NCBI GenBank assembly: GCA_029263455.1
Contig: JAJCXM010000020.1
Location: 62,001 to 126,000, forward strand
Length of the DNA stretch: 64,000 nucleotides
Source of the DNA: Holophagae bacterium
Lineage (GTDB): Bacteria; Acidobacteriota; Holophagae; Acanthopleuribacterales; Acanthopleuribacteraceae
Direction of reading: 5' to 3'
How positions within the stretch are numbered: position 1 is the first letter of the stretch; each line of letters begins with the position of its first letter. The notes beneath the pieces were generated by a model that worked only from the letters and a program-made list of their open reading frames with translations, was not told the DNA's origin and ran no database searches. The translations under genes were made by a program, and so were the position numbers. Shown here piece after piece: positions 1 to 64,000 of the stretch.

Positions 1-199
1 TGGACAACCAGGGAGAAATTATGAGTTGTTTCATCGATCTTTCCTAGCGAAGGTAAATCATCAGCGGCAATCACATTGCCAATCCCAAAATCTTAGCCGA
101 AGCGCCAATTTGAAGCGAGTAAGTCTCCACCCGAGGCATCGCTCTGTTAGAAAACATGGCTTGTTAGGTGACCAGCTCTGACGTTAGACTGCGGAATCT
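1..199. other. Leading intergenic segment
   Basis: No open frame, RNA or repeat is recognisable in these first bases. Three GTTAG-like strings occur between about 145 and 195, but no complementary partner arm is visible, so no recombination site is called. The segment probably holds the upstream region of the methyltransferase that follows. Confidence 0.4.
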
Positions 200-835
200 A
201 TGTCAGCTGCAGATCCCGAATTAGAAGAACTGGCGTTACGAACACAGGCCATTTACGAACGTAACGCCGCTCGCTTTGATCGCGAACGTCCGAAACGACT
301 TCACGAGCAGGCCTGGCTGGACCGCTGGCTGGCAAAGGTACCAAATGGCGGGCGTCTACTTGATCTAGGCTGCGGTGCCGGCGACCCTATCGCTTCGTAT
401 TTAATTCAGCGTGGCTTTGTCGTTACCGGATTGGACTTTAGCGAACCTATGCTGGCCATCGCCCGGGAGAAAATGCCCAGCGCTCATTGGATTCATGCCG
501 ACATGCGGCTCATGGCCCTAGGTCGTTCGTTTCACGCGATATTAGGTTGGAACAGTTTTTTCCATTTGACTCAGAACGAACAGCGCCATCTATTGCCATT
601 ACTCTCCAATCATTTGTTGCCCGGCGGTTCTTTGATGCTAACGGTGGGACCTGAAGCCGGTGAGGTTACTGGGCATGTGGGTGACGACTTGGTGTACCAC
701 GCTAGTCTCGACCCATCTGAGTACCGGCAAATTCTGGAGCAAAACGGGCTTGAGCTTGACGCGTTAGTGTCAGAAGATCCTACCTGTGATCATCAAACCA
801 TCTTGCTAGCCCATAAACGGTCGGCATCTTTGTAA
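200..835 (+). CDS. Class I SAM-dependent methyltransferase
   Basis: This 211-residue soluble protein has a Rossmann-type methyltransferase core. Motif I is LLDLGCGAGDP at about residues 53-63. An acidic residue of motif II follows in VTGLDFS (D79). HADMRLM at about 99-105 and the LGWNSFFHL stretch match the post-motif positions that contact the adenine and substrate in this family. No signal peptide or membrane segment is present, so it should act in the cytoplasm. The substrate cannot be told from sequence; small-molecule methylation is typical of this Methyltransf_25/11 type. It precedes a lipid-type cassette on the same strand by 82 bases, so it may or may not be co-transcribed. The fold is sure, the role unknown. 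Confidence 0.85.
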   Translation: MSAADPELEELALRTQAIYERNAARFDRERPKRLHEQAWLDRWLAKVPNGGRLLDLGCGAGDPIASYLIQRGFVVTGLDFSEPMLAIAREKMPSAHWIHADMRLMALGRSFHAILGWNSFFHLTQNEQRHLLPLLSNHLLPGGSLMLTVGPEAGEVTGHVGDDLVYHASLDPSEYRQILEQNGLELDALVSEDPTCDHQTILLAHKRSASL

Positions 836-917
836 CGGAAGCTCCTGCCCTGAGACAGTGGTTTTGAGGGCAATCTGACTCACAGTTGCGAGACGATCTT
901 CGCTTGGATGCGATAAA

Positions 918-1931
918 ATGCATTGGCGAGAGATTAAGGCACCTAAGTTTTCAAGTAGGTTCCTGGTCTCACTCATACTTATGTCGCTGTTGCTCAGGAA
1001 ATCCGCGCCAAGCTGTGCTGCGTTTCTCGATCGCTGGCTTTTGGAAGTTAGGAATTGTGTGATTGAATTTGCGGCCAGCATATTGGCGTTATTAATTGTT
1101 GCGACCATCATCGTCGAAGTCCTGTTTCGAAAGTCTAAGAGCCCAGAGATGCGACTAAACCGACAACGAGCGGCAACTTGGTGGCTCATTGTCGGCGTTT
1201 GCTTGTCCGTACTGTTGGTAGGCGGCTGGCTCTTGAATATATTTGTGGTTGGGCTTGTGTTGGTTTCCGGCTATGAGCTGTGCCGCATGCTAGGTATCAA
1301 AATCACGGTTTTCAGAGTCGTATTGTGGTTGGCGGTCTTCTTGGGCTACCAGCTATCTATTTATGGAAATACTTTATACATTTTCACCTTCACCCTGCCT
1401 TTTGCCTTCTTGATATTGTCGATACTCTTCTTCGCGAACGGGAATATCAGGAATGCGACGATTCTGATCTTCAGTACGACTTCATTATTGTCTGTATTGG
1501 CCTATAGCGAGCTTAGCGAAAGCCAGCAATTCGACGCCCAACTATTGCTGGCCTTTTTGTTTTTTGCCACCGCCATCAATGACATCGCACAATACGTATG
1601 GGGCAGATTGTTAGGGCGCCACTTCATCGCCCCAACCCTTAGCCCCTACAAGACCCTTGAGGGCGCGCTGGGCGGGGTTATGACTACCTCGATCCTGTGC
1701 CTATTCATGTTGCCGAAAATGATTGGTGTTCATTGGGCTAAGGGGCTACTGTTTGGCATGGTGCTATCTACTTTGGGTTTACTCGGCGACCTATTCATAT
1801 CTCGTATCAAACGCGTTTCCAAGACAAAAGATAGTGGGCGTCTGCTGCCTGGACATGGTGGTTTACTGGATCGCGTTGATAGTTTATTGCTGACGGCGCC
1901 AGGATTCGCTCTATGTGTTTTGCTGGGATGA
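918..1931 (+). CDS. Phosphatidate cytidylyltransferase-like (CdsA/YnbB type)
   Basis: An integral membrane protein of 337 residues that should make CDP-diacylglycerol or a similar CDP-lipid from CTP and a phosphatidate. The C-terminal part carries the full CTP-transferase signature: a SRIKR...KDSG stretch followed by LPGHGGLLDRVDS, near the end of the chain. Several hydrophobic helices lie between residues 55 and 290. A segment TAINDIAQYVWGRLLGRH ahead of the signature is typical of YnbB-like members. The N-terminus is uncertain: ATG at 918 has only a weak GGATG upstream, and in-frame ATGs exist at 981 and 1149. The next gene encodes a YnbC-like fusion, the same partner that E. coli ynbB has. 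That argues for the specialised paralog rather than the housekeeping cdsA. Confidence 0.85.
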   Translation: MHWREIKAPKFSSRFLVSLILMSLLLRKSAPSCAAFLDRWLLEVRNCVIEFAASILALLIVATIIVEVLFRKSKSPEMRLNRQRAATWWLIVGVCLSVLLVGGWLLNIFVVGLVLVSGYELCRMLGIKITVFRVVLWLAVFLGYQLSIYGNTLYIFTFTLPFAFLILSILFFANGNIRNATILIFSTTSLLSVLAYSELSESQQFDAQLLLAFLFFATAINDIAQYVWGRLLGRHFIAPTLSPYKTLEGALGGVMTTSILCLFMLPKMIGVHWAKGLLFGMVLSTLGLLGDLFISRIKRVSKTKDSGRLLPGHGGLLDRVDSLLLTAPGFALCVLLG

Positions 1932-1941
1932 AGGCCAACCC

Positions 1942-3669
1942 ATGAGCTTGTGGACTGAGTCGGAATTTCATAGTTTTGATGGCGTTCGATTGTTCTTTCG
2001 CTATCGGGAACCGGCACAGCCGACCAAGAACTCGGTGATCGTGCTGCATCGTGGGCATGAACATTCAGGTCGAGTTGTGGCCTGCACGGACCAGATGGTG
2101 CAGGGCGACTATTGGAGTTTTGGATTTGATATGCGTGGTCATGGGCGCTCCGATGGTGAGCGCGCCTGGGCTGAGAGTTTTGACGTGTGGGTCAAAGACC
2201 TAAACAGTTTCGCGGGCATGTTGGCTAACAGGTTCGGTATCAAAACATTTGACTGTGTACTCGTCGCCAACAGCGTGGGTTCCGCCACCGCGGTAGCTTG
2301 GATCCTAAATTACGCACCCAATCTGCGTGGCTGTGTTCTAGCTGCTCCCGCCTTTTCGATCAGGCTCTACATTCCATTCGCTTATCCGGCATTGAAAGGC
2401 ATTAGTCGTTTATCAAAAAGACTATTTGTAACCAGCTATGTTCGATCGAGCTTACTGACTTCCCATAAAGAAGAAGCACGAGCCTATGATCAAGATCCCC
2501 TAATCACACGAAAAATTGGCGTCAGTATTCTGGTTTCGTTATTCGATACCATGAAACGCGTGTTCAAGCGGTTAAGTGACTTTGAGACACCTGTCCTCAT
2601 CTTTTCGGCCGCGACGGATTTCGTCGTCAACAACCGATTCCATGAAATTTTCTATGCGGGTATTTCAAGCAAGATTAAAAAACACATCAAGTTACCCGGC
2701 TTTCGTCACGCCATCTTTCATGAAGTGGAACAAAAGAAGGTGACCGACCTCTGCCGTGCATTCTTACAAGAGCGATTCGCCAACACGAAATCAAATGCCC
2801 TCGCCATGGTTGTTGAGCCGAGAACGCACACCATTAAAGAGTTCGCCTCTCTAAGCCAACCCAGTCACTCGATAAAACCTCTCTATTTTGCGGCGCTCAG
2901 GTGGGCGTTAGAAAAGTTCGGCCGTCAAAGTGAAGGCATGTCAATCGGTCTAAAACATGGCTTCGATTCCGGCCTTTCACTGGACTACGTTTATCAAAAT
3001 AAAGCTAAAGGGCGGACCCGTTTTGGCCGGCTTGTCGATTATTTGTATCTCAATTCTGTGGGCTGGAAGGGTGTCAGAAAGCGAAAGCAGCACCTGAAAG
3101 CCTGTCTGACTGAAATCGTGAAACAAACGGTGAGTGAGGGCAATGAACCGGCTGTAATTGATGTGGCGGCAGGGGCCGGTCGTTACCTATTTGAAGTGCG
3201 CAATGAATTGGCCTGTGACATAGATCTGCATCTTAACGACCTAGATCCTACCTCGCTTACACAAGCCAAAACCAATGCTAATGGCTTTCCGGCCACCTAT
3301 TCAGATTGCGACATTTTTGACGGTTCCCTGTCCGACGTGATCATGAAGCAACCTAATATTGCCATTGTTTCCGGTGTCTTTGAACTCTATGCTAACAATG
3401 ATGGTGTCACTCGAACACTTTCCGACCTGCACAAGTTCTTGGCTGATGATGGTTGGCTGATCTATACCGGTCAACCCTGGCATCCTCAGTTGGAAAGCAT
3501 TGCAAGATTACTCAATAACAGATTGGGGAATCGTTGGGTTATGCGACGACGAATACAGAACGAAATGGATGAACTCGTTGAAGCGGCAGGCTTTGAGAAG
3601 ATACAAACCATGACCGACGAACTCGGTATCTTCACCGTTTCTTGTGCCAGACGAATTCAATCCACATAA
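1942..3669 (+). CDS. YnbC-like alpha/beta hydrolase-methyltransferase fusion
   Basis: A 575-residue two-domain protein. The N-terminal 280 residues form an alpha/beta hydrolase of the monoacylglycerol-lipase (Hydrolase_4) kind, with DMRGHGRSDG at 63-72, nucleophile Ser111 in ANSVG (first glycine of the elbow replaced by Ala), acid Asp226 and His256. The C-terminal 220 residues form a class I methyltransferase with motif I VIDVAAGAGRY near 405-415, matching the putative methyltransferase family (Methyltransf_20) found fused to such hydrolases. Length and order match E. coli YnbC. The start at 1942 is chosen because AAGG lies eight bases upstream; an in-frame ATG at 1915 would overlap the previous gene. 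With the CdsA-like gene before it, a role in lipid remodelling is likely but unproven. Confidence 0.85.
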   Translation: MSLWTESEFHSFDGVRLFFRYREPAQPTKNSVIVLHRGHEHSGRVVACTDQMVQGDYWSFGFDMRGHGRSDGERAWAESFDVWVKDLNSFAGMLANRFGIKTFDCVLVANSVGSATAVAWILNYAPNLRGCVLAAPAFSIRLYIPFAYPALKGISRLSKRLFVTSYVRSSLLTSHKEEARAYDQDPLITRKIGVSILVSLFDTMKRVFKRLSDFETPVLIFSAATDFVVNNRFHEIFYAGISSKIKKHIKLPGFRHAIFHEVEQKKVTDLCRAFLQERFANTKSNALAMVVEPRTHTIKEFASLSQPSHSIKPLYFAALRWALEKFGRQSEGMSIGLKHGFDSGLSLDYVYQNKAKGRTRFGRLVDYLYLNSVGWKGVRKRKQHLKACLTEIVKQTVSEGNEPAVIDVAAGAGRYLFEVRNELACDIDLHLNDLDPTSLTQAKTNANGFPATYSDCDIFDGSLSDVIMKQPNIAIVSGVFELYANNDGVTRTLSDLHKFLADDGWLIYTGQPWHPQLESIARLLNNRLGNRWVMRRRIQNEMDELVEAAGFEKIQTMTDELGIFTVSCARRIQST

Positions 3670-3680
3670 AAGGAAAACAC

Positions 3681-4196
3681 ATGGCCGTAGACCCACATCT
3701 GAATGATCGTGAATACCTTCGAGAAGTACAGAGCCGTTTTGAAATTGCGGTTAAAGAGAATGATATTGAAAGCATGCGTTCGTTTGTGGACGATCGCTTT
3801 TCTTTTGTCTCTTTTACGGACAAATCCTTTATCAATTTTGATTCTTTCAAGACGCAATGGGCCATCACACGCGAGAGCATGGTTGGTACGGGTAGCTTTA
3901 CGAGCCAACTCAATCCCGAACCGGCAATTTTTGAAGGTGACCTAGCGGTGTGTCAGGGTAACGCTAGCAACCGATTAGTCGATAACAACGGAAACCAGTT
4001 TGATTTCACATCGAACTGGACCGTTGTTTTCATGCGCAGCGGGGAAGAATGGAAAGTGCTGCGTGCCCATAATAGCCTCGACCCATTTGGCAATCCTATG
4101 TTGATCCATGGCGTGAAGAAGAGAGTCGTTAAGATAAGTGTCCTTGCATTTTTGATTGGTGCTTTGATGAGTTCAGTTGTTCACTATTTGATCTGA
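3681..4196 (+). CDS. NTF2-like (DUF4440/SnoaL-type) protein with C-terminal membrane anchor
   Basis: About 171 residues. The first 125 have the pattern of the NTF2-like fold: an N-terminal helix with YLREVQSRFEIAVKEND, a DDRFSFV strand, then a curved sheet ending in NWTVVFMRSGEEWKV. The last 25 residues are a hydrophobic helix (ISVLAFLIGALMSSVVHYLI), so the cone-shaped domain is probably tethered to the inner membrane facing the cytoplasm. ATG 3681 is preferred because AAAGGAAAA precedes it; an earlier ATG at 3642 lies inside the preceding gene. NTF2-like domains bind or isomerise small hydrophobic ligands, which would suit the lipid-type neighbours, but no catalytic residues can be assigned with confidence. 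Confidence 0.7.
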   Translation: MAVDPHLNDREYLREVQSRFEIAVKENDIESMRSFVDDRFSFVSFTDKSFINFDSFKTQWAITRESMVGTGSFTSQLNPEPAIFEGDLAVCQGNASNRLVDNNGNQFDFTSNWTVVFMRSGEEWKVLRAHNSLDPFGNPMLIHGVKKRVVKISVLAFLIGALMSSVVHYLI

Positions 4197-4198
4197 AG

Positions 4199-4783
4199 AT
4201 GGACAGAACTGTCGCCATCAGTTGCACGGTGGCTGTGCTTTTTGTCTTCACGGCAATGATTGTCTCGTATGGCAAAAAGCGCGCTAATCGGCGATACGCG
4301 ATGGGAAAGTTGCGGGCGCCATCCGTTCGCTACTTCAAGCATCTCAGCAAGCTACTGTTTTTTCTCAATATGCTGGTAACCCTATTTGGGTACTGGTTCA
4401 AGATGGCGGGTTCATTTCACCACAATAATGCCCTAAAGATTGTGGGCGCTTTGATGGTGTTAGTAGGTTATTTTTGCCTGCGTAAATCCTTTGCCGAGCT
4501 TGCAAACAACTATTCGCCGATGTTTGATGCTTATGTGCCACTGACGATCCATACCCAGGGCGTCTATGCTCTGATTCGCCATCCTATCTATGCCTTCAAT
4601 TTGTTGGTTAGTCTTGGGCTGACTCTATCGAGTGGGTCAGCGGTTGTGCTTATCAATTCTGTCATTGGTTGGCTATTTGTGTTGCGCGCGATCTATCTGG
4701 AAGAAATGTATCTGCCTGAAAAGTTCCCGGAATATAGCGAATACGCCAAGCGAACATGGAAGCTCATTCCGTACCTTTATTGA
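4199..4783 (+). CDS. Isoprenylcysteine/phospholipid methyltransferase family membrane protein
   Basis: A 194-residue membrane protein starting two bases after the stop of the NTF2-like gene. The C-terminal half has the ICMT/PEMT hallmarks: YALIRHPIYAFNLLVSLG (the RHP motif that binds SAM), then a glutamate pair in IYLEEMYLPEKF and the closing EYSEYAKRTWKLIPYL. Four or five hydrophobic helices precede or surround these motifs. Family members methylate carboxyl or amine groups on lipids or lipidated substrates within the membrane. Its position as last gene of the cassette supports a lipid or small amphiphile as substrate; which one is unknown. Confidence 0.8.
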   Translation: MDRTVAISCTVAVLFVFTAMIVSYGKKRANRRYAMGKLRAPSVRYFKHLSKLLFFLNMLVTLFGYWFKMAGSFHHNNALKIVGALMVLVGYFCLRKSFAELANNYSPMFDAYVPLTIHTQGVYALIRHPIYAFNLLVSLGLTLSSGSAVVLINSVIGWLFVLRAIYLEEMYLPEKFPEYSEYAKRTWKLIPYLY

Positions 4784-4856
4784 ATAAGCCGATTCTATCG
4801 GATGACTTGCTGGGAGGTGCGGCCAACGACTTCAATCGTAACGCTGGAGAGAACGC

Positions 4857-5216
4857 CTAATTGTCCGCAGTGTCTAATTCTTTGGGTACCACAACATCGT
4901 CGCCGTATTGGGCCGACCAACTCACCATCGCGCGCATGATTGGTCGCAGAGCGAGGCCCTTTTCCGTTAGCTCGTAGCGATAACGCTTCGGGTGCTCTTG
5001 GTAGAGCGTCTTCGCAAGGATGCCGTGGTTCAGTAGTTTCTTGAGGCGGTCGGCCAAAATATTTGTGGGGATACGTTCGCCAGCTTGTTCAAACTCTTTG
5101 TAGGTATGTCGCTGAAATACGGCTATGTCGCGGATCAACAGCAGCGTCCATCTATCACCGACAACGTCTAATGCGTAGGCGATGGGACAGGTTGAACGAG
5201 GTTCGCGAGGTGACAT
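4857..5216 (-). CDS. HxlR-family transcriptional regulator
   Basis: A 119-residue winged-helix DNA-binding protein of the HxlR/MarR superfamily. The N-terminal CPIAYALDVVGDRWTLLLIRDI and the later IPTNILADRLKKLLNHGIL and YELTEKGLALRPI are diagnostic. Cys10 sits where redox-sensing HxlR proteins (for example YodB, HypR) have their sensor cysteine. The gene is divergent from a small membrane protein gene, and the shared 89-base gap holds an inverted repeat overlapping the likely promoters, so it probably represses itself and that neighbour. The start is the first ATG after the TGCTATGAT element; the leader would be extremely short. Confidence 0.9.
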   Translation of the reverse strand: MSPREPRSTCPIAYALDVVGDRWTLLLIRDIAVFQRHTYKEFEQAGERIPTNILADRLKKLLNHGILAKTLYQEHPKRYRYELTEKGLALRPIMRAMVSWSAQYGDDVVVPKELDTADN

Positions 5217-5222
5217 TCCGCC

Positions 5223-5264
5223 ATCATAGCACCTTGACTTTCAAATCGAAAGTCGCTATAAAAT
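5223..5264. promoter_or_regulatory. Divergent promoters with HxlR operator candidate
   Basis: On the plus strand TTGACT (5234-5239) and TATAAA (5257-5262) are separated by 17 bases, an excellent sigma-70-type promoter for the membrane protein gene. A perfect inverted repeat GACTTTC-N5-GAAAGTC (5236-5254) overlaps the -35 and spacer. On the minus strand TGCTATGAT (hexamer 5223-5228) reads as an extended -10 for the HxlR gene. Binding at the repeat would block both promoters, which is the usual arrangement for an HxlR autorepressor. Confidence 0.65.
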
Positions 5265-5305
5265 GGGTGACTTTTAAAAAGCAAGTGACTAGCTGGAGGT
5301 GAAGT

Positions 5306-5806
5306 GTGGATACGAAATTGGTACTAATGATTAGCATGCCATTGGCGTTGTTGACGTGGGGGTTCCTGGCCCGATGGTGTTTGCTGCCTTGGCTGCAGCG
5401 CGTGACACCCGAGATCGGCCTAAGGCCTCTCATTCTCGTGCATGGGTTTCGTTATATAGGGCTCATGTTTCTTATTCCTGGCGTTACCCACGAGGTGCTT
5501 GATCCGCGCTTTGCTGAGCCAGCAGCCTATGGAGATTTGGCCGCGGCCGTGTTGGCGTTTGTGGCACTTGCTAGTTTGAAATGGAGCCCATCTGTCTGGC
5601 GGCCAACGGTTTGGGTGTTCAATGTTTTTGGATTGATTGATTTGTTGTATGCGGTTACACAGGGATTACGATTCACCGCCAACGGAGCATTGGGTGCCGC
5701 CTTTTGGATTCCCATGATTCTGGTGCCGATGCTGCTAGTATCACACGCGTTCATTGCCGTTGTCATGCTCAATGGCAAGCGCGGACGTGTCGATGTACTG
5801 AAATAG
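5306..5806 (+). CDS. Small multi-pass membrane protein, HxlR-linked
   Basis: A 166-residue hydrophobic protein starting at GTG 5306 with a strong GGAGGTGA just upstream. Five helices can be picked out, with polar loops holding PEIGLRPLILVHGFRYIGLMF and LDPRFAEPAAYGDL. No catalytic motif or transporter signature is recognised, and there is no signal peptide apart from the first helix. The gene is divergent from an HxlR regulator and is preceded by the candidate operator, so its expression probably responds to the signal that regulator senses, possibly a reactive electrophile or oxidant. Function unknown. Confidence 0.75.
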   Translation: MDTKLVLMISMPLALLTWGFLARWCLLPWLQRVTPEIGLRPLILVHGFRYIGLMFLIPGVTHEVLDPRFAEPAAYGDLAAAVLAFVALASLKWSPSVWRPTVWVFNVFGLIDLLYAVTQGLRFTANGALGAAFWIPMILVPMLLVSHAFIAVVMLNGKRGRVDVLK

Positions 5807-5837
5807 TTTCAGGGCCGTGCGCCGTTATGCCGTATTG

Positions 5838-6887
5838 CTAGCGCTTTGCCAAATAGTCGAGTTTCGAACTGTACATCGACTTTTCGTCTGGCGTGAGCGC
5901 GTACCTCTCAGCCAAACGCAGGTTCTTTTCAACTTCTTTGGCGTCGTCCATGTCGTAATAAACACGTGCAACGGCGTGATAGAACTCAGACTCTTTTGGA
6001 CGTAATCTGAGTGCCTTTTTATAGGATTCTAAGGCTTGGTTATGTTGTCCCGTCGCGTGGGCTGCCAGTCCTTGATCGTAGTGATAAAACGGATTGCGAT
6101 TTCGGTATTTCTGCACTTTACGGGCGTACTTTTGAGCTTCGGCGACACGACCGGTGCGTTCGTACAAATAGACCAGGTTAGACATGGCGGTGTATTCGAA
6201 ACGATTCAGATCAATCGCTTTCTCATAACAGGACTCGGCTTTGTCCAGCTTGTTCTGATGTCGCCAATAAACGCCAAAGTTGGACCAAGCACGCGAAAAT
6301 TCAGGGTCGGTCTCCAAGGCGGCGTTAAAGTGGGCTAGAGCCAAATCAGGTTCGCCTTGTGCAAATGCTTCTGCACCGCAGTTATTAAAGTAGTGGGCTA
6401 GGGCGCGCGTATCGTTTATGCGTCGTGTGAAATGTCGCCGTTTATCCTGAAAAGGCAGAAAATCAACTTCAACCATACGTCCTTCGATGATGACAATGGC
6501 ATTCATGTGCTTATTGTTCATAACCAATTCGCCACGTCTGTCCCAAGTTGGATAACTTTCAACTTCTTGAAACTGGGCTCGCAAGCCAACCTGTCGTGCC
6601 ATGGCCACGAACATCATGGTGAACGACATACAGTTACCGTTACGCGATTCATATGTCTCAATGGGTGTTTTTGTGTGGTGATTACCGTACTTAAGACCTA
6701 GTCCATCTTCGCTGAAGATAGAATAAACGAGCGAATGTAATCGTTGTTTATTGGAATGGTTGAACTCGACCTTTTCGGTAAGAAAAGCCTTCATTTCATC
6801 GTTCAGAGCCAGGAACGTTTCTTCGGTTAAGTTAGGTTGAGCCAAAGCTCCTATTGCAAAAAATAACGTTAAGAACGAACGTTGCAT
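5838..6887 (-). CDS. Exported transglutaminase-like/TPR protein
   Basis: A 349-residue protein with a short hydrophobic start ending in AIGALAQ, read as a Sec signal. Residues 45-150 are a transglutaminase-like (papain-fold) domain: Cys86 in RNGNCMSF, His127 in NNKHMNA and Asp142 in VEVDFLPF make a complete triad. From about 165 to the end there are at least four TPR units, for example AWSNFGVYWRHQNKLDKAE and YHYDQGLAAHATGQHNQAL. Proteins of this build are common in TPR-rich Gram-negative genomes and act as periplasmic peptidases or scaffolds; the substrate is unknown. The gene is monocistronic, convergent with the HxlR-linked membrane protein 31 bases away. Confidence 0.8.
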   Translation of the reverse strand: MQRSFLTLFFAIGALAQPNLTEETFLALNDEMKAFLTEKVEFNHSNKQRLHSLVYSIFSEDGLGLKYGNHHTKTPIETYESRNGNCMSFTMMFVAMARQVGLRAQFQEVESYPTWDRRGELVMNNKHMNAIVIIEGRMVEVDFLPFQDKRRHFTRRINDTRALAHYFNNCGAEAFAQGEPDLALAHFNAALETDPEFSRAWSNFGVYWRHQNKLDKAESCYEKAIDLNRFEYTAMSNLVYLYERTGRVAEAQKYARKVQKYRNRNPFYHYDQGLAAHATGQHNQALESYKKALRLRPKESEFYHAVARVYYDMDDAKEVEKNLRLAERYALTPDEKSMYSSKLDYLAKR

Positions 6888-7015
6888 TGCTCACCTCAAA
6901 AAGAAACGATCCCCCAATCTAACCTATCGGCATGTCGGGGTTCTATGATTAAGAAACGATTGGCCGCCAATTTTTGTTTCGCGTTCTGCTGGCTTTGCAA
7001 ATGTTTTACACAGAC

Positions 7016-7792
7016 TTAAACATAGTGGGCGGTAAGCAAGTTGGCAATGTCTTTGACCGAGAAGGGTTTCTGCACAACGTCAACTACACCATCACGATTC
7101 ACGTGATCGGCACCCAGCCCGGTCACGTAATAAATAGGCGTTTTGCTGTTTAGACTCATGTACCAAGCGACAAAGTCGTAACCTGATTCGGAGGGCATCA
7201 TAATGTCACATAATATGAGGTCGGGATGGAGTCCATCCTTCACCTTATCGCGGGCTTCAGAGACAGATTGGGCGCGTTCAAAAGTGGCACCCAGGTTTTG
7301 CAGAATCATGCCTAGCAGATCGAGAATCTTTGATTCGTCATCAATAGCAAGGACTCTGAATCCCTTGTATCTGCCGTTGCCGTTGCTTTTTGATGGCTTG
7401 ACAAAACCGAATACGGGGATAAGTGCATGATGCCAGGCTGATTCGATGCGTGACTTGATGGCGGAGTTGGCTTCCCGCAGTGCCTGCAGCTTTTCAGAAC
7501 CAGGTAATTGGGCAGGCAAAGCAAAGTGTGTGTCGTGGCTATCGACGGAAAAGATGTAGCTGTCTTCATGTTTTCTAAAAACCAATTTCATGTGTGGATA
7601 GGCTTGATTGCCCAATCGCCAACAATAACGTTTCTCGTCGTGCTCAATCGCAGGCCAGGCAAGAAGCGAGGCCTCGTCCGGTAACTTCCTTAATTCGGTA
7701 AGTTGATTTTCTACACGTGGAGGAACGCCATCCGGAAAGGCTTTGACAACGTAAAGATCTACCGCTTTTTTAAGCTGTTGCAACAGATTCAT
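7016..7792 (-). CDS. Response regulator with unknown N-terminal domain and C-terminal receiver
   Basis: A 258-residue protein. Residues 1-140 match no family I recognise. Residues 146-258 are a complete CheY-like receiver: acidic pair Asp151/Asp152, phospho-acceptor Asp196 in ILCDIMMP, Thr224, and Lys242 in VVQKPF. The receiver at the C-terminus with no DNA-binding output suggests the N-terminal part is the output or a localisation module. The gene overlaps the end of the hybrid kinase gene by 23 bases, so the two are translationally coupled and probably a cognate pair. The intact receiver here contrasts with the altered receiver of its partner. Confidence 0.8.
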   Translation of the reverse strand: MNLLQQLKKAVDLYVVKAFPDGVPPRVENQLTELRKLPDEASLLAWPAIEHDEKRYCWRLGNQAYPHMKLVFRKHEDSYIFSVDSHDTHFALPAQLPGSEKLQALREANSAIKSRIESAWHHALIPVFGFVKPSKSNGNGRYKGFRVLAIDDESKILDLLGMILQNLGATFERAQSVSEARDKVKDGLHPDLILCDIMMPSESGYDFVAWYMSLNSKTPIYYVTGLGADHVNRDGVVDVVQKPFSVKDIANLLTAHYV

Positions 7793-9077
7793 GATGCTCT
7801 ACATAGGGAAGGAATAGGGTAAAAGTGCTGCCCTTGCCTAAGCCGTCGCTTTCTGCCCAGATTTGACCGCCCAACTCGTTTAGGATGCCTTTACAGAACG
7901 TGAGTCCTACGCCGATGCCGCGTGTCATGAATTCAAAGGTACCTGTCTTATGGTGTGTGTGGTCATGAACTTGATAAAAGTCGTCAAATATCTGATTGAT
8001 GTCATCTTTTTTTATACCAATTCCGGTATCAGACAGCGAGAAATACGCCCGTCCATCTTCAAACCAGGAACGGGCGGTCAATGTACCCCCGTCTCGCGTG
8101 TAGCACAAGGAGTTTTTTAATAGGTTAGAAAAAACTTGATCTAACATGCCTGAATCGCAAGTCACGGGCAGTGGTTGGTCGCTTAACATATTGACGAATT
8201 TTATCCCGCGCAAGCTCACGAAAATCGAATAACCTTGGTAGGCTTGTCTAAACACTTCATTGATGTCGATAACGGCCAAATCGTAAGGTATCTTCTTCTT
8301 TTCGATCCGAGAAAGATCGCTAATGCGGTCAATAAGGGTTGAGACTCTACCTAAACTCTGCACACAAATCTCAATCAGCCGTTTCTGTTCCTCATTGGTT
8401 TCGCCGACCATGCATCGTTCCAACACATCCAAATAACCAATTGACAGTGAAAGCGGCGTTCGCAACTCGTGAGAGGTGATGGCTACAATGTTCTCTTTGA
8501 GTTTGGTGATTCGTTTAAGCTCAAGGTTAGCGCTTTGGCTACGTTCATAGGCTTCCTTGATCTCCGACTTGCGTTGGGCCAGCTCGCGGTTGGTGGTCTC
8601 GAGTTCCTCTACCTTCTCGCGAAGTTGGTCTACGAGTGACGCGCTGAAATCACGTAACATTTTTGTTTTGTGGATGGGTTGCATGCCCGATCTGTCGCCC
8701 TCTAACAGGTCTTTTACGCGAGCAGCAAAACAATCGACGTCGATTGGCTTTTCAAGGATGCCGTCACAGCCCGAGGCTAAGGCGCGTTCTTGGTCTACTT
8801 TGGCGCGCTTGGAGGTCAAGGCCACGATGGGAATATTCTCCATGTTCTGCATCGACTTGAGCTTCATAGTTACGCCGAAGCCGTCCACGTAGGCTAGGTT
8901 GAGCTCAACCAGAATCATCGATGGCATCAGGTCAATTGCCTTTTTGATACCTTGTAAGCCGTCGGCCGCCGCTTCGACGGAAAAGCCTTCTGGCTCGAGT
9001 ATCTTCCTCACCAAGCGTTGATTGAAGTCATTACTGTCTATGTAAAGTATGGTTCGATTATTGCCGTTCTGGGTCAC
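7770..9077 (-). CDS. Hybrid histidine kinase with N-terminal receiver lacking the phospho-acceptor Asp
   Basis: A 435-residue soluble kinase. Residues 8-128 are receiver-like, but the phospho-acceptor position is Glu58 (ILVELNL) and the acidic pair is Asp14-Ser15; Lys110 is kept. A coiled coil (145-195) leads to the HisKA domain with His203 in SHELRTPLS, then a HATPase: N-box near 317-323, G1 SDTGIGI near 349-355, F-box FDDFYQV and G2 GIGVGL near 387-392. No membrane segments are seen. It follows tsaE with a four-base overlap and overlaps the response regulator gene, forming an operon. The catalytic core looks active; the receiver is probably locked or phosphorylation-independent. Confidence 0.88.
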   Translation of the reverse strand: MTQNGNNRTILYIDSNDFNQRLVRKILEPEGFSVEAAADGLQGIKKAIDLMPSMILVELNLAYVDGFGVTMKLKSMQNMENIPIVALTSKRAKVDQERALASGCDGILEKPIDVDCFAARVKDLLEGDRSGMQPIHKTKMLRDFSASLVDQLREKVEELETTNRELAQRKSEIKEAYERSQSANLELKRITKLKENIVAITSHELRTPLSLSIGYLDVLERCMVGETNEEQKRLIEICVQSLGRVSTLIDRISDLSRIEKKKIPYDLAVIDINEVFRQAYQGYSIFVSLRGIKFVNMLSDQPLPVTCDSGMLDQVFSNLLKNSLCYTRDGGTLTARSWFEDGRAYFSLSDTGIGIKKDDINQIFDDFYQVHDHTHHKTGTFEFMTRGIGVGLTFCKGILNELGGQIWAESDGLGKGSTFTLFLPYVEHHESVATA

Positions 9078-9532
9078 AGTTGATGCTCCGAAATGTGAAT
9101 ACGGCGCTGGTTTTCAGCGTCGTGGTTCTCAATCTGAACCAAGAACACGGGACCATCGAAGTGAATCAATGGCAATCTATCTGGCCACTCAATGGCAACG
9201 ACAGATCCAGATTCGAGGATTTCCTCCAAGTCCACACCATGCATTTGTTGGGGGTCAAGTCGGTACAAATCCAAATGGTAAAAGCCGTCGCCTACGTTGT
9301 AATAGTTGACGATGGTAAAGGTTGGTGAATCAACTTCCCACAGCTCTTGCATACCTAAAGCGGCACATAATGATCGGACAAAAGTGGTCTTTCCACTACC
9401 GAGCGTGCCATGAAGGAGAACGAGCGCGGGGCCGGTAAGTAAGCTTGCTAATTCGGCTGCGACGTTGGCGGTCGCCTCTAGTGAGTCGACGAGCGCGGTT
9501 ATGGGGAGAGTTGTTGTGGATACTTGATTCAT
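9074..9532 (-). CDS. tsaE: tRNA threonylcarbamoyladenosine biosynthesis ATPase TsaE
   Basis: A 152-residue P-loop ATPase that works with TsaB and TsaD to place threonylcarbamoyl on A37 of ANN-decoding tRNAs. Walker A is GTLGSGKT at 42-49; SPTFTIVNYY and FYHLDLYRL are family signatures, followed by the GVDLEEILESGSVVAIEWPDR stretch around the second acidic site (Walker B-like). It sits directly downstream of nnr, as it does in E. coli and many other bacteria, and shares four bases with the kinase gene downstream. Universal bacterial housekeeping gene; the identification is secure. Confidence 0.96.
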   Translation of the reverse strand: MNQVSTTTLPITALVDSLEATANVAAELASLLTGPALVLLHGTLGSGKTTFVRSLCAALGMQELWEVDSPTFTIVNYYNVGDGFYHLDLYRLDPQQMHGVDLEEILESGSVVAIEWPDRLPLIHFDGPVFLVQIENHDAENQRRIHISEHQL

Positions 9533-9598
9533 GATTCCGGCCGCAATACGATAGCGGCGGGATCCATTATACGCTTCCCTATTCGAGATACAAACAAT

Positions 9599-11035
9599 TC
9601 AAATTAAGCGTTTTAGATCTTCGACGATATCTTCAGCTAACATTGCGTGATCGGCATGCTGTTCCAACCAATGCTCCGCCGACAAGGCATGGCGCAGAAC
9701 GCTCAATAACACAGCGTCCTGAGTGGCGCATTCGCTTTGGGCCAGCATGGCGCCAATCATGCCCGCTAAGACATCGCCACTTCCGGCTGTGGCTAGCGCG
9801 GCATTGCCCGGCGTGCAGACATAAATGCTGCCGTCAGGCGCACTGATAATTGTGCGGAATCCTTTGAGAACGATCCAAGTATCTGGGAACATCTGCCTCA
9901 ATGCGTGACTGGAGGCAAGTCGACGTGCCTGGATCTCTTGGCCCTGAAGTCCAAGTAATTGGGCTGCTTCGCCAGGATGCGGTGTTACGACAAATTGACG
10001 ACCACGATCTTTGGGTCTGTTCGCAAGGAGAGCTAGTCCGTCTGCGTCCCAAACAACGCGCGCCCTCCCTAAAGTCGTGTTGGCCAGCCATTCCTGGGCG
10101 AGCTGACCTCGAGAAAGACCGGGCCCGATCACAACGGCTGAGAAGGCGTCCAGTCGCTTCTCGCTTCCCGTCATCACGGAGTCGTGATGGAAACGCCCAC
10201 TACCGGGATGAGGCGACATGATCGTCACTTTTCCGGCCCCAAATCGTAGTGCAGCCATGGCTGTCAAGTTGGCGGCGCCTTCCATGCCAGGGAAGCCGCC
10301 GACGACGGCAAGGCTACCGAAAGTGCCCTTGTGACTGTTGGGCGGACGTGGATCTCGGTGATAGTCCGTACGTTGAAGCGCAAAGGCTTTTTGTTGATGA
10401 CTGTCAGGAAACCTAATTCCAATATCACGAGTGACGATGTCGCCACATGCCAAACAGGCGGGCGTGATCACGTGCGCGAACTTTAGTGTCTGGAAAGTTA
10501 CGGTCAAGCGCGCAACCACATGCTCGCCCATCAGCTCTCCATGATCAGCACATAAACCTGATGGCATATCAACAGATAGGACGGGCGCCCTGTGTTGATT
10601 AATCTGATGGATTAATTCAATGACCGGTCCTTTTAATGCGCTCTTCAAACCGACACCGACCAAGGCATCAATGATCCAAGTGACCGTGCTTGGAATCTCG
10701 AATCCCCGCGTATGGTCAATAAGGTTACGTGGACAATTCGACTCGCACAGGATTTTGAAGTGGTGGGCGGCTTCGTCTTTAACTTCGTCCTTGAGATAAT
10801 GGACGTGCACTTTGAATCCAGATTGGTGCAGGATTCTGGCCATGGCAAAGCCATCACCGCCATTATTGCCTCCTCCGCAGAAGACAGCGATGTGTTCGCG
10901 TTGACCCAAATGAGGCATGAGTTCATCGACACAAGCCTGGGCGGCCCGTTCCATTAGCAGCTCGCCGCTTAACCCTTGATCGATCGTGTATTTGTCCGCT
11001 CGGGTCATTTCTGCGGCTGAAACAATCGCCTTCAT
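9599..11035 (-). CDS. nnr: Bifunctional NAD(P)H-hydrate epimerase / ADP-dependent dehydratase
   Basis: A 478-residue metabolite-repair enzyme. The N-terminal half (about 1-215) is the YjeF_N epimerase, with FCGGGNNGGDGF near 52-63 binding the damaged nucleotide. The C-terminal half (about 225-478) is the carbohydrate-kinase-like dehydratase: SHKGTFG, VVIGPGLSRG, VTPHPGEAAQLLG and the catalytic region NAALATAGSGDVLAGM. Together they convert S- and R-NAD(P)HX back to NAD(P)H using ADP or ATP. It is the first gene of a minus-strand operon with tsaE and a two-component pair. GAGGTAGG lies before its ATG. Confidence 0.96.
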   Translation of the reverse strand: MKAIVSAAEMTRADKYTIDQGLSGELLMERAAQACVDELMPHLGQREHIAVFCGGGNNGGDGFAMARILHQSGFKVHVHYLKDEVKDEAAHHFKILCESNCPRNLIDHTRGFEIPSTVTWIIDALVGVGLKSALKGPVIELIHQINQHRAPVLSVDMPSGLCADHGELMGEHVVARLTVTFQTLKFAHVITPACLACGDIVTRDIGIRFPDSHQQKAFALQRTDYHRDPRPPNSHKGTFGSLAVVGGFPGMEGAANLTAMAALRFGAGKVTIMSPHPGSGRFHHDSVMTGSEKRLDAFSAVVIGPGLSRGQLAQEWLANTTLGRARVVWDADGLALLANRPKDRGRQFVVTPHPGEAAQLLGLQGQEIQARRLASSHALRQMFPDTWIVLKGFRTIISAPDGSIYVCTPGNAALATAGSGDVLAGMIGAMLAQSECATQDAVLLSVLRHALSAEHWLEQHADHAMLAEDIVEDLKRLI

Positions 11036-11062
11036 CTGACCTACCTCGTCATGGCACTCGCA

Positions 11063-11072
11063 ATGCTATCAT
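11063..11072. promoter_or_regulatory. Possible symmetric -10 element serving both directions
   Basis: The decamer ATGCTATCAT reads as extended -10 TGCTATCAT on the plus strand and TGATAGCAT on the minus strand. It lies between the divergent nnr and inositol-phosphatase genes, at a suitable distance upstream of nnr and of a TTG start at 11098. No good -35 is visible on either side. Divergent initiation from symmetric -10 elements is known in bacteria; here it is only suggested by sequence. Confidence 0.35.
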
Positions 11073-11097
11073 GATGTTTTTTAGAGGGATAACTAAC

Positions 11098-11877
11098 TTG
11101 GATCATGAACGAATCGCATTGGGCACCAGCGTTGTCCGCGAAGCTGGAAGCTGCATAAAAGCGCTATTCGAAAAGGGTGTTCAGACGCGAGAAAAAGATG
11201 GACCCTTGAATTTGGTAACACAAGCTGACCTGCGCGCGGAAGCGCTGATTACCAGTGGCATTCTTGGCAAATTCCCGCATGACACGATCATGGCAGAAGA
11301 GGGCAGCTCCGTCTTGGGCAGCACAGGCGTGCGCTGGATCGTCGATCCTTTGGATGGAACGACCAATTTTGCACACGGACTGCCGCATTTCGCCGTGTCG
11401 CTGGCGTTAGAGATTGAGAACGAGATTGTCGCAGGCTGGGTTTTTGAGCCTATTCGCGGTGAAATGTTCCACGCCCAGCTAGGGCAAGGATGCACCCTGA
11501 ATGGGAAACCGATCTCGGTCACAAAACGGAGCTGTCTCAGCGACTGTTTGACTGTTTCCGGGTTTTCATATGACCGGCGGCAGAGGGTTGACGTCTTACT
11601 GGATCGCGTGAAACGTGCCCTGATGGTAACCCGAGGGTTTCGTCGCTTTGGCTCAGCATCGTTAGATATGGCTTATGTCGCCGCTGGCCGCTTTGATATC
11701 TATTGGGAAGATGGATTGCAGGTCTGGGATTTGGCTGGAGGGTCCATCATCGTTACCGAGGCGGGCGGTGCCTTATGTAGTTTGGATGGATCGCCGTTTG
11801 ATTTGAACAGCGGAGAGGTTATCGCCGCCCATGGCCCAATCGCTCTAGAATTTGTCGCGGCCCTGGCGAAACCATGA
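11098..11877 (+). CDS. suhB: Inositol-1-monophosphatase family phosphatase
   Basis: A 259-residue Mg-dependent phosphatase. It holds the metal-binding motifs of the family: AEEGS (first Glu), WIVDPLDGTTNFAHG (Asp-x-Asp-Gly) and LQVWDLAGG (last Asp), followed by VTEAGG. The first residues from TTG 11098 align with SuhB-type starts, and AGAGGG lies nine bases upstream; in-frame ATGs at 11071 and 11074 have no Shine-Dalgarno and overlap the probable -10. Activity on inositol phosphates or related sugar phosphates is expected. The next gene begins within its stop codon (ATGA). A second family member, cysQ, lies at 25510-26331. Confidence 0.88.
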   Translation: MDHERIALGTSVVREAGSCIKALFEKGVQTREKDGPLNLVTQADLRAEALITSGILGKFPHDTIMAEEGSSVLGSTGVRWIVDPLDGTTNFAHGLPHFAVSLALEIENEIVAGWVFEPIRGEMFHAQLGQGCTLNGKPISVTKRSCLSDCLTVSGFSYDRRQRVDVLLDRVKRALMVTRGFRRFGSASLDMAYVAAGRFDIYWEDGLQVWDLAGGSIIVTEAGGALCSLDGSPFDLNSGEVIAAHGPIALEFVAALAKP

Positions 11878-13241
11878 ATTTTGCTGCCGCCATCATTATG
11901 TTGGGTCTCGCGTTACAGCCAAATAATGGTCCCAGGTCAGCACGCCACGCAAACTATGATCTGGTGTTTAGACGGGATCCGGCTCTTGGTTTCGTGGATG
12001 TGGCGATCACCTTGCGGCTAAGTTTTTTCCACACATCGGGAAAGTCTGTCGAACATCTCTACTTCGGTATGAACCCGACAGGATCGACCAAGGATGTCCG
12101 CCAGTTGCGGATATCGGATGTCATGGTTGATAACCATTCGGCGACGATGAAGCCGGTTAACCCCGTTACATTGCATCGTCTGGATTTGCCTAACACACTT
12201 TTCCCGGGCCATATTGCGACGATTAATTATCAGGTGAGTTATCAAATAGACCCATTCGACAGCCAATCTCATTTGAGTAACTTCTTTCCGTTACTAACGG
12301 ACCCCGTCAGTGATGATCCTTTGCGGGCCAAACATCCTTTTGCGAGTTTCCGGGTAAGGTTCGAGCAGCCTCCATCCCGCACCATGCATACGACCATGAC
12401 TTGGCTGGATACCTTAGGGTGTTGGCGTGAAGACGACGTAACCGACATCGGATTTGTGTTTGGGCCGCTGAAGAATGAAGCAAGGATCTGGATGAATTCG
12501 GTGGAACGATTGCAGCAATCGGCTCGTGTGTCTGGGCTACCGCTGTTGCGGTCGTCGATGTTGACAGTAGGTGGCGAATTGGCGCCACGCGGAGGTATCG
12601 TATTTGTCTCAAAAGAAGACGAGCTTACGGATTACTTTTGCCAAGCTATCCTGGACAGTTACGGAATTGACGGCGATGGGCGAACACGGGACGCCTTGAG
12701 GCAAGTGTTCTTCGGTGAATCTGCCACGTCTTACCAAAGCCATTTGGCGCGTTTCGTGGCCAATAGCGAAGAGGTTCCTGATTCCCCGTTGCAGGCGTTA
12801 TTGGAAACGCTTAGCCCTGATGACTTTTCGCATTGGTCACAGTTAGCCTGTTTAGGAAGGCTGCAGTGGCTGAGCACCAATCAGTGGGTAACGCAATTGG
12901 GTTTTGTGGCCAACGCCATAAGAGATGCGGATATCGGTGTTGAATATCAACAAATGGCTAACGGACAACTGCGGTATCGTTTCGTGTGGGAAAACGCAAA
13001 GTCAGGCGCCTATGTCCTGGTGAGGAATGCAAGCCAAGAGTGGACGTGTCTGCGGTTGTTAGAATCAATGGGTGAAATCTGGCACGATGAGCAACAACCG
13101 ATCGTCGAGTTAAAGGTCGCCTGGGATACAGATGATTCACGCAAGCTGCCTGTTCCCGAATCGCTCATGAAACGGCACGCGGCCCGACAAACAGAATACG
13201 AATTCTTGCGGAAATGGATTCTAAGCGGCTCTTTATTATGA
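11874..13241 (+). CDS. Exported protein with M1-peptidase-like N-terminal beta domain, no peptidase site
   Basis: A 455-residue protein with a short hydrophobic signal-like start. Residues 25-140 resemble the N-terminal saddle domain of M1 aminopeptidases: YDLVFRRDPALGFVDVAITL, a VMVDNHSATMK strand, and LPNTLFPGHIATINYQVSY. The rest lacks HExxH or any other metal motif, so it is not a working M1 enzyme. The C-terminal half (about 250-455) is unassigned and mixed alpha/beta. It overlaps suhB and the following membrane gene by four bases each, so all three are probably one operon. Function unknown. Confidence 0.7.
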   Translation: MNFAAAIIMLGLALQPNNGPRSARHANYDLVFRRDPALGFVDVAITLRLSFFHTSGKSVEHLYFGMNPTGSTKDVRQLRISDVMVDNHSATMKPVNPVTLHRLDLPNTLFPGHIATINYQVSYQIDPFDSQSHLSNFFPLLTDPVSDDPLRAKHPFASFRVRFEQPPSRTMHTTMTWLDTLGCWREDDVTDIGFVFGPLKNEARIWMNSVERLQQSARVSGLPLLRSSMLTVGGELAPRGGIVFVSKEDELTDYFCQAILDSYGIDGDGRTRDALRQVFFGESATSYQSHLARFVANSEEVPDSPLQALLETLSPDDFSHWSQLACLGRLQWLSTNQWVTQLGFVANAIRDADIGVEYQQMANGQLRYRFVWENAKSGAYVLVRNASQEWTCLRLLESMGEIWHDEQQPIVELKVAWDTDDSRKLPVPESLMKRHAARQTEYEFLRKWILSGSLL

Positions 13242-13795
13242 CTCGTATCTTTTTGTGGATTGCCTGTTCGTCGTCGGCTTGTTTGGCGATTCACTATTTG
13301 ACCCTTTGGATGGGTATATTTGAATATGCGATATGGGCATTCATAACCATATCGCTTGTCTTTCGACTGCTGATTTTGAGCGAGTTCTTGGGGCAAGCAT
13401 ATTCGGTCTTGTCTGTGGCCGCACTACTGGTGACGGCTGGTTTCTTCAAGACTGTTTGGGATATTGTTGACTTTCACCTAACCTCAATATTTCTTGTGCT
13501 GGCATTATTGACCGTCCTGCGAATGGTCGATTATTGGCTCTCTTGTGTTTGGTATCGCGGAACCTGGTTTGTGCCGGGCCGATTGCGCATTGTCCTAGCT
13601 GCATCGCTACTTTTGGCTCTGTTCGCGTGTTTAGTGACACTAGGCACGCTTCATTCAACCATGGACGGAGCGTGGCTGACCAAGCTAGGTCGTTGTTTGC
13701 TGTTGTGGATGATCTACAGCTTGGATATGTGGGCTGCAACTGGCGTTCTACGGCTGTTCACTAAGCAATTGTGTCCGTCCGTTCGCCGTCATTAG
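13238..13795 (+). CDS. Multi-pass membrane protein of unknown function
   Basis: About 185 residues with five or six hydrophobic helices and few charged residues. The ATG at 13238 is chosen because it overlaps the stop of the preceding gene by ATGA; an upstream ATG at 13214 would add eight polar residues. No family motif is recognised. It closes the suhB operon and is convergent with the cobalamin adenosyltransferase gene ten bases away. Confidence 0.65.
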   Translation: MTRIFLWIACSSSACLAIHYLTLWMGIFEYAIWAFITISLVFRLLILSEFLGQAYSVLSVAALLVTAGFFKTVWDIVDFHLTSIFLVLALLTVLRMVDYWLSCVWYRGTWFVPGRLRIVLAASLLLALFACLVTLGTLHSTMDGAWLTKLGRCLLLWMIYSLDMWAATGVLRLFTKQLCPSVRRH

Positions 13796-13805
13796 GACCT
13801 AATCG

Positions 13806-14417
13806 TTAGTGATTAGGCTGCCACAGAATCTCGATACATCCCATTTGTTGATTAGCCCATCGGCTCCACACAAAAAATGCGTCGCTTAAGCGGTTCAGGT
13901 ATTTAAGCGAGTCGTTATCGACAGATCCCTGTTCAGACAAGCGGATCAAGTCTCGTTCCGCGCGGCGACAGACGGTTCGACACACATGCAATTGAGCATT
14001 TAGTTGGCAGCCACCCGGTAGCACAAATGAGCGTAAAGGCGCTAAGGATTTTGTGCGAGCGTCCATGTCCTGTTCAAGATGTTCGATGTCGGATTCTCGT
14101 ATCCGTGGTTGCTGCTCACCTACATCCTCGGGCAGTGTGGCAAGGATAGATCCTAGATTGAAAAGCTCGTGTTGAATACGCAGCATTGTTTGATCAAAGG
14201 CCACTTTTTCCGGTCCATCTGGTAACTCTAAACGCGCAAACTCACGGGTTAATCCGACGTGGGCGTTTAGCTCATCAACGGTGCCATAGGTTTCTAAACG
14301 CAAGTCCGATTTTGCGACTTTTTGTCCGCCTACTAAGCGTGTCATGCCCTGGTCTCCTGACCGGGTATACACCTTGTTGATAGCTAGGTTTGGATCTCTA
14401 AAGTCTGAATCGGACAA
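13806..14417 (-). CDS. Cob(I)yrinic acid a,c-diamide adenosyltransferase, PduO type
   Basis: A 203-residue ATP:corrinoid adenosyltransferase making coenzyme B12 from cob(I)alamin. Diagnostic features are YTRSGDQGMTRL near the start (P-loop-like ATP contact), the YGTVDELNAHVGL helix, SFVLPGGCQLNAQLHVCRTVCRRAER, and LKYLNRLSDAFFVWSRW at the end. Length fits the family. Its presence implies an adenosylcobalamin-dependent enzyme; methylmalonyl-CoA epimerase encoded at 38321-38719 makes methylmalonyl-CoA mutase the likely consumer. It stands alone between convergent and co-directional neighbours. Confidence 0.95.
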   Translation of the reverse strand: MSDSDFRDPNLAINKVYTRSGDQGMTRLVGGQKVAKSDLRLETYGTVDELNAHVGLTREFARLELPDGPEKVAFDQTMLRIQHELFNLGSILATLPEDVGEQQPRIRESDIEHLEQDMDARTKSLAPLRSFVLPGGCQLNAQLHVCRTVCRRAERDLIRLSEQGSVDNDSLKYLNRLSDAFFVWSRWANQQMGCIEILWQPNH

Positions 14418-14454
14418 GCGACACCTCAGGTATCAACCTAACATTGCTGGCAGC

Positions 14455-14486
14455 AAAAAAGAAGGGCGCCTTTTTGGGGCGCCCTT
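14455..14486 (-). terminator. Rho-independent terminator of the EF-G gene
   Basis: Stem AAGGGCGCC (14462-14470) pairs with GGCGCCCTT (14478-14486) around a seven-base loop. Read on the minus strand it is followed by CTTTTTT at 14461-14455. It lies 23 bases past the EF-G stop codon. Confidence 0.9.
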
Positions 14487-14509
14487 AGAAAATCTATATA
14501 TTGATAGAT

Positions 14510-16597
14510 CTAGTTTTTGCGGCGATCGGCTCGTTCTTCCATGACTTTTTCTTGAACCGTTGAAGGGGCTGGTTCGTATTTTTCAAATTCCATGGTGAAC
14601 GTGGCCTTGCCAGCTGTGAGACTTCGAAGTTCGGTCGAATACCCAAACATTTCAGATAAAGGTACTGATGCAATGACGATGCAGGAACCATCAGCTTGAG
14701 AATCAATGCCGTTGATAATGCCGCGACGTGATGAGATAGAACCAACGGCACTACCTTGATACTCGGCTGGCGTTTCGACGTCCACCTTCATGATTGGCTC
14801 AAGTAGGACGGGTTTTGCTTTCGAAATGGCTTGTTTCATGGCAAAACGTGCCGCTGTCCTAAAGGCATTTTCAGATGAATCGACATCGTGATACTTACCG
14901 TCATTGAGGTTAACGCCAACTTTCACCATGGGGTATCCGGCTAAAGGGCCTTCATCCATGATGTCGTTGAAGCCTTTTTGACAGGCGGCAATGTATTCGG
15001 TGGGGATGTTCCCGCCTTTAATGTTATTGACGAACTTAAAGTTATCTTCATCGTCCGATTCCAACGGGAAGATTGAACCCACCACCTGACCAAATTGGCC
15101 GGATCCACCCGTCTGCTTCTTGTGGGTGTAGTCATAGTCGGCGGAGCGCTTGATGGTTTCGCGATAGTTCACTTGGGGTGCGCCCACTTCAACTTCAGCT
15201 TTGTACTCACGGCGCATGCGTTCTACGTAAACTTCAAGGTGCAATTCGCCCATACCCGAAACTTGGGTCTCGCCGGACTCTTCGTCCACGCGAACGCGGA
15301 AGGTAGGATCTTCGCGCATAAAGCGGTTGAGCGCTTTGGACATTCGCGTACTTGACTCGTTGTCCTTGGGTACGATGGCCAGTGAAATCACCGGCTCAGG
15401 GACAAAAATGGATTCGCAGGCGTAATTAATGGAATCCGCACAGAAGGTATCACCGGAGGCGCAGTCCACACCGATCATGGCAATTATATCGCCCGCACCG
15501 GCGGAATCAATATTTTCGCGATCGTTGGCATGCATGCGCACGATACGACCGATACGTACTTTCTTGCCAGTCCGCGTATTGATGATGGTCTCACCCTTTT
15601 TGAGTGTACCTTGATAGATTCGGGTGTAGGTCAACTGACCAAACTGTTCGTCGGTGATTTTGAAAGCCATACAGCAGAGAGGCTTGTCGCTGACTGGCAC
15701 GAGTTCAACTTTTGTATCATCGTCTAGATTGGTTGCTGTCAGGTTCGTCGCGTCAACAGGACTTGGCAAGTAACGAATAATCGCGTCCAATAGCTTCTGC
15801 ACGCCTTTGTTCTTAAAGGCGGAACCCATAAATACAGGAACCATTTCAAGGGAGTTAACACCCTTCTTTGCTGCCGTATGAATTAATTCTTCACTTGGCT
15901 CGCCGCCTTCTAATACGAGTTCCATCAGGTTATCGTCGAAATCGGCAAGGCCTTCCAACATTTCCTCACGACGCTTCTGTGCGTCTGCAAGTAATGCGGC
16001 TGGAATATCGGCTTCCCGTACGGTATCGCCACGCTCGCCTTCAAAATAGTAGGCTCTCATGGTGACGAGATCGATCACGCCTTCGAAATTTTCTTCGGAC
16101 CCGATTGGGACCTGCATAGCGACGGGATTGAGGTTGAGTTTTTCGCGCAATTCGCGCATACCTTTACGGTAATCGGCGCCTGTGCGGTCCATCTTATTAA
16201 TGAACACTAACCTGGGAACCTTGTAACGTTTCATCTGGCGATCCACCGTAATGGACTGCGATTGCACGCCACCGACAGAGCAAAGGACCAAGATGGCACC
16301 GTCTAATACACGCAAGGATCGTTCTACTTCAACGGTGAAGTCAACGTGTCCGGGCGTATCAATAATATTGATCTTTTTGTCGGCCCAGTAAACTGTGGTC
16401 GCGGCTGAGGTAATGGTAATGCCGCGTTCTTTCTCGAGTTCCATGTGGTCCATGGTTGCGCCAGAGCCGCCGCCTCGAACCTCTTCAATCTTGTGAATCT
16501 TGCCGGCGTAAAAGAGAACGCGCTCGGTCAAGGTCGTTTTTCCGCTGTCGATATGGGCAGAAATTCCGATATTTCGTGTGTTGGCTACTTCACTCAT
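14510..16597 (-). CDS. fusA: Translation elongation factor G, spd/mitochondrial-like type
   Basis: A 695-residue ribosomal translocase GTPase. G1 is [10 protein letters not shown]2/G3 region [11 protein letters not shown] and [10 protein letters not shown]4 NKMD; domains II-V follow with [40 protein letters not shown]. The Ser in HIDSGKTT, the HKIEEVRGG...[16 protein letters not shown] stretch and [25 protein letters not shown] resemble mitochondrial EF-G1 and its bacterial spd relatives rather than canonical EF-G (HIDAGKTT). It is not in an rpsL-rpsG-tuf cluster. A terminator follows it and a long leader precedes it. Whether a second EF-G exists elsewhere cannot be seen here. Confidence 0.95.
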
Positions 16598-16641
16598 GGC
16601 AGTAAGACCCTTTACTCAGTCGTGTTGTTGCGGTACTTGGT

Positions 16642-16719
16642 AGGCTTGTCTCAATCAAACCGGACAATAGAAGAAAGGTAGATTAGCGATCGGCGTTTGT
16701 TCCGGTTTGTCTCAAGCCT
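16642..16719 (-). repeat. Imperfect inverted repeat in the EF-G leader
   Basis: The left arm, 16642-16667, contains AGGCTTG and CAAACCGG. The right arm, 16698-16719, contains CCGGTTTG and CAAGCCT. The arms pair with small bulges around a loop of about 30 bases. It lies 45-120 bases upstream of the EF-G start. It could be an untranslated-leader stem or a pair of inverted binding sites. Confidence 0.5.
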
Positions 16720-16815
16720 CCAGTCACATAGACTTCCGAACGATACATGAAGCCTATTCAAAAAACAAGCTTTTCTCGCAAGAAAATGACGAGGCGATCT
16801 AAGCGGTTAAGTTCA

Positions 16816-16844
16816 TTGACGCTCTTGCATCTTCATGATAGTTT
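16816..16844 (+). promoter_or_regulatory. Promoter of the 1111-residue TPR protein
   Basis: TTGACG (16816-16821), 17-base spacer, TAGTTT (16839-16844), with TG one base before the -10. Transcription would start near 16851, giving a leader of about 70 bases. Confidence 0.55.
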
Positions 16845-16923
16845 TGAAGTTGTCCCCAAACCTGGGAAATACAGACCCTATCTTATTTAGGGCTTTGACG
16901 AAGCAGGAAAATACGCCGAGCTC

Positions 16924-19900
16924 ATGTCAAAAAAGAACAAAATCCTGGCTGCGGCCGATAAATATATTTCGCAGCAGAAGTATGAGAAGGCGCTAAACGA
17001 GCTATTGAGCGTCGTTAAAATGACGCCCAATGACACCAATCTTTTGAACAAGGTTGGCGATCTCTATTCGCTTACTGGCAACAAGAAAAGCGCCATTAGT
17101 TACTTCGAAAAAGTCGCTCAGGGATACCACCGCAGTGGCTTCTATCCCAAGGCAATTGCGGTCTACAAGAAAATCAACCGACTCGATGGCGACTATATGG
17201 ACGCTCGCGAGAAACTGGTTGAACTCTACTTACAGCAAGGCCATCAAAGTGAAGCCAAGGCCGAATTACGGCGTATGGCTGAGGTCTATACCAGTGGGAA
17301 CCTGCCGGGCCGCGCCTTGGATGTCTACCATAAACTGGTTGAGATTGAACCTAACAACATAGATATCCGCATAAAACTTACGGAACTCCTGATTCGAGAA
17401 GGCAAGCAAGAGGAAGCTTCTGAGCATTTTCTTTCGATGGGTCACGATCTCATTGAAAAGAATATGATCAATGAGGCACGTAAGATTCTTGGTCAGGCTG
17501 GTAAATTCTCTCCCGACAACACAAAAATCCAAGTGTTGATGGCCAAAGCAACCATTGCCGAAGGGAATTTGGACGATGCGGTCAAGCAATTGACCGAGAT
17601 CTGCGAAAAAGTGCCACATGATCTGGAAGCGGTCGTTACGCTTGGCGAGGCTTATCTCAGTAAGAATATGCCCAGTTATGCAAAGACCTGTTTTTTGCGC
17701 GCCGTTCATATATCCGCTGACCACATCCAGCCTCTAGAGGATGTCGCCAAGCTATTTATCGAAAATGGTGAGTTGGACGAAGCGTTTGAAGCGCTAGAGC
17801 CTGTTTGTGAAAGTTTAATGGGTCGCAACGAGATGGAAGAAGCGACTCGTCTCTATCGCGCCATCCTGTACGTCGATGAAACCCATGAGCCCTCTCTACT
17901 TAAGCTGATCGAAATGTACAAGAAGACGAATCAGACGTCTAATGCCATCCTTACCTATGAAAAGATGATCAATCACGCCATGGCCAAGAACCAAGGGGAC
18001 AAGGCACAGACATTCATTTCCAGCCTGCTTGAGCTGGATCCTGATAATTTAGAGTGGCGCGCCAAGATGGACAGCTTGTCTGGTTTGACGGCAGAGGACG
18101 CCTTAGGTTTGAGTGCGGATTCGGTGGCGGAAATGTCCGCCTCGTTAAGTTCATCAATGCCCAGTAACGAAGACTCCGAGGCGGAGATCTTCTCAATTGA
18201 TAGTCCAGAGCACGGCAGCCTGGAGCCGGATGATCCAGAAACAGTGGTCCAGAATCACCTGACGGAAGCCGACGTATTCATAAAATATGGAATTATGGAT
18301 CAAGCGCTTACGCATTTGATCGCCATTATTGATATCGATCCTAAGCACTTCGAAGCAAACGTGCGCTTGAAGCAGATATATCTGGAACGCAAAGAGATCG
18401 ACAAGAGTGTTGCCTGTTTAACCAACCTGGCGACCATTTGCATGGACCAAGGCAAGCTAGGCGACGCAGAGGACTTTTTGGAAGAGGCCGAGAGTTACAA
18501 ACCGGGCGTGGCGCGTATTTATAAAGGGCGCTTGGAATCATTGCGCAGTGCCGATATGCAACAACACCTCGAAGATCAGTCTCAACATGGGTTTGATATA
18601 GAGTTGGCAGAAGGATTCAATGCAAGCAGTGGCGAACTGGTTTTTAATGACGTGGCCCCGGAAGATGTGGTTGATTTTGGTGCCTTAGAAGCCAATAAGA
18701 ACGATCTTGATGAAGACGATGGCGCTTGGTCACTGGACATGCCGCAATCGAATGCGGATCAGGGCGTCTCCTTTGCCTTCGACGTTTCCGACGGCAACAA
18801 TGACGAGATCCTTGGCCAAGAGATCCATGTCGACGCCAATGACGACAGCATTCGGTTTTTTGAGGCTGTCGACGAAACCGAGATGCTGGAGGAGCCGGAC
18901 GAAGACTCCTTTGCTATTCCTTCAATCGACGACTCCAGCCCAGACATTGACAACGATGATTTGGAATTGCCACAGCTTGATTCATTGTCTGATGATGATT
19001 TGGGCGACATTGACGAACTAATCGGCGACGAAGAGCCCGATCTGGCCGCAGAATTCCGCGCTGAATTCGGTTTGGACGCGGGTTCCGAGGCTGAAGAACC
19101 AGAATTGCAACCCGAAGTGAAGGTCGAAATTAACTTTGATGACCTCATGAATGATGAAGAATTGAACGACTTAGACTTGGTCGGCGAAGATGATTTATTA
19201 GTTAGCGATCATATGCTTGCCGCTGATGTGGATGAAGATGATATCCAAATCGTAGGTCTAGATGAGGACGAGCTCGGCTCACTGGCGGATATGCAGGTAG
19301 ATGAACCTGAGGTGATAACCCCGGAACAACCACCGCCAGTCCCCCCAGAGCTGCCGTCCGCAGAGCCACCGCCCGTCGAGCTTCCCCCGGTTGAGAAAAC
19401 ACCCGCACAACCATCGCCTGTTGATCCGGTTGTCGAGTCTCAACCCGTCAATGCGCCTGCTACTGCTGATTTGGATGAAGTGCCCATGACGCATCTGGAT
19501 GAGCAAACTCAACTCAGCGATGAGGATCGCGTAGCGCTAGACAATGAACTTGAAGAAATCGATTTCTTCTTGTCGATGGAAGCCTACGAGGACGCAACTA
19601 ATCTACTGGAAGAGGCTTTGCGTAAGTTTGGTGAAGTCGGCGATCTTATGGAGCGCAAAGAGACGATTCAAAAACTAGCGGCTGCTGATGGATCAGGGGT
19701 TGGCAGCCAAGCTCCTGCAGCCAACGAAAGCGCTGGCATATTGGACACGGGTGGTTTCTTTGACCTAGCCGCAGAATTGAAAGACGAACTATTCGACGAG
19801 TCATCGGAAGTAACTGACAATGCTGCGCCTGAAGAAATACAAAGCGTGGAAGAGCTCTTTGAAGAATTTAAGAAGGGTGTAGCCGAACAGATTGATGATG

Positions 19901-20259
19901 ATGATTTCGAGACCCACTATGACTTAGGTATAGCCTACAAGGAAATGGGTTTATTAGAAGAGAGTATGGCCGAATTTAAGAAGGCCTTAGGCGATAAGAA
20001 CCGCTTTATGGAATGTACCGCCATGGTGGGCGCTTGTTTGGTGGAACTGGGACGATCTGAAGATGCGGTTGCCCATTACAGTACCGCGCTTGAACATGAC
20101 TTCATCCGGGCCAGCGACAAACTGGCCATCAAATATGAGTTGGCGCTGGTGTTCGAAGGATTAGGTGAGCTTGAGAAAGCACTCGACCTATTCCAAGCCA
20201 TTAAAGCGGAGAATCCAGGTTACCGTGATACGGCAGGGCATATCGAAGCTTTGGTTTGA
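16924..20259 (+). CDS. Long TPR protein with acidic/proline-rich central linker
   Basis: An 1111-residue soluble protein with no signal peptide. Residues 1-380 hold about ten TPR units (KYEKALNELLSVVKMTPND, NKKSAISYFEKVAQGYH and so on), 440-540 another TPR block (DQALTHLIAIIDIDPKHFEANV), 545-880 a strongly acidic, low-complexity linker ending in a Pro-rich stretch near 800-845, and 890-1111 a C-terminal TPR block (DDFETHYDLGIAYKEMGLLEES). Such proteins act as scaffolds; partners are unknown. A promoter lies upstream. It sits 63 bases ahead of recA on the same strand, but no functional tie is implied. Charge composition of the linker suggests a flexible spacer between two binding platforms. 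Confidence 0.85.
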   Translation: MSKKNKILAAADKYISQQKYEKALNELLSVVKMTPNDTNLLNKVGDLYSLTGNKKSAISYFEKVAQGYHRSGFYPKAIAVYKKINRLDGDYMDAREKLVELYLQQGHQSEAKAELRRMAEVYTSGNLPGRALDVYHKLVEIEPNNIDIRIKLTELLIREGKQEEASEHFLSMGHDLIEKNMINEARKILGQAGKFSPDNTKIQVLMAKATIAEGNLDDAVKQLTEICEKVPHDLEAVVTLGEAYLSKNMPSYAKTCFLRAVHISADHIQPLEDVAKLFIENGELDEAFEALEPVCESLMGRNEMEEATRLYRAILYVDETHEPSLLKLIEMYKKTNQTSNAILTYEKMINHAMAKNQGDKAQTFISSLLELDPDNLEWRAKMDSLSGLTAEDALGLSADSVAEMSASLSSSMPSNEDSEAEIFSIDSPEHGSLEPDDPETVVQNHLTEADVFIKYGIMDQALTHLIAIIDIDPKHFEANVRLKQIYLERKEIDKSVACLTNLATICMDQGKLGDAEDFLEEAESYKPGVARIYKGRLESLRSADMQQHLEDQSQHGFDIELAEGFNASSGELVFNDVAPEDVVDFGALEANKNDLDEDDGAWSLDMPQSNADQGVSFAFDVSDGNNDEILGQEIHVDANDDSIRFFEAVDETEMLEEPDEDSFAIPSIDDSSPDIDNDDLELPQLDSLSDDDLGDIDELIGDEEPDLAAEFRAEFGLDAGSEAEEPELQPEVKVEINFDDLMNDEELNDLDLVGEDDLLVSDHMLAADVDEDDIQIVGLDEDELGSLADMQVDEPEVITPEQPPPVPPELPSAEPPPVELPPVEKTPAQPSPVDPVVESQPVNAPATADLDEVPMTHLDEQTQLSDEDRVALDNELEEIDFFLSMEAYEDATNLLEEALRKFGEVGDLMERKETIQKLAAADGSGVGSQAPAANESAGILDTGGFFDLAAELKDELFDESSEVTDNAAPEEIQSVEELFEEFKKGVAEQIDDDDFETHYDLGIAYKEMGLLEESMAEFKKALGDKNRFMECTAMVGACLVELGRSEDAVAHYSTALEHDFIRASDKLAIKYELALVFEGLGELEKALDLFQAIKAENPGYRDTAGHIEALV

Positions 20260-20322
20260 TTTGTGGACTGCCTTGCGCTAGGTTATGGATTCGCATTCAT
20301 TTTGACCTAACGAGGGGGGAAC

Positions 20323-21354
20323 ATGAGTTCAGATTCAGCCCAGAGACAGCGCGCTCTTGAGTTAGCTATGGGCCAGATCGAAAAACAGTTTGGCAAAGGT
20401 TCCATACAAAAGCTCGGCGATAAAGAAGTCCCAAAAATTCCTGTTATTTCGACTGGATCTATTGGACTGGATGCTGCGTTGGGCTCAGGTGGCGTGCCGT
20501 ATGGCCGCATCGTTGAAATATTTGGACCTGAATCTTCGGGTAAAACAACTTTGACGCTACATATTCTAGCGGAAGCTCAAAAACGTGGTGGGACTGCGGC
20601 CTTCATTGATGCTGAACATGCCCTTGACCCCGAGTACGCTCAGAAATTAGGCGTAAATGTAAAAGATCTGCTGATTAGTCAACCGGACTCCGGTGAACAA
20701 GCCCTGGAAATCGCTGAGGTACTTGTGCGTTCCGGTGCTGTGGATGTGATCATTATTGACTCGGTGGCTGCTTTGGTACCCAGAGCTGAGCTGGAAGGCG
20801 AGATGGGCGACAGCCACATGGGTTTACAGGCAAGACTCATGTCACAAGCGTTACGAAAACTGACTGGTGTCGTATCTAGAAGCAAGTGTTGTTTGATTTT
20901 CATCAATCAGATTCGGATGAAGATTGGTGTTATGTTTGGCAACCCGGAAACAACAACGGGTGGGAATGCATTGAAGTTTTATGCATCCGTACGCTTGGAT
21001 ATTCGAAAAATCGCCACGCTTAAGAATGGCGACGAAGCGGTGGGCAACCGGACTCGAGTCAAGGTCGTTAAAAATAAGATTGCGCCTCCATTTGCGCAGG
21101 CGGAATTTGACATCCTGTTTGGGGTGGGTATTTCAAAAACCGGCGAAATTATGGATTTGGGTACGTCTTGCGGCATTGTCGATAAGAGTGGTTCTTGGTA
21201 TTCGTATGGAGATCGAAAGTTAGGTCAGGGGCGTGATAATGTGGTGCGCTCTTTGCGGGAAGATCCTGAATTGGCGGACGAAATCGAAGCTAAGATTCGG
21301 GAAAAACTCTTTCCGAAACTGGTGCCCGCGAAAAGCGAGGATGTCGAAAGCTAA
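20323..21354 (+). CDS. recA: Recombinase RecA
   Basis: A 343-residue DNA strand-exchange ATPase central to recombination and SOS induction. Walker A is GPESSGKTT; the MAW-type loop [15 protein letters not shown], the L1/L2 region ([16 protein letters not shown]..., [22 protein letters not shown]) and [16 protein letters not shown]-like segments are all intact. Length is usual. GAGGGGGGA precedes its ATG. No Gram-positive (GAAC-N4-GTTC) or E. coli-type (CTGT-N8-ACAG) LexA box was found in the 63-base gap upstream. The C-terminal tail is short and acidic. Confidence 0.98.
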
Positions 21355-21372
21355 TCGGACTGGGAAAATCGC

Positions 21373-21402
21373 TTGACGCCAACCGTCGCGTTTTGATAGA
21401 TT
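21373..21402 (+). promoter_or_regulatory. Promoter of tRNA-Phe
   Basis: TTGACG (21373-21378) and TAGATT (21397-21402) are 18 bases apart. The tRNA begins 11 bases after the -10, matching initiation a few bases upstream of the mature 5' end. Confidence 0.55.
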
Positions 21403-21412
21403 CTCCGTCCAC

Positions 21413-21488
21413 GGCCAGTTAGCTCAGTTGGTAGAGCAGAGGATTGAAAATCCTCGTGTCGGCGGTTCGATTCCGTCACTGGCCACCA
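21413..21488 (+). tRNA. tRNA-Phe (anticodon GAA)
   Basis: A 76-base cloverleaf. Acceptor GGCCAGT pairs with ACTGGCC, the D arm is GCTC-AGTTGGTA-GAGC, the anticodon stem GAGGATT...AATCCTC carries GAA, and the T arm is GGCGG-TTCGATT-CCGTC. A discriminator A and encoded CCA (21486-21488) end it. Confidence 0.97.
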
Positions 21489-21522
21489 CTTTTTTCTCAA
21501 TCGCGTCTAGGTGGCTACATTT

Positions 21523-22416
21523 ATGAACCGGGTGCTAACATCTTTGGAAATCCCCGGACTAACGCGAGTAGCCAGCGGTAAAGTTCGCGAGATATTTGAT
21601 TTAGGGAATGCCTACCTTTTTGTGGCTAGCGATCGCATCTCGTCGTTTGATTGTGTTCTACCGCAGGGCATACCCGATAAAGGTAAGGTCCTTACACAAT
21701 TAACGGCCTTTTGGTTTGATCAACTGAAACCGACCCCAAAGAATCATCTGATAAGTATGGATTTGAGTGCTCTGCCTAGCAGCGCTCAGTCAATGTTAGA
21801 CGATCTCAACGGTCGGTCGATGATCGTCAAGAAATTGGACATGGTTCCCGTCGAATGTGTGGTTCGTGGATTTCTTGTTGGTAGCGGATTCAAAGAGTAC
21901 CAACGTGATGGCCATGTATGTGGCATTAAGTTGGCACAAGGACTTCGGTTAGCCGATCAGTTAGCAGAACCGATTTTCACACCAGCAGCAAAAGCGGTGA
22001 CAGGCCACGACATCAATATTTCATTTGACGACATGGTTAATCGTGTCGGACAGGACTTGTCCGAGCAACTACGTGACCTGAGTCTTGATATCTACCGGCG
22101 AGCCTTCGAATATGCTTGGTCACGCGGCGTGATCATCGCCGACACGAAGTTTGAGTTTGGTTTGTGTGATGGCGAAATAATTCTGGCCGACGAAGTATTG
22201 ACACCCGACTCGAGCCGGTACTGGCCAAAAAGTGACTATGTTGTTGGGGTCAATCCACCGAGCTTCGATAAACAATATGTTCGTGACTACCTTGACAAGC
22301 TGGATTGGGATAAAACACCGCCTGCTCCCAATTTGCCCGAATCCATCATCGCTGGAACGGCTTCGAGGTACCGCGAATGTCTCAATTTGCTGACGGATGG
22401 GGCGGTGGACCTGTAA
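21523..22416 (+). CDS. purC: SAICAR synthetase (phosphoribosylaminoimidazole-succinocarboxamide synthase)
   Basis: A 297-residue ATP-dependent ligase joining CAIR and aspartate in purine synthesis. GKVREIFDLG near the start is the nucleotide loop; ASDRISSFDCVLPQGIPDKG, VPVECVVRGFLVGSG, DTKFEFGL and DEVLTPDSSRYW are family signatures. The long (type-1, eukaryote/alpha-like, about 300-residue) form is seen. ATG 21523 is preferred over GTG 21511 because AGGTGG is centred eight bases before it. It begins 34 bases after tRNA-Phe and may be transcribed with it. Confidence 0.97.
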   Translation: MNRVLTSLEIPGLTRVASGKVREIFDLGNAYLFVASDRISSFDCVLPQGIPDKGKVLTQLTAFWFDQLKPTPKNHLISMDLSALPSSAQSMLDDLNGRSMIVKKLDMVPVECVVRGFLVGSGFKEYQRDGHVCGIKLAQGLRLADQLAEPIFTPAAKAVTGHDINISFDDMVNRVGQDLSEQLRDLSLDIYRRAFEYAWSRGVIIADTKFEFGLCDGEIILADEVLTPDSSRYWPKSDYVVGVNPPSFDKQYVRDYLDKLDWDKTPPAPNLPESIIAGTASRYRECLNLLTDGAVDL

Positions 22417-22484
22417 CTTTCGCCGTTAAGGGCTGGCCCTGTTAAGATAACATCCTTGATGTTCCACCTTTGGAGTAATAAAGC

Positions 22485-25400
22485 ATGCGCCTGATAGTTG
22501 CTCTGTTCGTATCCCTTACGCTCGCAGGCCCAATTTCGTTTGCACAAATTGATCCGCTGCACTCTGCTCTCAGTGCTCTTGATGAGGGTGACCTATTCAA
22601 GGCAGAAGGTGAGCTCTTATCGCTTTCACAAGATGAAAGTCAAATAGCACGAATTGGCCACTATCTGGCTGTCATCGCGGTGCGCTTCGATACGATTGAC
22701 GCCAAGAAGTCCTTTTACGAAAAACAGCTCTTCCATAGCCGATATGCGCGTGGAACGGGTCTATATGTGCTGGCTGCCTTTGCTGCGCGCGAACACAAAT
22801 GGGCACGATTTGCCGAACTAGCAACCTATTTCCTCAACGAGTACACCGAAGACCAACATCAGTTTCGTTACTATCCAATCTATTACTTAGCCCGTTATAC
22901 CGATATCCGAACCAGCGAACTCAATTTGCGCTCAAGCGAAAGATTGTGGTTTGAGGCATGCCGAGCGCTCGGACAAGACAAAGATGTACCTGCCGCTTTG
23001 GAAAAGGTGACTTTTCCGTTTAATGCGCTGTACTTGCTGCAAAACGATGCTCGCTTCTCGCTACCCAGCCTCACTGTGACGACTTCTCAAGCAAGTTATT
23101 TTTATGGCCTGTTGGAAGTAAGGCAATCGCTATTGGAAGGTGAATTACCAAAAGCAAGTCAACAAGTGAATGAATTTATGGCTCGCAAATGGCTGGGCGA
23201 GCGTGACGACCAAAAAATGTGGTTGTATACGCAATTACACGATCTTTTTCTCGCATTGGGTCATCCAGATCAAGCGCAACAGATGCTCCGCCGCAGTGGG
23301 GACGCCAAACAACGCGCTGTTCTGCCGTTGGTTTGCTGGCCCGCACATCTCCGCATGGGCCAACCTGAACTTGAATCCCATTCACTCAAACTTGCTGATA
23401 AGACCGTGGATACTGAAGATGAAAGTCAAGCCATCATCCCTGAACCTGAATTGGAAGTTTATCAAGCTGACTTGGACCTGGAAACAGAGACCCAGGAAGA
23501 AAGTGCCGAGCCGGAGACAGACTTAGAAGCGGCCGAACAACTGGAAATAGTGGCCAAAGTCGCATCCGTAACCGAAACGAAATTAGAGTCCATTCATGAG
23601 ACGCCACCTGAACTGACCGTCACAGATCTGTCCGACGAAGACCAAGCAGTCGCCCCTGAACTGGACCCCAATGTAGACGCCCAGCCACCACAAGAGACCG
23701 GTTCAATGAATGAAAACTTGGAGACGGCCGACAAAACAAACGCTGAACTGGAAATCGTGGCTAAGATAACGTCCATAACCGACAGCGATTTGGAATCGAC
23801 CCCTGAGCCAGCTACCGACGTCACGGTAACTGAGTTGTCCGATGAACAAATCACAATTGTTGGGGATAAGCAATCGTTCGCCATCGAGCGGGCAGATTTG
23901 CCACCTGTGTTGGGCGAAAACGCGCTCAAAGTGGAAGTCCCCGAACAGGCAGTGCAAGTTGTTGTTGAACCAGCAATCGAACCGGAGATTGAAAAGGTAG
24001 ATCCGGTGCCATCGTTTCCTGCCGTAGATCCAGCTAGTGGCCAGCAACTGTCGCCAGCCATGTCCCTGAGTCAGATGGAGCGTGTGTTAATTAGCGGCAA
24101 TGCGTCGGGATTGAGTTCGGCACTTAAAGGCAGCTCACTTGATACACCTTATAAACGGATCTTTGCAACATACTTGCAAGGCCTTTCGGAACTCAATGGC
24201 GGTAAATATGCATCGGCTTTCGGGTTCTTGGAACGAGCCCGCGAGGAAGTCGCTGAAGTTCCTTTCCCGTTGCTCGAATGCAAGATTTTGTTAGCTTTAG
24301 CGCGCGCTTATGATCTAGAGCGCAACCGCGCTCAAGCAGAATGGTTTCGTATTGGCGCTGCTCAATTGATTAATGAGCCAAGCGCTATTCCGCTCTTGGC
24401 AGCTCTGCCAGAGGACGAAAAGCCTGACCCTTATGCATTAGCTATCGATGCCTACTTGAATCAAATAACTCGTGAGGACATGGTTTCTCAGGTTTTGTAT
24501 GCGTCAGAATTGAAGAGTTTTATTAACCTCCGTGTGCAGGCTTATCAACGTCATGCTTTGGCCGCAAATGCCATCATCGGTAATCAAATTGAGCAGATAG
24601 GTAAAGAGATGGCGATGATGGTTACCGGCTTCGCAGAGAACGCCAATCGCTCGCTCAGCCCACGACGATATAACCAAACATTGGAGTTATGGGAGCAGCT
24701 TTGGGATAAAGCATTGCCCTATTTCAAGGACTATTCGACACCCTCCGTTGAAGCCTTGCAGGAGAAACTAGGCGATCGAGGACGAGCGCTGTCCTTTATT
24801 GAAGGTGACCAGTTATTAGGCGTCATCATTATTTCTGCGCGCCAACAGTTTGCCATAGGCTTGGGTCCTAAAGCCGTGTTCGAAAGTCTAAATGCTGAAG
24901 CCAAACTTAATTTTCTTGAGAGCCGCATTGGTCCTGTCTGGGATTATCATGGTCCGCTTTGGATATCATTGTCAGAAAGTTTTCGCGACCCTGCTTTTGT
25001 TCAAACGATGGTTGAACACGTGCTTGAACCGGACCAAATCCGCTGGATTTTTTCGCTCCGTTCATTGATGAGTGAGCCCGAAGTGGTTGAGTCTGTGTGT
25101 ACCGGAAGCGCTGTTTTTAGTGAGAATTCAGAACAAGCAATAAATGATTATGTTCAGCAGTTCCCGCGCAGTGGACTCAACTGGTTTGCTGACGGAGCGT
25201 CATCGACGCAGCAGATTCGACGTCATGTCCCCAGCCATGCGCATCTCGTCTTTGATCTGGAGATCGGTTTGAGTGAGCAAGGGTTGCGCTTGGGTACAGA
25301 TGAGAATGCCTTTTTTCTGGCTGAATTAGGCGCGCTAAATCAAAAGTTGTGTAGTGTAACCCTTATTGTCGATGATCTCAGTAACTGGCCAGGATGGTTG

Positions 25401-25526
25401 GACGAGCTCGCTCTTGTTCAAGCCGTTCATCCGACCAAATGGCTGATTTCCCAAGGCGTTCCAACCGAGATTTTAGCCTCTGAAGCCGGCGGTGAGGCCT
25501 ATTTGCAAGTTAGAAAGGCGCGCTGA
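22485..25526 (+). CDS. Exported helical-repeat protein with degenerate CHAT-like C-terminus
   Basis: A 1013-residue protein with a clear signal peptide (residues 1-20, ending SFAQ). Residues 22-300 look like TPR-type helices. Residues 310-530 are acidic and low in complexity and include a 69-residue internal duplication (LEIVAKVAS... and LEIVAKITS...). Residues 545-690 are again helical repeats. Residues 755-1013 follow the layout of a CHAT caspase-like domain (GRALSFIEGDQLLGVIII, HLVFDLEIGLSEQGLRLG, SVTLIVDDLSNWPGW), but the usual ATHG histidine and SAC cysteine are absent. Its 3' end overlaps convergent cysQ by 17 bases. No recognised function. Confidence 0.7.
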   Translation: MRLIVALFVSLTLAGPISFAQIDPLHSALSALDEGDLFKAEGELLSLSQDESQIARIGHYLAVIAVRFDTIDAKKSFYEKQLFHSRYARGTGLYVLAAFAAREHKWARFAELATYFLNEYTEDQHQFRYYPIYYLARYTDIRTSELNLRSSERLWFEACRALGQDKDVPAALEKVTFPFNALYLLQNDARFSLPSLTVTTSQASYFYGLLEVRQSLLEGELPKASQQVNEFMARKWLGERDDQKMWLYTQLHDLFLALGHPDQAQQMLRRSGDAKQRAVLPLVCWPAHLRMGQPELESHSLKLADKTVDTEDESQAIIPEPELEVYQADLDLETETQEESAEPETDLEAAEQLEIVAKVASVTETKLESIHETPPELTVTDLSDEDQAVAPELDPNVDAQPPQETGSMNENLETADKTNAELEIVAKITSITDSDLESTPEPATDVTVTELSDEQITIVGDKQSFAIERADLPPVLGENALKVEVPEQAVQVVVEPAIEPEIEKVDPVPSFPAVDPASGQQLSPAMSLSQMERVLISGNASGLSSALKGSSLDTPYKRIFATYLQGLSELNGGKYASAFGFLERAREEVAEVPFPLLECKILLALARAYDLERNRAQAEWFRIGAAQLINEPSAIPLLAALPEDEKPDPYALAIDAYLNQITREDMVSQVLYASELKSFINLRVQAYQRHALAANAIIGNQIEQIGKEMAMMVTGFAENANRSLSPRRYNQTLELWEQLWDKALPYFKDYSTPSVEALQEKLGDRGRALSFIEGDQLLGVIIISARQQFAIGLGPKAVFESLNAEAKLNFLESRIGPVWDYHGPLWISLSESFRDPAFVQTMVEHVLEPDQIRWIFSLRSLMSEPEVVESVCTGSAVFSENSEQAINDYVQQFPRSGLNWFADGASSTQQIRRHVPSHAHLVFDLEIGLSEQGLRLGTDENAFFLAELGALNQKLCSVTLIVDDLSNWPGWLDELALVQAVHPTKWLISQGVPTEILASEAGGEAYLQVRKAR

Positions 25527-26331
25527 TACCGAGCTCGCTTATCGCTTTCAAAATGTGCTGACCAGTTGCGGCATCGCGAGATGCGATGAGTCCCGCATGG
25601 CGCACATCCTCTTTGTTGTAGGCAATTGTTCGTCCGTGCCAGTCGTTAGACATACCGCCGCATTCACGCAAGACGAGATCGCCTGCCGCCGTATCCCATT
25701 CCATGATGGGTAAGTGTCGAACATAAATGTCGGCTTTACCTTCTGCCACCAGACAGAATTTAACTGCGCTACCGGCACGTAACGGTTCGGGTGCGCCAAG
25801 ATGGGCAATTAATTCGGATTCTTTCGGACCAACATGGGAGCGGCTGGTAACAAATTGGATGCCGTCCATGGATCCGCCTTGGCGGCATCTGTCTAATTTG
25901 GTGACTGTGCCATCCGCTTCATATCGGTAGCTGCCTTCTCCTTTGACGGCCACGTATATGTTTCCCGAGGCTGGAATGCCTACGGCACCCAATACCGGTT
26001 GGCCTCCCTGGATTAAGGCTACGTTGACGGTGTACTCGGGCACGGCCTTGACGAACTCTTTGGTGCCATCAAGCGGGTCAATAATCCAAAACGCGGGCGT
26101 ATCTTTGCGTTCAGCATAGTCGGGGATGGGGCTTTCTTCCGAAATGATGGGTATACCTGGCGCTAGTTCAGTTAGTTTCTTTACCAAGAAATTGTGAGAA
26201 GCAAGATCGGCTTGTGTTAGCGGCGAATTGTCAGACTTATAGCTGATATCGAGCACTGTGCCGAAATAGGCCAATGTCTTTTTACCTGCTTCTTGTGTGA
26301 TTGAGACAAGGTCATCTTTAGTCATTATCAT
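25510..26331 (-). CDS. cysQ: 3'(2'),5'-bisphosphate nucleotidase CysQ
   Basis: A 273-residue member of the inositol-phosphatase superfamily that hydrolyses PAP, the by-product of sulfonation and PAPS reduction. Metal-site motifs are ISEESPIPDY, IIDPLDGTKEFV and MEWDTAAGD; the KEFVK lysine region after the DPLDGT motif is typical of CysQ rather than SuhB. It begins within the stop of the nitroreductase gene (ATGA), with a second ATG six bases later as alternative. It overlaps the 3' end of the convergent CHAT-like gene. Confidence 0.92.
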   Translation of the reverse strand: MIMTKDDLVSITQEAGKKTLAYFGTVLDISYKSDNSPLTQADLASHNFLVKKLTELAPGIPIISEESPIPDYAERKDTPAFWIIDPLDGTKEFVKAVPEYTVNVALIQGGQPVLGAVGIPASGNIYVAVKGEGSYRYEADGTVTKLDRCRQGGSMDGIQFVTSRSHVGPKESELIAHLGAPEPLRAGSAVKFCLVAEGKADIYVRHLPIMEWDTAAGDLVLRECGGMSNDWHGRTIAYNKEDVRHAGLIASRDAATGQHILKAISELGISAPF

Positions 26332-26900
26332 TGTTGATCCCCGATAAATGTCACTTTTTGTTCGACAGGTCGCCTCTTAGAGGTTGGCCAATCACCCTCA
26401 GGATAGCCTAAATAGAAGATCCCTAAGCAGGTTTCCCAAGAATTCATCGCCATAAGCGTTTGCATCAGCTCGTGGTTGACAAACTTTGGCGTCGTCCAGT
26501 AGCCGCCTATGCCTAATTCCTGAGCTTGAAGATGTAAGTTTTGCACGCCGCAAGCCAACGCCATGATTTCTTCTTCGACAGGATTACGAGCTGGCTGCGG
26601 CGGCGAAAGAATGAGACCAATGGCCGCACCTGCCAATGTCACCCGTAACCGTATCTTCTCGATCTTCTGTGTCAACACCTCTACGGCATGTTGTTGATAT
26701 GCCGCTTCGAGGCATTCACCTAATCGGGCGAGTCCACTTTGGTGAAAAACCACAAAACGCCAGGGTTCTGTATGTCGATGAGATGGCGCCCAGTTGGCGG
26801 CTTCTAATAGAATCATGAGGTCGGCAACGGAGACTGGTTTTCCGTTCATGCGTTTAGGCGGCAACGACCGACGGGCAGAGATTTTTTCTAGTAGGTTCAT
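26328..26900 (-). CDS. Nitroreductase family flavoprotein
   Basis: A 190-residue FMN enzyme. Family hallmarks are the N-terminal EKISARRSLPP (phosphate-contact Arg-Arg-Ser), ANWAPSHRHTEPWRFVVF (FMN contact), the ALACGVQNLHLQAQELGIGGYWTTP helix, and CLGIFYLGYPEGDWPTSKRRPV. It is closest in build to the small YdjA-type proteins. The physiological electron acceptor is unknown. It is the first gene of a two-gene operon with cysQ. Confidence 0.9.
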   Translation of the reverse strand: MNLLEKISARRSLPPKRMNGKPVSVADLMILLEAANWAPSHRHTEPWRFVVFHQSGLARLGECLEAAYQQHAVEVLTQKIEKIRLRVTLAGAAIGLILSPPQPARNPVEEEIMALACGVQNLHLQAQELGIGGYWTTPKFVNHELMQTLMAMNSWETCLGIFYLGYPEGDWPTSKRRPVEQKVTFIGDQQ

Positions 26901-27042
26901 AGATGCGTCATTAAATCATATTCCGCGAGTATCGTCAGCCCGGCCTCTGTATCTCTTTTAACCGTCTCGTCGATGGGCGGATCGCGAATCTGGTATCGCC
27001 CCAGTAGTAGCCCAACTTTAACCGTAGACGGCTCCAGGGTCT

Positions 27043-27050
27043 GATACAAT
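27043..27050 (+). promoter_or_regulatory. Extended -10 upstream of DUF1820 gene
   Basis: TGATACAAT, with hexamer TACAAT at 27045-27050, is an extended -10 element. It lies 26 bases before the likely TTG start. The -35 is poor, as is common with extended -10 promoters. Confidence 0.45.
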
Positions 27051-27075
27051 ACACAACCCTTCGGAGGTGAAGTTT

Positions 27076-27345
27076 TTGTTCAAAGTTCATTTTCAAATCA
27101 AACAAGTCGAGTATGAGCTGGTGGCTGAATCTCTTGATCTGAGCCATCCGTATTTCGTGTCAATTAAACACATCGATTTTGATTTCGAAGAGGGTATGGT
27201 TGTTAATCCACACTTGGAGAACACTCGGAAACGTTTTCGAGATACGGAAACATTGATGATCCCTCTGCAAAACTGCTCCTTAATTGAACAGATTCGTACG
27301 CCTCAAAAAAAAGCGCACAGCGCGCGAGTTGTTGTGTTCGAGTAG
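27076..27345 (+). CDS. DUF1820 family protein
   Basis: An 89-residue protein starting at TTG 27076, eight bases after GGAGG. A GTG at 27067 is possible but overlaps that Shine-Dalgarno. The sequence follows the DUF1820 pattern from end to end: KVHFQIKQVEYELVAE, then YFVSIKHIDFDF, VVNPHLENTRKRFRDTETLMIPLQNCSLIEQI. The family is short, soluble and of unknown function, best known from Proteobacteria. The gene is followed by a beta-barrel protein gene on the same strand. Confidence 0.8.
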   Translation: MFKVHFQIKQVEYELVAESLDLSHPYFVSIKHIDFDFEEGMVVNPHLENTRKRFRDTETLMIPLQNCSLIEQIRTPQKKAHSARVVVFE

Positions 27346-27425
27346 GGCGCTTTGAGATAGGAATTTTCGACCGTATCCGGTTGGCATTCGTCACAACCTG
27401 TTGGAAACTGATCAATGGAGATAAT

Positions 27426-28079
27426 ATGACAATCAATCAATGGATGGTTCGAGTTGCTCAAGCGTTGGCTCTGACTCTATTCGCAACGGCCGGTCTTGCG
27501 CAGGAAATTCGAAACCAGGTCAAGATACAGTTTTTGAGTATCGAGACGTCCGATGACCCACTTAGATTTCGTGTCCTAAATCAAGACTACTTAGATCCTG
27601 ATTTAGCCTCGTACGATGCGGACACCGAAGGGGATGGCGCTCGATTGTCCGATACTTGGTGGTTTACGACGTGGTTCGGAGTTGAAGTGGGCGCCTCTTA
27701 CCTAGGTCAGTACTCGACGCGAATCGATGCCAGTGACCATCCCTACAAAGTCGTGTCTCGGCTGTACTCAGGTCAGGTTGGGCCTTCCGTACGCTGGCAG
27801 TTTTTCAAAAAACTTGAGGTATTCTCGCGCTTGTCTCTCAGTTATTGGCGTGAAGAATCGGAACTGTTTGACCTACAACCTGGCATGGACGAGTCTGGGC
27901 AAACGCCATTTGTAGAACGGCTCAACCGTCGACACAACAATGATGTTGAGACCGAGTGGGAAGCGGGACTGACACTTGATATTTCAGATTTGTTGGGTCT
28001 CACGGCGTCGGTTATTCGCGGTAAATCAGGTGAGATGGACCTGGATATGATCGCAGTCGGACTTTCGTACCGATACTAA
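27426..28079 (+). CDS. Outer-membrane beta-barrel protein
   Basis: About 217 residues from ATG 27426, which has GGAG upstream; an ATG at 27381 is less likely. Signal peptide ends near GLAQ. The mature part alternates hydrophobic and polar residues in strands such as WWFTTWFGVEVGASYLG, SGQVGPSVRWQFFK, LEVFSRLSLSYWRE and ends in IAVGLSYRY, a classic barrel C-terminus with terminal aromatic residue for BamA recognition. Size suggests eight to ten strands. Ligand or role unknown. Its stop codon overlaps that of the convergent DUF420 gene by four bases. Confidence 0.8.
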   Translation: MTINQWMVRVAQALALTLFATAGLAQEIRNQVKIQFLSIETSDDPLRFRVLNQDYLDPDLASYDADTEGDGARLSDTWWFTTWFGVEVGASYLGQYSTRIDASDHPYKVVSRLYSGQVGPSVRWQFFKKLEVFSRLSLSYWREESELFDLQPGMDESGQTPFVERLNRRHNNDVETEWEAGLTLDISDLLGLTASVIRGKSGEMDLDMIAVGLSYRY

Positions 28080-28540
28080 ATAAGGGCAGCCCTTTGTAGC
28101 ATGCCGACGATTAAGGCACAGGCGGTTATAAGGGCTGCGCAAGCTCCGTAAATACTCAACTTACCTAGTTTCTTGTGGGTGTCTCTTTTTTTGCGCCAAT
28201 GCGTGCTGAGCTGCGTTTCGTCTAATGTGTGCCTGAATTGGTGGGCTAGGTAACGGGCGAATCCGCCGCAACCCAACATAACAGCTATAAAGAATTCATG
28301 GATTCTCAAAGTCACTACGTAGAATGAGTCCCATGTCTGTAAGTCCTCTTTCCCTAAGAAAATGACTTTCAGTATGTAGGAGCCAACAAAGCCGACAATT
28401 ATCCAAGATGACGCGTTCATCCATAGTCGATGAAGTTGGTAGCGACCGTTGCGAGCGTGCGAGATGCCCACAAACGCGCAGCCAATGATGCCGCAAGTCA
28501 GGACCATGGCGTAAAGCCAGAAAATGAGACGTGGTGTCAT
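28076..28540 (-). CDS. DUF420-like membrane protein
   Basis: A 154-residue inner-membrane protein with four helices. NGRYQLHRLWMNASSWIIVGFVGSYILKV and THKKLGKLSIYGACAALITA match the pattern of DUF420 (B. subtilis YozB), a family with conserved histidines suggestive of haem or metal binding and often found near cytochrome oxidase assembly genes. No oxidase genes are nearby here. Assignment rests on the spacing of His and aromatic residues. Confidence 0.65.
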   Translation of the reverse strand: MTPRLIFWLYAMVLTCGIIGCAFVGISHARNGRYQLHRLWMNASSWIIVGFVGSYILKVIFLGKEDLQTWDSFYVVTLRIHEFFIAVMLGCGGFARYLAHQFRHTLDETQLSTHWRKKRDTHKKLGKLSIYGACAALITACALIVGMLQRAALI

Positions 28541-28592
28541 GAAGCGCGGCCTCCCCGAATGTGCCAGCAGATTCTAGCAGGTGAATCACTCT

Positions 28593-29711
28593 ATGGATAA
28601 GACATATAGACTTTTAGCCAAATCACTTGCAGGCCCCACAAAAGCAATTGCTTTGTTAGAATGCGTAGCCGAGGAGGTGGCGTTGGCACAGACGGCGTGG
28701 ACATATTGCAAAGAAATGTTACCTAAAGTAAGCCGCACCTTTGCATTGAATATAGCGGTACTCACAGGTGAACTGCACCGAGCTGTGCTTTTGGCTTACT
28801 TGTGGTGTCGCATCATTGACACGGTTGAGGACGCTCCCTTATTGGCAGCCGATCGTAAGCAGCGGGCACTGCTTGATTTTGCCAAATGGATTGAAGGCCC
28901 AATGGAGGCTAGTGACATTGGCGCCTGGTCGTCACAGCTGTCCGACTTGGATGGTACGGAGGATGAACTCGATTTGCTGGAGAATGTCACTTTGGTGGCT
29001 GAATGTTTCGCTGAACTTTCAGTCTCGGTCCGCAGTCGTGTGGTTCCATCGGTGGCTGAGATGGCGCGTGGCATGGCTGAATATCAGTCGCGACCGCAAC
29101 TCGGGAAAACGGAGTTTCTGCGTGATGAGGCCGATCTAGACCGTTACTGTTATTTTGTTGCTGGAACGGTGGGTGTCTTTTTAACGGAACTCTTTTGCGA
29201 ACTTGGAAGAATAGCGCCTGTCTCGCAGGATTGCTTAAAGGAAAAGGCGGTTCCGTTCGGATTGGGTCTACAGCTGACCAATATTACCAAAGATATCATG
29301 GTCGATTTGTCACGTGGATGGTGCTACGTGCCAGAAACCATGATGGTTGCTGCAGGTGTGGATCCAAAGCTTGTGCGTGAATCGGATTCACGAGAAACGG
29401 CCACGAGATTAGTCAAACCTATGGTTCATAAGGCACATGGCCACTTGCGTGATGCCTTTGAATATACCCTGGCTTTGCCCCGGCATTGGCGTCAAGCGCG
29501 ACTATTTTGTTTGTGGCCTCTTTTCATGGCGCTGGAAACCTTGGTTTTGCTGTCCCGTCCAGATTTCCAACATCAAGATGGTGTCTCGCCTAAAATTTCT
29601 CGCCAGAAGGTGCGCCAAATTGTGCGCCGTACGACACTGGGTTTCTGGTCAAACACATGGCTCAAACGTGAATTTAGTCGATTGTCCTCTTGCATCGATC
29701 GTGTCTCCTGA
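28593..29711 (+). CDS. Squalene/phytoene synthase family protein
   Basis: A 372-residue prenyl head-to-head synthase. The two Asp-rich substrate motifs are IIDTVED near residues 71-77 and NITKDIMVD near 228-236; SRTFALNI and DLDRYCYFVAGTVGVFLTELF are further signatures. The DTVED form and the QLTNITKDI context look more like farnesyl-diphosphate farnesyltransferase (squalene synthase) than phytoene synthase. No hopanoid or carotenoid genes are adjacent, so the pathway cannot be named. ATG 28593 follows AGGTGA by about nine bases; a GTG at 28581 is the alternative. Confidence 0.88.
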   Translation: MDKTYRLLAKSLAGPTKAIALLECVAEEVALAQTAWTYCKEMLPKVSRTFALNIAVLTGELHRAVLLAYLWCRIIDTVEDAPLLAADRKQRALLDFAKWIEGPMEASDIGAWSSQLSDLDGTEDELDLLENVTLVAECFAELSVSVRSRVVPSVAEMARGMAEYQSRPQLGKTEFLRDEADLDRYCYFVAGTVGVFLTELFCELGRIAPVSQDCLKEKAVPFGLGLQLTNITKDIMVDLSRGWCYVPETMMVAAGVDPKLVRESDSRETATRLVKPMVHKAHGHLRDAFEYTLALPRHWRQARLFCLWPLFMALETLVLLSRPDFQHQDGVSPKISRQKVRQIVRRTTLGFWSNTWLKREFSRLSSCIDRVS

Positions 29712-29739
29712 TGCTGTGATAGAGTGAGTTGAGGTGAAC

Positions 29740-30684
29740 ATGAGTCCTTGGCGCAGACGGCTTTCTCGCTTGCTCACGGAGATAAAAGAGAGCTGGAACA
29801 AATTTAAATCGAACCGACCACAAAAATTCGCCTCGCACGTGAAGATGTGTCCTTCATGCGGTCGTCTAATAGCCGCCAAAACTCAAGCGTGTGATTATTG
29901 TGAAACTTCGGTCGGACATATCGCCGTTAAGTCAGAGCGGGGCGCGAGTAAAGCAGATTCGGCGCCTTTAGCCGAGTCCGTGTTTGCCGTGTTTGGTGTG
30001 TGCGTTTTTTTCTTTACCCTTGGCGCTATCCTAACTAGTCAACAGAATGAGGATGGCTCCGTTTTTGACGTGCTTAAGTCCTATTTTATGCCTGCGGGTC
30101 CCGTAACAGAATTATTAGGTCATGCCGAGAGTTTTGCCGTGTACGCGCTGCATGAGTATTGGCGTCTGGTTACCTATATGTTCCTGCACGGTAACTTAAT
30201 TCACATTCTCTTCAACTTGTCGGCGTTGGCGGTACTTGGTCCACTCGTCTTGCGGCAATTTGGGTTGCGTCGCTTTTGGCTAATCACTTTTGGGACCGGG
30301 ATCATGGGCGCGGTCATTAGTTCAATGGCTTTCTTTTGGCATCATGCCACGGTCGGTTTTTCTGGCGCATTATTCGGGTATTTGGGTGCGTTGTGGATTA
30401 ATGCCAAGCGGCAAGGAGACCTGATCGAGGCCGATCGGTGGCTGCGATTCATGATCTTTGGCAATGCGCTCATGATTGGGGTCTCGTTGCTTGGTATGGG
30501 AATCGATAACTTATGCCATCTGGGTGGCATGTTCTTTGGTATTTTTTTGGGCGCACTCATGTATGAAAGCCGTTCTTCTGTCATCGCCATTCGAATTGAA
30601 AAAGTGGTACTGGTACTTTGCCTGGCGGTTTGGGGTTGGGGACTCATTAAGGTGTTGCCCGAGGCCATATTTCGCGCGACATGA
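29740..30684 (+). CDS. Rhomboid intramembrane serine protease with zinc-ribbon N-terminus
   Basis: A 314-residue protein. Residues 37-54 form a CxxC...CxxC zinc ribbon (CPSCG, CDYCE). From residue 80 there are six or seven helices with rhomboid signatures: His150 and Asn159 in FLHGNLIHILFN, nucleophile Ser208 in GFSGALFG and His260 in NLCHLGGM. These make an intact Ser-His dyad, so it should cleave transmembrane substrates within the inner membrane. GAGGTGA precedes ATG 29740. Its stop overlaps the queF start (ATGA), so the two are translationally coupled although functionally unrelated on present knowledge. Confidence 0.92.
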   Translation: MSPWRRRLSRLLTEIKESWNKFKSNRPQKFASHVKMCPSCGRLIAAKTQACDYCETSVGHIAVKSERGASKADSAPLAESVFAVFGVCVFFFTLGAILTSQQNEDGSVFDVLKSYFMPAGPVTELLGHAESFAVYALHEYWRLVTYMFLHGNLIHILFNLSALAVLGPLVLRQFGLRRFWLITFGTGIMGAVISSMAFFWHHATVGFSGALFGYLGALWINAKRQGDLIEADRWLRFMIFGNALMIGVSLLGMGIDNLCHLGGMFFGIFLGALMYESRSSVIAIRIEKVVLVLCLAVWGWGLIKVLPEAIFRAT

Positions 30685-31472
30685 AGTCTCTCGAATCGCT
30701 TCATCTAAAGTTAGGGCGTTCCTCGACAGATCACCGGTTAGACGCTATCCCGCGTCAACTTGTGCGTGATCGGCCAGTGCGTCAGATGAGTGGCTGGGAT
30801 GTGTGGAATGCTTATGAGGTTGGATTTGTAGATCCAAGCGGTAAGCCTATTATTGGCTCGTTGAGACTACGTTACCCTTTTGATTCAACAGCCATGGTGG
30901 AATCCAAGAGCCTTAAGTTGTTTTTGAACCATTTGGCTGATGAACCGTTTGCGAACAAATCCCACTACCTCGATACGGTGGGCGCAGCCTTAACTCAATG
31001 TGTCGGCTCAGAGGTGGAGACGGAATGGCTTTCAAGCTTGAAATCGATCAAGCGACGTCATTTGGCGGGTAGCTGTTTGGATGCTTTGAAACTTGAACAC
31101 GTATCGCAGCCTGCTGGCTCATTGTTGCGAACGATCGACGGCCCGGGAGAATATACCTATTTTACTCATGCCTTCCGCTCAATGTGCCCGGTTACCAGTC
31201 AACCCGATTGGGCATCCGTTTGGATTCGGTGGCAAGCCGCGCAAACCCTATCGCCAAGCTCCCTATTTACATACTTGATGTCGTTTCGTTCGACGGCAGA
31301 ATTTCACGAAAGCTGTTGCGAAAGGATCCTAAATGACCTTTCCGATGCGCTTAATCCTCAGGGCCTTGTGGTTGCTTGTTATTTTTTGCGACGTGGCGGC
31401 ATTGATATTAATCCGATGAGGTCTATTGGGTGTCTTGGTCTGCCCGTTTTTACGCCAACTTGGCGACAGTGA
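30681..31472 (+). CDS. queF: 7-cyano-7-deazaguanine reductase, long QueF form
   Basis: A 263-residue NADPH-dependent enzyme reducing preQ0 to preQ1 in queuosine synthesis. It is the long, two-fold (E. coli-like) subfamily: an N-terminal half with WNAYEVGFVDPSGKP and VESKSLKLFLNHL, and a C-terminal half with catalytic Cys169 in RSMCPVTSQPDW, Asp176, and SFRSTAEFHESCCERI. RRGGIDINPMRS ends the NADPH site. It overlaps the rhomboid gene by four bases. No other queuosine genes are in the window. Confidence 0.95.
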   Translation: MKSLESLHLKLGRSSTDHRLDAIPRQLVRDRPVRQMSGWDVWNAYEVGFVDPSGKPIIGSLRLRYPFDSTAMVESKSLKLFLNHLADEPFANKSHYLDTVGAALTQCVGSEVETEWLSSLKSIKRRHLAGSCLDALKLEHVSQPAGSLLRTIDGPGEYTYFTHAFRSMCPVTSQPDWASVWIRWQAAQTLSPSSLFTYLMSFRSTAEFHESCCERILNDLSDALNPQGLVVACYFLRRGGIDINPMRSIGCLGLPVFTPTWRQ

Positions 31473-31507
31473 AACTTACGGGAAGCTAGGCCCAGACGGC
31501 CATTTTC

Positions 31508-31536
31508 TTGACAGCTTAGGGGCCATGCGTTAGACT
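31508..31536 (+). promoter_or_regulatory. Promoter of the ffh-rpsP-rplS operon
   Basis: TTGACA (31508-31513), 17-base spacer, TAGACT (31531-31536). It is the best -35 match noticed in the window and lies 46 bases before the ffh start, fitting strong expression of a ribosome-related operon. Confidence 0.7.
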
Positions 31537-31582
31537 TGCCGGCTGCTGTCGACACGGCTTTGTCCAAGGTGAATCGCTTCCT

Positions 31583-33151
31583 ATGTTTGACTCTCTTTCG
31601 CAGAAAATTCAAGACACCTTCCGCAAGATCACCGGAAAAGGGAAACTTTCGGAAGAGAACATACAGGACGCTCTAAAAGAGATACGCGTTGCCTTACTTG
31701 AAGCGGATGTTAACTTTAAAGTCGTCAAAGACTTTATCAATAACGTCAAACAAGAAGCGGTGGGTCAAGAGCTCACTAAGGGACTGAACGCCGGTCAGCA
31801 ACTAGTCAAAATTGTAAATGATCGTCTCGTTGAAATGCTGGGAGGCGAACACCAGGACCTTGCCCTTACCGGGAATCAACCCCACGTTCTATTAATGGTG
31901 GGTTTGCAAGGGGCCGGTAAAACAACCACCTGCGGCAAGCTCGCAAAGTTATTACGCGCAGATGGCCGCAGTCCGCTTTTGGTGCCTTGTGATGTTTATC
32001 GTCCGGCAGCCATGCTTCAGTTACAGACCGTTGGCGAACAAGTAGATGTCCCCGTTTTTGACGCGACAGAGATGAAATCTCCGGGCCTGATCGTCAAAAA
32101 GGCTGTTCAGGAAGCGCGCAATACGGGCCGTGACGTGGTGATAATCGACACCGCCGGACGCTTGCATATTGACGATGCGTTGATGGGTGAACTGAAAGAA
32201 ATCAAAGCCCTTACGTCTCCGTCTGAGATCTTGTTTGTTGCGGACGCCATGACCGGCCAAGATGCGGTGCAATCTGCGTCCGCGTTCCACGAAGCCCTGT
32301 CGTTGACCGGTTTGGTCATGACCAAAATGGACGGTGATGCACGAGGTGGTGCCGCTCTCTCCGTTAAACAGGTTACCGGATGTGCGATCAAGTTTGTCGG
32401 GACCGGCGAGAAACTTGATCAATTCGAACGTTTTTTCCCGGACAGAATGGCATCGCGCATCTTGGGTATGGGCGATGTACTGAGCTTGGTCGAGCGTGTT
32501 CAGGACAAGGTCGACCAGGAAGAAGCGCTTAAGCTTCAGCAAAAGATGCTGAAGAATCAGTTCACTTTAGAAGATTTCAGTACCAGCCTTGCCCAGATAG
32601 GTAAGTTAGGTGATCTCAACAGTTTGATGGGCATGATGCCTGGCATGGGTAAGCTCAAACAAAAAATTGATGTGAATCAAGAAACCAAGCAACTCGGTTG
32701 GATGCGAGCCATGATTTCGTCGATGACGCCAGACGAACGTCGTAATCATGCGATCCTGAACAACAAAAGAAAACTACGAATTGCGAGAGGCTCCGGCCGC
32801 ACAGTGAACGACATCAATCAGATGCTCAAACAGTTCATGCAGATGAAGCAAATGATGAGCATGATGACAAAGCCAGGGAAAGCTGGTAAACTGCGCCAGC
32901 TTTTCGGCCGCGCAGGTCTCGGCGATTTCGCGAAGAGCATGTTCCCGGGTGCGGCTCCGAGTTTGCCCCCAGGTGTAGATCAACAACAGCTCATGCAGCT
33001 CCTGGAGCAAAACGATGGGAAGCTGCCTCCCGAAGCCTTGAGCCAACTGGGGTTAGGCGCACCAAGCGGGTCTCCCGCAAAGTCGACTCGACCCAAGAAG
33101 GACCGAAAGAAACAAAAAGCAAAGCGCAAACAAGGAAGAAAGAAAAGGTAG
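31583..33151 (+). CDS. ffh: Signal recognition particle protein Ffh
   Basis: A 522-residue SRP54-type GTPase that binds 4.5S RNA and signal sequences and docks on FtsY. The N domain is followed by the G domain with GLQGAGKTTTCGKLA (G1), DVYRPAAMLQL (insertion box), DTAGRLH (G3) and TKMDGDARGG (G4). The M domain from about 325 is Met-rich (LMGMMPGMGKL, MKQMMSMMT) and carries the RGSG.TV..IN-type RNA-binding motif as ARGSGRTVNDINQMLKQF. The tail after 460 is Gln/Pro-rich then very basic (KKDRKKQKAKRKQ), longer than in E. coli. It heads the operon. Confidence 0.98.
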   Translation: MFDSLSQKIQDTFRKITGKGKLSEENIQDALKEIRVALLEADVNFKVVKDFINNVKQEAVGQELTKGLNAGQQLVKIVNDRLVEMLGGEHQDLALTGNQPHVLLMVGLQGAGKTTTCGKLAKLLRADGRSPLLVPCDVYRPAAMLQLQTVGEQVDVPVFDATEMKSPGLIVKKAVQEARNTGRDVVIIDTAGRLHIDDALMGELKEIKALTSPSEILFVADAMTGQDAVQSASAFHEALSLTGLVMTKMDGDARGGAALSVKQVTGCAIKFVGTGEKLDQFERFFPDRMASRILGMGDVLSLVERVQDKVDQEEALKLQQKMLKNQFTLEDFSTSLAQIGKLGDLNSLMGMMPGMGKLKQKIDVNQETKQLGWMRAMISSMTPDERRNHAILNNKRKLRIARGSGRTVNDINQMLKQFMQMKQMMSMMTKPGKAGKLRQLFGRAGLGDFAKSMFPGAAPSLPPGVDQQQLMQLLEQNDGKLPPEALSQLGLGAPSGSPAKSTRPKKDRKKQKAKRKQGRKKR

Positions 33152-33160
33152 GAAAAAGAT

Positions 33161-33403
33161 ATGCTTGCCATTCGTTTAAAACGACTGGGTACCAAACACC
33201 GGCCATACTATCGCATCGTTGTATCAGAGAACGAGCGTGTGCCCCGGGGTGCCTTTGTTGAAGAAATTGGGTTTTATCACCCTGTGACTGAAAATAAAGA
33301 TACGCGAATCAACAAAGAGCGTGCTGAGTTTTGGCTATCAAAAGGGGCGAACCCTTCAGATACCATCCGTCAGCTGTTCAAAAAACATGGGATCGGCGAA
33401 TAA
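33161..33403 (+). CDS. rpsP: 30S ribosomal protein S16
   Basis: An 80-residue small-subunit protein needed for 30S assembly. The start [20 protein letters not shown] and the later [13 protein letters not shown] are diagnostic. It lies nine bases after ffh and five before khpA, in the conserved order seen in many bacterial phyla. Confidence 0.98.
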
Positions 33404-33408
33404 ATCGA

Positions 33409-33687
33409 ATGCCCGAACAAGCTTCGTCCTTAAGTGACTGGCTTACCGAATACGTGCAAGGAATCGTGGAACATCCCGAATCAGTGCAGGTTCGTGAGGT
33501 ACGCGGTCAAGTTACGGTGGTTTATCAAGTGACGGTTAACCCCGAGGATGTTGGACGTGTGAAGGGTCGACGAGGTCGCGTCGTGCAGGCACTGTGTTCC
33601 GTTGTCGAGTTGGCGGGCCGCAATGAACGACTTCGCCACGTTATTGACGTGGTGGACGATCAGGCGGCAGCTGAAGACAAGGAATAG
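33409..33687 (+). CDS. khpA: KH-domain RNA-binding protein KhpA
   Basis: A 92-residue type-II KH protein (YlqC family). The RNA-binding GxxG loop is GRRG in VGRVKGRRGRVVQAL, preceded by strand VTVVYQVTVNPED. Between rpsP and rimM is the standard site for this gene in Gram-positive and several Gram-negative phyla; Gammaproteobacteria lack it there. KhpA usually dimerises with KhpB and binds many RNAs. ATG 33409 is used because an upstream in-frame ATG would lie within rpsP. Confidence 0.92.
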   Translation: MPEQASSLSDWLTEYVQGIVEHPESVQVREVRGQVTVVYQVTVNPEDVGRVKGRRGRVVQALCSVVELAGRNERLRHVIDVVDDQAAAEDKE

Positions 33688-33691
33688 CTGC

Positions 33692-34231
33692 ATGGCGGTT
33701 CATGACCCCATGCACGACTATCGTCGTATTGGATCCGTGCTCAAGCCACATGGTGTGGACGGATCGTTTCTTTTTTTTTCGGAAACCGACTTTCTTGATT
33801 GGGTCGCCACTCGTAAGCAGTTAATTGCTCAAACAGCGTCTGGTTTACAGACCTGGCATGTCATTTATGCCCGTGATCATCGTGAGACGCTTATACTTAA
33901 GGTTAAGGAGGTCACGGACCGCAACCAGGTGGAAGCGCTTCGTGGTGTACCTCTGTTCGTGCCTGAAAAGGACGCAATGGAGGCTTGTGACGACGAGTCC
34001 TTTAGCTACCATTCCGAGATTGTGGGTTTAGAGGTTCACGACCGCGTCCATGGAAACGTCGGCAGTGTAACTATGGTCTTGGAGGTTCGGGACAACACAT
34101 TGTTGCAAGTAACATCCGGCGAGCGCACGTTCTTGGTGCCCTTTGTGCAAGCCATCGTTCTTGAAGTTGACAGCGAAGGAAATCGTTTGATGGTTGACCT
34201 TCCCGAAGGCTTAATGGACCTAAACCCATGA
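33692..34231 (+). CDS. rimM: Ribosome maturation factor RimM
   Basis: A 179-residue 16S processing factor that helps assemble the 30S head with S19. The N-terminal domain has IGSVLKPHGVDGSFLFF, and the PRC-barrel has HSEIVGLEVHDR...VGSVTMVLEVRDNTLLQV and FLVPFVQAIVLEVD. ATG 33692 follows AAGGA; ATG 33710 is a second option. Four-base overlap with trmD. Confidence 0.96.
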   Translation: MAVHDPMHDYRRIGSVLKPHGVDGSFLFFSETDFLDWVATRKQLIAQTASGLQTWHVIYARDHRETLILKVKEVTDRNQVEALRGVPLFVPEKDAMEACDDESFSYHSEIVGLEVHDRVHGNVGSVTMVLEVRDNTLLQVTSGERTFLVPFVQAIVLEVDSEGNRLMVDLPEGLMDLNP

Positions 34232-34947
34232 AGATCGATTGTCTGTCGCTGTTCCCTGAAATCATTGAACAAAGTTTGGGACAGAGCATTGTTGGTAAGG
34301 CCCAGGAGCGAGGTCTATTGGACCTTGACCACTTCCAGATTCGTGATTTTGCAACCGATAAACACCGATCTGTGGATGACGTCACCTATGGCGGGGGCGC
34401 TGGCATGGTCTTCAAGCCAGAACCCACTGTGGCCGCTATTCGCCATGTCTGGCGCCCACAAGCCATTTTGATACATCCATCACCTGCTGCGCCTGCTTTT
34501 ACACAAGAAGCTGCCCGTGAACTGGCCCGAGAATCGCACCTTGTCTTCGTTGCCTCACGTTATGAGGGCCTTGATCAGCGGGTTATTGATGGTTGGATAG
34601 ATGTTGAGTATTCGCTAGGCGATTTTGTGATTACAGGCGGCGAACTTGCGGTTGCCGTGATGATAGATGCCATAGTGAGGATGTTACCGGGCGCTATTGG
34701 TAAGAGCGACAGTATCGAACAAGACAGTTACTTCAATGGGCTACTGGATTATCCGCATTACACGCGCCCTACTGATTTTGAGGGGCGTTTGGTGCCCGAT
34801 GTTCTACAAAGTGGGCACCATGAAAATATCCGAAAATGGCGTAAGAAACAGTCTTTATTCAGGACTGCGGCTATACGGCCTGATCTACTAGAACAGGCTG
34901 AGCTAGACGCGGAGTCGTTGAAGATGTTGGCTGAACTTGACTCATAA
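34228..34947 (+). CDS. trmD: tRNA (guanine-37-N1)-methyltransferase TrmD
   Basis: A 239-residue SPOUT methyltransferase making m1G37. The knot region shows SRYEGLDQRVIDGWIDVEYSLGDFVITGGELA, with the trefoil-knot SAM site; YGGGAGMVFKPEP and SYFNGLLDYPHYTRP are family signatures. The C-terminal helical domain for tRNA binding is complete. It overlaps rimM and the next SPOUT gene. Confidence 0.98.
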   Translation: MKIDCLSLFPEIIEQSLGQSIVGKAQERGLLDLDHFQIRDFATDKHRSVDDVTYGGGAGMVFKPEPTVAAIRHVWRPQAILIHPSPAAPAFTQEAARELARESHLVFVASRYEGLDQRVIDGWIDVEYSLGDFVITGGELAVAVMIDAIVRMLPGAIGKSDSIEQDSYFNGLLDYPHYTRPTDFEGRLVPDVLQSGHHENIRKWRKKQSLFRTAAIRPDLLEQAELDAESLKMLAELDS

Positions 34948-35524
34948 AAGACTACCCCTGCATATGGTATTGCGCCATGACGATGTGATGGGTCGCCAAG
35001 AAACGAGAGTGCAGGCATCGATTACGCAAATTGATTTACATGATTTTTGTCGGCTTGCTCGGTCATATGGAATCGCAGGCGTACATTGTGTCTCAGGTCT
35101 GGATTCACAACATACAATCACGGAAACGATACTGGATTATTGGAATAACGGGCCTGGGTGTAAATACAACCCAGATCGCACCGAAGCTATATCCCTGCTT
35201 CATCTTCACCGGTGCCAATCCGATTTGGACCAATGGGTAAGAGACCACTACCAACAAGAGGCGCTGTATGTAGGTACCAGCGCGCGCCATTTTCCACAAA
35301 AAACACTTGAGTTTAGCGTCTTTTGGGATACAATAACGCTCTTGGGCCGACCGGCATTTATCCAATTTGGTACAAGTTGGGGGCTGAGTCCGGAACATTT
35401 AAGCCGATGTGATTGGGTGTTACCCCCCATTGATGGTCATAATGGGTACAATCACCTCTCGGTAAGGTGCGCAGCCGCAATTCTAATTGACCGAGTCATG
35501 AGCGCATCAATACTAGGGAGTTAA
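34937..35524 (+). CDS. Second SPOUT-type RNA methyltransferase (Methyltrn_RNA_4 family)
   Basis: About 195 residues. The pattern LHMVLRHDDVMGRQETRVQASITQIDLHDFCRLARSYG followed by GPGCKYNPDRTEAISLL matches a SAM-dependent RNA methyltransferase family that in several phyla sits between trmD and rplS. The knot part LGRPAFIQFGTSWGLSPEH...DWVLPPIDGHNGYNHLSVRCAAAI retains the SPOUT shape. The target RNA is not known to me. Starts: TTG 34937 overlaps trmD by 11 bases; ATG 34964 is the alternative and would remove two residues of the first strand. Confidence 0.82.
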   Translation: MTHKRLPLHMVLRHDDVMGRQETRVQASITQIDLHDFCRLARSYGIAGVHCVSGLDSQHTITETILDYWNNGPGCKYNPDRTEAISLLHLHRCQSDLDQWVRDHYQQEALYVGTSARHFPQKTLEFSVFWDTITLLGRPAFIQFGTSWGLSPEHLSRCDWVLPPIDGHNGYNHLSVRCAAAILIDRVMSASILGS

Positions 35525-35527
35525 GTC

Positions 35528-35878
35528 ATGCAGAAGCTGTACGAGCTTGAAAAGAGTTTAGTCGATATTGCGAAACCCGATTTTCGGCCCGGCGATACCA
35601 TTCGCGTCCACTTGAAAATCGTCGAAGGTACCAAGGAACGTATCCAGGTCTTCCAAGGCGTGGTCATTGCCATCAATTTTAAAATGAACCGATCAACATT
35701 TGTCGTTCGCAAAGTCAGTACCGGTGGATTTGGCGTCGAGCGCATCATTCCGCTCTATTCACCTTCTATTGATCATATTGAGGTCGTTCGTCGCGGTCGT
35801 GTTCGCCGAGCGAAACTTTACTACTTGCGTGACCGCATTGGTAAAGCGGCTCGTATCCGCGAGAAACGCAAATCATAA
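35528..35878 (+). CDS. rplS: 50S ribosomal protein L19
   Basis: A 116-residue protein at the 30S-50S interface. [31 protein letters not shown] and [23 protein letters not shown] are unmistakable. GGGAG precedes the ATG. It is the last gene of the operon; a terminator follows 22 bases on. Confidence 0.98.
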
Positions 35879-36934
35879 TTGCATTCCATTCAGATTGAAA
35901 AAAAGGCCTTGCTTTGCGGGGCCTTTTTGCTTTTTTTAAGCCTATTTGCATACCCACAGACCATTGAGATAGTCTCGCCTAAGCCAGGAGACCCCTTGGA
36001 CCGCGACCAGACTTTCGTGGTCGTGGTGGCGGCGGACGACGTTCAACGCGTACAAATGACCTTGGATGGTCGATTGATGGGCGCGCGCCGAAGTGCTCCT
36101 TACACCTTCAAATTCTCCTGGGACCCTCAACGCAACCATGAGGTGCGGGTTGAAGCCATCTTGGGCAATGGTAACCGCTTGGTTCAGGAACTGAAATTCG
36201 GAGGATTAACGGCCGATTTGGTCGAAGATGTGCGCTCCACCTATTTGTTCCCGTATGTCGAGACCGGGTCTGAGCAACCCTATGCGTGGCAATTGGAGGG
36301 AGAAGGCGTTCAGCCGCACCAGCTGCGGGTTCTGGATATCGCCGACTATCCTCTACAGATAAACATTGTGTTAGACATCAGTGGGTCGATGAAGCCATTT
36401 CGTCAGGATTTGGTTAGCGGAATGTTCAGGCTGCTTACGTACCTCAGAACTGCGCAGGGCCGGGCGCAGTGGGTCATTTTTGATGAAAGACCTCAAACCG
36501 TTGATTTGGCTCGCGTCAATGAGGAGCGCGATCTCCTGAGTCTCTTCCAGAGTCGTGGTAAAAGCGTCGTTTTGGATAGCGTTAGCGCTTCAATCGAGTT
36601 GTTTGATCGATCTCCTAGACGTGTGATCGTTTTGCTGTCAGACGGTGCAGACGACGGAAGTCGTTTAGGCTACAGCCATGTCGCTGAACTCTTAGAGCAC
36701 AGCGGTGCCTCGCTGATTTGGATGAAGACACCGCAGCTTGACGACCGAGAAATGCGGAAGTTAACCCAGGCGTCAGGTGGTTTTGTGATTACGGGCTATG
36801 GGCCTGAAGCATGGTCGTTGCTGTTGCAACGCCTCAGCAGCCAGTCCGGGTTGGCTGTGGACGACGTCGAAGGATCATTTGAGTTGTCCATCAAAAAGAA
36901 TCGAATTTGGTACCCACAATGGTGGCGACGTTGA
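35879..36934 (+). CDS. Exported von Willebrand factor A domain protein
   Basis: About 351 residues. Residues 8-26 are a signal peptide (KKALLCGAFLLFLSLFAYPQ). Residues 30-110 form a beta-sandwich-like segment. Residues 160-340 are a VWA domain with the MIDAS motif DISGSM near 166-171, a Thr/Ser loop further on and VLLSDGADDG. TTG 35879 is the probable start, one base past the rplS stop, with only a weak GAGA upstream. The terminator for rplS is encoded within the signal sequence, so expression depends on read-through or an internal promoter. Its C-terminus overlaps crcB. Confidence 0.8.
   Translation: MHSIQIEKKALLCGAFLLFLSLFAYPQTIEIVSPKPGDPLDRDQTFVVVVAADDVQRVQMTLDGRLMGARRSAPYTFKFSWDPQRNHEVRVEAILGNGNRLVQELKFGGLTADLVEDVRSTYLFPYVETGSEQPYAWQLEGEGVQPHQLRVLDIADYPLQINIVLDISGSMKPFRQDLVSGMFRLLTYLRTAQGRAQWVIFDERPQTVDLARVNEERDLLSLFQSRGKSVVLDSVSASIELFDRSPRRVIVLLSDGADDGSRLGYSHVAELLEHSGASLIWMKTPQLDDREMRKLTQASGGFVITGYGPEAWSLLLQRLSSQSGLAVDDVEGSFELSIKKNRIWYPQWWRR
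35900..35937 (+). terminator. Rho-independent terminator of the rplS operon, inside next gene
   Basis: AAAAAGGCC (35900-35908) pairs with GGCCTTTTT (35920-35928) around an 11-base loop, then GC and TTTTTTT (35931-35937). The whole structure lies in codons 8-20 of the following VWA gene if that starts at TTG 35879, and forms part of its signal peptide. Confidence 0.8.
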
Positions 36935-37317
36935 TTATCAAGTTAAGTGTGATCGCCTTGGGGGGCGCGCTAGGTTCGGTGCTTCGCTACTTAGTTGGCG
37001 TTTGGGTTCAACAATGGACTCAAGTAAACACTTTTCCAATTGGTACCTTAACCGTCAATCTAATGGGTTGCTGTTTGATTGGGGTAATGGGAGGGTTAGC
37101 CGACCATCGACAATGGTTATCACCTGAAATGAGATGGTTCATCTTGGTTGGCATTTTGGGCGGATTCACTACCTTCTCAACATTTGCATACGAGACCCTG
37201 GCCCTTATGCGTGAAGGCTCGATGCTGGCTGCATTTGCCAACCTGTTTTTGCAGGTTGGTGTTGGTCTTTTAGGTGTGTGGCTGGGATTGTTGCTGGCGT
37301 TAAGGTGGTTCGACTGA
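36919..37317 (+). CDS. crcB: Fluoride channel CrcB (Fluc)
   Basis: A 132-residue inner-membrane fluoride exporter. Four helices carry GGALGSVLRYLVG, GTLTVNLMGCCLIG (polar track Asn) and GGFTTFSTFAYET (the Phe-box and central Na site). It functions as an antiparallel dual-topology dimer. ATG 36919 lies within the last codons of the VWA gene; TTG 36907 is less likely. No fluoride riboswitch can precede it because the upstream sequence is coding. Confidence 0.95.
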   Translation: MVATLIIKLSVIALGGALGSVLRYLVGVWVQQWTQVNTFPIGTLTVNLMGCCLIGVMGGLADHRQWLSPEMRWFILVGILGGFTTFSTFAYETLALMREGSMLAAFANLFLQVGVGLLGVWLGLLLALRWFD

Positions 37318-37409
37318 TGACGGCGATCTAATCACTTGGGCGCATGATGTCAATCTCACTGCTGGTAAGTGCTGTGTTAAGATACGGCGATTTTTTTGGG
37401 GGCACGCTG

Positions 37410-38324
37410 ATGGGTTCACGTTGGTCAACTAAAGATACAGTTTCTCATTTGATGGATCAGGCAAGACAGGGCGTTGCTTGGCTGAAAGAACGGTCGTCTG
37501 CACCTCACCTGGCGGTGATCATCGTTGGCGACGACCCCGCGAGTCACGTTTACGTGAGACGTAAAGTCGAGGCCTGTTCAGAGTTAGGTGTGAAATCAAC
37601 TCGCATTGATTTGCCTGAAGATGTGACCGAATCCGAAATGCTAGATGAAGTTAAACGCCTAAATCAGGATGATGATGTGGATGGCATCTTGGTTCAATTA
37701 CCGCTTCCTAGTCAGGTCTCCGCAAATGCCGTCATTGAAGCCATTGATCCTGATAAAGATGTCGACGGTTTTCACCCTGTCAATGTGGGTCGCTTGGCGC
37801 TTGGCCAAGCCGGTCTGTTTCCTTGCACACCCGTCGGCGTTATGGCCTTGATGAAGCAGAGTTTACCGGAGCTAAAGGGTAAACATGCTGTGGTCATTGG
37901 TCGATCTGCCATCGTTGGCAAACCAATGGCTCACCTCTTATTGCACGCTCATTGTTCGGTGACCATTATTCACAGTAGGACGCCTAATCCCCAGTCAATT
38001 TGTCAGCTAGCGGATATCGTTGTAGTGGCTGTCGGTCGGCCCGGACTAGTTGATGGATCTTGGCTGAAACCAGGTGCGGTCGTGGTCGATGTGGGAATTA
38101 ATGAAATTAAGGATAAAGAATTGGCGCGCCGTCTCTTTGGCGAGGATTCAAAAAAATATGCGCGCTTCATGCGTTCTGGGCGTGCGCTCGTAGGTGATGT
38201 GGATTATCGCTCTGCCTTGGGGGTTGCCGCATGGGTTACGCCCGTTCCAGGCGGTGTCGGCCGTTTGACAATCGCGCAATTGATGTTGAATTGTGTGACA
38301 GCGGCTAAACGGAGGTTGAGTTGA
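37410..38324 (+). CDS. folD: Bifunctional methylenetetrahydrofolate dehydrogenase/cyclohydrolase
   Basis: A 304-residue enzyme interconverting 5,10-methylene- and 10-formyl-THF with NADP. It has DDPASHVYVRRKVEACSELG with the catalytic Tyr-Lys pair, VQLPLP, DVDGFHPVNVGRL, PCTPVGVMALM, VVIGRSAIVGKPMAHLL and TPVPGGVGRLT. Compared with typical FolD it has roughly 20 extra residues before GDVDY (KELARRLFGEDSKKYARFM). ATG 37410 follows a GGGGG stretch; an upstream ATG at 37344 is possible. Its stop overlaps the mce start (TTGA). Confidence 0.96.
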   Translation: MGSRWSTKDTVSHLMDQARQGVAWLKERSSAPHLAVIIVGDDPASHVYVRRKVEACSELGVKSTRIDLPEDVTESEMLDEVKRLNQDDDVDGILVQLPLPSQVSANAVIEAIDPDKDVDGFHPVNVGRLALGQAGLFPCTPVGVMALMKQSLPELKGKHAVVIGRSAIVGKPMAHLLLHAHCSVTIIHSRTPNPQSICQLADIVVVAVGRPGLVDGSWLKPGAVVVDVGINEIKDKELARRLFGEDSKKYARFMRSGRALVGDVDYRSALGVAAWVTPVPGGVGRLTIAQLMLNCVTAAKRRLS

Positions 38325-38719
38325 TTACCAAAATCGATCATTTGGGTATTGCTGTGACCTCATTAGTCGAAGCATCTGAACGTTATCGTCAGTTGGGCTT
38401 CGCGTTTGAAGGCGAAGAAACAGTGATCGACCAAAAAGTCAAAGTAGCATTCTTTAGAGCAGGCGAGTCTCATATTGAGCTGCTTGAACCAACACACGAT
38501 GACTCACCCATTAGCAAGTTTCTCAATAGACGCGGACCAGGTATTCATCACGTGTGTGTCGAAGTTGAAGATATTGAAGCTGCATTGGCTAGTTACAAGG
38601 ACCAGGGAATTCAACTAATTAATAGTGAGCCTGTCATTGGTGCAGGTGGATGTCGCGTGGCATTTGTGCACCCTAAATCAACCCACGGCGTTTTGCTAGA
38701 GCTCAAGGAGAAAAAATGA
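38321..38719 (+). CDS. mce: Methylmalonyl-CoA epimerase
   Basis: A 132-residue vicinal-oxygen-chelate enzyme that interconverts (S)- and (R)-methylmalonyl-CoA. Metal ligands sit in DHLGIAV (His7), HIELLEP, GIHHVCVEVEDI and LLELKEKK at the end. Starts at TTG 38321, five bases after GGAGG, overlapping folD. With the PduO-type adenosyltransferase at 13806-14417 it points to a B12-dependent methylmalonyl-CoA mutase pathway elsewhere in the genome. Confidence 0.93.
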   Translation: MITKIDHLGIAVTSLVEASERYRQLGFAFEGEETVIDQKVKVAFFRAGESHIELLEPTHDDSPISKFLNRRGPGIHHVCVEVEDIEAALASYKDQGIQLINSEPVIGAGGCRVAFVHPKSTHGVLLELKEKK

Positions 38720-39165
38720 ATCGATCGATGTGCTACCTGTTGTTGGTAACTGGATTATTGGCCCTATCGGGTTGCTGGAAGAAGGTAGATTGGGGTAAGG
38801 CTGCCATCCCGGCAAATACGTTGGTACTTGAATTCTCACAACCTATCCGCTACGTGCTGGATTTGTCCGTCGACGGAAAACGTGTCCCTATCGATTACGG
38901 CCGTAGGAACCGTGTACTAATGATTACGGGCTTAAAACCCGACACTCACCATTTCAACATACACAGTATCTCGTATGTTTTTGGGCCCGAATTTGAACGG
39001 TTTGAAGTCAGCAACGAGGGCGGTGCTTATTTCTTCATTCAGTCGCGTAAATATCGGTCGGCGATACCTAAGGCCAAGGACCAAACGTCCATTCGCGCCT
39101 ATCGAAAGAGCTCCAAGAAAGACGAAGAATTGGCAAGTGCAAAGGTGCGTGCCGTTTTCAAATAA
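38716..39165 (+). CDS. Small lipoprotein of unknown function
   Basis: A 149-residue protein with a lipoprotein signal: a hydrophobic stretch ending LLALSGC, acylated at Cys20. The mature part has an immunoglobulin-like or PEGA-like beta pattern (ANTLVLEFSQPIRYVLDLSVDG, ITGLKPDTHHFNIHSISYVFG), then a basic tail. Residue after Cys is Trp, not Asp, consistent with outer-membrane sorting by Gram-negative rules. ATGA overlap with mce indicates co-translation. Confidence 0.78.
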   Translation: MNRSMCYLLLVTGLLALSGCWKKVDWGKAAIPANTLVLEFSQPIRYVLDLSVDGKRVPIDYGRRNRVLMITGLKPDTHHFNIHSISYVFGPEFERFEVSNEGGAYFFIQSRKYRSAIPKAKDQTSIRAYRKSSKKDEELASAKVRAVFK

Positions 39166-39210
39166 CTTGACCTTCAAAAAATTAATCGTATACGTCCACA
39201 TGCCTTTTGG

Positions 39211-39240
39211 TTGGTGCGCGCTCAGTCGCTTTGATAGAAT
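39211..39240 (+). promoter_or_regulatory. Promoter of the pseudokinase-FGE gene
   Basis: TTGGTG (39211-39216), 18-base spacer, TAGAAT (39235-39240) preceded by TGA, giving an extended -10. Transcription would begin near 39247, 32 bases before the ATG. Confidence 0.45.
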
Positions 39241-39278
39241 GGGTGCAAGCCTGCGAATATAAAAGGATTAGGTGTTTT

Positions 39279-42200
39279 ATGATTGGTGCCACAATTGACC
39301 AATTCAAGGTATTGGATATCTTGGGCGAGAGCGCCGTTAGCCGTATCTACCTTGCTGAGCATACCCAGACGGGTGGACGCTTTGTCTTGGAAGAGATCGG
39401 AACTGACCTAACTGGCAACTCCGAATTCAAGCAACGCATGATGGCCGATATCGTGCAATTGATCAAGATGGAGCATCCCAACATCATCTCTCCCACCAAT
39501 CTTTTAGAGGTGGAGGGACGTTATTATCTAGTCCGTGACCATCACGAAGGTCAGTCTCTAGGTGAGATGTTGAAGAAGCAGGGAGGCAAACTAGCACTAG
39601 ATGGCGTGGTTCGTATCTTTAAGGACATCCTTCGTGGCTTTGGCTATGCGCACAATGAAGGCTTTGTACATGTGCTTGTGAATCCCGACTGCATTCAAAT
39701 CGACGCAGATGGTGAAGCCAAAATTTCGGGATTTGGCACGATTCTGCAGCGCGAACTTGAACGTCGCCTATCCGACAAAGACAAAACACTTTATGCGCGT
39801 TATTTCCCACCAGAGCGATTCAATTACCCCGAAACAACCGACATTCGTACAAACATCTATTCTCTTGGCGGAATTCTTTTCGAAATGGTTACCGGTCGAC
39901 CACCTTTCAGTGGGACCACCATTTTTGAATTAGAGATGTCGCACTCGCAAGATGTTGTAGACGACCCCAGCATGATGAATGCAGCGCTGCCTCAAGGCAT
40001 CTCGTCTGCGATCATGAAAGCGATGGCGAAGAGCCCAGAAGATCGCTATCAAACGGCACTTGAATTTTATAAAGATTTAGAGAAAGTCGAGAATATGCGT
40101 CGTTCGGAGTTGTTTGGAGATGACTTCGTCAAAGGATTCGGAGAGATTTCTGGCCTGGGAGAATCCAAACCTCTAGTGATGGATTCGGACGCACCGTCAG
40201 CTTCCTTTAACTTGGGTTCCGAAGATAATCTCGACATGAGTTTTGATCTTCCAGAGGAGTCAGGTGGAGACAATTACATGGGCGCGACGGTTCGTGATGA
40301 AAGCGTAACGCCCGATATGTTCAAGATGCCAACTGCCGAACCTGAAGTTGCTAGCAACGATGTTTCTGCCGATGTCGGTGAGGACCTTGCCGACTGGGAA
40401 CAGCAATTTGATAATGACATGGCAGCAAGCAGTCCGCCATCGGCCGGCGCCCCACCAGCACCTAAAGCAGACAGCGAATTCGGGGCTTCATTTGATCTTG
40501 GCGGTGGAGACGATCTGGGTGGCGGCTTCGATTTTGGTAACCTTGAAACCGATACAGCGTTTGGAGACTTAGGCTCACCTCAAGAGAGTTTCCAGCTGGG
40601 TTCAAACGATGACCTAGATCAAAAAGAAACCATATCGGCTGAAAGTATGGGTCAAGGCCCACCTCAAGACTTTGCCTTCGATGATATGGGGAAAAGTATA
40701 GAACTCGATAGCGCGTTACCCGCTGAAGAGTCGGCAGCGGCACCAGCCGCATTTAGTTTTGAGTCGGATGATGGGGCATTTGCTTTTGAACAGGAAGCGG
40801 AACCTGAAATACCGGAAGTCAGACGGACACGCGAAGGGTTGCGTGAGAGTATTGATGCAGCTGGAATGGACGAACCTGTCATGCGAACGGTCACCGTTCG
40901 TCGGAGTGATCGGCGTTGGATTTATATAGCCGCCGCAGCTGTTGTTCTTTTTATTGCGATTGGCGGTCTATTCTGGCGAAACCAGCAAATCGAGAAGAAA
41001 TACAAGATCGTTCTTGACGATGCACGTCGGCTAATTAGTGATCAAAAATTGGAAGATGCGAGCGGTAAGTTACAGACCATATCCGCGAGTCTGCCAGATA
41101 AGTTCAAAGACGAACATAGTGAGTTGAACGCACAGATAAACAAGGCACTTGGGCAAGTCAAAGAGCAGGTCGACAATCTCGTGCAAAGGGCGCGTGAATT
41201 TGAACGGGATGAAAATTACCTCTCTGATGGGATCAACGATGCCATTGGAACGTATGTCAAGATCACAGAATTGCAACCCTCTAATAAGGATGCACAAAAG
41301 GCGATTGACGAAATCAAACGCGGTCAACTGGCAAGATCGACACAATTACAAGATAATGCCCAAGATGTCGAGTCACTTCGTGTGCTGGATGCTCTACGCA
41401 AAGTTTTGCCAGGCGATGCGGATGTCACCAAACGCTACAATGACTTACGAACGCGACTTGTAGCCGAAAAGTCAGGCACCTTAAAAACCGAAATCAATCA
41501 AAAGCTCAGCGAAGAAAAGTATGACGACGTGCCCTCTCTGTTTGCTGAACTAAGCGATATCGAACCGTCTTCCGATTTCCTTAAGCAAATGAGACCCACT
41601 CTGCTTGATAACTACACGCAAATGGCGATAGATGCACGGGCGCGCCAAGACTATGACTCAGCATTACGTTACTTCAACTACTGTCTGCAATTTGAGCCGG
41701 GCAACAAGCAAATTAATGCCGATCTTAAAGACTTGGAAACGGAAGCCTATAAGTTCACCGTTGAGAAAACAGGTGACGATTTAGAAAATGCCAGCCTCGA
41801 AAGTGACTACGCGAAGATGTACGCGCTGGCAACAAAACTAAATAATCTTGAGCCAGGTAACGGTAACGCGAATAGTGCCTTAATTCGGGTTACAGACTAT
41901 ATAAATGGGTTACGACGCCAAGCAATGGGTTTACGCGAACTAGGCCAGTTCAAAAAGGCGGCTAAGTTATACAAGGACATTTACGATGTTCATGGCGACT
42001 CAACCGCTTATGATCTGTGGCGAAAATATGACGGCTTTGCGCCACCCAGTGGGATGCGGCTTATCCCTGGTGGTCGTTTCGAAATGGGCTATTCGCCCGA
42101 TTCTTCAGCCCGGCCTGCTCATGATGTCACCATCTCTTCTCTCTTCATTGATAGCCACGAAACCAGTAACCAAGATTTTAAGCGCTTTGTCGATGCTAAT

Positions 42201-42761
42201 TCCCAATGGAAACCAGGCGCGATTGCGGCCGAATACCACGACGGCAACTACCTGAAACATTGGGAAAATGGCGCACCTCGTGCTGGCTCAGAGGATGAGC
42301 CCGTACGATATGTAAGTTGGTATGCGGCCAACGCTTATGCTAAATGGGTGGGTAAGCGTCTACCTACCGAAGCTGAATGGGAATGTGCCGCAAAAGGTGG
42401 CGAATCAGGCCAGAAATACTGGTGGGGTAATTATTCAGATGCGGAGAAAGCTGTCTACGAGTTTTATCCCCCTAAACGGCCAGCCAATGTCGGCTCGTTT
42501 CCAGCGAATCAGTACGGAATTTATGAAATATTGGGCAATGTAAGTGAGTGGGTTGCGGACACATACTCCTTATCGTTCTACGGTGAATCCAGAGGACAAA
42601 CCGATCCGGTTTTCAAGGGCCCAGGCGACAAGGTGAATCGAGGCGGTTGCTATCGAAACCGCGGCCGTGATCTTACTGTGTATAAACGGTTCAAGGCTGC
42701 AGCAGCAACCTGTTCACCTGAAATAGGATTTCGCTGTGCGCGTGACGCCAACATAAACTAG
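39279..42761 (+). CDS. Transmembrane pseudokinase fused to TPR-like stalk and FGE-like domain
   Basis: A 1160-residue protein. Residues 9-275 follow the Hanks kinase fold, but the VAIK lysine is Glu38 (VLEE), HRD is HVL (131-133) and DFG is GFG (151-153); the glycine loop is reduced to GESAVS. A long acidic linker (280-540) repeats SFxLGxxDxL three times. One membrane helix lies at about 546-566. The outside part has TPR-like helices (570-915) and a formylglycine-generating-enzyme-like domain (925-1160: MRLIPGGRFEMGY, RLPTEAEWECAAKGG, YEILGNVSEWVAD, IGFRCARD) without the FGE cysteine pair. ATG 39279 follows AGGATTAGGTG; an earlier ATG at 39207 overlaps promoter elements. Stop overlaps the convergent kinase stop. 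Confidence 0.88.
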   Translation: MIGATIDQFKVLDILGESAVSRIYLAEHTQTGGRFVLEEIGTDLTGNSEFKQRMMADIVQLIKMEHPNIISPTNLLEVEGRYYLVRDHHEGQSLGEMLKKQGGKLALDGVVRIFKDILRGFGYAHNEGFVHVLVNPDCIQIDADGEAKISGFGTILQRELERRLSDKDKTLYARYFPPERFNYPETTDIRTNIYSLGGILFEMVTGRPPFSGTTIFELEMSHSQDVVDDPSMMNAALPQGISSAIMKAMAKSPEDRYQTALEFYKDLEKVENMRRSELFGDDFVKGFGEISGLGESKPLVMDSDAPSASFNLGSEDNLDMSFDLPEESGGDNYMGATVRDESVTPDMFKMPTAEPEVASNDVSADVGEDLADWEQQFDNDMAASSPPSAGAPPAPKADSEFGASFDLGGGDDLGGGFDFGNLETDTAFGDLGSPQESFQLGSNDDLDQKETISAESMGQGPPQDFAFDDMGKSIELDSALPAEESAAAPAAFSFESDDGAFAFEQEAEPEIPEVRRTREGLRESIDAAGMDEPVMRTVTVRRSDRRWIYIAAAAVVLFIAIGGLFWRNQQIEKKYKIVLDDARRLISDQKLEDASGKLQTISASLPDKFKDEHSELNAQINKALGQVKEQVDNLVQRAREFERDENYLSDGINDAIGTYVKITELQPSNKDAQKAIDEIKRGQLARSTQLQDNAQDVESLRVLDALRKVLPGDADVTKRYNDLRTRLVAEKSGTLKTEINQKLSEEKYDDVPSLFAELSDIEPSSDFLKQMRPTLLDNYTQMAIDARARQDYDSALRYFNYCLQFEPGNKQINADLKDLETEAYKFTVEKTGDDLENASLESDYAKMYALATKLNNLEPGNGNANSALIRVTDYINGLRRQAMGLRELGQFKKAAKLYKDIYDVHGDSTAYDLWRKYDGFAPPSGMRLIPGGRFEMGYSPDSSARPAHDVTISSLFIDSHETSNQDFKRFVDANSQWKPGAIAAEYHDGNYLKHWENGAPRAGSEDEPVRYVSWYAANAYAKWVGKRLPTEAEWECAAKGGESGQKYWWGNYSDAEKAVYEFYPPKRPANVGSFPANQYGIYEILGNVSEWVADTYSLSFYGESRGQTDPVFKGPGDKVNRGGCYRNRGRDLTVYKRFKAAAATCSPEIGFRCARDANIN

Positions 42762-45340
42762 AGTGCGCCGCTCTCTTTGAGTTCAAGGTCGATCATGATT
42801 CTAAACAAACCTCTTTGACGGGTAACCGTCATAATGTCGGGGTAATTTTCAAGAATAATGGCGTCAGATTGTCGACATTCGCCCATCTCGGCTAACAGGA
42901 TCCCGTACCGTAGGCTGGTGAAGGCGCGGTAAACAGGAACTCGGCTGGGCGGCCAATCGCTTAATGCGTTCTCGTATAATTCTCTGCTCCTTTGCCAATC
43001 AAATTGCTTGTAGGCAACATGTGCCAAAAGGCTCGTGCACCATGCCTTTTGTACGCTAAATGTTCGCGGGCTAGCGTCGCTGAGTTCAATGAGGTTCTCA
43101 AAAATAATCGCGGCCTCGTCCAAAGCACCCATCTCGGTATTGATAATTCCTAAGTCTTCTCTTAAGTGATTTGTACTTACCCATGGCTGTATGCGCTCAA
43201 AATCATCAATCAGTTGATTCATTTGAACACTCATGTCTTGCCAGTCTGGTGCTGTATCCAGATGTATCAAACCCATTCTTATGTGGTTTCCAATGCGTAT
43301 CTCGCGATTTAAGAGCGTTTTAATGTGGTCCGGGCCGTAGCGACGCTCGAATTCCGGTGTGAAATCTTCAAATAGTGCTTCAGCCTCGTTGAGCCGGCTA
43401 TCTACCTGCAATAGTTGGGCGTAACTGTGTGATGCCTTTAGAACGACAATGTGATCACGGCCAAAATGGGATTCTGCCGTGGGTAGATAGGATTCATATA
43501 GCCGATTGGCGTATTCGAAATCTCCTAGTGAAGTGACGATCAATGCGCGATTAAATAACGTCTCGATACGCGCTGACTCGTCGCCTATTTCGGCGTATCC
43601 AGCGATGACTTTATCGATCAGCTCTATAGCCGCCTTCCCATCTTGTCGTGTCATTGATAAAGCCAAGAATGAATGGGCATTTAACGTTTTGGGATGCAGG
43701 TATCCTTGCCATTTGGAAAGTTGGGCACATGCTAGCTCAACTCGCGGCATGCCATCGGTTGGTCGAAAAACGAATTCTGCACGGCCGTATTCAAACAGCG
43801 CGTCAATCGTGCGCGTGTCGTTGGGCCCAAACTGTTTTTGAAAGTAATCGTGTGCGTGTTGGGCGTGTGTCAAAGCATCTTCGTACCTGCCAGCCGCATA
43901 GCTGAGACCAGCTAGGTTGAGACGAACCAAGTTACGTGTTTGCGGGTCACTTATGTCTTGATCCAAGCTAAGGGCCATGTTCCCCAGTACATCACTTACC
44001 TTTAAGTTGTCACCTAAACTGTCGGGGCTTGATTGCGACAGTTGCTCGGTGAAATACGACATCAGCTTTTCGGCGCGTAGGCGTTCGTTTTGAGCGATGG
44101 CTTTGGCCTTTGTTGCCCGCATGTATCCTGTAACGATTCCTGCGAGAGAAATCATTATGGATAGCGAGAGAATCAAGCCTGCTGCTACGATCCACTTATG
44201 CCTGCGAATGAACTTCCGCGTGATGTATGAAATGGAAGGAGGTCGTGCAGACACAGGACGATGAGTCAGATAGTTTTGGATGTCCGTTGCCAATTCTTGC
44301 ACCGAGCTATAACGTCGCTGCCGATCGCGCGCGGTTGCTTTTGCAACGATCCAATCGAGTTCTCCTGCAACCGTGCGCGCTTCCAGCGAGTGTCCCTGTG
44401 CGTGCAAACGATCACTCGGTTTAGGTGTGTCAACGTGCAGAGTACTTTGCATGAGTTTTAGCACTGCAAGCGGAGACGCGTATTCCAGATTATGCACGGG
44501 CGATCCGGTGATCATTTCGAATAAGAGCACGCCAAGTCCGAACACGTCGGCACGCGTGTCGACATCCAGTTCATTCACTATTTGTTCAGGACTAACATAG
44601 CCGGGCGTGCCAACGGTAATACCGTCTTTGGTCAATGTGTAAGCAGCCACGGGATTGTGCGTCATCTTCGCAATGCCAAAATCGATGACTTTAGGTGATC
44701 CAGATGTTCCACAAACGAGCACGTTTGAAGGTTTGATGTCGCGGTGAATAATACCTTTTTGATGCGCGTGCTGCATGGCAAGGCAGACTTTGATGAACAG
44801 ATCCAGACGATCCTCAAGAGTTAGGTCCCTGCTGTATTCACTGATAGTTGAGCCGTCTATGTATTCCATGGCAATAAAGGGCCGACCTTGATGCACGCCC
44901 ACCTGATAAATTTGCGCAATCGAGGGGTGATTCAGTCGGCCCATAATCTCGCGTTCGGCCATGAACCGTTCATGAACGGTTTCTGACCTACCATCTCGCC
45001 TTAGCATCTTTATGGCAATCAGTCGGTTTGGCTCATCTTGTTTAGCAAGAAAAACGTCGCCCATGCCGCCGGCCCCTAGCTTGCGTTCCAAGGTGTAGGA
45101 AGGAGGTAGATCGATGTTAGGTTCCGGAAGATCGCTTTCGAAGAGCAGTTCCAGCCCTTCCAAGCTATCTCCAACTAGCAGGTCACTTATCAGCAAGTCT
45201 TGAAGTTGTTGCTCAAGATCTGGATGACTGTCACTTAATTCTCTTAAGCGGGCCTCTCTGTCTTGGTCGCTCAATCCAATGAGCAAATTGAAATGGTGCT
45301 CAAGGTCGGCCAGCTCTGGTCGGCTCAATTTGACGTTCAT
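42758..45340 (-). CDS. Transmembrane Ser/Thr protein kinase with C-terminal TPR sensor part
   Basis: An 860-residue Hanks-type kinase. After about 75 helical residues the catalytic domain (81-355) is complete: GAGGMGDVF loop, Lys111 in IAIKML, Asp201 in HRDIKPSN, Asp220 in IDFGIAK, GTPGYVSPEQ. One membrane helix at about 384-410 is followed by roughly 450 residues of TPR-like helices outside (YAAGRYEDALTHAQHAHDYF, DEAAIIFENLIELS). The build is common in Acidobacteriota and Planctomycetes, usually beside an ECF sigma gene, as here. It is divergent from that sigma gene and convergent with the pseudokinase, sharing CTAG. Confidence 0.93.
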   Translation of the reverse strand: MNVKLSRPELADLEHHFNLLIGLSDQDREARLRELSDSHPDLEQQLQDLLISDLLVGDSLEGLELLFESDLPEPNIDLPPSYTLERKLGAGGMGDVFLAKQDEPNRLIAIKMLRRDGRSETVHERFMAEREIMGRLNHPSIAQIYQVGVHQGRPFIAMEYIDGSTISEYSRDLTLEDRLDLFIKVCLAMQHAHQKGIIHRDIKPSNVLVCGTSGSPKVIDFGIAKMTHNPVAAYTLTKDGITVGTPGYVSPEQIVNELDVDTRADVFGLGVLLFEMITGSPVHNLEYASPLAVLKLMQSTLHVDTPKPSDRLHAQGHSLEARTVAGELDWIVAKATARDRQRRYSSVQELATDIQNYLTHRPVSARPPSISYITRKFIRRHKWIVAAGLILSLSIMISLAGIVTGYMRATKAKAIAQNERLRAEKLMSYFTEQLSQSSPDSLGDNLKVSDVLGNMALSLDQDISDPQTRNLVRLNLAGLSYAAGRYEDALTHAQHAHDYFQKQFGPNDTRTIDALFEYGRAEFVFRPTDGMPRVELACAQLSKWQGYLHPKTLNAHSFLALSMTRQDGKAAIELIDKVIAGYAEIGDESARIETLFNRALIVTSLGDFEYANRLYESYLPTAESHFGRDHIVVLKASHSYAQLLQVDSRLNEAEALFEDFTPEFERRYGPDHIKTLLNREIRIGNHIRMGLIHLDTAPDWQDMSVQMNQLIDDFERIQPWVSTNHLREDLGIINTEMGALDEAAIIFENLIELSDASPRTFSVQKAWCTSLLAHVAYKQFDWQRSRELYENALSDWPPSRVPVYRAFTSLRYGILLAEMGECRQSDAIILENYPDIMTVTRQRGLFRIMIDLELKESGAL

Positions 45341-45517
45341 GATCTATCAATATACCTTGTTGTCGCCGTGGATGTGTTCAATGAGGATGGACTTTATGGA
45401 CGGTTGCTCGAATACAACGCTACCTGAGCCTTTGGCGCACAGGAAATTGCCAATGGCTTTCCAGTTAGAACATTCGTCAATGAGCGCAAAAACAGATCAA
45501 CTAATTTTTGGTATGCT
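45341..45517. promoter_or_regulatory. Kinase/sigma divergent control region
   Basis: This intergenic stretch separates the divergent kinase and sigma genes. An extended -10, TGGTATGCT (hexamer 45512-45517), faces the sigma gene; the -35 is weak. It ends exactly at the TTG codon 45518, which suggests translation starts further downstream. No clear minus-strand promoter was identified. Confidence 0.4.
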
Positions 45518-46063
45518 TTGTGCTCCTCTTCGGGTGACCTTTTTTGTGCAGTAATCGGATGGGTAAACTTGGATGCTTTAAGTCATGATGTCTATCAAGA
45601 ATTGAGAAAAGTTGCACAACGCGCGTTGGGCCGCACGCCTTCCAAGTCAACACTCAGTCCCACGGTTCTAGTACACGAAGTCTGGCTTAAATTGGCCAAA
45701 CAATCGATTGAATGGGAGAACCGCAGTCATTTTCTCAGTTATGCTGCGACGGCGATGAGAGGAATCCTGGTTGACTACCTAAGGACGGCAAGTAGGCAAA
45801 AACGCGCGGGTGACAAACTACGAGTCACCTTTTCGGAAGATTTGAGTGTGGGAAAGTTAGAGCAGGATTTTGACGTGCTCAATCAAGTGCTTGAAGAATT
45901 AGAACGCTCGGATCCTGAGAAGGCCAAAATGGTTGAGTTGAGATTTTTCTGTGGCTGTTCAATTGAAGAAACCGCAGAAGTTATGGGCGTTTCCACGGCC
46001 ACAATCAAGCGAAGATGGCGATTCACGCGAGCCTGGTTGTTTGCTCGCCTCAACAGCCACTAA
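45518..46063 (+). CDS. ECF-type RNA polymerase sigma factor (Sigma70_ECF)
   Basis: Up to 181 residues. Region 2 has VYQELRKVAQRALGR, TVLVHEVWLKL, WENRSHFLSYAATAMRGILVDYLR; region 4 has MVELRFFCGCSIEETAEVMGVSTATIKRRWRFTRAWL. This is the ECF group usually paired with Ser/Thr kinases in Acidobacteriota and Planctomycetes; no anti-sigma gene is adjacent. The start is doubtful: TTG 45518 abuts a probable -10, and TTG 45569 (after GGATGGG) would give 164 residues. Either form lacks the usual ITxLLxxWxxGD helix in full. Ends in a four-base overlap with convergent tpiA. Confidence 0.85.
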   Translation: MCSSSGDLFCAVIGWVNLDALSHDVYQELRKVAQRALGRTPSKSTLSPTVLVHEVWLKLAKQSIEWENRSHFLSYAATAMRGILVDYLRTASRQKRAGDKLRVTFSEDLSVGKLEQDFDVLNQVLEELERSDPEKAKMVELRFFCGCSIEETAEVMGVSTATIKRRWRFTRAWLFARLNSH

Positions 46064-46794
46064 GCATTCTTGGCCTGGTTAAACGATCGGTAGATTGCCG
46101 AGAACGATTCAGCATTCAAGCTAGCGCCACCAATCAAAAAGCCATCTACATCCTCGAGCTTTGCCAGGGACCCGGCATTTCCTGGCTTCACGCTTCCTCC
46201 ATAGAGGATGGCAGCGTCAGCGCAGGGCGTTTCTTTAAGTCTTTGTTTGATCCAGCCGTGGGCATTAGTCACGTCATCAGTGGTGGCAGCGCGGCCGGTT
46301 CCGATGGCCCATACCGGTTCGTAAGCAACCAAAACCAGTGAAGGCGTCTGGCATTGGTCCAACAAACTGATCTGCTGGTCCAGCGTGCTTTCTAGTTGTC
46401 CTGCTTCCCGTTGTTGCAATGTTTCACCGATACAGTAAACAGCCCACATGCCCTGTTCGGTTATTAGACGTAACTTTTCCTTTAACGTCTCATTTGATTC
46501 GGCAAAATACTGGCGTCGTTCGGAATGGCCGACAAGGGCAAAGTCACAACCGCAATCCTTGAGCATGGCCGCATGGACTTCGCCTGTATAGGCACCTGGC
46601 CCGTATTCACTCACGTTCTGTGAACCGACATGCCCGAGCCCAAAATCTCGTGCTCGTTCTGTGTATCCATATGGAAAGGCAATGCCCCATTGTGATTCAG
46701 AGCTTGAGTCACCAAGTTCGAGTTGTCGATAAAACTCATCTACCTCGGCTCGCGTCCCGTGCGATTTCCAATTTCCCAGTACCCAGTGATTCAT
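46060..46794 (-). CDS. tpiA: Triosephosphate isomerase
   Basis: A 244-residue glycolytic barrel enzyme. Catalytic residues are Lys in LGNWKSHG, His in FALVGHSERR and Glu in VAYEPVWAIGTG; the phosphate loop ILYGGSVKPGNAG and GFLIGGASL end the active site. ATG 46794 gives the standard N-terminus; an ATG at 46836 would add 14 unrelated residues inside pgk. It follows pgk by one base. Confidence 0.97.
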   Translation of the reverse strand: MNHWVLGNWKSHGTRAEVDEFYRQLELGDSSSESQWGIAFPYGYTERARDFGLGHVGSQNVSEYGPGAYTGEVHAAMLKDCGCDFALVGHSERRQYFAESNETLKEKLRLITEQGMWAVYCIGETLQQREAGQLESTLDQQISLLDQCQTPSLVLVAYEPVWAIGTGRAATTDDVTNAHGWIKQRLKETPCADAAILYGGSVKPGNAGSLAKLEDVDGFLIGGASLNAESFSAIYRSFNQAKNA

Positions 46795-46795
46795 G

Positions 46796-47953
46796 TTACG
46801 CCTCCAATACGACGAGTCCAGGTAAATCCAACCCACTCATGAGCTCTAAAGCTGCGCCGCCCCCGGTTGAAATGTGATCGATTTGTGCCTCGACTTCTGC
46901 TTTTTTGATCGCGGCCGCAGAGTCTCCACCCCCAACGATGGTTAGCCCGTTACATTCCGCCATGGCTTCGGCGATGGATATGGTGCCCGTGGAAAAAATG
47001 TCCCACTCAAACACGCCCATAGGTCCATTCCAAACAATGGTTTTGGAACTTAATAGAGTTGATGAAAATAAGTTGATGGTTTCGGGACCAATGTCCAATC
47101 CCATCTTGCCTGCCGGAATATGTTCGTCGAGCGTAATCGAGGCCTGGGCGTCTTCAGAGAAGCTATCTGCAACCACATGATCCAGGGGCAATAAGAATTC
47201 GACGCCGCTTTGTTGACAGAGACTCATGAGCTCAGCGGCCTGTTCAATGAAGTCCGCTTCAATACGACTACTTCCGACCTCAATTCCTTTGGCTTTGAGA
47301 AAGGTATAACTCATCGCTCCGCCAACCATAATTCGGTCTACCTTTGGGATGAGATTCTGAATCAAACCAATTTTGTCGGACACTTTGCTTCCACCCATGA
47401 TCGCGAGAAAAGGTCTTTGGGGATCCGAAAGTTGATCGTGAAGATAGTGAACCTCTTTTTGCAGCAATAGTCCGGCAGCCCGATTGGGAAAGAGTCTAGC
47501 AACCGCGTCAATTGACGCATGGGCTCGGTGGGCGGCGCCAAAAGCATCGTTAATGTAAATGTCACCAAACCTAGCCAATCGCAAGGCGAATTCGGAACTG
47601 TTTTCCTTTTCGCCGGGCCAGAATCGCAGGTTTTCCAACAATCCGATACGGCCGTCTTCGGGACGGGCACCGTCTAAATCAAGCATGGTTACGGGCTTAT
47701 CGATAAGCTTACTGAGACAAGCTGCCACGGGTTTCAGCGACAGGGACTCGTCATAGATACCTTTTGGTCGACCCAGATGGGACATCAACGTGATGGAACA
47801 GCCCGCATCCAAGAGTTTCTGCAGCGTAGGTAACGCGGCACGAATGCGCGCATCGTCGCTCACTTCACCATTGTTCATGGGTGTATTGAAGTCGACGCGC
47901 ATCAATACCGCTTTGCCCTGAAGGTCCAGGTCAGCCATTGATCGAATACTCAT
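46796..47953 (-). CDS. pgk: Phosphoglycerate kinase
   Basis: A 385-residue glycolytic kinase. VLMRVDFNTPM, LMSHLGRPKG, LENLRFWPGEKENS, INDAFGAAHRAHAS, FLAIMGGSKVSDKI, VWNGPMGVFEW and the C-terminal nucleotide loop TIVGGGDSAAAI are all intact. ATG 47953 has GGGAGAG just upstream; the earlier ATG at 47983 lacks one. The pgk-tpiA order matches the classic glycolytic cluster; gap is not in the window. Confidence 0.97.
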   Translation of the reverse strand: MSIRSMADLDLQGKAVLMRVDFNTPMNNGEVSDDARIRAALPTLQKLLDAGCSITLMSHLGRPKGIYDESLSLKPVAACLSKLIDKPVTMLDLDGARPEDGRIGLLENLRFWPGEKENSSEFALRLARFGDIYINDAFGAAHRAHASIDAVARLFPNRAAGLLLQKEVHYLHDQLSDPQRPFLAIMGGSKVSDKIGLIQNLIPKVDRIMVGGAMSYTFLKAKGIEVGSSRIEADFIEQAAELMSLCQQSGVEFLLPLDHVVADSFSEDAQASITLDEHIPAGKMGLDIGPETINLFSSTLLSSKTIVWNGPMGVFEWDIFSTGTISIAEAMAECNGLTIVGGGDSAAAIKKAEVEAQIDHISTGGGAALELMSGLDLPGLVVLEA

Positions 47954-48034
47954 TTTTTCTCTCCCGATTTGACGCCGCCCCACTAATATCTTGATCCGGG
48001 GTGCGATTCAAGACTCAATTGTATCGGATTTCGC

Positions 48035-48040
48035 TATAAT
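48035..48040 (+). promoter_or_regulatory. Consensus -10 upstream of ridA
   Basis: TATAAT at 48035-48040, preceded by a poor -35 (GACTCA at 48012-48017, 17-base spacing). Transcription would start about 25 bases before the TTG start. Confidence 0.5.
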
Positions 48041-48070
48041 GCCGCCCAGTATCTCTATGGAGGAATCACA

Positions 48071-48454
48071 TTGAGTCAAATAATTCATACCGAACAAGCG
48101 CCTGCCGCATTAGGACCATACGTACAAGCACGTAAAACGGGACCCTGGGTTTTTACCAGCGGCCAAGTTGCATTGGATCCAAAGTCTGGGGAAATGATGG
48201 GAACCACTGCTGCAGAGCAAGCGGAGCAAGTGCTTACCAATCTTCTAGCTGTATTGGGTGCAGCAGGAGCTCGGCGCGATCAGGTACTGAAGACAACTAT
48301 TTTTCTGGTGGATATGGCGGACTTTGCCGATGTAAACGCCGTGTATGGTCGTTTTTTTGGAGAACATAAGCCAGCCCGCTCAACGGTTGCAGTGTCTCAA
48401 TTGCCTAAGGCGGCTCGCATCGAAATTGAGTGTGTCGCCTACACTGGCGAATAG
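48071..48454 (+). CDS. ridA: RidA family enamine/imine deaminase
   Basis: A 127-residue trimeric enzyme that hydrolyses reactive 2-aminoacrylate and related imines to protect PLP enzymes. It has GPYVQARKTGPWVFTSGQVALDPKSGE, TTIFLVDMADFADVNAVYGRFF, PARSTVAVSQLPKAARIEIECVAY with the catalytic Arg of the RidA subfamily. TTG 48071 follows GGAGG by about eight bases. It is divergent from pgk. Confidence 0.95.
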   Translation: MSQIIHTEQAPAALGPYVQARKTGPWVFTSGQVALDPKSGEMMGTTAAEQAEQVLTNLLAVLGAAGARRDQVLKTTIFLVDMADFADVNAVYGRFFGEHKPARSTVAVSQLPKAARIEIECVAYTGE

Positions 48455-48528
48455 AATTACCGGCCTTTTGCCCTTGTCCGTGGCGAGGCTGAGAAAAGGG
48501 ACAAGAGCTCAGAACATCCAGCAATAAG

Positions 48529-49452
48529 CTACGGAAGCTGAATAACGCGAATCGCAGCGTTGTCTTGATAATACTGCGTCACGTACAACGCGTTCCTGGC
48601 CGCATTGAACGCGATGCCTAAGGGGTTGTTGAAGGTCGCCTGAATCCTAGGATCGGGACCAGTATCTAGAGCACCTGCTAGTGTTGTTACGACGCCGTCT
48701 CTTATGGATTCAATTGTATTGTTAGAAAGCGTCGCGACGAAAAGCTGGCCGTTTGCCCAAGTAGCTGAACCACCAATAAGACCTTGCTGCGGAATATTTG
48801 CCCATAGAGTGACGGAACCTTGAGGGCTGACGCGGTGTACCTCGGCGTCGTAGGTTGTAACAACATACAAATTGCCTTGCTCGTCAAAGCCCATACCATT
48901 GGGCACTTTGATGTTTGCAAAGGTGGACACTTCGCCCGTTGGCGTAATTTTGGATACGCGGTCACCTGAATCACTCCCGTGCCCGAAATAGGAAACATAA
49001 ATATTGTCTGCTGTGTCGATAGCGATATTTTGAGGGCCTAATTCAACGTCAGCAAATCGGCTGACGACACCGTTGCTGTCAATTTTGGAGACGCGATTGC
49101 CGCTATATTCAGTGACATAAAGATTACCGAGTGAATCTAGACCAACACTGTTGGGACCCTCTAGACCGGTGGCAATAACTTCGTATGATGACCCGTCGGC
49201 GGCGATTTTGAAAACACGTGAACGGTCAAAACCTTCCACGGCAAAAATTGATTGGTCTTTTGCGACGACCAAGTTCTCTATGAATAGAGGTTCGGGCAAG
49301 GCTAGCAATGTCAGTTTAGATGAAGATGGTTTCTGATTCTGCGCCATGGCGATTGCTTCCGTGCTACCAGTTACATTCTGCTGGCGAAACATGAACGTCA
49401 TGCCAGTCCATGTGGAAGCCAGGCATATACCTAAAATGAGTAATTTGGTCAT
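48529..49452 (-). CDS. Exported NHL/SMP-30-like beta-propeller protein
   Basis: A 307-residue protein. The first 32 residues are a signal or single membrane anchor (LLILGICLASTWTGMTFMF). The rest has about six repeats of the NHL type: GPNSVGLDSLGNLYVTEYSGNRVSKID, GPQNIAIDTADNIYVSYFG, VPNGMGFDEQGNLYVVTTYD, NPLGIAFNAARNALYVTQYY. Such folds can be lactonases or scaffolds; no metal-site set is clear. ATG 49452 follows GGGAGGGATC. Substrate unknown. Confidence 0.8.
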   Translation of the reverse strand: MTKLLILGICLASTWTGMTFMFRQQNVTGSTEAIAMAQNQKPSSSKLTLLALPEPLFIENLVVAKDQSIFAVEGFDRSRVFKIAADGSSYEVIATGLEGPNSVGLDSLGNLYVTEYSGNRVSKIDSNGVVSRFADVELGPQNIAIDTADNIYVSYFGHGSDSGDRVSKITPTGEVSTFANIKVPNGMGFDEQGNLYVVTTYDAEVHRVSPQGSVTLWANIPQQGLIGGSATWANGQLFVATLSNNTIESIRDGVVTTLAGALDTGPDPRIQATFNNPLGIAFNAARNALYVTQYYQDNAAIRVIQLP

Positions 49453-49635
49453 GATCCCTCCCGCTCGTTGATGACATGAGCGTCTTATCAATCAGATATT
49501 CGACGATGGTGCCAATACAGGATCACTTTTTGTGATTAGGAGGGGTCAATCGAAAATCGAGCCTGCTGATTTGCTTCCGATTGATTGACTCAATGCATTC
49601 GATTCGCTCAGACTATAGCCAAAGGGAGGGTCTCC

Positions 49636-50043
49636 ATGAGTCTTAAGCGTGACGGTCTGTGGTTTGTGTTTTTTGTCTTTGTAGCGTTGGCGGTGGTCTT
49701 CCGTGGGGCTGAACCTCTGTTCTTAAGTCAAGGACCTTATCCCTTAGGGAAGATAGTGGTTTGGGTAATCTTCTTTGTCTTCTTGCTCTACACGTTAGGG
49801 TGTAGCGCAAGAGAGAATTTCTTTAAGAGCATGCGTAGCCTGTTTCCGTACCTTTGGGCACGCCAGGTTGGAATAGACCTGTATATCGGATTGATATTAT
49901 CAGCCTGTATTATTCTCTTGGTCGAGGGCTCGCTGTGGGTCATGCTCATTTGGCTCGTACCGATGATCCTATTTGGTAACTTGGCAACATTGCTTTATGT
50001 CGCTTTACACTATGATTCGATCTTAGTGTATTTTGTCCATTGA
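49636..50043 (+). CDS. Four-helix membrane protein of unknown function
   Basis: A 135-residue protein starting at ATG 49636 after GGGAGGG. Four strongly hydrophobic helices occupy residues 8-25, 38-57, 72-95 and 100-125, with a positive loop (SARENFFKSMRSLF) suggesting cytoplasmic orientation. No family is recognised. It is convergent with the RND permease gene 22 bases away. Confidence 0.7.
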   Translation: MSLKRDGLWFVFFVFVALAVVFRGAEPLFLSQGPYPLGKIVVWVIFFVFLLYTLGCSARENFFKSMRSLFPYLWARQVGIDLYIGLILSACIILLVEGSLWVMLIWLVPMILFGNLATLLYVALHYDSILVYFVH

Positions 50044-50065
50044 GATTGTTTGGCCTTGAGATTCG

Positions 50066-53000
50066 TTAAGGCGTTTCTGCTTCTGGCGCCGTTAGAGGCG
50101 ACCTTATATCTTCAACGATTAGGTAGAGGCAAGGTACGATCAGCAGCGTAATGGCTGTGGCGAACACGATGCCAAAACCTAAGGAAATGGCCATGGGAAT
50201 CATGAAACGCGCTTGACGCGAGGTCTCGAAAATCATCGGAGACAATCCGCCAAATGTGGTAAGGGTTGTCAACAAGATGGGCCGAAACCGACGGATACTC
50301 GCGTTCATGATGGCTGTGTATGAATCGAAGCCCTGGGACTGTTGTTTATTTGCGTAATCAATCATCACGAGCGCGTCGTTGACCACTACGCCAGCCAAAG
50401 CAATGATGCCGAACAGACTGATGATACTTAAGTTATAGCCCATTAACTGGTGGCCTATGACCGCGCCAACAATGCCGAACGGGATCGAGACCATGACAAT
50501 AAAAGGTTGCACGTAGCTTCGAAAGGGAATGGCGAGCAGGATGTAGATGACCAGCAGTGACAAAAGACTGCCCTTCTTCATGACGTCGAGTGCATCCCGC
50601 ATCTCGGCCTGCCGACCCTCAAACGAAAAACTTAAGCCTGCATAATCGCGCACAAGTTGTGGCAGTAACTCTTGTTTTAAAGCCGTCATGACTTTATTGA
50701 CTTCACTTTGAGGCACCACATTAGCACTTAAGGTGACGGTTCGCTGGCCTTGCTGCCGGTCAATATTGGTATAGGCACGACCCATTTTGACTTCGGCGAT
50801 TTCACCCAACGGCACAAACACACCCTGCTGGGTGTGAACCATAAGTGATTCTAAGTCGAATAAGCTGGCTCTTTGTGCCTTTGGCAAGCGAACCATGACA
50901 CGAACTTCGTTGCGTCCGCGCTGTTGACGCAGCGATTCCGAACCAAAGAAGGCGTGCCGGACCTGGCGTGCCACGTCTGAACTCGTTAGCCCTAAACTAC
51001 GTCCCACCTCGTTAATAACAAAATCGAATTGAGGCTTCCCCTGCGAATAGCCGTCGTCAATGTCTTTGACGACCGGAAAATCAGATAATAGCTCGGCAAG
51101 TGCGCTACTCGCTTTATCCAGCACGTCGATATTTCGATGCCCAAGCTGTACGGTCACAGCAGGACCTCGGCCTGGTCCGCCCCGGTCAGACTCAAATCTC
51201 AGCGATTGTAAACCAACCAGTTGGCCTGTGTTTGAACGCCAAAGATCTGTGAAATGGCTGGTCGAAATAGGTCGAATATTTGGAGCCGTTAAATAGACCG
51301 AGACTTCCACCACGTTTTCGTCGATTTCTGCCTCAATGCCCTCACAAAGCGTGTCACCGCCATTTTCGCGCACGATCTGTTCCGCATGACTCTGCAAGAT
51401 ATCTCGAAGTTTTCTGGCTTCGCTGATAGGACTACCAAATGGAAGACGTGCAGTCACAATCGCTTGGTCTGACTCAACTTTTGGCATCAGGATGAATCCC
51501 ATTCGTCCACTTGCGGCATAAGCCACGATGAGCATCAGTGCCGTGACACATATGGCGAATGTCAGGTATCGGACTTTAAGCGCCTTATGAATGAAAGCCC
51601 CGTAATATCGTTCCACCTGCTGGCTAAACCAACGACTAAAATTTTGCTGCCAATGATGCAGCTTGGTCGTCAACGCATAACGCGGCTGGCGTGTATGTGC
51701 TAAATGGGATGGCAGAATGTAAACAGCTTCTATCCAAGAAACGATGAACACCAACGAAACCACGATGGGTAATACACCCCATATTTTGCCTAACGTACCC
51801 GGAATAAAGAGGATGGGTAAGAAGGCGACGATATTGGTTAGAATACTGAAAGTGATGGGATTAGAAACATCTCGAGCTCCACGAATGGCGGCTAGTACCC
51901 GAGACATCTTGCGCTGTCGATACTCGTAAATGTTCTCGCCTGCCACTATGGCATCGTCGACTACGATGCCTAATGCCACGATAAACGCGAACATCGATAG
52001 CATATTGATACTGACGTCGGTGAGAGGGAGGAATAACATCGCGCCTAAGAACGAGGTTGGGATGCCCATGGTCACCCAAAACGCCAATTTGAATTCCAGG
52101 AAAAGACCCAAAACCAACAAGACCAGCATTAGGCCAAGTAGGCCGTTCTTTAGCAGAAGATCAAATCTTTGTTTGTAAATCTCAGATCTGTCGCGGCGAA
52201 TCGCCACTTCAACGCCTTCGGGAAGATCCGGCTGTATTTGGATTAGAGCGGCGCGGACAGCATCGGCCACACCGACCGGCGTTTCGTCGCCCGCCCTATA
52301 AACTTCCAATTCAATAGTAGGCAAACCATTGAAATAATCTTCTTGGTTGCTTTCCTCGAAGGTTTCGCGAATGACGCCTAATTCTCCTAGTCTTACAGAC
52401 GTACCAGTGGTACTAGCGATGATGGGGATATCGTTAAATTCTCGGGCCCAATCCTTGCGCTCGCTAAATCGCATCAGCACTTCACCAGCATCAGTCTTAA
52501 TGCTCCCCGCCGGCAGCTCTAATGAACTTTGGCCAACAATGCGCGCGACATCCTCTAAAGTTAGGCCGTATTGGCGAAGCGTTTCTTGGCTAATCTCAAT
52601 GGATATTTCGAATCGGCGTGTACCACTTAACTCGATTTGAGTGATACCGTCTGAATGCAACAGCCGCTCTCGAACTTGTTCGGCCAATTCACGTAAGGCC
52701 AGATCCGATACCGGCCCGTATATCTGTAGCGAGAGAACTTCTCTGCTGCGATCAGCAAGGGAGACATTAGGCTTCTCGGCTTCTTCTGGAAAAGTGCGAA
52801 TACGATCGACACCTTGCTGCACATCTTGATAAATTTTCTGACGGTTTGATCCCTCATCGAGCTCGATGTTGACGGTGCCAGATCCTTCGCTACAAACCGC
52901 CGTGACCTTCTTAACCCCGTCAATGCCACGTACAGCTTCTTCGATCGCTAAGACAATGCCTTGCTCCACTTCCTCTGGGCTTGCGCCCGGATAAGGAACA

Positions 53001-53155
53001 CGCACGCTTATAAGATCTAATTCGAATTCTGGAAATACTTCCTTCTTGATCTTAATGGCACTGATCAACCCGCCAACCAAAAGCACCAACATCAATAAGT
53101 TGGGTGTGACCTGGTTGTAAACCATCCAAGCGATGCTGCCTTTGTCTTGCTTCAC
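50066..53155 (-). CDS. RND efflux permease (AcrB superfamily)
   Basis: A 1029-residue inner-membrane proton antiporter. Twelve helices and two large periplasmic loops are evident. The proton-relay acidic pair is in VALGIVVDDAIVAGENIYEYR (helix 4), and the second half has FGIIALAGVVVNDALVMIDYA. Porter motifs include PYPGASPEEVEQG and GTGTVNIELDEGSN-like strands. It is the last gene of the operon with a membrane-fusion protein and outer-membrane factor. Substrates cannot be predicted; the build fits the HAE-type multidrug rather than the metal (CusA) group. No regulator lies next to the operon. Confidence 0.95.
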   Translation of the reverse strand: MKQDKGSIAWMVYNQVTPNLLMLVLLVGGLISAIKIKKEVFPEFELDLISVRVPYPGASPEEVEQGIVLAIEEAVRGIDGVKKVTAVCSEGSGTVNIELDEGSNRQKIYQDVQQGVDRIRTFPEEAEKPNVSLADRSREVLSLQIYGPVSDLALRELAEQVRERLLHSDGITQIELSGTRRFEISIEISQETLRQYGLTLEDVARIVGQSSLELPAGSIKTDAGEVLMRFSERKDWAREFNDIPIIASTTGTSVRLGELGVIRETFEESNQEDYFNGLPTIELEVYRAGDETPVGVADAVRAALIQIQPDLPEGVEVAIRRDRSEIYKQRFDLLLKNGLLGLMLVLLVLGLFLEFKLAFWVTMGIPTSFLGAMLFLPLTDVSINMLSMFAFIVALGIVVDDAIVAGENIYEYRQRKMSRVLAAIRGARDVSNPITFSILTNIVAFLPILFIPGTLGKIWGVLPIVVSLVFIVSWIEAVYILPSHLAHTRQPRYALTTKLHHWQQNFSRWFSQQVERYYGAFIHKALKVRYLTFAICVTALMLIVAYAASGRMGFILMPKVESDQAIVTARLPFGSPISEARKLRDILQSHAEQIVRENGGDTLCEGIEAEIDENVVEVSVYLTAPNIRPISTSHFTDLWRSNTGQLVGLQSLRFESDRGGPGRGPAVTVQLGHRNIDVLDKASSALAELLSDFPVVKDIDDGYSQGKPQFDFVINEVGRSLGLTSSDVARQVRHAFFGSESLRQQRGRNEVRVMVRLPKAQRASLFDLESLMVHTQQGVFVPLGEIAEVKMGRAYTNIDRQQGQRTVTLSANVVPQSEVNKVMTALKQELLPQLVRDYAGLSFSFEGRQAEMRDALDVMKKGSLLSLLVIYILLAIPFRSYVQPFIVMVSIPFGIVGAVIGHQLMGYNLSIISLFGIIALAGVVVNDALVMIDYANKQQSQGFDSYTAIMNASIRRFRPILLTTLTTFGGLSPMIFETSRQARFMIPMAISLGFGIVFATAITLLIVPCLYLIVEDIRSPLTAPEAETP

Positions 53156-53169
53156 GGTGATAGTCCTAA

Positions 53170-54333
53170 CTAAGGCTCTAATCTCAGAGCCATACCCTCA
53201 ACGGGCGCTTCGATTTGTGTGGTAATCAGTTGATCTGAAAGAGAGAGTTGGTCTTGAACGAAGACAGTCTCTTCATTGCGAAAAATGATCTTGACGTCCT
53301 CAATATGGAGTTTGCCCTCTCTGTAGAGCCAAATTTGGTTTTCGTTATGGATTTGTTCCCGAGGAATGGCTATGGATGCTGGCAACGAGTTTCCTTTTAG
53401 GGTCACGTGCACGAGACTACCAATTAACAAGGGTTGTTTATGGCTTGAAAGTGCCATGGGATCCTCAACTTCAATTAAGATACGTGCCATGCGGCCTTGC
53501 TCTTCGATTTCGCTCATCAGTTGAAGAATGGTACCCAGCACCGGTTCCTGTTGGTCGGCACTTGTCCTTATGTGGACACCGTTTTTGGGACCAGGGATAG
53601 TCAGCCAATGTAGCTGGTTGGTGGGCACAAGTACTTCGACCCAGGTTCGGTCAGTACCCATCAGCGACGCAAGGACAGAATTCGTTTGCACCAGTGAACC
53701 CAAATCCACTTTTTGGGCAATAACGACCGCGTTGAAAGGGGCTTGGACATCGCAACGTTCCAAGTTGAGTTGGGCTTGGTCTAGCTGCGCTTGAGCGGTT
53801 TGTAACTTGGCTTGAATGTCGTTGAGTTGCGGGAGTCGCAAGACAAGATCACGGTCCTCGGCGTCGATTTCTTCACCCAGGAGTTCATATTCGCGACGTG
53901 CGACGTTTTGTCGACCCAGCTCAATCTGAAGTTCAGCTTCGACACGGTTAAGTTCCGCTTGAGCCGACTTTAGCTTGAACGCCCAATCAGCGCGCTCGAG
54001 CTGCAATATGGGTTCGCCTATTTGGAAGCGTCCGCCTGGCTGGAAACGAGGACTTATCCATTCGACACGTCCAGACACTTGAGGCATGAGATCTATCTTG
54101 CGAGCGGCCTTAACCGATCCAAGCGCTTGGATTGTTGCCTGATGATCAGTGAGTTTGAGCGCGACCGTTTCAACCCACTTGGCACGTTTTGCTGTCGGTT
54201 GTTTCGTTGCTTCTGGACCGGAATTCAAAAGCCAATTGGCCGCCCACCCTCCTAGTGCCAACAGTAATATGGGAAATACAGCGTGGTACCAGACTCTGTG
54301 TTTTGTCCCTAGTCTGTGTGTTGGCTGATTCAT
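53170..54333 (-). CDS. RND periplasmic adaptor (membrane fusion protein)
   Basis: A 387-residue protein with one N-terminal membrane anchor (residues 15-34). The lipoyl-like half motifs are GSVKAARKIDLMPQVSGRVEWISPRFQPGGRF and CDVQAPFNAVVIAQKVDLGSLVQ, separated by a coiled-coil hairpin (LKSAQAELNRVEAELQ...AKLQTAQAQLDQAQLNLERC). The C-terminal beta-barrel and membrane-proximal domains follow. It bridges the permease and the outer-membrane factor. It overlaps the outer-membrane factor gene by four bases. Confidence 0.94.
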   Translation of the reverse strand: MNQPTHRLGTKHRVWYHAVFPILLLALGGWAANWLLNSGPEATKQPTAKRAKWVETVALKLTDHQATIQALGSVKAARKIDLMPQVSGRVEWISPRFQPGGRFQIGEPILQLERADWAFKLKSAQAELNRVEAELQIELGRQNVARREYELLGEEIDAEDRDLVLRLPQLNDIQAKLQTAQAQLDQAQLNLERCDVQAPFNAVVIAQKVDLGSLVQTNSVLASLMGTDRTWVEVLVPTNQLHWLTIPGPKNGVHIRTSADQQEPVLGTILQLMSEIEEQGRMARILIEVEDPMALSSHKQPLLIGSLVHVTLKGNSLPASIAIPREQIHNENQIWLYREGKLHIEDVKIIFRNEETVFVQDQLSLSDQLITTQIEAPVEGMALRLEP

Positions 54334-55712
54334 AATTGAGCCTCCTGCGTCGGTTGGCTTATCGGCCCAGCTAAGGCTCTATATAAACTGATGCGGTAAC
54401 CCACTTGAATGCCTTTGGCACTAATCAGGCTGCGCTCCAGATCTTGCCAGCTTAATAATGACGTGAGTACGTTTAGGTAATCACTTGACCCGTGGCTGTA
54501 CTGATCTTTGATGCGCTGGTACGCCAACTTGGCCAGTTTGTTTTGCTCTTCAAGGCTCTCAATGAATTGACGTTGATGAATCTCTGAGCTAAGGGCGTCT
54601 TCAACCTCGAGAAGCGCCAACAAACATGCCTGGCTGAATTCGTGGTATCTCTGCTCTGAGAACGATGTGGCTCTCTTTGATTCGGACTCCAATGCGCGAC
54701 CTGACCAAATGGGCGCCAATAAATTAAGCGCAATGGTTCGTAAATCAAAGTCAAATAGGTTGGATAGGCTTGGACCAGAGCTCTCGGTGCTTGCGCTCAA
54801 AACGATGCTTGGGAAGCGTGCTGCAAATGCCACGGCTGCTCGAGCATCAGCGGCTTCGAATGAGCGCCAAGCCTGCATCACGTCTGGGCGCCGCAAGAGT
54901 AGGTCGCCAGGCACACCCGGTCCGGGCATTTCCGCAAGGATGGGAAGTGGGCTTGCGTTAAAGAGATCGTGCTGTGGCGCTCGTCCTAGAAGTACACAGA
55001 GTTGATGTTCCAGCAGTTCTGTTTGGTGCTGTACTAGGGTTTGTTGACCCAGTCTTGTCTCGACCAACTGTCTTTGACGTAACACGTCGGCCGCACTTGT
55101 CTGTCCCTTGCGGAAGCGTAAGTCAACGAGTTCCAGGATCTGTCGGTTTACCGTGATTTGTTGTTCAAGAATGGTTGACAGTTGTTGCTGGACGGCTAAG
55201 TCGTACCAGGTATTGGCCAGCGTGGCGCTTAGGGTGATTTGTGCCACTTGCAATGCCGATTTCTCTTGCTCGTAATCAAAAACGGACGCGCTTCGTTCGT
55301 TTTTTAACTTGCCCCACAAATCCAGTTCGAAACTCGTCGCACCACGCAACCAATAGGTTCTATTCTCGGACTGGCCCTGACCATCGCGGTGAGTTGCTTG
55401 GCCACTTACATCTAAAGTGGGCCAGGCGTTGGCACCTGATTTGGTGACTAAGAATCCGAACTGATCGAGTCGCGATCGCGCTGCTCTAAGCGTTAAACTC
55501 TCAGACAGGCTTTCGTCAATCAACGCATTCAGTTCTACGTCGTTTAAGCTTAACCACCAACTGGATTGAATGGCGAAGCGGCCTGTCTCACTAAATGTGT
55601 CAGGGATGGCCGGAGCATTATTAGGTGTTGGACGCGTTAAGGCGCAGCCTGACAAGATAATCAGGGCCGTAATGGCCATCATATAGATTGTCTGTGCCGC
55701 CGCAATCTTCAA
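54330..55712 (-). CDS. Outer-membrane efflux lipoprotein (NodT/OprM family)
   Basis: A 460-residue TolC-like channel with lipoprotein signal ending LIILSGC (Cys23). Two OEP repeats carry the long hairpins: WWLSLNDVELNALIDESL, LAARSRLDQ... in the first half and LVDLRFRKGQTSAADVLRQRQLVETRL, LLRRPDVMQAWRSFEAADARAAVAFAARFPSI in the second. Ends in YRALAGPISQPT. It is the first gene of the tripartite efflux operon. No promoter was clear in the 94 bases upstream. Confidence 0.94.
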   Translation of the reverse strand: MKIAAAQTIYMMAITALIILSGCALTRPTPNNAPAIPDTFSETGRFAIQSSWWLSLNDVELNALIDESLSESLTLRAARSRLDQFGFLVTKSGANAWPTLDVSGQATHRDGQGQSENRTYWLRGATSFELDLWGKLKNERSASVFDYEQEKSALQVAQITLSATLANTWYDLAVQQQLSTILEQQITVNRQILELVDLRFRKGQTSAADVLRQRQLVETRLGQQTLVQHQTELLEHQLCVLLGRAPQHDLFNASPLPILAEMPGPGVPGDLLLRRPDVMQAWRSFEAADARAAVAFAARFPSIVLSASTESSGPSLSNLFDFDLRTIALNLLAPIWSGRALESESKRATSFSEQRYHEFSQACLLALLEVEDALSSEIHQRQFIESLEEQNKLAKLAYQRIKDQYSHGSSDYLNVLTSLLSWQDLERSLISAKGIQVGYRISLYRALAGPISQPTQEAQL

Positions 55713-55806
55713 GCTTATAACCCCAACAAAGTTAAGTTGACGATTTTATCACCTTGATCTGATTCTTTGGCATATCAGATTTGCATTACCAAGAAGGCTG
55801 AAAAAC

Positions 55807-56727
55807 TTAGGTTAGAAGCCCTCCGCGTTTGCGCAGGAGATCAGTCATGGCTTCGTAATTTTTTGCCCAATCACCTGGGAACTGACGGTTCTTGGCGTTA
55901 AAAGCAGCTAGATCCGTTGGTGTGGCATTGTTCTCTTTGTCGCGAGCGTTAATGGTGGCGCCTTTATCAATGAGGAAACCGGCTAAATCTAGCCATGCGT
56001 GTTGGGCCGCTACGTGCAAGGCGGTGCGGCCCGGAAACAAGGGCGAATTCATGCTGTTGATATCTATGCCTTTTTCGATTAAGTAGGCAGCGATTTGAGT
56101 TTGACCACACTTGAGGGCAAAACCAAATGACTCTTCAAGCCGTGCCTGAGGTGTATCCACAAAAGTGGTTAGATATTTCTGCGGCCGATATTGTCTTGGC
56201 GAGTTTTCTACAAGTTGGCCGTGTCCGTTGAAATAGCACTTAACCATTTCCAGTTCACCTAAGGCGCAGGCGAATCCAAGATCTAACAAGCCCCCGTGTT
56301 TGTATACGGCCTTAAGCGCATCTACTTCGCCGTGATGGGCTGCAAGCCACATGATGCGACCATCATCGATATGAATGTCAGCCCCGGCTTTCACAAGCAG
56401 ATCAACAAGTTGAGTAGCGGCACCAACCATAGTCACGTTTGAGCTACTAACCACTTGACCGAGCGTCGTTGATCCATCGCCACTGCGCGCATCAACTTCA
56501 GATCCAGCGGCTAATAAAAATTTTGTTATATCGACTATATTTGAAGGGAGTGGGTCATGAGATGGGTTACCAGCTATCTGATGTAACAGAGTAGAGCCGG
56601 GAAAACGATCTTCAAACATATCGAACTTAGCGTGAATGAGCTCAGGTTGTTTCTTAATCAGCTTTTTGAGACCCGTGAGTTCGCCGCTTCGTATGGCGCT
56701 GACCGCGAGATAAAAAGATGTATGCAA
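55807..56727 (-). CDS. Ankyrin-repeat protein
   Basis: A 306-residue soluble protein with no signal peptide. At least six ankyrin units are visible: GSTLLHQIAGNPSHDPLPSNIVDITKFLLAAGSEVDARSGDGST, LVDLLVKAGADIHIDD, FGFALKCGQTQIAAYLIEKGIDINSM, GRTALHVAAQHAWLDLAGFLIDKGATINARDKENNATPTDLAAF. It probably mediates protein contact; no enzyme domain is attached. Partner unknown. Confidence 0.85.
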   Translation of the reverse strand: MHTSFYLAVSAIRSGELTGLKKLIKKQPELIHAKFDMFEDRFPGSTLLHQIAGNPSHDPLPSNIVDITKFLLAAGSEVDARSGDGSTTLGQVVSSSNVTMVGAATQLVDLLVKAGADIHIDDGRIMWLAAHHGEVDALKAVYKHGGLLDLGFACALGELEMVKCYFNGHGQLVENSPRQYRPQKYLTTFVDTPQARLEESFGFALKCGQTQIAAYLIEKGIDINSMNSPLFPGRTALHVAAQHAWLDLAGFLIDKGATINARDKENNATPTDLAAFNAKNRQFPGDWAKNYEAMTDLLRKRGGLLT

Positions 56728-56930
56728 AACACCTCCTTACCGAGGGTAGCTTCTATTCTAACCCGTTTCGGCATGCAAAAGCTCGACTTCGTTTTACTAA
56801 AGGCGACAGTGCTTGCAGACTTGGCACGAAATATCTGCAGCTCATGGGCAGTGATTCAGGCCGGAAGACTTGGGCATGATCGCCGTTTTCTGATCACGAA
56901 GACGAGCTTTGCTGCCGGTACGGGTTGCAA
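56728..56930. other. Intergenic gap between ankyrin and metzincin genes
   Basis: No gene, terminator or clear promoter was found in these 203 bases. A plus-strand open stretch from 56632 to 56934 spans it but runs antisense over the ankyrin gene start and lacks a ribosome-binding site or recognisable domain. Confidence 0.4.
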
Positions 56931-59021
56931 TTAGCGAAAGATGTCTAATTCAACTAATTCAGACGATTGCAGTCCCTGTGAGTCGGTTGCCGTCATTGTC
57001 AGCTGATGATGTCCAGGGCTCAACTCAGTGCTAAGCAAATCGCTACCAAATCCAACAAGGCCATCAATGTTAGAGATCCACTCGATTTGCTCGCCACTTA
57101 ACGACCCGTCTTCTGCATCAAAACTCACAGCAGAAATATTAAACGGAAGGTTTAATTCGTTGGTGTCGGTCAGATCATAGATCATCACTGTGGGAGGCTT
57201 ATTGTCGACCTGAAATGGTCCAAGCAGCTGGTGACTCATTTGGAAGCCGTCGCTGACAATAACAGCCAACATGCCTTCGTCCGTTTGTGGCCAGTTTTCC
57301 GTATTCAATAGGGTTGATCTTTCCTGAGCTGCTAAACCAGCGGCCAAGTTTTCCCAGGACTGTCCACCGTCACGACTATATAAGATGGTCATCTCCAAGC
57401 TGTCGACGTCTTCTGCTTCAAGCGACCAATTAAGCTGGAGCTGGCTGTCATCAATGCGAGCAGGTACTTGTTCTACTTCAAGCTGCAGGGCCTCTGTACT
57501 TTTCGTAAGCTGTCTTATCTCGCGACCTTCTACGAGATCAATCAATACGATACGCTGAGTGTCCGTCGTCAGTGGTAATGCCAAATGAAATGATTGGACG
57601 TTAATAGCAGCCGATTGGCCATCAAAATGAGCCGATTGGGTATTAAACGGATACTCAAAGGTGACCGACCCGTCTTCGCTAATAACCTGCATAAGGTAGC
57701 GGCCTTCCCAATCGATGGGTTCCATGATGGGGTTCAATTTGGAAGGATCAACATCGGCAATCGCATGCGTCTTCAACTGCGTTAGTTCGTTGGATGCAAA
57801 GGATCCCGACATCATAATGTATTTTTCCGAATAGGGCAGTTCCAGAGAAAGCCGATTCTTAGGATTCCCACACACGCTGAGCCGGTCAGTAAGGTCCTTA
57901 TCAAGGTTGTTAATCAAACAAAACATTTTTCGGTAGCTGTAGTCCGAAATCCAACGATCCGACTGGTAGCTCATGATGTCGCCGTAGCTGGTGGGATCCA
58001 AGGCGCCCGTCTGATTGTTCCAACCATAAAAGCCAGTCGCGCTGCCGTCGCTCAAGTTCGTACCATGATACGGGTAAGGTTCGCAGTTTGTGGCACCTAA
58101 TGGGCAAGCTAGACCGTCCGGTACATGCTGCATACCCAAGCAGTGACCCAATTCGTGGGCCATGGTCATCTGTGGATTATCCACGCCCAACATCACGAAT
58201 CCTGTTCTAGATTCCCCGATACCGTAGCCATTGAGTGGCTCAGGAGAACCGTCGTTCCTGAGGAAATAGGACGCCTTAGGGAGGATCCCCATGCGCACGA
58301 CGTCTTTTGCTGCACGCGGGAACGAGCCGCCCAAACCGTTATTCAGCAAGTTTGATTGGATCAAATAGGCCATTAGGGTGCCAGCGTGTCTGGACTTAGG
58401 CATTTTGATCCAACCGCTCGAAATCGAAGCTTCTATTTGACTGGTGGGGTAGAGTTGCTTGGCCAATCGCAGAGTATTCAGCATCTCGCGACGGGAAGGC
58501 CCATCTGATTCGGTACATGTATTACAGAAATCACGAATAGGAACCAGTTCTACCTTCAAGGGGCGACTTTGCTTGATTTGAATTCGGGTAGACGCGCTGC
58601 CTGTCTTGCCTGAGGGACTCGAAACATTGGCCCAGATGGTTAAGTCACCAGGCTGATCGATCCAGCTGCTGGGCAATTGAACAACTAAACTAAGATGATT
58701 AAAAAGTCGTTGCGCGGTCAGGTTGGTGTTAGCTGTGGGCTGCGCGGTCATCAGGTTGAATGATTTAACAGTCGTAGGTGACAGGTTGACATTGTTTAAG
58801 GTCGCCACTAACTCGCCCTTAACTTGGCTGATATCGTTGTTGCTGGTGCTTTCTACGTAAACTCGAACGGTGGTGGGTTTGCCAGCCACCAGGCCAACAC
58901 CGGAACTTAACGCTTGTATGCCTTGCGTGATTTCGATTTGCGTGACTTTCAAGCCGCTCGCGAAAAGGGGCGTCATGGCCCAGATGGCAATGAAGATTGG
59001 GAAAAGTGAGATGCGTGTCAT
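56931..59021 (-). CDS. Secreted metzincin-like zinc protease with C-terminal Ig-like domains
   Basis: A 696-residue protein from ATG 59021, which follows AGGAG. Signal peptide residues 1-22. The first 180 residues are beta-rich (VTQIEITQGIQALSSGVGLVAGKPTTVRVYVEST). The catalytic domain has the metzincin zinc motif HELGHCLGMQH near 287-297 and a Met-turn DIMSYQS near 346-352. Several Cys residues nearby could form disulfides. The last 250 residues hold beta-sandwich modules ending in a PKD/Ig-like stretch (GHHQLTMTATDSQGLQSSELVELDIF). Substrate and exact peptidase family are not clear; the zinc site looks intact. Confidence 0.85.
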   Translation of the reverse strand: MTRISLFPIFIAIWAMTPLFASGLKVTQIEITQGIQALSSGVGLVAGKPTTVRVYVESTSNNDISQVKGELVATLNNVNLSPTTVKSFNLMTAQPTANTNLTAQRLFNHLSLVVQLPSSWIDQPGDLTIWANVSSPSGKTGSASTRIQIKQSRPLKVELVPIRDFCNTCTESDGPSRREMLNTLRLAKQLYPTSQIEASISSGWIKMPKSRHAGTLMAYLIQSNLLNNGLGGSFPRAAKDVVRMGILPKASYFLRNDGSPEPLNGYGIGESRTGFVMLGVDNPQMTMAHELGHCLGMQHVPDGLACPLGATNCEPYPYHGTNLSDGSATGFYGWNNQTGALDPTSYGDIMSYQSDRWISDYSYRKMFCLINNLDKDLTDRLSVCGNPKNRLSLELPYSEKYIMMSGSFASNELTQLKTHAIADVDPSKLNPIMEPIDWEGRYLMQVISEDGSVTFEYPFNTQSAHFDGQSAAINVQSFHLALPLTTDTQRIVLIDLVEGREIRQLTKSTEALQLEVEQVPARIDDSQLQLNWSLEAEDVDSLEMTILYSRDGGQSWENLAAGLAAQERSTLLNTENWPQTDEGMLAVIVSDGFQMSHQLLGPFQVDNKPPTVMIYDLTDTNELNLPFNISAVSFDAEDGSLSGEQIEWISNIDGLVGFGSDLLSTELSPGHHQLTMTATDSQGLQSSELVELDIFR

Positions 59022-59505
59022 GGAGGACTCCTCGTTTAATTCGTCTGTCACATGGTCACGCGTGTCATTGGTCAAGAAAGGGACAACGAAGTCTTCGGAA
59101 TCACAGCTGTGTGATCTGGCTCATGTTTGGCACGGCCCTGGTGACAAAGAACAACGCCCGCTCGGCGCTACCTGGACAAATTCTCAAGACGCTAGATGAA
59201 ACGAAAAATGAAAATGTGCCTAGCAACGATCCATTCGTGTTCAATCTTAATTCGCGACGACCATTTATCGCGTTGACGACTATGGCAACCGCACGTAGCA
59301 CCTGTTACCGCAGTTTTTCCGCAGTCAAACTCCATTTGGGGTAGGAGACATGAACATCGACTCAGTCGATATAGCCTGTGGCGCAGCCGGTTGTGATATG
59401 ACAGCCACGACCAATATTGCGCTTGCTAATACCCTCGCGTGGTCGTCGTCCACGGTCGTACCTGTTGAATTGAGTGCTTTCTCTGTTGACTAGCGTGCAT
59501 TATCC
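59022..59505. other. Intergenic segment with one small candidate frame
   Basis: Between the divergent-facing metzincin start and the DUF4287 stop there are 484 bases with no sizeable gene. The only frame with a leader signal is the 47-residue one at 59350-59493. No tRNA, terminator or repeat was seen. Confidence 0.4.
59350..59493 (+). CDS. Possible small protein, 47 residues
   Basis: ATG 59350 follows TAGGAG, though the spacing of two or three bases is short. The frame has two cysteines (ACGAAGC) and ends VPVELSAFSVD, a phrase resembling the tail segments of secreted fibronectin-like proteins. It may be a real small protein, a relic of a larger one, or chance. Convergent with the DUF4287 gene. 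Confidence 0.25.
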   Translation: MNIDSVDIACGAAGCDMTATTNIALANTLAWSSSTVVPVELSAFSVD

Positions 59506-60084
59506 TCAGGCTTTCTCGTAGGCGTTGCGTAGCCAGGCAATCAGTTCATCATCCACCTGTGATGATTCTTCGATACGTACCCTGTGACTGACCATGGAGT
59601 TAAAACTACCAGAAGCTTCGAGGCGACCCTGTGGCGCTTCGCCCTTGAGTTTGATACCCACGTCTAACCTGGTTTTTGTGGAGGGTTGCAATAGGGCGAA
59701 TTGCTTGTTGCGTCGCACGCTCATGTAAGTTTTCTTTGGTGCCCATTCGATATCTGCACCAAATGTCTGCATGGTTTCAACCAGCAAATCATAGGCTGGA
59801 CGCAGGTGCTCTTTGCCGCCACTAAACCACTGATCCGGACCTGGGGTTGCTACCGACTGGGGTGATGATGTCTGGGTCGCCGGATGACCCTTCTCATAGT
59901 GGACCACCAGATTGGCGTAACCGTAGGTCATGCCATGTTCATTCTTGAGGAAATCTATGCGCTCTTTATGTTTTGTTTTTCCGCTCTTGCGGACGATATC
60001 GGCCCATTGGTCCATTGATTTGCCCGTCTTCTCCTCGAGATTCTTGATCATCGATTGGGCGGCGGCTTGAGGATCGTTGGCCAT
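59506..60084 (-). CDS. DUF4287/DUF5655 domain protein
   Basis: A 192-residue soluble protein. Residues 8-65 match the DUF4287 pattern (MIKNLEEKTGKSMDQWADIVRKSG, HKERIDFLKNEHGMTYGYANLVVHY). Residues 85-192 match DUF5655 (HLRPAYDLLVETMQTFGADIEWAPKKTYMSVRRNKQFALLQPST...RLDVGIKL), ending with DELIAWLRNAY. The two domains commonly occur fused, with unknown role; the DUF5655 part resembles a DNA- or ligand-transport-like alpha/beta domain. The identification of domains is good; function cannot be stated. Confidence 0.85.
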   Translation of the reverse strand: MANDPQAAAQSMIKNLEEKTGKSMDQWADIVRKSGKTKHKERIDFLKNEHGMTYGYANLVVHYEKGHPATQTSSPQSVATPGPDQWFSGGKEHLRPAYDLLVETMQTFGADIEWAPKKTYMSVRRNKQFALLQPSTKTRLDVGIKLKGEAPQGRLEASGSFNSMVSHRVRIEESSQVDDELIAWLRNAYEKA

Positions 60085-60498
60085 TTGACACTCCTAGTCT
60101 TAGTTTCTATTCCTATCCTATCCAATCAGATCAACAGCTGCCTAGCAGTTTCTAGTACGACTTGTCTGTGGCACAGCGGCGCTTACTAGAAGAGATATCT
60201 AAAGCTTAAAATGTATAGATCCAGATCGTTATCGTCGAATGTTACTTCGAAATCTTGGTTTTTGCTGTCAATGCGGAGGTCGTAGCTCAGGTTATGTTGA
60301 CTGCGAAATTGGGACTAGCCTCAAGCGCGCGTCCGTAGGCGTCGTCAGAATTTTCTGTGACAGTGTTGAGTTCAGTCACAGGTGTAACAAATTGGAATTT
60401 GAAGAACCCGCGCCCATTGAAACCGTAGAAGATTAATGGTCATCGGCCGTTTGAATGGCAGGGTCATTTGATTAAACCGTCAGTCAGGGAGACGAACG
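60085..60498. other. Intergenic segment carrying a decayed beta-barrel gene end
   Basis: These 414 bases lie between divergent genes. The minus strand at 60186-60439 encodes, in two frames, a beta-barrel-like C-terminus; the rest holds the upstream regions of the DUF4287 gene and of the secreted protein at 60499. Confidence 0.5.
60186..60439 (-). pseudogene. Frameshifted remnant of an outer-membrane beta-barrel protein
   Basis: On the minus strand, 60439 down to 60287 reads open as a segment with GFFKFQFVTPVTELNTV and GRALEASPNFAVNIT, then hits TGA. One frame over, from about 60312 down to the stop at 60186-60188, it continues as LSYDLRID...LDLYILSFRYLF. The end with alternating aromatic residues and a terminal Phe is the typical barrel recognition signal for BamA. 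A single frameshift near 60287-60312 joins the two halves smoothly. No start or signal peptide remains upstream, so it looks like a decayed 3' fragment. Confidence 0.5.
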
Positions 60499-61263
60499 TT
60501 GCTAAAAAAACAAAAGCGAAATGAGATTGTCCGGCCCTACTTGATATCGACCATATTGCTGTGCCTGCCTCTGCTTGCCCAAGACTCAAATGAGCCGAAG
60601 GCTATCGATTTGCAGCAATTTGATCGCGCCCACATGGTCGATGCGGCCCCCTTTTTTACGCAGTTCCATCAGGGTGAAGTGGCGGGCAGCATGAAACTCT
60701 CAACCGAATTCAAAGACGACAAACTCATCGTATCCGATACTACCATCGTGCCCAAATTTGACATTGAAGAGACAGCAACCGCCGTGTTGAATGCTAAATC
60801 CCTTGACCATGAATCGCTGACTATGACCGGCCATTTCTCAACTTTCACCGTGGATGTCTCGTTGAACTATGGGCCCAGTCGACTTAAGGGCTATTCAATT
60901 TTCCCAAGGTCACGGGAGGATTTTGGCGAACTTGAAATCGATCACGAACTTCCAAAGGGTGCGATCGCTCGTGTGGTGCTTTTCGCCCTTGTCCCTGCTT
61001 TACCCTTTGAAAAGGGCTCGCTTTTTTCCGTGACTATGTCAAAGAACGACGGCTCTTTTGTCCCCATTCGCATCGAAGTTGGTGAACTTGAACAGGTCGA
61101 AGTGAGGGCAGGCAGCTTTCAAGCGCGCGCTGTTAAGTTGCTTGGTGATTCAGTTGAACAAGCGTTTTATGTCACCGATGAGACACCGCGCCGTACCGTC
61201 AAGATTGATGTAATCAACTCACCCTGGCGTTATGAATTGGATAACGAAGTCAGCAAGAATTGA
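60499..61263 (+). CDS. Exported protein, DUF3108-like
   Basis: A 254-residue protein starting at TTG 60499, eight bases after AGGGAG. Signal peptide of basic residues then YLISTILLCLPLLAQ. The mature chain is beta-rich: LIVSDTTIVPKFDIEETATAVL, SLTMTGHFSTFTVDVSLNYG, VEVRAGSFQARAVKLLGD, QAFYVTDETPRRTVKIDV. The closing strands resemble DUF3108-type periplasmic proteins, in which a measured property of the product is converted back (VxAGxFxAxxV...FYVTxExPRRxV). Role unknown. Confidence 0.7.
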   Translation: MLKKQKRNEIVRPYLISTILLCLPLLAQDSNEPKAIDLQQFDRAHMVDAAPFFTQFHQGEVAGSMKLSTEFKDDKLIVSDTTIVPKFDIEETATAVLNAKSLDHESLTMTGHFSTFTVDVSLNYGPSRLKGYSIFPRSREDFGELEIDHELPKGAIARVVLFALVPALPFEKGSLFSVTMSKNDGSFVPIRIEVGELEQVEVRAGSFQARAVKLLGDSVEQAFYVTDETPRRTVKIDVINSPWRYELDNEVSKN

Positions 61264-61345
61264 GTAGGCTTTGCTGCTGGAATCACAATCTGGATGGAAG
61301 ATCGTTTGGTGACGTTCAGGTCAGCATTTAAATCCATGATGCGAC

Positions 61346-62023
61346 CTAACGGCGCTCATATTCCATATAGATGGCTGTTTGATCGGCAGTTTGTTTGCCG
61401 AAATAACGTTCAACGACTCGCAACGCCATATCGAAACCGGACGTTAGCCCGCCAGCGGTTGCGATCGATTCGGATCCCTCAACATAGCGGCTGCCCCGTT
61501 GTAATTGAACCTGAGGAAAGGCCTTCTCAAATGCGTCAAAAAAATCATGGTGCGTGGTGGCTTTAAGTCCATCTAGCAATCCAGCTTTGGCCAACTGGAA
61601 AGCACCTGTGCAGACCGACATCGTAATCTGAGCGGTTGTTTGTTGTTCTTTTATCCAAGACAACATGCGCGGCGATCCACTTTGAGCACCGACAACTATG
61701 ACGTGAGGTTTGGGTGCGTTATCAAAGGTGAAATCTGGTAATACGCGCAGGCCATTGGTCATGCGCACCGCTTCCAAGCTGTCGGAAACCACATAGCTTT
61801 CAAATGGCTGAATTGATTTTCCGTTCTTGTCTTTCACCACCACGTCTTGAAAGACTTCCCAGGGCGAAGCAAAATCTATCACGTTTGCACCTCTTGTGAC
61901 GAGGAACGCAACGCGAATCGCGCCTTCATCTGGAACACTCAATGTTCCGGTGGTCTGGGCGAAGACAGTCGTAAAATTCCCTGCGGCAACCAAATAGATC
62001 GTTAAACATAGCGCGTTCTTCAT
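61346..62023 (-). CDS. Exported DJ-1/PfpI family protein
   Basis: About 225 residues. The start is hydrophobic with an AXA-type end (NFTTVFAQ), so it should be exported. The rest is a DJ-1/PfpI domain: VAFLVTRGANVIDFASPWEVFQD, then the nucleophile elbow MSVCTGAFQLAKAGLLDG and TTHHDFFDAFEKAFP, close in sequence to the N-terminal domain of GlxA-type AraC regulators. The nucleophile Cys and following His are present. ATG 62023 has GGGG six bases upstream; ATG 62029 is directly against that signal. A paralogous domain lies in the AraC gene at the window end. Confidence 0.85.
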   Translation of the reverse strand: MKNALCLTIYLVAAGNFTTVFAQTTGTLSVPDEGAIRVAFLVTRGANVIDFASPWEVFQDVVVKDKNGKSIQPFESYVVSDSLEAVRMTNGLRVLPDFTFDNAPKPHVIVVGAQSGSPRMLSWIKEQQTTAQITMSVCTGAFQLAKAGLLDGLKATTHHDFFDAFEKAFPQVQLQRGSRYVEGSESIATAGGLTSGFDMALRVVERYFGKQTADQTAIYMEYERR

Positions 62024-62239
62024 GTTCATCCCCTGTAACTTGTAATCAACATACTAAGGTCATTGGCGAGCTTGAAACAGGTCGAAAGCTGTCAAATTGG
62101 GGACAGTTAAAGACAACTTCTCGAATAAGGGGAAGATTTATGGCTCTTGAGGCAGGGGTGTCCTAGATTGTCCGCAAAAGGGCGAGTATTGGCCTGTTTA
62201 TCTCCACGCCAACCGCATAGATTGCTAGCGGGAGGCAAA

Positions 62240-63286
62240 ATGACAATCTGTTCTCTATTACCACTAACCTTTATGCTGCCGGTACTTACGTTAGAGCTAG
62301 GACCATTTGAATCACGTTTGTTGTTCGAGCAGGTGCCCATCGATCATGAATTTTCTCTACAAGCTCCTGAGTCAATTGCTTGGCAAGAAGGTGTCGGTCT
62401 GTACGTGCTTGACCAAAGTGCGCAAACGATCTTTAAGTGGGACACTCAAGGTCACTTTATCGGCTGCATTGGCGGCCCGGGCCAAGGACCTGGCGAATTT
62501 GAATTTGGTCAAATCAGGAAAGGTTATGTGTCAATTTATGGCGAACAATTGATCGTGTTGAGCGGAAATAATGGGCGCATCCAAGTATTCGATTTGAATG
62601 GCCTCTATCAAGAGACCTTGCCCGTCCGTACAAATGAGCGGGTCCCTCTAATGCTGCACCGGATTGCCCAAGACGAGTTTTTGTCGATGGACCTTCAATT
62701 TTCAATGGCAGACGACAAGAACTTCCGCATCTTGGAAAGCAAACCCTTAGACGGCTCACTGGCAGAAACTCTGGCTAAAGTACCAGATGTCGGCTGGAAA
62801 CATGAAAACGGTGTCATGTACTTCCATGCGTTTTCGCCAGCATTGGTGGCTGGCTATGATCGTTTGTCATCGCGCCTTGTCTATGGAGACGCACGTAATG
62901 CCAAAGTGACTCAGATCTTTTTGAACAACCGAAACGACATCCAGGAAATCACGGTCCCATTGGGTGAAACACCCGTCACCGATCATGACAAGTTAACCTA
63001 TCAGTCCGATCCTGTGTTTGAGGATCCAGCTATGCAAGCGGTGTTTCCAGAAAAGAAACCCTTTTTCAACTTAATCTTACCGTTGTCTAAAGGTGGATTG
63101 ATTGTCGCTTACCATTCCCCGAGGAGTGGCGTCATCAAAGGCGTTTTATTGCAGGCCAAATCTAAAAAGGCGTTTTCTGTCGACTTTGGTGAGCAAGGGA
63201 AGTTGTTGTCAGACGGAGGTATTCTATTTGGAATCGTGCTCGATGACCAAGACGAGTTTCAAATACACCAATTTAGGCTCAATTAA
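62240..63286 (+). CDS. 6-bladed beta-propeller protein, exported
   Basis: A 348-residue protein from ATG 62240, seven bases after GGGAGG. A short hydrophobic start (CSLLPLTFMLPVLTLELG) is probably a signal. The body shows the 6-bladed (BF3870-like) propeller pattern: APESIAWQEGVGLYVLDQSAQTIFKWDTQGHFIGCIGGPGQGPGEF, IYGEQLIVLSGNNGRIQVFDLNG, and later strands. Such proteins are common in Acidobacteriota and Bacteroidota; ligand unknown. It ends two bases from the convergent regulator gene, across a 10-base tandem duplication. Confidence 0.8.
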   Translation: MTICSLLPLTFMLPVLTLELGPFESRLLFEQVPIDHEFSLQAPESIAWQEGVGLYVLDQSAQTIFKWDTQGHFIGCIGGPGQGPGEFEFGQIRKGYVSIYGEQLIVLSGNNGRIQVFDLNGLYQETLPVRTNERVPLMLHRIAQDEFLSMDLQFSMADDKNFRILESKPLDGSLAETLAKVPDVGWKHENGVMYFHAFSPALVAGYDRLSSRLVYGDARNAKVTQIFLNNRNDIQEITVPLGETPVTDHDKLTYQSDPVFEDPAMQAVFPEKKPFFNLILPLSKGGLIVAYHSPRSGVIKGVLLQAKSKKAFSVDFGEQGKLLSDGGILFGIVLDDQDEFQIHQFRLN

Positions 63287-63298
63287 TTTCAATTAATT
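63279..63298. repeat. Tandem 10-base duplication between stop codons
   Basis: TCAATTAATT occurs twice in direct succession (63279-63288 and 63289-63298). The first copy contains the stop of the propeller gene, the second that of the convergent regulator gene. Confidence 0.8.
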
Positions 63299-64000
63299 GG
63301 TGGACCATCGCGCCTGCGATATTCGGTGGGCGTGAATCCAAAACTTTGCTTCCACACCCGCCTAAACTGGCGCGGATGCTCAAAACCACACGCGTAAGCG
63401 ACGTTTTCGATGGTGCGGTTCTGATCGTCTAGCAGACTCTTGGCAATTTCCATTTTGATCTTATTGACGTAACTGCGCACGGTTGTGCCGGTCACTTGTC
63501 TGAAGACGCGCGTCAAATTGCGCGCACTCATGCCAGCCACACTAGCCAGAGACTCAACACTGGGGTTCTGCTGAGGGTGATTGGCAATCCAATCCTGAAT
63601 CTTATGCACGCCTTGATGGATATGATTGCGATAGGTGACAAAAAGACTGTCTTGCTTGGCATAACCCTCACGTCGCATGTAAACCACCATTTCGCGGGCA
63701 ACGCGGCCGGAAACAAGCGCTCCTTGGTCTTCGCTGATTAGCGTTAATGACAGATCAATGCCCGATGACTCGCCTGCACTGGTCATAATGTGGTCATCGC
63801 GTACAAAGAGGCGATTCTCAAGTACTTGTGTTTGTGGAAAGTTTTCCTGAAGCTTGGTTGTCAGCTTCCAATGGGTTGTTGATTTTCGGCCGTTCAGTAT
63901 TCCGGATTGGGCCAGCACGAATGAGCCGCTGCAAATGGAACAAATACGGCAATTAAGCTGATCGGCTTGTTGAAGCCACGTCATGGGTAGACCACTTAAG
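63289..64000 (-). CDS. GlxA-type AraC regulator with DJ-1/PfpI domain, 5' end beyond window
   Basis: At least 231 residues, truncated at its N-terminus by the end of the window; the frame stays open to base 64000. The first 115 visible residues are the C-terminal part of a DJ-1/PfpI domain (CRICSICSGSFVLAQSGILNGRKSTTHW), lacking its first strands because they lie outside. The last 100 residues form the AraC DNA-binding domain with two HTHs: VESLASVAGMSARNLTRVFRQVTG and IENVAYACGFEHPRQFRRVWKQSFGFTPTEYR. The two halves together define the GlxA family. A nearby exported protein has the same sensor-type domain. Confidence 0.88.
   Translation of the reverse strand, partial: LSGLPMTWLQQADQLNCRICSICSGSFVLAQSGILNGRKSTTHWKLTTKLQENFPQTQVLENRLFVRDDHIMTSAGESSGIDLSLTLISEDQGALVSGRVAREMVVYMRREGYAKQDSLFVTYRNHIHQGVHKIQDWIANHPQQNPSVESLASVAGMSARNLTRVFRQVTGTTVRSYVNKIKMEIAKSLLDDQNRTIENVAYACGFEHPRQFRRVWKQSFGFTPTEYRRRDGPPIN

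Follow-up and report, generated by a model that had tools for sequence, protein, structure and literature searches.

Bacterial pseudokinases are an established class of proteins (PMC12599244), large and recognised, for which very few functions are known. Families named within the class are ActPs1-3, GLW, CP1, DYD and DLHK (PMC12599244). EssB/YukC of the T7SSb system is a single-pass membrane protein with a scaffolding role, and its cytoplasmic pseudokinase domain is degraded in all three kinase motifs (PMC12599244). The pseudokinase domain ActPs3 of MviN/MurJ from Mycobacterium is likewise linked to the membrane and does not bind ATP (PMC12599244), but it belongs to a transmembrane protein of peptidoglycan synthesis and is deleted in the activation loop and elsewhere. 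A kinase domain followed by a domain resembling the formylglycine-generating enzyme (FGE) is found in chlamydial Pkn1, which carries an FGE/NirV-like domain (chlamydial STYKs, PMC1262709). Pkn1 autophosphorylates and is predicted in a review to be cytoplasmic (PMC5177608); the accessible parts of these accounts report neither a TPR domain nor a comparable linker.

A protein encoded in the window (the whole 64,000-nucleotide stretch of Holophagae bacterium DNA analysed here) is a membrane protein that combines a dead kinase with a dead FGE domain. Its gene is a single open frame free of internal stops. The probable start is the ATG at 39279, preferred over an upstream TTG at 39207 because all seven orthologs share the sequence MIGxT. 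From the N-terminus, a Hanks-type kinase fold is followed by an acidic linker, a transmembrane (TM) helix, a TPR superhelix and an FGE/SUMF1-like domain. The features are as follows.

39279 to 42761, forward strand: whole gene, 1160 residues plus stop; an open frame with one ortholog per genome in six further genomes of the family.
39279 to 40088, forward strand: pseudokinase domain, residues 1-270, presumably cytoplasmic (Pfam Pkinase, E 1e-25; AlphaFold2 pLDDT 95; PDB match to bacterial Ser/Thr kinases).
39390 to 39392, forward strand: Glu38 in place of the VAIK lysine; the seven orthologs have E, E, H, K, K, K and K.
39447 to 39449, forward strand: Asp57 in place of the alpha-C glutamate.
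39669 to 39677, forward strand: HVL at the HRD motif; all seven orthologs lack the catalytic Asp.
39729 to 39737, forward strand: GFG at the DFG motif; six of the seven lack the Asp.
39852 to 39854, forward strand: Asn192 at the site of the invariant alpha-F aspartate; Asn or Ser in all seven.
40089 to 40898, forward strand: acidic, F/G-rich low-complexity linker, residues 271-540.
40917 to 40976, forward strand: TM helix, residues 547-566, after RRSDRR, with the N-terminus inside (hydropathy scan; position kept in the ortholog alignment).
40989 to 41993, forward strand: TPR superhelix, residues 571-905, presumably periplasmic (AlphaFold2 pLDDT mostly ~90; PDB matches to TPR superhelices; weak Pfam TPR hits).
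42051 to 42743, forward strand: FGE/SUMF1-like domain, residues 925-1155 (Pfam FGE-sulfatase, E 1e-51; matches to human SUMF1 and SUMF2).
42657 to 42674, forward strand: N1127 to L1132, the sites of the missing FGE catalytic cysteine pair (alignment to SUMF1; absent in all seven orthologs).

The first-pass annotation of this DNA had described a pseudokinase and a non-catalytic FGE-like domain connected through one membrane helix. A hydropathy scan of the 1160-residue chain bears out the single helix, with one strong hydrophobic segment at ~547-566. Two parts absent from that description are the TPR superhelix and the acidic linker rich in F and G. According to the positive-inside rule, the RRSDRR sequence ahead of the segment places the N-terminal half inside and the C-terminal half outside, suggesting that the kinase-like half is cytoplasmic and the TPR and FGE-like half periplasmic.

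The kinase fold has been kept, as had been claimed. The Pfam match covers residues 10-257, the AlphaFold2 model is a complete two-lobe kinase, and the closest PDB structures belong to bacterial Ser/Thr kinases of PknB/Stk1 type, with TM scores of 0.84-0.88 to S. aureus PknB. When the motifs were placed by alignment to this structure (4eqm), E38 fell at the VAIK lysine, HVLVNPDC at HRDIKPQN and GFG at DFG, so that all three residues that define an active Hanks-type Ser/Thr kinase are indeed missing from the window protein. The Gly-rich loop reads GESAVS instead of GxGxxG, the lysine of HRDxK is replaced by Asn, the Asn of the catalytic loop by Cys and the P+1 Thr by Tyr. The retained residues are structural ones: the HRD His, the APE Glu and its partner Arg. 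Nearly all catalytic positions are invariant in 21 active paralogs from the same genome. With its kinase fold, lost catalytic residues and conservation across a clade, the protein belongs to the bacterial pseudokinases. It differs from EssB/YukC in that its kinase domain is almost full-length and its activation segment as long as usual, in its long FG-rich linker and its TPR and FGE-like domains, and in coming from the Acidobacteriota.

A single-copy ortholog occurs in all seven genomes examined of the Acanthopleuribacteraceae, a family of marine acidobacteria. When 61 related genomes were searched (E 1e-30), each of the six further family members yielded a single full-length ortholog, and the 54 other genomes of the class yielded none at that threshold. 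No further ortholog came from 396 genomes sampled evenly across the phylum (E 1e-60). In a contig scan of a named collection, the single protein as query found no relatives, and an alignment as query found the six orthologs, which belong to Sulfidibacter corallicola M133 (complete chromosome), Acanthopleuribacter pedis KCTC 12899 and four metagenome-assembled genomes; the remaining 61 loci from the alignment query align essentially only with its FGE-side segment.

A full-length alignment of the seven orthologs indicates that the catalytic residues are lost stepwise, not simultaneously. The HRD Asp is lost in all seven, the DFG Asp in six and the VAIK Lys in three; the lysine is present in S. 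corallicola, A. pedis, 8_bin.70 and MO_135.B14, and the DFG Asp in MO_135.B14 alone. Loss across the whole clade, which the first-pass annotation proposed to check for all three, thus holds for the HRD Asp, but not for the VAIK Lys, kept in four of seven, or the DFG Asp, kept in one. Also lost throughout are the HRDxK Lys, the P+1 Thr and the alpha-F Asp. In a tree of kinase domains, the orthologs form one clade separate from the 21 active paralogs (support 100/100), and the three without the VAIK Lys cluster together (97/96). The simplest order of loss would be the HRD Asp first and the DFG Asp and VAIK Lys afterwards. Whether the DFG Asp was lost once or twice depends on the attachment point of MO_135.B14, which differs between the kinase-domain tree and a tree of the TPR and FGE-like parts. 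Because of the retained Lys and Asp residues, some members of the clade may still bind nucleotide. Several residues are invariant in the orthologs and depart from the active-kinase consensus. Among them, L156, E161, R180 and I189 lie in or beside the activation segment and are candidates for an interface; such ortholog-specific residues near this segment are what a new interface would be expected to leave.

These findings make it probable that the protein is a non-catalytic single-pass receptor or scaffold, whose periplasmic FGE-like/TPR side binds a component of the envelope and whose cytoplasmic kinase-like domain docks a partner. The FGE-like domain, which has a C-type-lectin fold, would bind the cell-envelope component at the end of a TPR stalk, and binding outside would be passed through the membrane helix so as to position or cluster the kinase-like domains inside. 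These domains would transfer no phosphate; the partners they are likeliest to dock are found among the ~80 active Hanks-type kinases that the cell has and the substrates of those kinases, and this docking may gate signalling or assembly in a manner similar to EssB/YukC. The analysis establishes the order of the domains, the lost catalytic machinery, the missing FGE cysteines and the retention of both modules within one clade; the topology, the lack of nucleotide binding by the window protein, its binding of a ligand and its docking of a partner are all parts of this reading that we infer. The claim that the chain is a 'double non-enzyme' in the membrane finds support in the sequence, the predicted structure, the seven orthologs and the pattern of selection. 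More tentatively, the orthologs may be a clade-specific receptor family of the Acanthopleuribacteraceae in which catalysis was lost, the HRD Asp first and the DFG Asp and VAIK Lys in separate lineages, leaving an obligate signalling hub in the membrane that is non-catalytic and carries a cytoplasmic linker resembling FG repeats, sister lineages still holding the intermediates.

P. aeruginosa has a regulatory pair for its type VI secretion system (T6SS), consisting of TagR, a periplasmic FGE-like protein, and PpkA, a kinase. The tagR1 gene of HSI-I encodes an FGE-sulfatase-domain protein (PMC13411936). The window protein might be such a pair merged into one T6SS regulator, with the dead kinase recruiting an FHA protein or another kinase. 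Genes of the VipB/TssC family are present in all seven genomes with the gene and in two of the 54 other genomes of the class. The genes scanned in the T6SS cluster of its own genome include one for an FHA-domain protein and none for a kinase or an FGE-like protein. However, this co-occurrence is seen in one clade only and amounts to roughly a single event, and the gene lies away from the T6SS cluster, on contig C20 as against C19. This explanation is considered improbable, although it is the best of the alternatives to a receptor or scaffold. The cluster on C19 (L219/L220) contains three VipB/TssC-family genes within ~11 kb, one of them also weakly VipA-like, and the three-copy arrangement is present in all seven family genomes.

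The immediate neighbourhood is uninformative on function, since it is conserved only within the genus. The upstream genes for a lipoprotein, VOC, folD, fluC and VWA are common only to this genome and a congener (G001), and a function based on an operon was rejected for this reason and because the convergent pair of kinase and ECF sigma factor was not found in the congener's stretch. This pair (42758-46063) comprises a gene for an ECF sigma factor and an active kinase-TPR gene whose stop overlaps that of the pseudokinase by 4 bases; as neither was found at the congener's locus, which is otherwise syntenic, they probably reflect an insertion or a loss in one lineage. Directly upstream, 38716-39165 encodes a small predicted lipoprotein with the lipobox LSGC, shared with the congener only and without a match in Pfam or NCBIfam.

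It is quite unlikely that the kinase-like domain has another ATP-dependent activity or carries out unconventional phosphorylation. Enzymes with a pseudokinase fold and such activities exist, for example SelO in AMPylation and SidJ in glutamylation (PMC12599244). The VAIK Lys and DFG Asp that survive in four and one of the seven orthologs would also fit, but in the window protein the Gly loop, VAIK Lys, alpha-C Glu, HRD Asp, HRDxK Lys, catalytic-loop Asn and DFG Asp are all replaced. SelO relies on its ATP- and metal-binding residues. SidJ, too, requires them (PMC12599244).

The FGE-like domain matches the FGE-sulfatase profile PF03781 over its full extent (residues 925-1155, profile positions 4-255 of 255), and an FGE/SUMF1-like profile matches in all seven orthologs. 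AlphaFold2 models this part with low confidence from the seven-sequence alignment (pLDDT <50 from model residue 446). The catalytic cysteines of human FGE, Cys336 and Cys341, correspond to N1127 and L1132 in the alignment to SUMF1, which upholds the first-pass annotation on the missing C-terminal pair. The domain could have oxidase activity of a different, PvdO-like type, or could modify a partner, and it does have weak profile similarity to PvdO, EgtB and SenA. This is very unlikely, as the pair is missing throughout the orthologs, its scores fall far short of the cut-offs set for the enzyme models, and the best matches are SUMF1 and SUMF2, the latter among the top Foldseek matches. SUMF2 (pFGE), the inactive human paralogue of FGE, similarly combines the FGE fold with a missing cysteine pair, but it is a soluble ER protein with no kinase fusion. 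Sequences related to the domain include SUMF2, PorK/GldK, PvdO and EgtB-type proteins, all of which are known to lack the pair. An FGE-like domain without the cysteines is thus common, and unremarkable alone.

The dead kinase-like domain is functional and under strong purifying selection, because between the window protein and its congener it has kept 76% amino-acid identity while four-fold sites, at 27%, are saturated. The corresponding identity is 73% for the FGE-like domain and 56% for the TPR part, which is less well conserved than the kinase-like domain. The gene is retained in all seven genomes despite differing neighbours outside the genus. The stepwise loss of residues might suggest an active kinase in decay, but pseudogene-like drift is excluded by this constraint, and a sequencing error, which would have undone the first-pass annotation, by a frame intact in seven genomes including one complete chromosome, so that this explanation has a negligible chance.

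The genome has 86 kinase-domain hits, 82 of which keep the VAIK Lys, HRD Asp and DFG Asp, so docking partners would be plentiful for a non-catalytic receptor or scaffold. Active kinase-FGE fusions had been cited as known, and they also occur in this genome and phylum. Three others in the genome (L040, L044, L052) retain all three catalytic residues, as do nine other readable Hanks-kinase-FGE fusions in the phylum sample, with the VAIK region of L210 outside coverage; within this sample, loss of catalysis in kinase-FGE proteins is confined to the clade of the window protein. L040, L044, L052, L192, L193, L195, L199 and others share the N-terminal Hanks-type kinase and C-terminal FGE-like domain, and the first three have an apparent membrane helix in between, but their chains are shorter and the Lys and both Asp residues are present where covered. 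The parallel with Pkn1 drawn in the first-pass annotation stands as a kinase-FGE fusion (PMC1262709) but is weakened by the predicted cytoplasmic location of Pkn1 (PMC5177608) and, judging from the residues lost here, by its autophosphorylation. Neither FGE, sulfatase nor formylglycine occurs in the accessible text of the review of bacterial pseudokinase families (PMC12599244), and no description of a pseudokinase combined with an FGE/SUMF1 domain was found in the open-access literature, which is weak evidence of absence. The novelty is narrower than had been implied: membrane pseudokinases are a known kind, and it is the combination with a TPR and FGE-like ectodomain that was not found described. 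The pseudokinase is single-copy throughout a family that includes the cultured A. pedis and S. corallicola, beside a large active kinome. With orthologs holding different subsets of the catalytic residues, the order in which nucleotide binding and catalysis were lost and the docking target are directly testable.

The linker is acidic with FDFG/FxFG motifs, and its length varies from ~250 to ~740 residues across the orthologs; the four longest orthologs (L034-L037) have 8 to 25 FxFG motifs. It resembles FG-repeat low-complexity regions. In a scan across genomes, FG motifs cluster in the ortholog linkers and occur singly elsewhere, the latter hits being unfiltered for reading frame. The genome's four pseudokinases include, besides the window protein, L054, L063 and L114: one has an apparent membrane helix and a coiled coil, one is a long CP1-like chain in which ATPase- and GAF-like regions can be made out by eye, and one continues into TPR-like sequence. 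A further kinase gene (L090, G000:C34:127802-128422) has two in-frame TGA codons and is probably a pseudogene.
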